Below, in pieces: positions 1 to 29,254 of a stretch of DNA of 29,254 nt. The stretch spans positions 1 through 29,254 of the IMG/VR virus record IMGVR_UViG_3300048504_000240. One strand, 5' to 3'. A program made the position numbers and the translations under genes. The notes below the pieces were generated by a model that did no database searches, had not been told where the DNA came from, and saw nothing but the letters and a program-made list of their open reading frames with translations. The stretch is from a virus. The number at the start of each line of letters is the position of its first letter. Position 1 is the first letter of the stretch.

Positions 1-1619
1 GCTCATTTGGAAAATTTAAAGGTCTACTCGCAGGTGCAATTACAGTTGCGGGTATCACTTCATTTACAAAGTCAGTAGTAGAAGCAAGTTCACGTGCTGA
101 AGACTTAAAAACTACATTAGAAACTGTAGCAGGTTCAGCAAAAGCAGGCGATGATGCATTTAAGTTTATTAACGACTTTGCAACAAGAACACCATTTGAT
201 ATTGAAACTCTAACAGAAACATTCATTAAATTAAAAGCAACTGGTATTGAACCTACAGAAGAACTGTTAACTACATTCGGCGACATGGCGGCTGTAACTA
301 CAGATCGTGTTGGCGCACTTAACGCTATCACAGATTTGTTTTCACGAACTACATCAGGTGGTTTGGGTCTAGAAGACTTAAACAGACTTGCTGAACGTGG
401 TATCCCAGTATTTGATATTTTAGAAGAAAAGATTGGTAAATCAAGAAATGAAATATCAGAGTTTGGTAAAAGTGCCGAAAATGCGGCAGAAATAAAAGAT
501 GCTCTGTTAGAAGGTCTGAATGAACGTTTTGGTGGTGGTATGGAAAAAGCATCAGCGAACTTATCAGTATCACTATCTAACATGGGTATCGCGGCAAACA
601 ATGCTCTTATCGCAGTTGGTGAAGGTGGATTGTCAGATGCTATCAATAAAGCTACTAAATCATTCACATCATTCTTGAGCGAAAACGAAGACTTAGCGAT
701 TGCACTAGGTGAGACATTGGGTAAAGCAGTGACGTTTGCAACAGATGGTATTATCATGCTATTTGAAAATGCACATAAAGCACAACCAATATTTGATTTA
801 CTTGGTGTTGTATTTAAAGACATTGTAGCACCAGCGGCAGTACTAATATTTGATGCACTTGTTAAGATATCAGAGGCATTAGCACCAATGATTGAGACCG
901 CTCTTCCAGTAGCAAAGTCACTCTTTGCGGGTCTTGGTGCTATTATGCAAGACACTGTTATCCCAATATTCAACACAGTTGTTGATACAATTAAAACAGT
1001 TATCGACAGTATCACATTAATGATTGACAAGATAGGTGCTGGTCTAACTAAAATTAAAGAGTTTGGTTCAGGTGTTAAAGACACAGTCACGGGCGGTATG
1101 AGCAAAGCAGGTGAAAGTATTGGTAACTTCGCAGAAGGTGCTAAAGGCAAGTTCTTTGATCTTTATGATTATGTAGTTGGTAACTCAGTTATCCCAGACT
1201 TAGTTGACGGAGTTCAGTCTTGGATGGGCGGCAAACTTACATCAATCTTGGGACCAGTTGGCGATTTTGTTGAAGGTGCTAAAAGTAAGTTTTGGAGTTT
1301 ATACGATGCAGTTGTAGGTAACTCTATTATCCCAGACTTAGTTACTGATGTAGGTAAGACAATGGACAAGCTACCATCTAAGATGGTTAATCCAATCGAA
1401 ACTGGTGTAGCACAAAGTAGAAAAGCATTTGAACCAATTAATGGTGGTGGAGTTGCAACTGCAAACTCAAATGTGAATTTCAATATCTCAGGTGTAAATG
1501 CTGGAGGCGGTAGCGGACAGTTCAATCAAGCACAAATGAGTGAATACATTGAAGGGGTAGCAACACAAGTTGCTTACACAGTTCTTAGACAGAACACAGG
1601 ATTCGGAGGAGCAAGATAA
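1..1619 (+). CDS. Tail tape measure protein, C-terminal part (5' end outside window)
   Basis: The reading frame is already open at base 3, so the gene starts upstream of the window; the first in-frame ATG (285) is internal. The early part (F-NDFATRTPFD, then LKATGIEP and FGDMAA) matches the conserved tape measure domain of phage tail length-determining proteins. Hydrophobic, helix-forming stretches follow (about 700-1020), as expected for a protein that lies inside the tail tube and enters the cell envelope at infection. Near the C-terminus a block of about 27 residues, EGAK-KF--LYD-VVGNS-IPDLV, occurs twice 46 residues apart (from bases 1134 and 1272); VVGNSxIPDLV is a recurring element of tape measure proteins. 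The last 40 residues are Gly/Asn-rich. The stop overlaps the next start as TAATG, so the gpM-like gene is translationally coupled. Confidence 0.93.
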   Translation, partial: SFGKFKGLLAGAITVAGITSFTKSVVEASSRAEDLKTTLETVAGSAKAGDDAFKFINDFATRTPFDIETLTETFIKLKATGIEPTEELLTTFGDMAAVTTDRVGALNAITDLFSRTTSGGLGLEDLNRLAERGIPVFDILEEKIGKSRNEISEFGKSAENAAEIKDALLEGLNERFGGGMEKASANLSVSLSNMGIAANNALIAVGEGGLSDAINKATKSFTSFLSENEDLAIALGETLGKAVTFATDGIIMLFENAHKAQPIFDLLGVVFKDIVAPAAVLIFDALVKISEALAPMIETALPVAKSLFAGLGAIMQDTVIPIFNTVVDTIKTVIDSITLMIDKIGAGLTKIKEFGSGVKDTVTGGMSKAGESIGNFAEGAKGKFFDLYDYVVGNSVIPDLVDGVQSWMGGKLTSILGPVGDFVEGAKSKFWSLYDAVVGNSIIPDLVTDVGKTMDKLPSKMVNPIETGVAQSRKAFEPINGGGVATANSNVNFNISGVNAGGGSGQFNQAQMSEYIEGVATQVAYTVLRQNTGFGGAR

Positions 1620-1972
1620 TGGCACAAGCATTAATATATCAAAATTATATTTCACCAAAATCTAGTTATTCATCTGCGCCTAGACATAGACTCGTAGAGT
1701 TCGGAGATGGATATATTCAACGAACTCCTTGGGGACCATATGCAGGTCGTAGAACAGTATCTATTACACACGAACATTTAACACAAACAGAAGCAGACGC
1801 TCTAATTTCATTTTATGAAGATAGATTTGATGACGCAGAAGCAGTAAGCATGAACGATGATGCATTAACACATCTAGCGGGAAACTATTACTTACAGAGT
1901 TACGATGTAGAAATGACAACACCTGAACTACGCACAATCAATGCAAGTATGATCGAGGTGTTTGGAGAATGA
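1619..1972 (+). CDS. Minor tail protein, lambda gpM-like
   Basis: This 117-residue protein has the hallmark RLVEFGDGYIQRTPWG near residue 25, equivalent to the VRFGDGYSQRAP segment of lambda gpM. Its length is close to the lambda protein (109 residues), and it sits directly after the tape measure gene as M follows H in lambda. The family forms part of the distal tail tip that joins the tube to the gpL and gpJ complex. The start at 1619 overlaps the tape measure stop (TAATG), and the 3' end overlaps the next gene by four bases (ATGA). The family assignment rests on the motif and gene order. Confidence 0.88.
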   Translation: MAQALIYQNYISPKSSYSSAPRHRLVEFGDGYIQRTPWGPYAGRRTVSITHEHLTQTEADALISFYEDRFDDAEAVSMNDDALTHLAGNYYLQSYDVEMTTPELRTINASMIEVFGE

Positions 1973-2478
1973 CAACTGCTACTGAAGAAACACAAGGTCT
2001 CGTCACAGAAGCAACGTATCAGTTAATGGAGTTTGATTTTACTTCTATTGGCGGTAGTACTAAAGTGTATCTATCGACAGATCACCAAGAAAATACATAT
2101 CAAGTTTACACAGATCCAGTTCTTGGGTGGGTAGATGGACAATCACATACATTTAAGCGTATAGATTTTAAATGGAGTGGATTACGTTCAGATTTAACAG
2201 GTCAAGTAGCAGAACCAAATTTAAGTGTAGCGGCAGTAGACTTATGGGATATTACAGATTGGTCAAATGCTACAAGTCTTATGAACTTAATGGACTACAG
2301 AGGATTAAGAGTTAGAAGGTCACGTGTATTTTTTGGCACATCTAACTTTACTCCCATACAAACGTATTTTGTCAAAACAGTTGACGAACTATCACCGACG
2401 ACAATATCATTTACTTTGACCCCGTCACTGGGATCAGAACAAATGGATCAGCCGAGTGCAAGAAAATTGGAGCTATAA
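1969..2478 (+). CDS. Minor tail protein, lambda gpL-like, without the Cys-rich domain
   Basis: The 169-residue product resembles the N-terminal beta-rich domain of lambda gpL: an opening LMEFDFTSIGG segment (lambda: LWEIDLTEVGG), a middle F-W-G with PNLSVAAVDLW (lambda: RPTLTVSNLYG), then RGLRVRRSRVFFG (lambda: GGTVVRRKVYARF). Lambda gpL continues into a Cys-rich domain that holds a [4Fe-4S] cluster. This protein contains no cysteine and ends after the equivalent of the first domain. It follows the gpM-like gene (overlap ATGA) and precedes the gpJ-like gene, the expected place for gpL. Genes for lambda gpK and gpI, which lie between L and J in lambda, are absent here. No frameshift is visible that could restore a longer product. 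Confidence 0.8.
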   Translation: MTTATEETQGLVTEATYQLMEFDFTSIGGSTKVYLSTDHQENTYQVYTDPVLGWVDGQSHTFKRIDFKWSGLRSDLTGQVAEPNLSVAAVDLWDITDWSNATSLMNLMDYRGLRVRRSRVFFGTSNFTPIQTYFVKTVDELSPTTISFTLTPSLGSEQMDQPSARKLEL

Positions 2479-2479
2479 T

Positions 2480-5400
2480 ATGTTTAACAATAAAGATTTA
2501 GGGCAATATATAAAAACAACTCTAGCTCAAGAATTACAAAAGTCTCAAATAGGGAACTTTGTAAAACAAAAAGGCGCACCAAAACTAATAGCAGAAGTGA
2601 ACAAAACAAAGATTGGCGAGAAACCAAAAACGGCAGATGGTATCGACATGGGACTACAAGTAGAACCCGGAGTTATCCCAATTGTTTATGGACATGTTGG
2701 TATGTCTAACACTCAGTTTGATTTAGGACAAAAGCCAAGTGATGTAGATGCAAAGTTCACAACACAAACAATTAAGATGGCTATATCAGAGGGTCCGATT
2801 AGAGGTGTTGCTACTAGACTAGATGATAATAGTATTTCTTTTTATCCTCCAGGTAATGCAACAGAAAATTTCAAAGCAGTTCTACTAAATGATTCATTTG
2901 TTATGGAAACAAATGGTGCTGTAAATTATAAAGATGTTAAGTTAGAAGTTACGCTAGGTGATGGAACAACTAACAAACAGACAGCAACTATTCAGTCAAC
3001 AAATCCCGTAACTGATCAAGAAATCGAAGCAGTAAATGACACTACAAACGACAAGCTACTAAATGACTTAGGTGATGTTACAGCGGCAAAAGGTGTTAAT
3101 AATGTTCTTTATTGGAATACATCAACAAATCGCTGGGAAGCTAAGTCTTTCAATGATCTACTAAATGAAGCAGGTGCAACTTATGATGGTGGCGCAGGCG
3201 GAACTGGCGGAGTTGGCGGAGATGGTGGTTCTGGTGGTTTAGGCGGAACTGGCGGAGTTGGCGCAGGCGATGGACAAGGCTTACGTTATACACAATACAA
3301 TCCACCACCAACTCACGTAGAAACACCTGACACATCTAAAGTAGAAACAGTAGTTACAGCACCAGCAGACCCAGGAACTACTGTAGGTAGCAATGGCGCC
3401 CCGTTACGAAACATCGGTTTGGCAACACCGTACTTTGAAACATCAATTACAAATGTTGACGAAAACATTGACGAGATTACTGTTAACACAGTATTCCCAG
3501 ATGGTATCTATAAAGAGATTATTACAACTACAACAGCATTAGATGGGGACACAATAACACTGTGTGGAACAGAAAGACCAATCGCTAACAGTGGTAACTT
3601 AAATTGTTTAACACCAAATGTAGAAGTATCAGCAGATGGTCAAACAGCGACAACTAAAACACGTGTAAATGGTAGTGTAACAGTATATGTTGTATTCACT
3701 ACAATTTTAGAAGATTGCGATAATCGTGAGTTTATTCTACACGAAGGCAGTTATCCTATATCAGCACTAAAGAATGGTAGATATACTGACTCACAATCGT
3801 TCTCACTAAACGCTATGAACGCAGGTTCAGATGCAATTGTTACAGGCGAGAATGCAGGAAAGCCACAATCTGGTGCGATTTCTGGAATACCAGATTGCAA
3901 TGCAACAGATGTAGAAAACTTTAACTTCAAGAATTTTGATTTAGAACAATATTTAAATACATATCCAAATCAAATTGTCCAAGCAGCATCAACTATTAAA
4001 GTATATGCGTGGATCGAAAATAGAGACACAGATGACGAATATAACATTTCTACGAATGCATATTTAAAATCTATTGAAGTTTGTGACACAATGGACACAT
4101 TCAATAATGGTTATAATGTTGGAACAACTTTAACAGCTCCATATGGTTTGTTAGCTCCAGATCACGAATATCAAAGAGAAGCATTCGGCGCTGACATGGA
4201 AACAGAAGCATATTCACTTAATAATGCACGTTGTGAGTCAACAGTAGTAAGTGGAAGTTATGATGATACGAAGAACCCAGACCCATTATTAGTATGGGAT
4301 TACACAACTCAAGGACAACCTGGAGGAAGTGGTAACGGTGGTGCGGCAGGAGCTATTGGATCAGGTGGTGCTGCAGGAACTTCAGGTTCAGTTTCAGTGC
4401 CAACACTCCCAGATATTCCAACAGCAGAAATGTCAGCAGATAGTTCTTACTCAGGTGATGGTGTTGCAGATACAGTTACACTGCCAAGCGTAGCAGTAAC
4501 AAACGCAAATACAAGTGCAGTAAATACACTTGTGATTTCAGTAGATAGTGGCACAGTAGAATGTGATGGTCAAAACTCTAGTAGTATAACACTTACAGGT
4601 GTTATTGCAAATCTACAAACAACACTAAACAGTGGGGTAACATATCAATCTACAACAGCTACAACTGGTGACGTAACAATTACATTCAACATTAGCTCAA
4701 GTGAAGGTAACTCACAAACAACTAGACAGATTAGAAGTGAAGCAGTTACAGAATATGTTGCACCAACATTTGAAATTACAGTTACAGGCACAAGTGGTTA
4801 TTTCAGATGCGAAACACTTACAAACAAATTCATTATGAATATGATTAATGGAAGTGGAACAACAGATGAAATTGCAGAACAAATCAAAGTTGCTATTAAC
4901 GATAAGACAGATGGCTCTCCAAACTGGACAGCGACAAGAAGTACTAACGTAGTTACAGTCACAGGACCAGATGCACTTGGTGCGAGTTATAATGGTGTGG
5001 AACCAAGCAATGGTGCAACATCAACTCCATTACTAGCGACAAATATCACAACAATTACAGATGGCGTATCACCAAACAGAACTACACAACCAAAACAAAA
5101 TACAAAGAATTTAAAATCTAAACTTCTACCTCCGTTAGCATTTACAAATCCTCTAACAGCAGGTGATGTTTCTTTTGCTCAACTTGCTTACAGACCAGAT
5201 CAAGAAGATGGTAACACAGATATTGCAGAGGTTGGATTTTATATAGCAGGCAGAATTGTTCAAGCACCAACAGAAGTATTAAGTAGTTTTACAGATTGGA
5301 AAAATGCAGGTTATACATCTACTCCAAGTATCGATCAGAACACAGCATGGATTTTCTTTGACTATCTAACAAACACAACATATGGTTTAGGTAATGATTT

Positions 5401-6328
5401 AAAACTTAGCGATGATCAAAAAGACGTTTTGTATAGAGATATCTGGGATGCTTCTTTGTGGTGCAGTCTAAGCCCAGACCAAAGTAACCCAGATACATTT
5501 TCATCTACGCTTAATGGGATTATATATGGTGCTGAATCTAAGTTTGAAGCACTACATAAAATCGCAAACAGAATGTATGCAAAGTTCGTTTATTTAAATG
5601 GTAATCCAAGATTGATTTATGAGGGTTCTGCTTATGAGTGGGGCAGTTATACACCAACGATTAAGAAACTAGTCAATCAATCAAACACTGCAAACATAAT
5701 TTACCAAGGTGGTTCGATTGATAACATATTCAATGTAATCAATGTAAAATATAATGAACCAGCGATTAACTTTAGATTGACAGAAGTTAAATATAGAAAC
5801 ACAGCAAGTATTGCCAAATATGGTGAACGTGAAACAACTATCGAATTATGGGGTTGCACAGACAAACAAGAAGCATTATGGCACGGTGCTTGGGCATATG
5901 AAACAGAAGCAACAAATGCAGAAATCGTTACTTACATTGCAGGTTGGGATCATTTCGATGTTCTCCCAGGTGATTTAATTTACTTGAATGATACTTTACG
6001 TGTATCAACTTCTCCATCTGGCGGACGTGTAACAGCCGTAAATGGAACAACTCTAACATTAGATAGAACAGCAAGCGGCACAATCGCTGTTATGGGTGAT
6101 GATGGAGTAATATATTATGGACAAGCAACTGGAACATCAGCATCAATGTCTGGTGGGTCTTTCGTAAAACACGCTGTTTGGAATGAATTTACTCCAAATA
6201 ATAATAATGATTTAGTTGCAAACTATCGTGTAGTAGCAGTAGAAGAGTCCGAAGATGGTATTTACGCTATCACAGCACATAAACACGACCCAGATAAATA
6301 TACTAGAATATGGGAAAACACAGTCTAG
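2480..6328 (+). CDS. Tail tip / central tail protein, lambda gpJ-like, with a very large insertion
   Basis: The start is ATG 2480, not the upstream in-frame ATG 2456, because TTGGAG at 2467-2472 sits seven bases before it and the gpL-like stop is at 2478. Product 1282 residues. The N-terminus carries the gpJ signature PIVYGHVGM and then SEGPIRGV and LLNDSFVM (residues about 65-150). Homology resumes at about residue 885, with TAWIFFDYLTNTTYGLG (lambda NPAWIFYDLVTNPRYGLG) and SGGRVTAVNGTTLTLDR, and stops at GIYAITAHKHDPDK, where lambda gpJ reads GTYAITAVQHVPEK. The C-terminal receptor-binding part of lambda gpJ is missing, so adsorption specificity probably lies in the next gene. About 715 residues (165-880) are inserted between the homologous parts. 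They include two Gly-rich segments (about 236-265 and 613-640) and one cadherin-like repeat (about 690-745). Confidence 0.88.
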   Translation: MFNNKDLGQYIKTTLAQELQKSQIGNFVKQKGAPKLIAEVNKTKIGEKPKTADGIDMGLQVEPGVIPIVYGHVGMSNTQFDLGQKPSDVDAKFTTQTIKMAISEGPIRGVATRLDDNSISFYPPGNATENFKAVLLNDSFVMETNGAVNYKDVKLEVTLGDGTTNKQTATIQSTNPVTDQEIEAVNDTTNDKLLNDLGDVTAAKGVNNVLYWNTSTNRWEAKSFNDLLNEAGATYDGGAGGTGGVGGDGGSGGLGGTGGVGAGDGQGLRYTQYNPPPTHVETPDTSKVETVVTAPADPGTTVGSNGAPLRNIGLATPYFETSITNVDENIDEITVNTVFPDGIYKEIITTTTALDGDTITLCGTERPIANSGNLNCLTPNVEVSADGQTATTKTRVNGSVTVYVVFTTILEDCDNREFILHEGSYPISALKNGRYTDSQSFSLNAMNAGSDAIVTGENAGKPQSGAISGIPDCNATDVENFNFKNFDLEQYLNTYPNQIVQAASTIKVYAWIENRDTDDEYNISTNAYLKSIEVCDTMDTFNNGYNVGTTLTAPYGLLAPDHEYQREAFGADMETEAYSLNNARCESTVVSGSYDDTKNPDPLLVWDYTTQGQPGGSGNGGAAGAIGSGGAAGTSGSVSVPTLPDIPTAEMSADSSYSGDGVADTVTLPSVAVTNANTSAVNTLVISVDSGTVECDGQNSSSITLTGVIANLQTTLNSGVTYQSTTATTGDVTITFNISSSEGNSQTTRQIRSEAVTEYVAPTFEITVTGTSGYFRCETLTNKFIMNMINGSGTTDEIAEQIKVAINDKTDGSPNWTATRSTNVVTVTGPDALGASYNGVEPSNGATSTPLLATNITTITDGVSPNRTTQPKQNTKNLKSKLLPPLAFTNPLTAGDVSFAQLAYRPDQEDGNTDIAEVGFYIAGRIVQAPTEVLSSFTDWKNAGYTSTPSIDQNTAWIFFDYLTNTTYGLGNDLKLSDDQKDVLYRDIWDASLWCSLSPDQSNPDTFSSTLNGIIYGAESKFEALHKIANRMYAKFVYLNGNPRLIYEGSAYEWGSYTPTIKKLVNQSNTANIIYQGGSIDNIFNVINVKYNEPAINFRLTEVKYRNTASIAKYGERETTIELWGCTDKQEALWHGAWAYETEATNAEIVTYIAGWDHFDVLPGDLIYLNDTLRVSTSPSGGRVTAVNGTTLTLDRTASGTIAVMGDDGVIYYGQATGTSASMSGGSFVKHAVWNEFTPNNNNDLVANYRVVAVEESEDGIYAITAHKHDPDKYTRIWENTV
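3186..3275 (+). repeat. Gly-rich repeat tract inside the gpJ-like gene
   Basis: The tract encodes about 30 residues made almost only of Gly plus Ala, Thr, Val, Ser, Leu and Asp, with a GGxGGx period. A 22-base unit is repeated exactly at 3197-3218 and 3242-3263 (45-base offset, 15 residues). It is much richer in GC than its surroundings. Gly-rich segments of this kind form polyglycine-II helices in some phage adhesins; that role here is inference. Confidence 0.7.
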
Positions 6329-6339
6329 TGGAGAAATAA

Positions 6340-9300
6340 ATGGCATTATCAAAAAATACAGCATACACACCGTTCATTGAAACGAGTTTTGGTTATGGGT
6401 CAAGTGAATTAGCGACTAATTATCAAACTGAATTTCCGAATGCAACTGATATAATTACAATTGTAATTCAACATACGAGCGGTAACTGGGATGATACTGG
6501 ACATATATCTACTCCAGTGTCTGGCTCTGCAATTTCAGTATACAACAAATTATCTAAAACATTGACATGTAAAGGACAACGAAGCGACATAGATGTTATT
6601 CTTTCTAATTTAAAAATATTTCCAGCAGATAAACCAGAAAGTAGACCTCACGCAGACGATAACACAGACGGGTTTAAGGTTCTTCCGTATAAACAGAATC
6701 AAACTGATGGTAGTTACACAGGTGAACAACCTCCAGCAATCGGAGACACTGTTTTTTCAATTAGTGCTACTAGTGCAACTGCTAGTACTGGAGGAACAAT
6801 AACATTTGAGCCAGCTGAACCTAATTACAATAATCAGCGACCATATTGGCAATCATTAACAGCAGGACAAGATTATTCAGCAAGTGCATTTGACTCAGAC
6901 GATGGCGGAAGCATAGATTTTGGGACAATATCACACGGCACTGATACAGAAAATGTGATTGTTAATTGTTACTTTAAAGATTACTCACCGGGCAATATTG
7001 AATTAGATGAAGATGGCATACCTGATACTAATGCTTACAAACGCGGCAGTCATTATGGTGAATTTATTGGTATAGATAAATTTTATGTAGGCGACAAGAT
7101 ACCATTCGAAACAAGTAATACATCATCAGCTCGTTTTTCCATGAGAGGTTCAATAGATGAATGTCAAGCATTTTTAGACAATATTAAATTTAAATCATTA
7201 TCTTCTACTGAAACGCCAACGTTTGATATTTGTTTACATATTTCTGACGGAGTAACAGGCTCAGTTGTTAAGAAAACATTGTGGCATCAGCAAGACTTAA
7301 TACTTGAAAATACTATTCCAAATCAAACATATATAGAAGACGTTGCAGCTAATTTTGATTTCGGTGATCTTATATTCACAAACGAAGATGATCTATCAGA
7401 AGCAAATAATTTTAAAGCTGTCATCACAGTTGATGGGACTGGACAACCAGGAGTGCAATCTTTTGGGACAAGTGTAAATGTAGATACTGACACTTACTCT
7501 TCTGGAGTTTTAACCATCGAAGATACTAATCTATCTACTTTAAAAGAAGCTGTTAAAAATCTAGAGTTCACACCAACACAGGACTTTAATTCAACGTTCA
7601 CATTCAGCGTTGTGTTTACATTTGAAAATACTACGTTTGGTTCATCTTATAGTTCTGCTGCTCAGGTAATAAGCGTTACTGGTGTAGAAAGCAGTGAAGT
7701 AGAAAACATTGATAGAACACACACTTGGAAAGAAGACCAAGTTTATTATTTTGAATTAAATAGACCTCTGAGAATCATACATCCGTATAATGAAAACTTT
7801 AAAGTTTCATTTAACTACGATGTAACATTAGTAGACGGTTCGCAAGTTAATGGTGAGTTATACACAGAAAGTAGCGAAACACACACAAGAGCAGAAACTG
7901 AATCAGGTATTACATTTACTGGAACTAGAAACGCACTAAATGACGTTTTAAAAGAATTGTATTTTTCTCCCGGCGTAGATTTCGATCAATCATTTTCTAT
8001 TAATGTAATAGTAGAAAGAACTTCAGGATCTAACTTAAATGGAGCAGATATTTCTGAAGGTGTGTTTACTATGACAGCAATACCTCAAGACGAATATAAA
8101 GTTACAGATCCTGGAATATATTCGTGGGATGAAGATATCTCGTTAGACTTTGAAACTGGAATTACAATTTTAGATACTTCATTAGATGATCCATTGTTAC
8201 CAGCTTTTGGTGGTAAATTTAAATTGACGTTACAATCAACTTATAATGATGGGACAGCAGTAGGTGATGAAATTACTTGGTCGTGTTTTAACACTGCTGG
8301 TATAGAATTATCTGGGAGTGGAACAACAACTGATCCTTTAGTACTTGAAGGAAGTCGTTCTGATATGAATATTGCAATGAATGCATTGAGACTAACCCCT
8401 CGGGCAGATTTCACTGCTTCACAAGGTATACAATTACAGTATAGATTAGAACGAGGCGTTCCGACAGATACATTCTATCAGCTTTATATTCCTTATACAG
8501 CAGGACGAAAAGTAATATTTAATGAAGGGATTCCAAGTGATGAATTAGAGGTTCCGTCTATCGTTAAGTTCGGAGAAGAACGAATTACACCAATTGATAA
8601 TATTAAAATTGTAGATGCGGCAAAAGACAAGAAATATAAATTACAATTGACTATGAGTAACACCGGCGAAGGTTACTTACGTGTTACAGATTCTATTGGA
8701 GTTGCATCAATTTGGGATCCTATTGCTACATCGTTAACTTTAACAGGCAATAAATCTGATTTAAATCGTAGTTTACTAACACTTGAATATGTTCCTACAT
8801 TTGATTTTATATCAAATTTCAGTATATATTATTATCTACTCCAAGAAACAGACAATATAACACAACATAATGGGACAGAGTTTATTGTATTTGAATATGA
8901 TAGCACATTATTAAAATACAATACAGATAACTCACAAGATTTATTTTACGCAGAAGACTTAGCAAATCAAAATAATATATTATCATTCACTGAATTAGAA
9001 AATCTAGATGGTGCAGCAGAAATTACAAATCTACCAGTGCATTATGCAACAACTGTTAGATTAGACCCAACTACAGAACTATATTTTACTAATGATTATA
9101 TAGAACCTGAAGCATTTGTAGATGATCTAGTTGAAGAAAGAGGTTCGGAGTTAACGTTTACTGGTTCTAGAACAGAATGTAATAACATAATAAAGAATTT
9201 AAGTTTTAACGCAATAGCAGATCAATTAGATGATGTTAATGTTTTATATTCGCAGGATCGTTTTTTAAATAGTACGTTTAATGAAACACAAGCAGACGAA

Positions 9301-11961
9301 GTAGATGGATTAACTATCAGAAGTGTATCAGATGTCGGAGAGGCTACATTCTCGCCGTGGAAACAATATTTTACAACATCAAATTCTATTAGTGCTGATG
9401 GTTCACAAATAACACCACGTTACTTACAGGAATACAGAAAAGATGATATTGGTAATATTGTTAATCAATACACTGTGCCAGTCAACATTATTGATAGTGG
9501 AAATGAACCTGGAGGTGAAACACTATATAAATTAGAGTTAATAAGTGACAATCTACAAACACAAGGCATGTCAATAGAACTTAGTGATTATAAAACAAAA
9601 GAACAATTTGCAGAATTTGTCAATAATGGTATTATTATTACAGCAGACCCAGAGTTAGAAAACTCATTACATGAAGGACAAGAGTTTAAAATTCATTTTA
9701 GACTTTTAAGAAAACTACCAAGTGGCACTATATCAAGTATAGAAGAAAACTTCCTGACTTATGAGTTTAGACCTAGACCTAGACCAGCAGTAATCACTAT
9801 TGCAGAAAAACAAACAGCACAAAACCACAACGCTCCAATGCCAACAGAATTCAGCGGCGACACAATTGAAATAAAAAATGAAGTCGTACTACAAATGAAC
9901 AATGGACTGGCATCAGATACTATAGTGGAAAGTAGTTTAAATGATATTTGGGTATGGGGTTACAAATCTAGAAGGGGCGATGATCTTATACAAACCGCCT
10001 ATATTAAATCTCCAACTGTATTAGAAAATATATCATCAAATACTATAGAACAAGAAGTCAATTTTTCTCAGTTAGCACAGCAATCTGAGATCGGTAACAG
10101 TAACTACCCATACCCAAAAGCATATGAATCGTTTGCAATTTATAACATCACTACAATTGGCGAAGATATAGAAGCTACTGCACGTAATATTATAATTGAT
10201 GATTTTGGATTGAAAAATACTGTAACTATAAATTATAGAGAAAAAACAACTCGTTATTCGCAACACATGAGTCATCCTGTATCAAATTGGATAGGGACAA
10301 CTAGAGGTGAGCATTTCGGACATGACACTGGAGCAATCGGAGCAGGTAATTATGGAGCGTGGGTAGTCAAAGCAGATAATCCTTATATAAGAGATTCAGT
10401 TCCTACAATAAAGGCTGATGCTACACTATGCTCACATTTTTGGGTTAGAGAAGACAGGTATGCATTTGGCTTTATGGGCCGCCCAGAAATGTTTGATACA
10501 AGACAACCAGAAGACCGTAATTCATATGAATTAATGGGCAGTTGGGACGACGATTTAGGCACTAGCGTGTTTGGCACACCAACAATACCTATATTTAATA
10601 AAGCACAATTTGTCGGAAGTGCCAATACTACTGCATTGAGGTCACCAGTTGCGAGAAATTGGACGAACTATGCATATCAAACAAGATTTCTTTCTTCAGC
10701 GTCATCATATAACGATGACAGCATTTATGATAATGAATCTTCGCTTCTTGATATATTATCAACTACATGGGGTGGACGAATTTTTAATATGTCAAAGACA
10801 ACTTTACTTGATAGAGTAGATGATGATGATACTGCATGGTTAAATGAGTTTGGAAATTATCTTGACGATCAACGATATCGAAATTGGGATAGCACATTTG
10901 ATATTTTGGGTTCTGGTAGTGATAATATATCAGCATTATTCTTTCATAGCACAACTGGCGCTGCTAGTGCATTAAAATGCCAAACTAGAACACTACCTGG
11001 CAGGAGATATGAAGATCAGACAAACACTACAGTTCCAGTAATTTCTGGTAATTATTATCAGTCAGATAATCCTTTCAGCACAAATGTTCCTTACACTGGT
11101 CAATGGGCGCAAGATTTCGCTTTTCCAAATGATTATATCGCTGATGACGAAACGTATCCGTTTCAGTGGTTTGATGCAATTGACGATTCATTATATGAAG
11201 ACAATAATGTTACTTGGGATTTTCATGTAGGTCGTTGGGAAACAAGTCAGATTCTTAAAAATCTTGACGAAAATTCAAAATATTACAATTTACCAAATTT
11301 GCGTCCTATTACTGACGATACATTAGTTCCACAGAATTTACTAATTACACGTTCATATGATGATGGTAATGGTCGCATGGTAAATGAAGCTATCGTACTA
11401 CGAAACAAACATGAGGTTTATTCTACAACGATGTTACTGCCACGTTGGTATGTGGTTAGTAAAAGTAAATGGATTACCGATTATACAGGAAAAGATGTGT
11501 ATCCTTCTGGGACATCAGCGTTTAGAGCTGCTAGAAGAAATCCAAAAGATAATACTAATAGAATAGATTATGATTATTCTAATAATGATTGGTATCTTCC
11601 AAGCGGAGATATTATCCGTGATACATCGCAAACTCCAGGAGACGCAAGACGTGACGTATTAAATACAGATGGTGAAAGAGTTGGTCCAGTAGATAAATGG
11701 ATAAGAAGAGATGCGGGTGTTGTCGAATTATATTACATAGATATGAAAGAGAAAATGATTAAAGGTTTATTTACAAATAAAACAATTTCATTGAATACTA
11801 AATTATCATCTACATTAGATTATAATTATGTCTATGCAACTCAAGGATCCGGAGGTAGGCTATATGCCATGATGGGATATGTGCCAGGCGGAGACACTGC
11901 AATAGCAGATGCATCAGTGTTGAGAACACGATTAATTTATATTAACTTAGAGGAAAACTAA
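6340..11961 (+). CDS. Giant tail fibre / adhesin-like protein with cadherin-like repeats
   Basis: Product 1873 residues. GTGGAG lies about nine bases before ATG 6340, 11 bases after the gpJ-like gene. Residues 70-1120 contain at least seven, probably eight, copies of a domain of roughly 120-140 residues. Its 3' half reads [TL]-x-G-[ST]-R-[SN]-x-[LM]-N-x(4)-L-x-[FY]-x-P-x-x-[DN]-F, for example GTRNALNDVLKELYFSPGVDF (521-547 region). Cores lie near 74, 264, 390, 523, 666, 797, 937 and, degenerate, 1079. Many copies start with a TxxEDxxxxF turn (YIEDVAANF, WKEDQVYYF, WDEDISLDF). This is the pattern of cadherin-like/RTX adhesin repeats of large bacterial surface proteins. Residues 1200-1873 lack the repeats, are rich in Trp, Tyr and Asp, and are not recognised; they may be the receptor-binding end. 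Virion location follows from gene position. Confidence 0.75.
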   Translation: MALSKNTAYTPFIETSFGYGSSELATNYQTEFPNATDIITIVIQHTSGNWDDTGHISTPVSGSAISVYNKLSKTLTCKGQRSDIDVILSNLKIFPADKPESRPHADDNTDGFKVLPYKQNQTDGSYTGEQPPAIGDTVFSISATSATASTGGTITFEPAEPNYNNQRPYWQSLTAGQDYSASAFDSDDGGSIDFGTISHGTDTENVIVNCYFKDYSPGNIELDEDGIPDTNAYKRGSHYGEFIGIDKFYVGDKIPFETSNTSSARFSMRGSIDECQAFLDNIKFKSLSSTETPTFDICLHISDGVTGSVVKKTLWHQQDLILENTIPNQTYIEDVAANFDFGDLIFTNEDDLSEANNFKAVITVDGTGQPGVQSFGTSVNVDTDTYSSGVLTIEDTNLSTLKEAVKNLEFTPTQDFNSTFTFSVVFTFENTTFGSSYSSAAQVISVTGVESSEVENIDRTHTWKEDQVYYFELNRPLRIIHPYNENFKVSFNYDVTLVDGSQVNGELYTESSETHTRAETESGITFTGTRNALNDVLKELYFSPGVDFDQSFSINVIVERTSGSNLNGADISEGVFTMTAIPQDEYKVTDPGIYSWDEDISLDFETGITILDTSLDDPLLPAFGGKFKLTLQSTYNDGTAVGDEITWSCFNTAGIELSGSGTTTDPLVLEGSRSDMNIAMNALRLTPRADFTASQGIQLQYRLERGVPTDTFYQLYIPYTAGRKVIFNEGIPSDELEVPSIVKFGEERITPIDNIKIVDAAKDKKYKLQLTMSNTGEGYLRVTDSIGVASIWDPIATSLTLTGNKSDLNRSLLTLEYVPTFDFISNFSIYYYLLQETDNITQHNGTEFIVFEYDSTLLKYNTDNSQDLFYAEDLANQNNILSFTELENLDGAAEITNLPVHYATTVRLDPTTELYFTNDYIEPEAFVDDLVEERGSELTFTGSRTECNNIIKNLSFNAIADQLDDVNVLYSQDRFLNSTFNETQADEVDGLTIRSVSDVGEATFSPWKQYFTTSNSISADGSQITPRYLQEYRKDDIGNIVNQYTVPVNIIDSGNEPGGETLYKLELISDNLQTQGMSIELSDYKTKEQFAEFVNNGIIITADPELENSLHEGQEFKIHFRLLRKLPSGTISSIEENFLTYEFRPRPRPAVITIAEKQTAQNHNAPMPTEFSGDTIEIKNEVVLQMNNGLASDTIVESSLNDIWVWGYKSRRGDDLIQTAYIKSPTVLENISSNTIEQEVNFSQLAQQSEIGNSNYPYPKAYESFAIYNITTIGEDIEATARNIIIDDFGLKNTVTINYREKTTRYSQHMSHPVSNWIGTTRGEHFGHDTGAIGAGNYGAWVVKADNPYIRDSVPTIKADATLCSHFWVREDRYAFGFMGRPEMFDTRQPEDRNSYELMGSWDDDLGTSVFGTPTIPIFNKAQFVGSANTTALRSPVARNWTNYAYQTRFLSSASSYNDDSIYDNESSLLDILSTTWGGRIFNMSKTTLLDRVDDDDTAWLNEFGNYLDDQRYRNWDSTFDILGSGSDNISALFFHSTTGAASALKCQTRTLPGRRYEDQTNTTVPVISGNYYQSDNPFSTNVPYTGQWAQDFAFPNDYIADDETYPFQWFDAIDDSLYEDNNVTWDFHVGRWETSQILKNLDENSKYYNLPNLRPITDDTLVPQNLLITRSYDDGNGRMVNEAIVLRNKHEVYSTTMLLPRWYVVSKSKWITDYTGKDVYPSGTSAFRAARRNPKDNTNRIDYDYSNNDWYLPSGDIIRDTSQTPGDARRDVLNTDGERVGPVDKWIRRDAGVVELYYIDMKEKMIKGLFTNKTISLNTKLSSTLDYNYVYATQGSGGRLYAMMGYVPGGDTAIADASVLRTRLIYINLEEN
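7321..9709 (+). repeat. Array of cadherin-like domain repeats (protein level)
   Basis: Best-preserved part of the repeat array, residues about 328-1123 of the giant fibre. Six successive copies have their cores at residues 390, 523, 666, 797, 937 and 1079, spaced 130-145 residues. The copies are diverged at DNA level, so this is an old domain array rather than a recent tandem duplication. Confidence 0.65.
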
Positions 11962-12731
11962 TGCCAGAAATTACATTAAGAGGAAATAAAGGATCTGCTT
12001 TAACATTTGCAGAGCTAGACGGAAATTTTACAGCACTTGGACTTACTGATGGTATGTCTAATACAAGCGGAAACGTTGCAATGTCAGTAGATACATTAAC
12101 ATCTACTACAGTGAATGCAACAACATTAAATATATCTAATTTAGATGTATCTAAAATGATTATCGACACTCCAACATCTGGTGGAGAAGGTTCAGCACCA
12201 ACACTACAATCTTACGGTGATAATTTTGATTCTAATCTAATGGCTAGAAATGTTGCATCATCGTATGCGTCACCAGGACAGGTTTCGTTATATTTAAGAA
12301 GTGACTATCATCAAAACAATCATGTTGGCGAAGTAGGACAATCATGTGGTTTATTTGGTGATATTTACGTAGATGATGGGACAGGCACTGTAGAACAAAT
12401 ATTTGGTGGTAGATATCAATGGGCTATCAAGTCATGGACAGACAACGATAACTGGGAAACAGCAGCAGATATCACAGTTTATGGAAAAAATGCAGGGTCA
12501 CTTTCTGTCACAAATGCATTCTCAGTAGACAAAGAGAAAATTACTGCACCTGCAATGAAAATGTCACTAACAGCATACGCAGATTTGCCATCTAATCCAG
12601 ATGCATCAGCAAACGGTTTAATTGCAATGTTATCAACAGATGGAGCAGGAACGCAGAAAAATGCAATGATATACGCTGATGGCGGTAATTGGAGATATGT
12701 CAGCGATAACTCTACAGTAGCCGCTTCATAA
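11961..12731 (+). CDS. Short tail fibre-like protein
   Basis: Product 256 residues. It begins MPEITLRGNKGSALTFAELD, a start seen in many marine phage fibre proteins (KGSALTFAELDGNF). Low-complexity Thr/Ser/Asn beta segments follow (residues 30-70), then a central domain with GGRYQWAIKSW. The C-terminal tail (AYADLPSNPDAS to GGNWRYVSDNSTV) resembles the end of the large fibre at 19417-23016. The start overlaps the stop of the giant fibre (TAATG), and the end overlaps the next gene in the same way, so it belongs to the tail operon. A role as fibre tip or fibre-associated protein is inferred from composition and position. Confidence 0.65.
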   Translation: MPEITLRGNKGSALTFAELDGNFTALGLTDGMSNTSGNVAMSVDTLTSTTVNATTLNISNLDVSKMIIDTPTSGGEGSAPTLQSYGDNFDSNLMARNVASSYASPGQVSLYLRSDYHQNNHVGEVGQSCGLFGDIYVDDGTGTVEQIFGGRYQWAIKSWTDNDNWETAADITVYGKNAGSLSVTNAFSVDKEKITAPAMKMSLTAYADLPSNPDASANGLIAMLSTDGAGTQKNAMIYADGGNWRYVSDNSTVAAS

Positions 12732-13012
12732 TGGCAAAAGATCCTAGACTCAAAAAGAATAGATTAGAAGGTTTCAACAAGCCAAAACGAACTCCTAATC
12801 ATCCAACTAAGTCACATGTTGTTCTTGCTAAAGAAGGGGATAAGGTAAAACTAATTCGTTTCGGTCAGCAAGGTGCAAAGACCAAACCACCAAAGAAGAA
12901 TGAAAGTCAAGCAGACAAAGATAAGCGCAAATCTTTTAAAGCAAGACATGCTAAGAATATCGCAAAGGGCAAAATGTCAGGTGCGTACTGGGCAGATAAG
13001 GTTAAGTGGTAA
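12731..13012 (+). CDS. Small basic conserved phage protein (function unknown)
   Basis: A Lys/Arg-rich protein of 93 residues. It carries DPRLKK near the start, a GFNKPKRTPNHPTKSH segment, AKEGDKVKLIRFGQQG in the middle and SGAYWADKVKW at the end. I recognise this as a small conserved protein common in marine phages and their hosts, but know of no assigned function. The TAATG overlap with the preceding fibre gene places it last in the tail operon. A nucleic-acid-binding role would suit the charge but is only a guess. Confidence 0.7.
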   Translation: MAKDPRLKKNRLEGFNKPKRTPNHPTKSHVVLAKEGDKVKLIRFGQQGAKTKPPKKNESQADKDKRKSFKARHAKNIAKGKMSGAYWADKVKW

Positions 13013-13014
13013 CT

Positions 13015-13023
13015 GCATAAATA
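13015..13023 (+). promoter_or_regulatory. Late-type promoter motif GCATAAATA (copy 1)
   Basis: GCATAAATA followed by ATCATTAACA starts three bases after the tail operon stop and 38 bases before ATG 13053. The same nine bases lie upstream of the operons at 19085 and 29156, each followed by a TAACA sequence. It resembles the T4-type late promoter core TATAAATA. Confidence 0.45.
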
Positions 13024-13052
13024 TCATTAACAACATAGTTAATAGGTAAAAT

Positions 13053-13274
13053 ATGTGGAATAGAAATAGACAAATGAAGCAAGCATATATCGTAATGAAA
13101 CTCGATATGATGCTTGCTCAACACCGTGAAATGGGTATCGTAGACTTAGAAGAACTTCATCAGTTTATAGCACAGTTCAGACACTTAGACCGAAAACGGC
13201 AACAAATATATGCTTGGATGGTAGATGAGATGGGCGAACTTTGGGACGCTTTCGATGAGGTCAACGATGTATGA
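13053..13274 (+). CDS. Hypothetical helical protein
   Basis: Not recognised. The 73-residue product is predicted by eye to be almost entirely alpha-helical, with heptad-like spacing of Met, Leu and Ile (MKQAYIVMKLDMMLAQHREMG and IVDLEELHQFIAQF), a basic middle (HLDRKRQQ) and an acidic C-terminus (DEMGELWDAFDEVNDV). It follows the first GCATAAATA motif and overlaps the next gene by eight bases (GATGTATGA), so the two are probably co-translated. The ribosome binding site is weak (TAGGTAAAAT). Confidence 0.55.
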   Translation: MWNRNRQMKQAYIVMKLDMMLAQHREMGIVDLEELHQFIAQFRHLDRKRQQIYAWMVDEMGELWDAFDEVNDV

Positions 13275-13560
13275 AGTCTTAGACATACCGAAAATGATGC
13301 GTGTTAAAGCATCACATATTAGAAACAGATCACGCATTCCAGTACGATCAAATGGAAGTACTATCAATAAAAACAAATGGGGTGGTTTGATTTTAGTTAA
13401 AGCAGGATTACCAAAAGAACAAGTTCGATTGATACCTGCTGGATCAGAACTTAAACTTTGTATACAAGACAAATCAGTATGGGAAATTTTCTTACCAGTA
13501 GAGTTTAAAAAAAGTAAAAAATTATTAGCAAAAAGACTTGACGCAATCGCATTTATGTGA
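13267..13560 (+). CDS. Hypothetical small basic protein
   Basis: Not recognised. I choose ATG 13267 (98 residues, MYEVLDIPKMM) over the in-frame ATG 13225 because GATGAGG ends six bases upstream and the eight-base overlap with the preceding gene suits translational coupling. The protein is Lys/Arg-rich, with short beta-like segments (WGGLILVKAGL, LKLCIQDKSVWEIFLPV) and a basic tail (FKKSKKLLAKRLDAIAF). It could be a compact single-domain fold. No membrane segment or known catalytic motif is visible. Confidence 0.55.
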   Translation: MYEVLDIPKMMRVKASHIRNRSRIPVRSNGSTINKNKWGGLILVKAGLPKEQVRLIPAGSELKLCIQDKSVWEIFLPVEFKKSKKLLAKRLDAIAFM

Positions 13561-13740
13561 TATACTGTTTATATAGTTTGATAAGTTTTTCTTGTTTCAT
13601 ATTTCTTATCAGCTTCATATCTTAGCTTTAAGCTAAATACTATTGTTAGAGACTAATATGGGGATACTAGTTTTTGACATTTTATATAAAAGATAGACTT
13701 GACACTATCTTTTATCTCCTGACTAAAAAGTTGATGTTTA
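13561..13740. other. Intergenic region with hairpins and a possible leader
   Basis: No convincing gene. It holds a late-motif relative (AGCTAAATA at 13631-13639), a small hairpin TTAGC/GCTAA at about 13622-13636, and a 12-codon open frame (13658-13696, MGILVFDILYKR). The stop of that frame lies inside the inverted repeat 13686-13715. The arrangement resembles a leader peptide plus hairpin ahead of the terminator at 13741, but nothing proves translation. Confidence 0.3.
13686..13715. repeat. Perfect 11-bp inverted repeat
   Basis: Arms ATAAAAGATAG and CTATCTTTTAT enclose the eight-base loop ACTTGACA. The loop holds a -35-like TTGACA, and another TTGACA lies 13 bases before the left arm. It may be an operator or an RNA hairpin ahead of the terminator; there is no U-run directly after it. 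Confidence 0.6.
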
Positions 13741-13787
13741 ATAGTCCTGCTAGAGTTTTCGAAGTTCTCTAGTGGGGCTATTTTTTT
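13741..13787 (+). terminator. Rho-independent terminator
   Basis: The stem is ATAGTCC-TG-CTAGAG against CTCTAG-TG-GGGCTAT (15 pairs including G-T wobbles), with loop TTTTCGAAGTT, followed by seven T. It separates the tail-side transcription unit from the promoter at 13790. Confidence 0.85.
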
Positions 13788-13789
13788 AC

Positions 13790-13818
13790 TTGACTCGAAT
13801 CGAATCATATGTTAGTAT
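13790..13818 (+). promoter_or_regulatory. Sigma70-like promoter with two GANTC sites
   Basis: TTGACT (13790-13795), a 17-base spacer holding GAATC twice (CGAATCGAATCA), then TAGTAT (13813-13818). TATAAT at 13816-13821 is an alternative -10 but with a 20-base spacer. Either way transcription would begin at or within a few bases of ATG 13825, implying a leaderless message or an RNA whose main product is not that peptide. Confidence 0.65.
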
Positions 13819-13824
13819 AATCAT

Positions 13825-14013
13825 ATGAGTGAAAACAAATATAAACAACTATCAAAAAAATATTATGGCACAAGTGACTTGTCTAAACTTAGCAGTCGTC
13901 AATTAAACAATTTGACGAACTGGATAACTAATACTAATCCAGATACAAAAGCAAGACAAAAAGGTCGCAAATACTCAGGCAACACTTACAGCAAAATCAA
14001 AAAAATCTTTTAG
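13825..14013 (+). CDS. Small basic protein, probably leaderless
   Basis: Not recognised. The 62-residue product is rich in Lys, Asn, Ser and Tyr and clearly basic (KYKQLSKKYYG, TKARQKGRKYSG, SKIKKIF), with a short helix-like middle (SRQLNNLTNWITN). The ATG lies four to seven bases after the putative -10 element, so there is no room for a Shine-Dalgarno sequence; no alternative in-frame start with a ribosome binding site exists. It may be a DNA- or RNA-binding early protein. The alternative is that the promoter makes a non-coding RNA continuing into the structured region at 14014 and that this frame is fortuitous. Confidence 0.5.
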   Translation: MSENKYKQLSKKYYGTSDLSKLSSRQLNNLTNWITNTNPDTKARQKGRKYSGNTYSKIKKIF

Positions 14014-14436
14014 GCTAATATACATCTCTTAACATCAAGCACAATAGCAAGGTATGCTGAATCCCGTGGAAAAGTCATATGAGAGTATGAACACGCAACA
14101 CAACTAGAATAACTGAATGAAATAGTGAGACCTGAGACAAGACTTGGTCGCAATAGTTGTAGATAGTAAAGTGCTTCTATCACACACGATGGCTATAAAA
14201 GTGTTCTCGTCACGCGGCACTATAAAATAAACTGGAGTAAGGTGGTCAAGTCCAAAGACCGTTAGCTTAACATCGTACTACTTCTAAAGAGTAGTGAAGA
14301 AAACTTACAGACCTAGATGACTTCCCATTGAGAAGATATCTATAGGTTTCCTGAAAACAGGTGACCTATGGCTAACCCTTGAGAATATATATAATGTATA
14401 TTATATGTATTTGTTAGCCATATATCAATATATTAC
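14014..14436 (+). ncRNA. Candidate structured RNA, no coding frame
   Basis: About 420 bases without a credible gene but with many complementary segments. Local hairpins: GGTC/GACC (14244-14260), ACTACT/AGTAGT (about 14277-14295), CTTC/GAAG (about 14321-14335) and ATAGGT-CCTG/CAGG-ACCTAT with an AAAA loop (14342-14368). Longer-range pairs: ACAACTA/TAGTTGT (about 14100/14155), AAGTCAT/ATGACTT (about 14070/14317) and ACCTAGAT/ATCTATAGGT (about 14310/14347). TATGGCTAAC (14367-14376) can pair either forward with GTTAGCCATA (14413-14422) or, in part, backward with GTTAGC (14261-14266), so two exclusive folds exist. The 3' half has an order of helices and an AAGATAT element reminiscent of group I ribozyme cores, but I could not find P4-P6 or exons. 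It would be transcribed from the promoter at 13790. Confidence 0.4.
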
Positions 14437-14465
14437 TTGACACGAATCAGTAATCCATATATAAT
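14437..14465 (+). promoter_or_regulatory. Consensus sigma70 promoter with GANTC in the spacer
   Basis: TTGACA (14437-14442), 17 bases, TATAAT (14460-14465): both boxes match the consensus exactly. The spacer opens with CGAATCAG, a GANTC site. It drives the 38-codon gene and the DNA methyltransferase. Confidence 0.88.
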
Positions 14466-14471
14466 AAAATC

Positions 14472-14577
14472 TGAATGAGCAAACAAGAATGTTATGAGTG
14501 AAACGAATAACATGAATGTTTACGAGTTCAGTGATTGCTTTAGCAATCATTAAATTATAACAACAAGTGAGATATAA
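14472..14577 (+). promoter_or_regulatory. Leader of the methyltransferase transcript with hairpin and short frames
   Basis: From the predicted transcription start to ATG 14578 the leader holds a hairpin TGATTGC/GCAATCA with a TTTA loop (14532-14549). Two short open frames are present: 14475-14501 (8 codons) and 14494-14553 (19 codons). The end of the second is the hairpin itself. There is no U-run. It could serve translational control or RNA stability. Confidence 0.4.
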
Positions 14578-14694
14578 ATGACTTACAAACAATTTAACAA
14601 AGAACTAAGCAAATTAGATGATGATGATTGGGAATCAATATCAATCTTATTTGATATGAATAAGGACCATTATTGGAGATTGATCAATGAGTAA
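14578..14694 (+). CDS. Small acidic protein encoded ahead of the methyltransferase
   Basis: A 38-codon frame, MTYKQFNKELSKLDDDDWES and onward, ending WRLINE. It overlaps the methyltransferase start by eight bases (AATGAGTAA), the same coupling geometry used by other overlapping genes here. The product is helical by composition, with a DDDDW acidic patch. The upstream ribosome site is weak (AGTGAG). GGAG at 14675-14678, inside this frame, is the ribosome site of the methyltransferase. It is either a small protein or a translation-coupling leader; not recognised. Confidence 0.5.
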   Translation: MTYKQFNKELSKLDDDDWESISILFDMNKDHYWRLINE

Positions 14695-16135
14695 GAACGA
14701 AAAAGAAATGAAAAAATGGCAAGTAATAAACGGTAATAATATTGATATTCTCAAAACATATGAAGATAATACATTCGATAGTATCGTCACTGATCCACCA
14801 TACGGGATTGCATTCTTAGGTAAAGATTGGGATAACGACACTGGTGCAATGGAGACATGGGAAGAATGTTTTAGAGTACTCAAGCCAGGAGGACATATCT
14901 TAGCGTTCTCAGCGGCAAGAACTTATCATCACTTAGCAACTAACATAGAGATGGCAGGCTTTGAGATTAGAGATCAACTTATGTGGTTGTATGGTTCAGG
15001 CTTCCCAAAAGCGCAAGACATTGGTAAAGCAATAGACAAGCGTGAAGGAAAGAAAGACCCCAACTATGGTTCTAATAAACATTCAGGTATTGTTACCGAG
15101 GGTGATGGTAGAAAAGATTACAGATGTTCAGTTTGCAACAAGACTATTGGAAGTTGGGTAAAAGATTGTAAAGAAGAAGATTGCGGACAAAAATACAACT
15201 ATCAAACAGATTTAGCACAACAATGGGCAGGATGGAAGACAGCACTAAAACCCGCACACGAACCAATCGTTATGGCAAGAAAACCGTTCAAGGGTTCAGC
15301 AATAGACAATGTATTAGAACACGGAACTGGTGCGTTAAACATTGATGCGAGTAGAGTTACATTCTCAGAGAATGACGATCCTCGTATTGGTAAAGGTTAT
15401 GAACATCAAGCATCAGCACAAGTTATGCCGGGACAATCTAAAAAGGGATTGGGTCATCAACAAAATCTTTATCCTAACGATACAGGTCGCTTCCCATCTA
15501 ATGTTATTATGGATGAAGAAGCAGGAGCAATCTTAGATAAACAAGCACCAAAGACAGGCAACGCTTCATCATCAAAGAGAACTAAAACAGGTATGACGGG
15601 AACAGGTGCTTCGCTACAATGGCATAAATCAGCAGGCGAAAGCAATGGTATTTCTGATGGTCTAAGTGGTGCTTCTAAGTTCTTCTATTGTCCGAAAGTC
15701 AGCAGAGCAGAGCGTCATGTAGGGTTTGAGAAACCACCAGAACCATTATTCGGTGATGTAAAGGGATGCTATGATGATGGCAAACGCTTTGCGGCAAAGC
15801 ACCAAGAATTACAATCAAATAAACGACCAAGAGGCGAAGCATTTGGTGATGGTAATCTATTAAAAGATGCAACTAAATCAACAGGCAACAATCACCCAAC
15901 GGTCAAGCCAGTAGAGTTGATGAAGTATTTGGTTCGCTTAGTCACACCAGCAGGCGGCAAAGTATTAGATCCGTTTAACGGCAGTGGTTCAACAGGTATG
16001 GCTTGTGTAGAACTTGACTATGAATATGTAGGTTGCGAACTTGACCCAGAGTACGTAGAGATTGCAAACAATCGTATCTCAGCATGGGAAAAGAAGTTCG
16101 ATACACCAGCAAATAATTTATTCGAAGACACTTGA
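14687..16135 (+). CDS. Beta-class DNA amino-methyltransferase (N6-adenine or N4-cytosine)
   Basis: Product 482 residues. Catalytic motif IV is VTDPPYG (DPPY at residues 36-39) in the N-terminal part, and the S-adenosylmethionine-binding motif LDPFNGSGSTG (428-437) is in the C-terminal part, preceded by HPTVKP (403-408, motif X). This order defines the beta class, which includes CcrM. DPPY indicates exocyclic amino methylation. Between them lie SGFPKAQDIGKAIDK (104-118), a possible zinc ribbon (Cys147, Cys150, Cys161, Cys166) and a long region (about 200-400) that should hold the target-recognition part. It is longer than CcrM (about 360 residues) and lacks its C-terminal domain, so target specificity is unknown. 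No restriction endonuclease partner is seen. The stop codon lies inside the -35 box of the next promoter. Likely roles are protection against host restriction or epigenetic control of phage promoters. Confidence 0.9.
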   Translation: MSKNEKEMKKWQVINGNNIDILKTYEDNTFDSIVTDPPYGIAFLGKDWDNDTGAMETWEECFRVLKPGGHILAFSAARTYHHLATNIEMAGFEIRDQLMWLYGSGFPKAQDIGKAIDKREGKKDPNYGSNKHSGIVTEGDGRKDYRCSVCNKTIGSWVKDCKEEDCGQKYNYQTDLAQQWAGWKTALKPAHEPIVMARKPFKGSAIDNVLEHGTGALNIDASRVTFSENDDPRIGKGYEHQASAQVMPGQSKKGLGHQQNLYPNDTGRFPSNVIMDEEAGAILDKQAPKTGNASSSKRTKTGMTGTGASLQWHKSAGESNGISDGLSGASKFFYCPKVSRAERHVGFEKPPEPLFGDVKGCYDDGKRFAAKHQELQSNKRPRGEAFGDGNLLKDATKSTGNNHPTVKPVELMKYLVRLVTPAGGKVLDPFNGSGSTGMACVELDYEYVGCELDPEYVEIANNRISAWEKKFDTPANNLFEDT

Positions 16136-16161
16136 CGAATCACTGATAAATATGTTATAAT
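16132..16161 (+). promoter_or_regulatory. Sigma70-like promoter overlapping the methyltransferase stop, with GANTC
   Basis: TTGACG (16132-16137), 18 bases, TATAAT (16156-16161). GAATC follows directly on the -35 box (CGAATCAC). Transcription would start near 16168, leaving a 24-base leader with CAGGAG before ATG 16192. Confidence 0.75.
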
Positions 16162-16191
16162 AGATTTATCATTTAACATACAGGAGATAAA

Positions 16192-16518
16192 ATGGCACAA
16201 TGGATATTATATGATATATCCGATAGAAAAACAGCAAGAAACGGTGTAGATGAATACTTTATCGTTTCTTTGTTTAATGTAGAAACAAAAGAACGAGCAT
16301 CAACATATATAACTATCGGATATAGAAACAATGCGTGGTGGGGTGAAGCAATAGCTCACGATGTATTTGGAGTATACGAATTTCAAGTCTTAAAAATGGA
16401 TAACAAATCATCTGGTAAGTACGGTCTTATTATCAACGGCGATAGTATACCTAAATTAGTTGAACAGTGTAGTCAGCGAGAAGCACGTTCAATTATAGAT
16501 ATACTGAAGGCGGCTTAA
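16192..16518 (+). CDS. Hypothetical protein, first gene of the HNH/glycosyltransferase operon
   Basis: Not recognised. The 108-residue product starts MAQWILYDISDRKTARNG and alternates beta-like segments (DEYFIVSLFNV, STYITIGYR, YGLIINGD) with an aromatic middle (NNAWWGEA) and a C-terminal helix (EARSIIDILKAA). That suggests a compact mixed alpha/beta domain, soluble and without signal sequence. It has its own promoter and a good ribosome site (CAGGAGATAAA). As first gene of a polycistron that continues with an HNH endonuclease, it is likely an early accessory protein. Confidence 0.6.
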   Translation: MAQWILYDISDRKTARNGVDEYFIVSLFNVETKERASTYITIGYRNNAWWGEAIAHDVFGVYEFQVLKMDNKSSGKYGLIINGDSIPKLVEQCSQREARSIIDILKAA

Positions 16519-16519
16519 T

Positions 16520-16981
16520 ATGACATTAAAAAGACCAGCATATACACTAAAAGAAATACTAGAAAAAACAGAACGTGATGGCGATTGCATGATATGGCAA
16601 GGCGGAAAACACAGGCAAGGTTACGCCATGATGCGCCAAGAAGGCGAAATGAGAACAGTTCATTCAGTCATAGCAGAACTAGTATATGGTGAAAGACCAA
16701 CAAAGTATAATGGCACACGTGTAACAAGAACTTGTGGTAATAATTTGTGCGTCAGCCCAGAACATGTCATTATTGAACAATCAGCTAATCTTAGACGCAA
16801 ACGATATCACTGTAAAAATAGAAAACTAACACAAGAGCAAGTTCGTGACGTAAGAAAACGATTTGCTGAAGGTGAATGGGGTATAGGCACGATATTAGCA
16901 AAAGAATACAATGTAAGTACGTATGTAATATACGCAACAGTAAGCAACAGACTTTATAAGGAACTACCAGATGAAACTTGA
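16520..16981 (+). CDS. HNH endonuclease with C-terminal helix-turn-helix
   Basis: Product 153 residues. The N-terminal part shows the phage HNH pattern: GDCMIWQGGKHRQGYA (21-36), the catalytic-histidine helix RTVHSVIAELVYGE (about 45-58), then TRTCGNNLCVSPEHVIIE (about 69-86) with the paired Cys and the N..H motif. The C-terminal part, KLTQEQVRDVRKRFAEGEWG to YNVSTYVIYATVSN, is a helix-turn-helix as in homing-type HNH enzymes that bind a specific site. It starts two bases after the preceding stop and ends overlapping the next gene by 11 bases. Free-standing HNH genes of this type are often selfish elements in phage genomes; no intron is visible around this one. Confidence 0.85.
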   Translation: MTLKRPAYTLKEILEKTERDGDCMIWQGGKHRQGYAMMRQEGEMRTVHSVIAELVYGERPTKYNGTRVTRTCGNNLCVSPEHVIIEQSANLRRKRYHCKNRKLTQEQVRDVRKRFAEGEWGIGTILAKEYNVSTYVIYATVSNRLYKELPDET

Positions 16982-17090
16982 TTCAACGACAGAACGATAC
17001 TACAAACTCAGAAACTCGCTAATAGCGTTAGTATTCTGGAACATTATAATTATAGATATAGCACTAATATGGAGAGCATTTAATGGATAA
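16971..17090 (+). CDS. Small single-pass membrane protein
   Basis: A 39-codon frame overlapping the HNH gene by 11 bases and the next gene by eight (TTTAATGGATAA). Residues 1-15 are charged (MKLDSTTERYYKLRN). Residues 16-35, SLIALVFWNIIIIDIALIW, form one strongly hydrophobic segment, followed by RAFNG. The positive flank before the helix would place the N-terminus inside. The overlap at both ends inside a tightly packed operon supports a real gene. The function is unknown: superinfection exclusion or lysis timing would be typical for such peptides, but nothing shows it. Confidence 0.55.
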   Translation: MKLDSTTERYYKLRNSLIALVFWNIIIIDIALIWRAFNG

Positions 17091-17337
17091 TAAATTAGAA
17101 CAAGCAGTAGAACGTGCCGCAGAGAAACAAGAAAAACTAGAATGGTGGCAGTCTAAAAAGCCAGAAAGTGAATGGGAGTACGATACATACTTTGATCAAC
17201 CAGCACCAGGTTTGGTGCTACAAGAGCGTGTAACATATAAAAGACGTGATGATGGTAAGATTGAGCGTGAGACAATCGCAAGACGTTTTTACGGTAATAA
17301 TGACTATCAAGATTCAACGACAGCGGAAATACTATGA
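17083..17337 (+). CDS. Hypothetical charged protein
   Basis: Not recognised. The 84-residue product has a charged helical N-terminus (LEQAVERAAEKQEKLEWWQSKK), an aromatic acidic stretch (EWEYDTYFDQPAPGL), then a basic beta-like part (QERVTYKRRDDGKIERETIARRFYG). It is coupled at both ends: it overlaps the membrane peptide by eight bases, and its stop overlaps the glycosyltransferase start as ATGA. No known motif. Confidence 0.55.
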   Translation: MDNKLEQAVERAAEKQEKLEWWQSKKPESEWEYDTYFDQPAPGLVLQERVTYKRRDDGKIERETIARRFYGNNDYQDSTTAEIL

Positions 17338-18152
17338 GACGGATTTACATTCTTGGGTATATCAATACAGAACAATATAAAAAGCGTAAACCAATACAAG
17401 CATCCGTAGCAGATTGGTGGCAACGTAGGGGGTATGAAGTTCACGTACTAGATTCTGTATTCACGCTTGAAGAGTATAATGAATTTATGCCACCAAATAC
17501 GGTAAGACATTGCAAGTCTAAATTCAAGCATATTTGTTATGCAAGAAACTTTGCAATAGAACATGCAACAAAAGATGGCGTAGATGACTTTATTGCTATT
17601 GCAGATAACGATTGCACACTAAGAGATATGAGCGACTATGATTTAGATGTAAATGATTTACTTACATCAATGCATACAAGTGATGCAGAAATCATATTTG
17701 CTTCGCCGCCAACAAGTTTCATTAAAGAGTTCTTTGCTACAAACGAACACTCAAACACACATTTAGTTTTATCTAACGAGAACACATTTAAGGGTTCGTT
17801 GTTATGGGTTCATACTAAAACTAAACATCGCTTCGATACTTGGTATGATCAACCATATAAACAGTTCAAGATAACACCAGGTGAAGACGGTGACTTTGGA
17901 TTACGAGCAAAGATGAATAAGATCAAAGTTAGAGTAGCAAAGCAACTTATTCAACACGAACATGGTGGCATCGGTGCTTCTACTTGGTGTCCCAATACAC
18001 ACGAAAGAAGTTCTACTCCGAGTGCCGTTTATGCTAGACTAAATTATACACGAAGTGAAATATTTAATAAAAACTACAATCATCAGTTCGGTAAGCGTGA
18101 TTTGATTAAACTTCCAAATGTTTATTTGCCAGCAGATAAACTTTTTGACTAA
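17334..18152 (+). CDS. GT-A fold glycosyltransferase-like protein
   Basis: Product 272 residues. HICYARNFAIEHA (66-78) followed by DDFIAIADNDCTLRD (84-98) matches the nucleotide-sugar-binding part of GT-A enzymes, with DNDC (91-94) as the metal-binding DxD equivalent. FKGSLLWVHTK (151-161) and ITPGEDGDFGLRAKM (179-193) match the acceptor-side and GED motifs that supply the catalytic acid of family 2-like enzymes. QHEHGG (206-211) could provide a metal-coordinating His. There is no membrane segment, so it acts in the cytoplasm. In a phage accessory operon next to a DNA methyltransferase, candidate substrates are modified DNA bases, host surface-glycan precursors or a virion protein; the sequence does not decide. 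A 17-base hairpin (AGAACG/CGTTCT, 18166-18182) follows the stop. Confidence 0.65.
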   Translation: MRRIYILGYINTEQYKKRKPIQASVADWWQRRGYEVHVLDSVFTLEEYNEFMPPNTVRHCKSKFKHICYARNFAIEHATKDGVDDFIAIADNDCTLRDMSDYDLDVNDLLTSMHTSDAEIIFASPPTSFIKEFFATNEHSNTHLVLSNENTFKGSLLWVHTKTKHRFDTWYDQPYKQFKITPGEDGDFGLRAKMNKIKVRVAKQLIQHEHGGIGASTWCPNTHERSSTPSAVYARLNYTRSEIFNKNYNHQFGKRDLIKLPNVYLPADKLFD

Positions 18153-18204
18153 ATATATGTAGATCAGAACGATAAGCGTTCTTGGTTATTGTTTATGTTA
18201 TAAA

Positions 18205-18231
18205 AAAAGAGCAGTCATTGACTGCTCTTTT
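18205..18231. terminator. Bidirectional terminator between converging transcripts
   Basis: A 13-bp perfect inverted repeat, AAAAGAGCAGTCA / TGACTGCTCTTTT, with a one-base centre. The T-run is four on the plus strand and seven on the minus strand, so it should stop both the glycosyltransferase operon and the minus-strand genes. Confidence 0.88.
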
Positions 18232-18252
18232 GTTGTCAAGTCTTTTTTAGAT

Positions 18253-18429
18253 TTAGTATTGTTCTTCATACTTTTTCATAAGTTTTGTCATTTCTTGCAG
18301 TGTGTCACGCATTGCGTAAAGACTTTCTGCGTCCAATATATGACTGTCAGTGCAAATCATCAAGAATCTATGATTTATTTTTTCGAATTCATCGAATGCG
18401 TTGTCAACCTCTGTGTGAATGTTAGACAT
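18253..18429 (-). CDS. Small hypothetical early protein (58 aa)
   Basis: Not recognised. The frame MSNIHTEVDNAFDEFEKINH onward, ending MKKYEEQY, is preceded by GGAGATAAAAA. This is a strong ribosome site whose first bases overlap the TAG stop of the upstream gene 11 bases away. The product is short, helical and acidic in the first half, basic near the end. It is the last gene before the terminator at 18205-18231, and is transcribed with the 72-residue gene from promoter A. Confidence 0.65.
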   Translation of the reverse strand: MSNIHTEVDNAFDEFEKINHRFLMICTDSHILDAESLYAMRDTLQEMTKLMKKYEEQY

Positions 18430-18439
18430 TTTTTATCTC

Positions 18440-18658
18440 CTATAATGTCGTTTCGTTGTTTATCTGCTGGAATTTAATCTCGTCTAGTAGATGACTGTTG
18501 CATTCTGCAAGTGCTTCAAACACTTCAACATCAATTGTTTCACCGTCGATACGTGCTTCAATCACGTTCATACGCATCATGTCTGCCAGCATTTTGTCGC
18601 TTTCTATTGATAATTGTGTTTGTTCTTTTTCTGATGTTTTTACTTCTGTATAAGACAT
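18440..18658 (-). CDS. Small hypothetical early protein (72 aa)
   Basis: Not recognised. The product is acidic and Met/Glu-rich (SDKMLADMMRMNVIEARIDG, TIDVEVFEALAECN), mostly helical, with no membrane segment. The ribosome site CGGAGA lies seven bases before the ATG. Promoter A (18685-18744) lies just upstream. The frame with the same coordinates on the plus strand has no ribosome site and is a shadow. Confidence 0.65.
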   Translation of the reverse strand: MSYTEVKTSEKEQTQLSIESDKMLADMMRMNVIEARIDGETIDVEVFEALAECNSHLLDEIKFQQINNETTL

Positions 18659-18684
18659 TTTAGTTCTCCGTTTTTTTTTGATGT

Positions 18685-18744
18685 GATAAGCGAATCATTC
18701 GCTATCTACTCTTATAATCTAGCAGATGATTCTGCTGTTGTCAA
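18685..18744 (-). promoter_or_regulatory. Promoter/operator cassette A (minus strand)
   Basis: TTGACA is at 18744-18739 on the minus strand, followed by a 17-base spacer and the extended -10 TGC-TAGATT (18721-18716). Operator 1, AGCAGA-ATCA-TCTGCT (18721-18736), fills the spacer and contains GAATC. Operator 2, centred on GCGAATCATTCGC with GATA/TATC flanks (18685-18706), lies about +3 to +24. Copies B and D share both operators; copy C shares operator 2. Confidence 0.75.
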
Positions 18745-18753
18745 GTCTTTTAT

Positions 18754-18933
18754 TCAAGTGTTTTCTTTGATTAAAGTTACTGCAAGAAATTCTTCTTGCC
18801 CATCTAATGTTTCTAATTCGACTTTATCAAACGTGCCTTCATGTTGAAACACTAATAGTTCTTCTAATGTCACAATCTGATTAGTTGATAGTGAAGTCAA
18901 TGATGGTTCTGTTACGATATATTTTCTAGACAT
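18754..18933 (-). CDS. Small hypothetical early protein (59 aa)
   Basis: Not recognised. MSRKYIVTEPSLTSLSTNQI starts a mixed beta/alpha product that ends FLAVTLIKENT. It is acidic overall (LETLDGQEEF). The ribosome site AAAGAGA lies six to seven bases before the ATG, in a leader almost identical to that of the gene at 27527-27826. It has its own promoter (cassette B). The stop lies only 10 bases from the -35 box of cassette A, so the next gene downstream is separately controlled. Confidence 0.65.
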   Translation of the reverse strand: MSRKYIVTEPSLTSLSTNQIVTLEELLVFQHEGTFDKVELETLDGQEEFLAVTLIKENT

Positions 18934-18955
18934 TTGTTTCTCTTTCGAAGTTAAT

Positions 18956-19014
18956 GATAACGAATCATTCGCTATCTACTCTTATAATGTAGCAGATGAT
19001 TCTGCTGTTGTCAA
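18956..19014 (-). promoter_or_regulatory. Promoter/operator cassette B (minus strand)
   Basis: TTGACA (19014-19009), 17 bases, extended -10 TGC-TACATT (18991-18986). Operator 1 AGCAGAATCATCTGCT at 18991-19006; operator 2 around CGAATCATTCG at 18956-18976. From the ribosome site to the -35 box it is almost identical to cassette D, nearly 9 kb away. Confidence 0.75.
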
Positions 19015-19038
19015 GTGTTTTTATCACTATTTGAATAA

Positions 19039-19047
19039 GCATAAATA
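19039..19047 (+). promoter_or_regulatory. Late-type promoter motif GCATAAATA (copy 2)
   Basis: AGCATAAATAACTATGTTAA followed by CAC lies 46 bases before ATG 19085 and heads the operon that runs to 27171. The same core with a shared TAACAC element is found at 29096. No sigma70 -35 box fits it. It lies 25 bases from the -35 box of cassette B on the other strand. Confidence 0.5.
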
Positions 19048-19084
19048 ACTATGTTAACACAAGAAAATTTTCTGGAGAACAATA

Positions 19085-19417
19085 ATGGCAGTCCATGACA
19101 TTACTATTGAGCAAGGGGCAACCTTTGCAAAAACTCTTACAATCAAAGATGATTCAGACGTAGCGATAAATGTTTCGACGGATACATTTCGTGGTCAAGT
19201 AAGAAAAAAACACACATCAACAGACATTGAAGCAACATTCACATGCACAGTTACAGACGGTGCAAATGGCATTGTAGCTTGGTCACTAACAGATACACAA
19301 ACAGCCGCTATGGGTAATGGTCGTTTTGTTTATGACTTAGAATGGGTCAAAGCAGACGGCAACGTAGTACGATTGCTAGAAGGCGTAGCAGACACAACGC
19401 CAGAGGTAACAAGATAA
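19085..19417 (+). CDS. Small virion structural protein preceding the fibre
   Basis: Product 110 residues, all-beta by appearance: DITIEQGATFAKTLTIKDDS, FRGQVRKKHTSTD, then GRFVYDLEWVKADGNVVRLLEGVADTTPEVTR. The pattern (IxQGxTF near the start, YDLE and RLLEGxxxxTPEVTR at the end) is common in small phage proteins encoded beside tail fibres and in N-terminal domains of baseplate upper proteins. The ribosome site CTGGAG lies nine bases upstream. The stop overlaps the fibre start (TAATG), suggesting assembly as a partner or attachment subunit. The family link is from pattern memory, not a search. Confidence 0.6.
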   Translation: MAVHDITIEQGATFAKTLTIKDDSDVAINVSTDTFRGQVRKKHTSTDIEATFTCTVTDGANGIVAWSLTDTQTAAMGNGRFVYDLEWVKADGNVVRLLEGVADTTPEVTR

Positions 19418-22400
19418 TGACTAAAGTAACGATTGACGAAATTACATACTCAGTAACAGTTGCGGAAGAAAACGTCAACGTTACAGTTGCAGACGCAACA
19501 GAAACAATTCAAATTCAAATCGCTAGTGGAGCTTCTGATACACAAGTTATTTCTTCGGGAGGAGGGAATTCACTTGTTGTTGGTTCTACAGGCGGACTCA
19601 CCACGCTGAAGTCGTTGTCAGCTGGTGATAATGTGACCTTCAGTGATGACGGTAATACAATTACTATCTCTTCTACGGAAGATGATCTGTCTAATAATAC
19701 AACAGACGATCTCGCTGAAGGCACAACTAATTTATACTTCTCAGATGCACGTGTAGATACTGCATTAGGTTCAGTAACTGGTCATATCATTCCAAGTCAA
19801 ACAGACACATATGATTTAGGATCACCTACAAATGTTTGGAGAGATTTATATCTTGGACCAAACTCTCTTTATGTAGATGGACAGCAAATTGTAAGTTCAG
19901 ATGAAGGCACAATTGATATCACTACAGATGCAGGTCAAAACTTGCGTATTTCATCAGGTGGGACATTAGACTTAGATTCAACTGGTGATGTTACTAGATT
20001 ACTTGACCCATCAATTACACTAGGTAATGGTAGTAGCACAGTAAACATCTCAGGCACTCTACAATCACCAACTACACACATCGGCGAACTAGAGCTAAGT
20101 GAGACACTATTCAATTCAACAACACCAAATCAAAATTTAGAGATTAGAACAAACGGAACAAGTTACATTCATGCTAATACAGCAGACTTTTATGTTGGTC
20201 CATTAACTGGTGCTGTTAAGATTGATGAAAACTCTATCTCTACAACAGACGCAACACAACTAATAATCGAAGGCTTTACTAATTCAGCAGATATGACAAC
20301 TGCAATTAATACAGCAGAAACGAATGCAAATGACTACACAGACACAAGAGAAATTGCGATTACAAGCGCATACCAAACTTATGCTGATCAGGCTGAAGCA
20401 GATGCGATCACAACAAGTAATTCTTATGCCGATACTGCTATATCAAATCTAGTAGATTCTGCACCAGCGACACTAGACACACTAAACGAATTAGCGGCGG
20501 CACTGGGGGACGATGCAAACTTTAGTACTACAGTAACAAATTCAATTGCAACTAAATGGACACAAGACAACACTAAAATCTCAAATTGGGATACAGCGTA
20601 TTCTTGGGGCGATCATTCACTAGAAGGTTACTTAACATCATATACTGAAACTGATCCAGTGTTTACAGCAAGTCCTGCAAATGGTATTACAGCTACAAAT
20701 ATTTCAAATTGGAATACTGCATACGGTTGGGGTGATCATTCAACTGAAGGTTACATCACAGATTATACAGTAACAGAATCAGACGTAACTGCACATCAAG
20801 CCGCATTGAGCATCACAGAGAGCCAAATTAGCGATCTAACGCACTATACAGATGCAGATGCACGAACAGCAGTCTCACTTACAACATCAAACGCAAATGA
20901 ACTATCATACGATAATACAACAGGCGTATTCACATATGTAAGTCCATCAACAGTAGCGGCAACAGGTCAAGTAGTATTTGACGTAAGAAACGCAAGTGGT
21001 GTAGATATCGCACGTGGGGATGCAGTATATATTGCAGGTCATAGTGGTGGTAAAGTTCTTGTAGCAAAAGCAGATGCAAATGCAACAGGAGAACATCCTG
21101 CGTTTGGTCTTGCAAATAGTGCAATGACTAACAATTCAGACGGCACAGTACTAACACACGGTGAAATGTTAAACGTAGATACATCAGCATTCGCAGTTGG
21201 TGATACATTATATCTAAGTGAAACAGCAGGCGAACTAACAGCAACAAGACCATCATCATCAGCAACAGCAGTTCAGAATATTGGTAAAGTAGCACGTTCA
21301 GATAACAATAATGGTATCATTATCGTAGCAGGTTCAGGACGTGAAAACGATGTTCCAAACTTGGCAAGTGGCACAGTATTCATTGGTAATGGAACTGGTT
21401 ACGATAAGAGAGCATTAACAACAGCAGATGTAAGTGAAGGTGCAAATCTTTATTATACAGATGCACGTGTTCAATCAGTTATCGATACTAATACAGCAGG
21501 GTTCATTACAACATATGACCCAACTGAAGCAGATATCACAGAACATCAAGCGGCTCTATCTATCACAGAGAGTCAAATTTCTGACTTAACACATTATACA
21601 AATGCACAAGCAATCTCAGCAGTTCAAGGCGAAGCAACATTAGACTTAACTGGTGATGTAACAATCGCACAAGACTTAGATGTAACTGGTCTAATCAAAG
21701 TAAATGATGGCTTCACACTAAGTTCATTCGATCCATATGGACCAGCAGGTCTTCCATCAACAGCAATGCCGACGACTATTATGGGTATCGGACAAGAAGA
21801 AGGTTGGGCAGGTCTAACTGTTCGTTCTCGTGGCGAACACGATTGGGGATTAAGTGGGTTTGGTATTCCTGCTGAAAGACCAAGAGCATTACTTACATTA
21901 AGTGGTGGTAGATTAGATGGTTCAAGTGACGATTACTTAAACACTAATGATAACTTTGGTTCTATTCTATTCAACCCATACTCTGGTTACAAGACAGGAA
22001 CAGAATGGTTAACACCATCAGCATACGTTGAAGCAATAGCAACAGAAGACCATTCATCAAGTGGTATGGGAACAAAACTTACAATCTCAACAACAGAGAA
22101 TGGTAATCAAGCAGGTGCAACCGATCCTCAACATACTAATGCAACTATTGAGATTCAAGGCACAACAATCTCAACATCGGACACACTAAGACTTGACGAT
22201 GATGTAGAGATTACAGGGACACTTACAGTAGAAGGTTCAGCATCAACTAAATCAACTATTATCGGTGATTACACATCAGCAGGTTATGACTTCCACGGAA
22301 TGAAACTCGATGGTGGTGATACAGCGTGGGCTGGGATTGTATTCAAGGAGTTTGATGGTGCAAACAAACCGATTGCGAACTTCACAAACCCAGGATTCCA

Positions 22401-23016
22401 AACAGAAGTATTTGGTGGCACACCAAGTTCTCCTGCTCCGCTTGGTAGCGATAGGCGTCTTTTAGCAATCAACGGTTCTGCTGGCTATGATAATACAACA
22501 ACAGCGCCTCCAATCTCTAATGTTAGAATGATCGGTGTCACAACAGAAACACAATCTACATCAGCACGTGGTGCAAAGTGGCAACTATTCACAACACCAA
22601 ATGGCGGAACTTCTCCACAGAATACATTAGAAGTACGAAATGGTGATACAATCGTTATCAACGCAGATGGTGATGGTAAGATTACAACTGGTGGCGACTT
22701 AATCTTAGATGATGATGTAGAAGTAACTGGCACATTAGATGTAGATGGTAACACAACTCTTAATGGCAATGTAACATTAGGCGATGCAAACACAGATGTT
22801 GTTACATCAACAGGTAAACTAAAAGCATCAAATGGATTTAACTTCACTGTATTAGACACTGCAACAGCAAATTACTTAGGTAGTGTTCTACAAATTGTTG
22901 AAACAGGAGATGCCGCATACATTAGTGACGGTGACAGTGGCAGCCCTTGTATTGGGGTCTGGTCAGGATCATCGTGGAAGAGAATAGCATTAGGTTCAGA
23001 TATTAGTTCATCATAA
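19417..23016 (+). CDS. Long tail fibre protein with internal repeats
   Basis: The start is ATG 19417 (TAATG overlap with the preceding stop) rather than the earlier in-frame ATG 19342, which lies inside the previous gene; product 1199 residues. Repeated fibre modules are visible. LAEGTTNLYFSDARV (about residue 100) recurs as VSEGANLYYTDARV (about 672). WDTAYSWGDHSLEGYLT (about 390) recurs as WNTAYGWGDHSTEGYIT (about 432). SITESQISDLTHYT occurs near 465 and 713. TYDLGSPTNVWRDLYLG (about 129) and the DLTGDVTI / LDVTGLIKV segments are typical of beta-structured phage shafts, and related DDDVEVTGTLDVDGN motifs occur near the end. The C-terminus (GVWSGSSWKRIAL) resembles the end of the 256-residue fibre. 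It is likely a trimeric fibre binding the host surface; the receptor is unknown. Confidence 0.85.
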   Translation: MTKVTIDEITYSVTVAEENVNVTVADATETIQIQIASGASDTQVISSGGGNSLVVGSTGGLTTLKSLSAGDNVTFSDDGNTITISSTEDDLSNNTTDDLAEGTTNLYFSDARVDTALGSVTGHIIPSQTDTYDLGSPTNVWRDLYLGPNSLYVDGQQIVSSDEGTIDITTDAGQNLRISSGGTLDLDSTGDVTRLLDPSITLGNGSSTVNISGTLQSPTTHIGELELSETLFNSTTPNQNLEIRTNGTSYIHANTADFYVGPLTGAVKIDENSISTTDATQLIIEGFTNSADMTTAINTAETNANDYTDTREIAITSAYQTYADQAEADAITTSNSYADTAISNLVDSAPATLDTLNELAAALGDDANFSTTVTNSIATKWTQDNTKISNWDTAYSWGDHSLEGYLTSYTETDPVFTASPANGITATNISNWNTAYGWGDHSTEGYITDYTVTESDVTAHQAALSITESQISDLTHYTDADARTAVSLTTSNANELSYDNTTGVFTYVSPSTVAATGQVVFDVRNASGVDIARGDAVYIAGHSGGKVLVAKADANATGEHPAFGLANSAMTNNSDGTVLTHGEMLNVDTSAFAVGDTLYLSETAGELTATRPSSSATAVQNIGKVARSDNNNGIIIVAGSGRENDVPNLASGTVFIGNGTGYDKRALTTADVSEGANLYYTDARVQSVIDTNTAGFITTYDPTEADITEHQAALSITESQISDLTHYTNAQAISAVQGEATLDLTGDVTIAQDLDVTGLIKVNDGFTLSSFDPYGPAGLPSTAMPTTIMGIGQEEGWAGLTVRSRGEHDWGLSGFGIPAERPRALLTLSGGRLDGSSDDYLNTNDNFGSILFNPYSGYKTGTEWLTPSAYVEAIATEDHSSSGMGTKLTISTTENGNQAGATDPQHTNATIEIQGTTISTSDTLRLDDDVEITGTLTVEGSASTKSTIIGDYTSAGYDFHGMKLDGGDTAWAGIVFKEFDGANKPIANFTNPGFQTEVFGGTPSSPAPLGSDRRLLAINGSAGYDNTTTAPPISNVRMIGVTTETQSTSARGAKWQLFTTPNGGTSPQNTLEVRNGDTIVINADGDGKITTGGDLILDDDVEVTGTLDVDGNTTLNGNVTLGDANTDVVTSTGKLKASNGFNFTVLDTATANYLGSVLQIVETGDAAYISDGDSGSPCIGVWSGSSWKRIALGSDISSS

Positions 23017-23027
23017 GGATAATAAAA

Positions 23028-23279
23028 ATGCAAGAGTTAAAAAAGAATGTAGTAGAAATTAATAATACAGCACATGAAAACAAAGTTGATATTGAACTTA
23101 TAAAGCACGATATTAAATCGATTAGAACCGAAACTAACATTCATAATAAACAAACCGAAAAAGACTTTGCATTAATACACAAGAAGATAGACAAGATAGA
23201 CACAAGATTATGGGCAGTAGCTGCCCTAATCATCGCAACAACATTCGGTAAATTACTTGCTGATTTGTTTATGACTTAA
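23028..23279 (+). CDS. XhlA-like coiled-coil membrane protein
   Basis: The 83-residue product has a long charged coiled-coil N-terminal part (residues 1-60, ELIKHDIKSIRTETN and KKIDKIDTRLW). One C-terminal transmembrane segment follows (about 61-80, WAVAALIIATTFGKLLADLF). This is the layout of haemolysin XhlA-type proteins, which associate with the membrane and act with holin and endolysin in phage lysis. No endolysin or holin is visible beside it, so the lysis role is inferred only from architecture. It lies between the fibre and the terminase genes with an AAGGATAAT ribosome region. Confidence 0.5.
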   Translation: MQELKKNVVEINNTAHENKVDIELIKHDIKSIRTETNIHNKQTEKDFALIHKKIDKIDTRLWAVAALIIATTFGKLLADLFMT

Positions 23280-23302
23280 CCAAGTATAAAGGGGAAGACT
23301 CG

Positions 23303-23629
23303 ATGGACGAGGAAAAGAAAAAGGTTGGAAGACCAAAGATAGAAATAGATGAAGACTTACTACTAAAACTAGCAACGATTCATTGCACGATGAAAGAAAT
23401 GGTTGATATTCTAGGTGTATCAGAAGACACACTGAAACGAAATTTTGCGGGGATTATCGACAAAGGTAAAGCAAGTGGAAAAATGAGACTAAGACGCAAA
23501 CAAATGGAAGTAGCACTAGAAGGTAATCCTACCCTTTTAATCTTTTTGGGGAAAGCAATGCTTGGTCAAAGTGATAACCCACTTAACAGCGATGACAAGA
23601 AAATACTACCATGGAGCGATGACGTTTAA
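23303..23629 (+). CDS. Terminase small subunit
   Basis: The 108-residue product starts with a basic GRPK element (KKKVGRPKIEID), followed by a helix-turn-helix (LLKLATIHCTMKEMVDILGVSEDTLKRNF, given here by its ends at residues about 20-48), the DNA-recognition part of small terminases. A helical C-terminal half (MRLRRKQMEVALEGNPTLL) could form the ring. The stop overlaps the large subunit start as TAATG, so the two packaging subunits are coupled. AAAGGGGAAGA supplies a strong ribosome site. The identity rests on position plus the helix-turn-helix. Confidence 0.82.
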   Translation: MDEEKKKVGRPKIEIDEDLLLKLATIHCTMKEMVDILGVSEDTLKRNFAGIIDKGKASGKMRLRRKQMEVALEGNPTLLIFLGKAMLGQSDNPLNSDDKKILPWSDDV

Positions 23630-24858
23630 TGCCACTTAATACTGCACAAAAAACACTAGCAAGCTCAGATGCACGTTTTCGTGTATTCGTAGCAGGAAGA
23701 CGTTGTGGTAAAACGTTTTTTGCTATTAGAGAGTTAGCTAGATTTGCAAGACACCCAGATAAGAATATCTGGTATGTTGCACCAACGTATTCTATGGCAA
23801 AGAATATCGTATGGGATGATTTGTGTGGTAGAATGACAGAACTAGGATGGGCAGAAAAGATTAATCAAAATGAATTAAGTATTCGTTTAATCAATGGCTC
23901 AAAGATATCACTTAAAGGTGCAGATAGATTTGATACTCTACGTGGTTCAGGTGTAGACTTTCTAGTAATGGACGAATTTGCAGATATGAAACGTGAAGCA
24001 TGGGAAACAGTATTACGCCCAACACTATCAGCACAGAAGCCACCAGGTTCGGCACTATTCTGTGGAACTCCTAAAGGTTTTAACCACTTTAAGGACTTGT
24101 ATGATCGTGGTCAAAGCGAAGACAAGCAGTGGGAAAGTTTTCAGTTCACAACATTAGAAGGCGGTAATGTGCCAGAAGAAGAAATAGAACGTGCAAAAGC
24201 AGATATGGACAAACGACAATATGAACAAGAATATCTAGCCAGCTGGATAAATTTTACTGGACAAATCTATTTTGCGTTTGACCGTAAAAAGCACATAGAG
24301 AAAAAAGAGTTTGATCCTAATGCACCGATACACATTGGAGTGGATTTTAACATTGATCCAATGTCAGCATCAATCTGTCAAATAATTGACGGCAAGCTAC
24401 ATCAGTTCGATGAACTATCCATATATGGTAGTAACACAGAAGAACTATGCACAGAGATTATGAACCGTTATGATAGAAACAAAGTTACTTGCTACCCAGA
24501 TCCTGCAGGAAATCAAAGAAAAACATCAGCAAACGGCAAAACAGACATTACTATTCTACAACAGTATTTCAGAGTAGAAGCAAAGAGAAAACACGATCCA
24601 GTAAGAGACCGTATAAATGCAGTAAATACACTTATGGAAAGTGCAGACGGCACAGTTCGGTTCTCAATTGATCCGAAGTGTATGAATTCGATTAGATGCT
24701 TAGAGCGTCAAATCTATAAAACGGGAACTTCAATCCCAGATAAAGACGGTGGGTTCGACCATCAAAACGATTCACTTGGTTATCTAGTAGCACATCTTGC
24801 GCCAATTAAGAAACCAGTAAGAGCGACAGAGAAACCAAAACGATTTACACATATGTAA
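23629..24858 (+). CDS. Terminase large subunit (packaging ATPase and nuclease)
   Basis: Product 409 residues. ATPase motifs: Walker A AGRRCGKT (22-29), Walker B FLVMDE (111-116), and the coupling motif LFCGTPKG (143-150). Nuclease domain: GVDFNIDP with Asp239, then CYPDPAG (about 287-293), and the final acidic HQNDSLGY (about 380-387), which together form the RNase H-like metal site. The length is slightly short for the family but both domains are complete. The protein docks on the portal and cuts and pumps DNA into the head. It is directly followed by the portal gene (13 bases). Confidence 0.95.
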   Translation: MPLNTAQKTLASSDARFRVFVAGRRCGKTFFAIRELARFARHPDKNIWYVAPTYSMAKNIVWDDLCGRMTELGWAEKINQNELSIRLINGSKISLKGADRFDTLRGSGVDFLVMDEFADMKREAWETVLRPTLSAQKPPGSALFCGTPKGFNHFKDLYDRGQSEDKQWESFQFTTLEGGNVPEEEIERAKADMDKRQYEQEYLASWINFTGQIYFAFDRKKHIEKKEFDPNAPIHIGVDFNIDPMSASICQIIDGKLHQFDELSIYGSNTEELCTEIMNRYDRNKVTCYPDPAGNQRKTSANGKTDITILQQYFRVEAKRKHDPVRDRINAVNTLMESADGTVRFSIDPKCMNSIRCLERQIYKTGTSIPDKDGGFDHQNDSLGYLVAHLAPIKKPVRATEKPKRFTHM

Positions 24859-24871
24859 GGAAAACAGCACA

Positions 24872-26281
24872 ATGAATTATGATGATATTGTAAACAAACA
24901 CGAACAATACAAAAAGAATATCTACCGTTGGAAATATTATTACGATAGTTACTATGGTGGTCAAGACTACCAACAAGGTCAGTATTTAAGAAAATACTTA
25001 CAAGAAGAAGATGATGGCTACAATGAATATGGTAAGCGTATTATGAACACGCCACTCGACAACCATTGTCGTTCAGTAGTAGACACTTACACTAGTTTCA
25101 TCTGGCGTAATTCACCACAACGAGAGTTTGGTTCATTAGCAGACAATCCTGCACTAGAGTTATTTCTTAAAGATGCAGATTTAGAAGGTCGTTCTTTTGA
25201 CGCTGTTATGCGTGAAGCAACTACACTTGCAAATGTTTATGGTCACGTGCTGTTGATCTTAGACAAACCCGCAAGTGAAGCAAACACACTAGCAGAAGAA
25301 CTTGCAGAAGGTATTAGACCATATTTGGTAACTATCACACCAGATAACATTGTAGATTGGGAATGGGAACGTATGCGTAATGGACGTTATGCAGTTACTA
25401 TGTTGAAAATCAAAGAGTACGAAGATGAAGAAAAATGTATCTATCGTGTTTGGGAACGTGATCGTGTAACAGTGTATGAAGTAGATGAAGACAATTCAGA
25501 ACACACAGTTATCGAACAGTATGAAAATCAAATGGGTCACATACCAGCATCATTCTTGTATGGTCAAAGATCACATGAGCGTGGTATCGGTATTTCACAA
25601 ATCGCAGATATCGCAGATATGAACCGTGCCATATACAATGAACTTTCGGAACTAGAACAAGTTATTCGTATTTCAAACCATCCTACATTAGTAATGACAG
25701 AAGGTGTTGATGCAAGTGCAGGTGCAGGTTCTACTATTGTAATTGAAGACACAGACATTGATCCATCATTGAAACCATATTTGCTACAACCTAGTTCGCA
25801 GTCTATTGGTTCAATCATCGAGTCAGTTGGCACAAAGATTGACATGATTGATCGTATGGCTAACTTATCATCAATGCGTTCTACATCAAAAGCAACTGCA
25901 TCTGGTGTATCGCTAAAGATTGAGCGTGAACTACTAAACGTGAAACTTGCACAAATCGCAGACAACTTAGAAATCTGTGAAGAACATATCTTTAAACACT
26001 TTGGTCACTTCTACGATGTTGACTACGATGGCGTGATTGATTACCCAGATAATTTTGATATGACTGATACATATACAGAACTAGACTTCTTGTTAAAAGC
26101 ATCAGCCGCACCAGTAAGTTCAGCACAATACCAAACAGAGATTGCAAAACAGATTGCAAGAATTGTAGTAGAAGATGAAGAACAAATGGACGCAATCGTA
26201 AAAGAAATTGAAAACGGGTCACAAGCACCAGAATTTGGAACAAACTTAGATGTCGGAACAGATACACAAACAGATACTTGA
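24872..26281 (+). CDS. Portal protein
   Basis: Product 469 residues in the canonical place after the terminase. It has the opening aromatic region (NIYRWKYYYDSYYGG), then RIMNTPLDNHCRSVVDTYTSF (about 56-76), in which a positional NxxxxVVDTxxSF element is typical of portals, ANVYGHVLLILDKP (about 119-132), and a long acidic helical C-terminal part. The ATG is preceded by TAAGGAAAACAG, 13 bases after the terminase stop. The last 32 bases overlap the MuF-like gene. The protein should form the dodecameric ring at the head vertex through which DNA passes. Confidence 0.88.
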   Translation: MNYDDIVNKHEQYKKNIYRWKYYYDSYYGGQDYQQGQYLRKYLQEEDDGYNEYGKRIMNTPLDNHCRSVVDTYTSFIWRNSPQREFGSLADNPALELFLKDADLEGRSFDAVMREATTLANVYGHVLLILDKPASEANTLAEELAEGIRPYLVTITPDNIVDWEWERMRNGRYAVTMLKIKEYEDEEKCIYRVWERDRVTVYEVDEDNSEHTVIEQYENQMGHIPASFLYGQRSHERGIGISQIADIADMNRAIYNELSELEQVIRISNHPTLVMTEGVDASAGAGSTIVIEDTDIDPSLKPYLLQPSSQSIGSIIESVGTKIDMIDRMANLSSMRSTSKATASGVSLKIERELLNVKLAQIADNLEICEEHIFKHFGHFYDVDYDGVIDYPDNFDMTDTYTELDFLLKASAAPVSSAQYQTEIAKQIARIVVEDEEQMDAIVKEIENGSQAPEFGTNLDVGTDTQTDT

Positions 26282-27113
26282 TGATATTATGGATGACTTT
26301 GACGCTAAGTTAGAGTCATCTAGTAAGGTCTTAGAGAACACAATAACAAAGCGTATTCTAGCAACAACCACAGTTGACGAATTGTTAGAACTACGATTAG
26401 AAATCGATAGAGACTTTCAGTCAATAGTACTCGATTCTATCCGTGAGTTCATGCCAGAACTAGACACAATCGCACGTGACACGATAGCTAATACTCCCGG
26501 TGAAGTTACACCAACTGATAATCGTGTTGCTGGCGAACTTAAAGCACAAGCATATGAGCGCCTACAAGAGCAAGTAAATACTGCTAAGTCAAACGTTCAT
26601 ACAGAGATAGTAGTAGGTGCATTAGGTGGTTATGCTCTCACAGCAGTCGCACAGAACGCCTCACACGCTATCAACGGCTTCTTTATCACATCATCATCTG
26701 TGGAGACAACAAGATTACAAAACAAAATAAAACGATTGAGGGCAGCAGGAGAAAACAAAAGCGAAGAAATAAACAGCTTGATGCGTCAACTCCGAAAACA
26801 GTTTCAAAACGTATCGGTGGGCGGAGGTATGTATCAGAGCGTATCAGCGGAAGCACACGACATGGTGATGGACTTTGATGGTGTATTCACTATCCATCGT
26901 GCAAGACAAGCTGGTCTAAAACGCTTTAAGTATAGTGGAACCTTAATTGCTAATAGTAGAGATTTCTGTATTAGACATGTTGGTGAGACATACACAGAAG
27001 AAGAGATTAGAAGAATATGGTCAAGTGAATCTTGGTCAGGCAAACGAGCGGGTGATCCGTTCGTTGTTCGTGGTGGCGAAAGATGTCGTCACTTTTTCAT
27101 TCCAGTGGAGTAA
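26250..27113 (+). CDS. MuF-like minor head protein
   Basis: Product 287 residues. The C-terminal 75 residues fit the Mu gpF family: KRFKYSGTLIANSRDFCIRH, then GETYTEEEIRRIW, WSGKRAGDPFVVRGGERCRH and a final FFIPVE. The Cys and His residues (DFC, ERCRH) are the conserved ones. The N-terminal part is helical. The overlap with the portal gene (32 bases) is long; an in-frame ATG at 26289 would remove it but has no ribosome site, so 26250 is kept with some doubt. MuF proteins bind the portal and aid head assembly, some also carrying DNA-ejection or toxin functions; no extra toxin domain is seen. Confidence 0.85.
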   Translation: MSEQIHKQILDDIMDDFDAKLESSSKVLENTITKRILATTTVDELLELRLEIDRDFQSIVLDSIREFMPELDTIARDTIANTPGEVTPTDNRVAGELKAQAYERLQEQVNTAKSNVHTEIVVGALGGYALTAVAQNASHAINGFFITSSSVETTRLQNKIKRLRAAGENKSEEINSLMRQLRKQFQNVSVGGGMYQSVSAEAHDMVMDFDGVFTIHRARQAGLKRFKYSGTLIANSRDFCIRHVGETYTEEEIRRIWSSESWSGKRAGDPFVVRGGERCRHFFIPVE

Positions 27114-27117
27114 TACA

Positions 27118-27171
27118 ATGGCTTATTCAAAAAAGACTAAGAAGAAAAAAGGCAAAAAAAAGAGCTACTAG
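27118..27171 (+). CDS. Lys-rich mini-protein (17 aa)
   Basis: MAYSKKTKKKKGKKKSY, with 9 of 17 residues Lys, starts five bases after the MuF-like stop with GTGGAG as ribosome site. It is last in this late operon. A frame this short could be chance, but the exact spacing, good ribosome site and striking composition support translation. A DNA-condensing or capsid-lining role is only a guess. The stop lies in the left arm of the hairpin at 27166-27189. Confidence 0.45.
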   Translation: MAYSKKTKKKKGKKKSY

Positions 27172-27189
27172 AGAATCAGCACTCTAGTA
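27166..27189 (+). repeat. Hairpin after the late operon
   Basis: TACTAGAG / CTCTAGTA, an 8-bp perfect stem with an 8-base loop, extendable by GAG/CTC past one mismatch. No U-run follows, so it is at best a weak terminator or an RNA-processing/stability hairpin. Confidence 0.5.
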
Positions 27190-27207
27190 ACTCTTAAAAC
27201 ATCAGGC

Positions 27208-27238
27208 GCTAATTGAAACTATGACGAAAACAATTAGC
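27208..27238. repeat. Inverted repeat between converging transcripts
   Basis: GCTAATTG / CAATTAGC, 8 bp perfect with a 15-base loop, lies between the plus-strand late operon and the end of the minus-strand cluster (stop at 27256). A T-rich stretch (GATGTTTTAAG) follows about six bases past the stem on the minus strand. It may help to end minus-strand transcription. Confidence 0.4.
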
Positions 27239-27255
27239 AGGAGAAACTGATGTTG

Positions 27256-27420
27256 TTACGCTGTCTCCTCAACTTCATAGTTCATCATTTTGCCGTACTC
27301 AACCAAATACTTTGATAATTGGTCTGGTGCTAGATTAGGATAGGTCTTTACCAAATGTTGTATATAAGCAACCATATCTTGTTGTATTTCAGTGGTTATG
27401 TTTTTGATCATCAAGTCCAT
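27256..27420 (-). CDS. Small hypothetical early protein (54 aa)
   Basis: Not recognised. The start is ATG 27420, set by GGAGACAGCGTA directly before it; the longer in-frame start (27459) lies inside operator 2 of promoter C and is excluded. The product MDLMIKNITTEIQQDMVAYI onward, ending NYEVEETA, is helical and acidic. The last codons (GAGGAGACAGCGTAA) are the same sequence that serves as ribosome site elsewhere in the cluster, although no gene follows here. Confidence 0.6.
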   Translation of the reverse strand: MDLMIKNITTEIQQDMVAYIQHLVKTYPNLAPDQLSKYLVEYGKMMNYEVEETA

Positions 27421-27445
27421 TACGCTGTCTCCGTTTTTTTGATGT

Positions 27446-27505
27446 GATAAGCGAATCATTCGCTATCTACTCTATGACAGTAGCACGAGAACGCACTACT
27501 GTCAA
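27446..27505 (-). promoter_or_regulatory. Promoter/operator cassette C (minus strand)
   Basis: TTGACA (27505-27500), 17 bases, extended -10 TGC-TACTGT (27482-27477). Operator 2 (27446-27467, core GCGAATCATTCGC) is identical to that of cassette A, as is the T-run leader. Operator 1 is replaced by a different palindrome with arms GACAGTAG / CTACTGTC (27476-27503). It spans the -35 and -10 boxes and lacks GANTC. Confidence 0.72.
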
Positions 27506-27526
27506 GTGTTATTTTATGTGCGATAA

Positions 27527-27826
27527 TCACACTGTGCGATTGATTGTAAACTCTGCGTATTTTTTCACAATTTTCATAACTGCTGAACGCAAAGTGTTTT
27601 TGTTCGTAATATTTTTATTACGAAACTCTATTAGAGTCTCACGAATTTCATCTGAAAGACTTTCTACTGATGTGTTAAACACAATGTATTTTGTGTCAGC
27701 ATAATTTGTAAAATACAATGTCTGAGCAGGTGAAAGTTCTATTGAGCGAATAGCACAAAAAATTGTGGGAGTTTCAAATTCAAACGGAAGATCGATTTCT
27801 TGAGTTTTTAAGTTTTTCATTTTCAT
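27527..27826 (-). CDS. Hypothetical early protein (99 aa)
   Basis: Not recognised. A mixed alpha/beta product: a beta-rich first half (IDLPFEFETPTIFCAIRSIEL, TKYIVFNTSVESL) and a basic helical second half (LIEFRNKNITNKNTLRSAVM). There is no membrane segment. ATG 27826 follows AAAGATAAACAAA; a second ATG two codons later is equally possible. It is driven by cassette D, whose leader is nearly the same as that of the 59-residue gene at 18754-18933, although the proteins are unrelated by eye. Confidence 0.62.
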   Translation of the reverse strand: MKMKNLKTQEIDLPFEFETPTIFCAIRSIELSPAQTLYFTNYADTKYIVFNTSVESLSDEIRETLIEFRNKNITNKNTLRSAVMKIVKKYAEFTINRTV

Positions 27827-27849
27827 TTTGTTTATCTTTCGAAGTTATT

Positions 27850-27908
27850 GATAACGAATCATTCGCTATCTACTCTTATAATGTAGCAGATGATTCTGCT
27901 GTTGTCAA
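27850..27908 (-). promoter_or_regulatory. Promoter/operator cassette D (minus strand)
   Basis: TTGACA (27908-27903), 17 bases, extended -10 TGC-TACATT (27885-27880). Operator 1 AGCAGAATCATCTGCT at 27885-27900; operator 2 at 27850-27870. It is a near copy of cassette B, including the ribosome site region CTTCGAAAGA. Confidence 0.75.
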
Positions 27909-27916
27909 GTGTTATT

Positions 27917-28177
27917 TTACGCTATCTCCTCTGCAAAACGAACATTATAATAAAGGAACTCTTGATGTCCATTATCAAAAGGTTCATCATATGATGGGTC
28001 AGTGCCATCAAAATAATCTTCTACTATTAGTTTGAATACTTCAAAAGATTCACTACAAACCAAACCATCTGCCCAACCACCATTATTGAAAGCATATTTT
28101 CTTACACGCTCATACAATGCTGGATTATTAATAATAGTGTTGTAAAATGATTCTAATGTATGTCCATAATATTTCAT
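27917..28177 (-). CDS. Hypothetical early protein (86 aa)
   Basis: Not recognised. MKYYGHTLESFYNTIINNPA onward; rich in aromatic residues and Asp/Glu, with a helical N-terminal half and an acidic loop (DYFDGTDPSYDEPFDNG). It ends FAEEIA, one of four proteins in this cluster ending EE-x-A. The start overlaps the upstream stop (TAATG), with the upstream gene's last codons GAGGAG as its ribosome site, so it is translated with that gene from promoter E. Confidence 0.62.
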   Translation of the reverse strand: MKYYGHTLESFYNTIINNPALYERVRKYAFNNGGWADGLVCSESFEVFKLIVEDYFDGTDPSYDEPFDNGHQEFLYYNVRFAEEIA

Positions 28178-28404
28178 TACGCTGTCTCCTCTACAATAGC
28201 TTCTTCCAATTCATAACCTGCTTGATACAACCGTTCTTGGAAGCTCATAAAGTCATATTCATTGCCCATCTGTGATTGACAATAATCTGCAATAATCTCT
28301 GGGTCGGTAATAACAACATCATTTTCTTCTTGTGTTGTATAACAATTTAGAGATGTGACACGCATTGTTTTGTTTGCGTGGTAATTGTAAAAGGTGTTTG
28401 ACAT
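28177..28404 (-). CDS. Hypothetical early protein (75 aa)
   Basis: Not recognised. MSNTFYNYHANKTMRVTSLN onward, with an acidic helical C-terminal half (DFMSFQERLYQAGYELEEAIVEETA). It is first gene of a two-gene operon under promoter E. The ribosome site AAGAGAA lies about seven bases before the ATG. The final codons double as ribosome site for the next gene. Confidence 0.62.
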   Translation of the reverse strand: MSNTFYNYHANKTMRVTSLNCYTTQEENDVVITDPEIIADYCQSQMGNEYDFMSFQERLYQAGYELEEAIVEETA

Positions 28405-28437
28405 AGTGATTCTCTTTTCTGTTTAACTTATACATTC

Positions 28438-28466
28438 TTTATAAAGTGATTCGTTACATTTGTCAA
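28438..28466 (-). promoter_or_regulatory. Promoter E (minus strand), GANTC in the spacer
   Basis: TTGACA (28466-28461), 17 bases containing CGAATCAC, TATAAA (28443-28438). About 30 bases from within the spacer through the start region are identical to promoter F. No paired operators as in A-D. Confidence 0.78.
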
Positions 28467-28471
28467 GTCTT

Positions 28472-28999
28472 TTATGCGGCTTCTTCTTGCATTTCGTCTG
28501 CGAATTTGCTTAAAATTGCAAGACAAAGCATTTTGTGTTGATTTGATGTTGGTGTAATTGGTGCATATGATATTACATCAGCATCACTTTTGTTTAACGG
28601 TATAAGACCTGCATTTGGAATATAGTTGAATGCTTGATCTTTGAAGATACCTTTTTTCTTCTTGTGCTTCTTGTAGTGCATAATGTTTTCATACGTTAGA
28701 TCATCACTATTTTTCTTGTCTTCGATAAAACCTACAATTTTAGATTTTTTCTCAGGCATAGTAACATCTACTAAAAGCCCATTATGTTCAACAATACTGT
28801 GATGATTGTAAAGATACCCAAAATCACACTTGATGATTAGAAAACCTCGAATAACACGAGCATTGAATAGTTCCGCAAACACTGCACAGTTATCGTGACA
28901 CGCTTTATTTGGCAAGATATGTAGCGGTTCTGGCTTAACAACAACTGTGTTGTTAAACATTGCTTTGTGAAGTTCTTTTGAAGTGAATTTTGCAGACAT
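28472..28999 (-). CDS. Putative papain-like / transglutaminase-fold early protein
   Basis: The start is ATG 28999 (175 residues) with AAGGAGA upstream; the longer in-frame ATG at 29029 lies upstream of the expected transcription start of promoter F. Residues 31-41, NKACHDNCAVF, offer a nucleophile Cys (34 or 38) at the start of a helix. NHHSIVEHNG (65-74) offers the His, and LLVDVTMPEK (76-85) the Asp on the following strand. This Cys, H-S-[IV]-V-x(3)-G, [VI]-D-x-T order is that of papain-like and transglutaminase-like fold enzymes. A Lys-rich loop follows (YKKHKKKKGIFK, 109-120). It could be an amidase, protease or acyltransferase acting on a host target early in infection; catalysis is unproven. 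It ends EEAA. Confidence 0.5.
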   Translation of the reverse strand: MSAKFTSKELHKAMFNNTVVVKPEPLHILPNKACHDNCAVFAELFNARVIRGFLIIKCDFGYLYNHHSIVEHNGLLVDVTMPEKKSKIVGFIEDKKNSDDLTYENIMHYKKHKKKKGIFKDQAFNYIPNAGLIPLNKSDADVISYAPITPTSNQHKMLCLAILSKFADEMQEEAA

Positions 29000-29031
29000 T
29001 TGATTCTCCTTTGTCTCTAACTTATACATTC

Positions 29032-29060
29032 TTTATAAAGTGATTCGTACTGAATGTCAA
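29032..29060 (-). promoter_or_regulatory. Promoter F (minus strand), GANTC in the spacer
   Basis: TTGACA (29060-29055), 17 bases containing CGAATCAC, TATAAA (29037-29032). Transcription should start near 29025, between the two possible starts of the downstream gene, and so selects ATG 28999. Confidence 0.78.
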
Positions 29061-29095
29061 GCGTTATTTGATCGAATTTATCATTATTTTTAAAA

Positions 29096-29104
29096 GCATA
29101 AATA
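29096..29104 (+). promoter_or_regulatory. Late-type promoter motif GCATAAATA (copy 3)
   Basis: AGCATAAATAAGTATATAAC followed by AC matches copy 2 in all but a few bases over about 22 positions. It lies 60 bases before ATG 29156 and heads the head-gene operon that leaves the window. Confidence 0.5.
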
Positions 29105-29155
29105 AGTATATAACACTCGTATAAGACCGAGGCAACACTCTAATGGAGGCAACAA

Positions 29156-29254
29156 ATGACTGATGAAGATCAGGTAAATGATGTAACTGAGACATCTGAA
29201 AATAATTCTCTGGATAGCAATGAAAATCGTGGTTTCTCACAAGATGAAGTCAAT
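29156..29254 (+). CDS. Probable capsid scaffolding protein, N-terminal part (3' end outside window)
   Basis: Thirty-three codons are visible and the frame is open to the window end. The ATG has an excellent ribosome site (TGGAGG, seven bases upstream). The sequence is strongly acidic and disordered (MTDEDQVNDVTETSENN), then FSQDEVN, which fits the FTQEEVN element at the N-terminus of many phage scaffolding proteins. The position after terminase, portal and MuF-like genes also predicts scaffold, then capsid. A head protein of another kind cannot be excluded from 33 residues. Confidence 0.6.
   Translation, partial: MTDEDQVNDVTETSENNSLDSNENRGFSQDEVN

Follow-up and report, generated by a model that had tools for sequence, protein, structure and literature searches.

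Only a few groups of phages are known to carry large structured RNAs whose function is unknown. ROOL is one of these RNAs, and assembly into a homo-oligomeric cage is a feature of GOLLD. The latter is a large noncoding RNA encoded by phages, in which the 3' part is conserved and the 5' part variable, and its function is unknown (PMC12286853). In organisation it is the nearest known system to the locus described here, which belongs to a proposed family with a 3' domain recurring in seven phages and 5' parts that have little sequence in common. The family differs from GOLLD in its length, which is 450-700 nt compared with often more than 800 nt, and in its 3' part, which is a simple two-hairpin module. 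With ROOL it shares the character of a large structured phage RNA; it is unlike both in that no Rfam match was obtained in the window (i.e., the whole stretch of 29,254 nucleotides that was analysed), in the related loci L131, L100, L118 and L133, or in phage DSL-LC06, and in that the window contains no tRNA gene. The order of promoter, structured RNA and terminator is also that of small phage RNAs ending in intrinsic terminators, and cassettes of this kind adjoin the locus at 13567-13790; members of the present family are, however, longer, and their conserved domain contains tandem G·A steps and a UGAAA-type loop. The family is filed as an unclassified new family within the known kind of structured phage noncoding RNAs.

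The window is a linear viral IMG/VR record of 29,254 bases which encodes tail, terminase and portal proteins. Its terminase is closest to that of DSL-LC06 (51% identity), followed by those of Pelagibacter phages, and the nearest relatives of its portal protein are found in Pelagibacter phages and DSL-LC06, the latter being a complete circular phage genome of 29.8 kb from a lake (GenBank OR003941). The locus is flanked by the tail module on one side and a methyltransferase/HNH module on the other, and by the ORF criterion applied, 14014-14686 is the sole gap of more than 300 nt in the window. A preceding reading made from the letters alone (the sequence-only reading) had described 14014-14436 as gene-free; this was borne out, as the + strand has no ORF of at least 50 amino acids and the codon bias is not coding-like. 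Upstream, a 62-amino acid ORF, perhaps leaderless, occupies 13825-14013 (+ strand); its codon score is mildly coding-like (+0.15 in frame versus -0.30 and -0.96 in the other frames), it has no PHROG or Pfam match and no tblastn relative, and it is possibly a gene and possibly part of the RNA. It is preceded by a promoter-like site from the consensus scan, TTGACT-17-TAGTAT (13790-13818, + strand), which possibly serves the whole locus. For the neighbouring 108-amino acid ORF no relatives were found. Downstream lies the gene of an N6/N4 DNA methyltransferase (14687-16135, + strand; PF01555, E 4.7e-32), relatives of which are located downstream of the RNA locus in L100, L137, L131, L118 and L133; a 38-amino acid ORF is located at 14578-14694.

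The conserved RNA domain at 14471-14531 (+ strand) is defined by the covariance model R1, by its folding z-score and by covariation. It is composed of the outer stem CTGAAT/GTTCAG, a GAG/CGA step, the CAAACA/TGTTTA stem, the ATGTTAT/ATAACAT stem and a GAG-UGAAA-CGA cap, and the stretch 14466-14552 has a folding z of -4.7. The general plan comprises, in the lower half, an outer stem of 6 bp, a tandem G·A step of the GAG/CGA type and a middle stem of 5-6 bp, and in the upper half an apical stem of 6-9 bp, a second GAG/CGA (or GAA/TGA) step and the UGAAA loop, which is replaced by UUUA in L131. Hairpin 2 (TGATTGC-TTTA-GCAATCA; 14532-14549, + strand) abuts the domain, with pairing probabilities of about 1.0 for the inner pairs and 0.8 for the outermost one. 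A second hairpin at 0-2 nt past the outer stem is found in six cases, namely the window, L100, L137, L131, L133 and L223; in L118 a hairpin forms at this position when the stretch is folded locally, on its own. The second hairpin is terminator-like in L100 (GGGTCTT-AAGACCC-TTTTAT) and in DSL-LC06 (GGACAGCTAGCTGTCC-TTTTTT), L118 and L133 have an additional hairpin with a U run, and hairpin 2 of the window is without a good U run. In the window, the two hairpins (14471-14549) were first spotted by eye and then found by the model. The "new phage RNA" which the sequence-only reading had considered is supported, albeit with its best-conserved part just outside the 14014-14436 region for which it had been proposed. 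Two close GGGTTGAGTGAAAC hairpins resembling the apical part of the domain were also seen in L191 (Pseudoalteromonas) at 220-251 and 486-565, where the matches are weak (E 0.87 and 0.026).

Membership was assessed with three covariance models. R1 was built from L100 and L137 only, leaving out the window and four other members. With filters off, the domain is its top match in the window (27.5 bits, E 4e-4; runner-up 14.6 bits), and the E-value is 0.0056 when 382 kb are searched; R1 also finds L131 (E 4e-9) as well as L118 and L133 (E 0.07 each). All four matches (L131, the window, L118 and L133) lie in stretches devoid of genes, with the same methyltransferase nearby. R2 was built from six sequences (L100, L137, the window, L131, L118 and L133), and its top match in DSL-LC06, at 1176-1269, falls inside a 755-nt gene-free annotation gap (573-1327) and beside a perfect terminator. 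When R3, built from all seven members, was run on the fetched loci (about 1.08 Mb), only these seven came out at E<1; in whole records it found little beyond them, the additional weak matches having E 0.07 and 0.33. The covariation in homologues that the sequence-only reading had named as a check was obtained for 14471-14549 rather than for its own region: in the model-fitted alignment of the seven phages, both sides have changed in 18 of 20 pairs and 92.7% of cells are paired, the outer, middle and apical stems all carrying compensatory changes. None of 500 shuffles reaches any of five measures, and slid controls are 26-40% paired. Since the alignment was fitted to model and structure (A7, A8), covariation is taken as supportive and not as independent evidence; five of the seven aligned sequences had no part in building R1. 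Pattern searches yielded little. The T-loop pattern had 12 matches among viral contigs, all of them spurious except L153, L154 and L158, and 50 matches in 84,980 genomes, which is about the number estimated for chance and includes no convincing member; the TTAGGTGTTT pattern gave no new members, L165 and L166 being chance matches. The gene-free, structured-looking stretches near the methyltransferase in L102, L106, L144 and L149 are not matched by the model. Large gene-free stretches in the methyltransferase-linked contigs L102/L103, L106/L107, L144 and L149 may represent other RNA families in the same slot; folding z is -4.3 for L102, while L106 (-2.9) and parts of the remaining ones are weaker.

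In the relatives, the locus is probably a transcription unit of about 450-700 nt with little, if any, coding capacity, located between tail genes and nuclease/methyltransferase genes. The domain forms the 3' end of this noncoding stretch in the same genomic slot, also in DSL-LC06, and several members are terminator-ended. L131, the methyltransferase of which is about 53% identical to that of the window in the best segment, matches the window DNA at 79% over 77 bases that cover the upstream gene's end and promoter; its slot holds a 490-nt gene-free, RNA-like stretch with a folding z of -4.2, the 3' part of which is 74% identical to L100 over 167 nt, and L137 contains the same hairpin string. 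The RNA of DSL-LC06 has a folding z of -4.8 and is unannotated in GenBank OR003941; the terms non-coding and ncRNA are absent from the paper on this phage (PMC10611076). Upstream of the domain, the 5' parts of the members form differing hairpins and share little sequence, and what L100 and the window have in common by eye is an AAAA-loop hairpin followed by a hairpin starting with TGGCT. In L100, L131 and L137 the sequence has promoter-like sites ahead of the locus.

For 14014-14436, the sequence-only reading had considered a possible RNA with two exclusive folds and, in the 3' half, possibly a derived or degenerate group I ribozyme. All segments on which it drew exist, i.e., GCTAAC at 14371, GTTAGC at 14261 and 14413, AAGATAT at 14333, AAGTCAT at 14072 with ATGACTT at 14317, and ACCTA at 14311 with TAGGT at 14343. 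Complementary segments are only slightly more numerous than in shuffles, with 14 pairs of 7-mers against a shuffle mean of 7.6; 31 of 500 shuffles reach this number. Of the two folds of GCTAAC at 14371, only the downstream helix with GTTAGC is well supported in the folding model (p about 1.0), the upstream pairing having a probability of 0.0 in the four contexts folded. A switching RNA would require two alternative helices that are both substantially populated or conserved, and with GCTAAC pairing downstream only in the partition-function ensemble, the switch was rejected. When compared with shuffled sequence, the region as a whole folds weakly (z -1.8). Only 14313-14436 contributes a signal (z -5.3, reached by 0 of 300 shuffles), which is due to three consecutive local hairpins on the + strand: hairpin A (TAGAT..CTTC/GAAG..ATCTA; 14314-14342; inner pairs p at least 0.96, outermost 0.60-0.66), hairpin B (GGT..CCTG-AAAA-CAGG..ACC; 14345-14366; CCTG/CAGG p about 0.99) and hairpin C (ATGGCTAAC/GTTAGCCAT with an AT-rich inner stem; 14368-14421; pairs p about 1.0). 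The zone of hairpin B (14340-14370) has a folding z of -4.35, that of hairpin C (14362-14424) of -5.95, and a loop comparable to that of hairpin B, containing AAAA, is found upstream of the domain in L100 (2249-2285). The remainder, 14014-14310, behaves like shuffled sequence (z +0.6 for 14014-14200, +0.9 for 14100-14310). By these sub-region values, the gene-free 5' part at 14014-14312 (+ strand) is without a folding signal of its own, and it has no blastn or tblastx relative among the loci fetched. With the region as query, blastn against phages and plasmids produced short chance matches only, and the exact core pattern had no match in viral contigs.

That this region is a derived or degenerate group I ribozyme is extremely improbable. 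The complementary segments are nested, as had been pointed out, and the short string ACAGACCTA...AAGATAT may resemble the R/S elements of group I introns. Nesting in the order of P3, P8 and P7 is, however, similarly found in 47% of dinucleotide shuffles. The 7-bp "P3" has a probability of at most 0.01 and "P7" one of 0.05-0.33, being outcompeted by hairpins A and B; hairpin A takes up the very bases in which P3, P8 and the S element had been placed, and the "P7" strand favours a local hairpin. The Rfam covariance-model search, which had been suggested as a check, gave no relevant match: there was none in the whole window at gathering scores, and between 13780 and 14700 at E 10 the one match was to an irrelevant snoRNA model. 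By the same method a group I intron in a related phage (L082, record G022) scored 73.5 bits. The region thus lacks a match to the model of the group I catalytic intron (RF00028), and its core helices are absent from the ensemble. Among viral contigs, the R/S-like pattern ACAGACCTAGATGA...AAGATAT has only two matches, both in protein-coding DNA; no intron boundaries or exons were found around the region, nor any protein similarity on either flank that an intron would split. The ribozyme and the switch were rejected on the strength of pair probabilities, the nesting in shuffles, the Rfam result with its positive control and the coding nature of the pattern matches. As this case shows, fortuitous complementarity can be taken for a ribozyme when only raw sequence is read, with the conserved RNA beginning right beside it. 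As a separate observation, the phage with the clear group I intron (L082, 73.5 bits) has a phrog_7595 protein in common.

Summarizing the evidence, it is somewhat more probable than not that the window holds a member of an undescribed family of phage noncoding RNAs which is absent from Rfam; this is based on conservation, covariation, common location, terminators in relatives and little coding capacity. The more specific reading is that DSL-LC06-like and related aquatic phages have a novel class of large noncoding RNA (450-700 nt) with GOLLD-like organisation, unrelated sequence and structure, and use in trans during infection; it is put forward tentatively, as somewhat less than an even chance. 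Against a noncoding RNA family stand the ORFs of 84 amino acids in L137 and 48 amino acids in L223 inside the span, the poor U run of hairpin 2 in the window, the little sequence common to the 5' parts, and the matches of L223, L118 and L133, which were weak at first detection. The main rival in the window is a cis-acting 5' leader, because transcription from a perfect sigma-70-type promoter (TTGACA-17-TATAAT; 14437-14465, + strand; all 12 consensus positions matched) would be expected to start at about 14472, where the conserved domain begins. Transcripts from it would begin with the two hairpins, which would stabilise or regulate the mRNA of the 38-amino acid ORF and the methyltransferase, in line with the methyltransferase ORF that directly follows the domain in L100 and L137. 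In L118, L133 and DSL-LC06, however, a terminator comes after the domain, accompanied in at least L118 and DSL-LC06 by a new promoter, the methyltransferase is 2-3 kb away in L118 and L133, and in L131 the domain is followed by another promoter and gene; the leader is considered unlikely. With the consensus promoter immediately before the domain, the module of the window may be either a short RNA or the 5' end of the methyltransferase mRNA, and since this promoter separates the domain from 14014-14436, one RNA spanning 14437 (i.e., hairpins at 14313-14424 plus the domain) is at most a possibility.

A DNA-level element, such as a replication origin or the site of a replication-priming RNA in a small phage in which no replication genes were recognised, is improbable. 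The locus is gene-free and AT-rich, and the proteins searched included none recognisable as a replication protein, but in neither DSL-LC06 nor the window does cumulative GC skew reach an extreme at the locus, no cluster of DnaA boxes was seen, and compensatory changes together with conserved loop bases point to an RNA rather than a DNA element. Still less probable is spacer DNA with chance hairpins. The 5' 300 nt, having neither folding signal nor relatives, would fit such a spacer, which is possible for 14014-14312; for 14471-14549 it is disfavoured, as two stretches have z-scores of -5.3 and -4.7 and homologues located at this locus covary.

If the locus encodes a noncoding RNA, its transcription would be driven by a phage promoter. 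The 5' part evolves fast, while the 3' end is conserved and consists of the hairpin with G·A steps, which usually has a UGAAA loop, and of the second hairpin immediately after it. This 3' module would fold during transcription and would end and protect the transcript, with the second hairpin serving as intrinsic terminator in several members. A protein or a second RNA would dock at the capped hairpin, by way of which the RNA is proposed to act in trans early in infection; its transcription, its action in trans and its binding partner are thereby presumed. A further family would in this way be anchored in a complete GenBank genome, that of DSL-LC06 (OR003941), in which it is unannotated, and would offer a defined, testable module made up of a terminator-like hairpin and, before it, a 60-nt hairpin that contains tandem G·A steps.

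The promoter at 14437-14465 and the site at 13790-13818 have a CGAATC element in common with other promoter-like sites of the phage; sites with this element were noted at 13790, 14437 and 16131 of the window and, on the minus strand, near 18750, 19010 and 27900. The element, which in places forms the palindrome CGAATGATTCG, suggests an operator for a phage regulator. At 13567-13790 a separate small-RNA cassette (folding z -4.6) follows the promoter TTGACG-17-TATACT (13538-13566) and ends in a long terminator stem with a T run at about 13742-13787. Similar cassettes are found in L131 at 1012-1210 (z -7.2) and about 1245-1380, and similar-looking ones in L095 at about 3170-3400 and 3740-3905.
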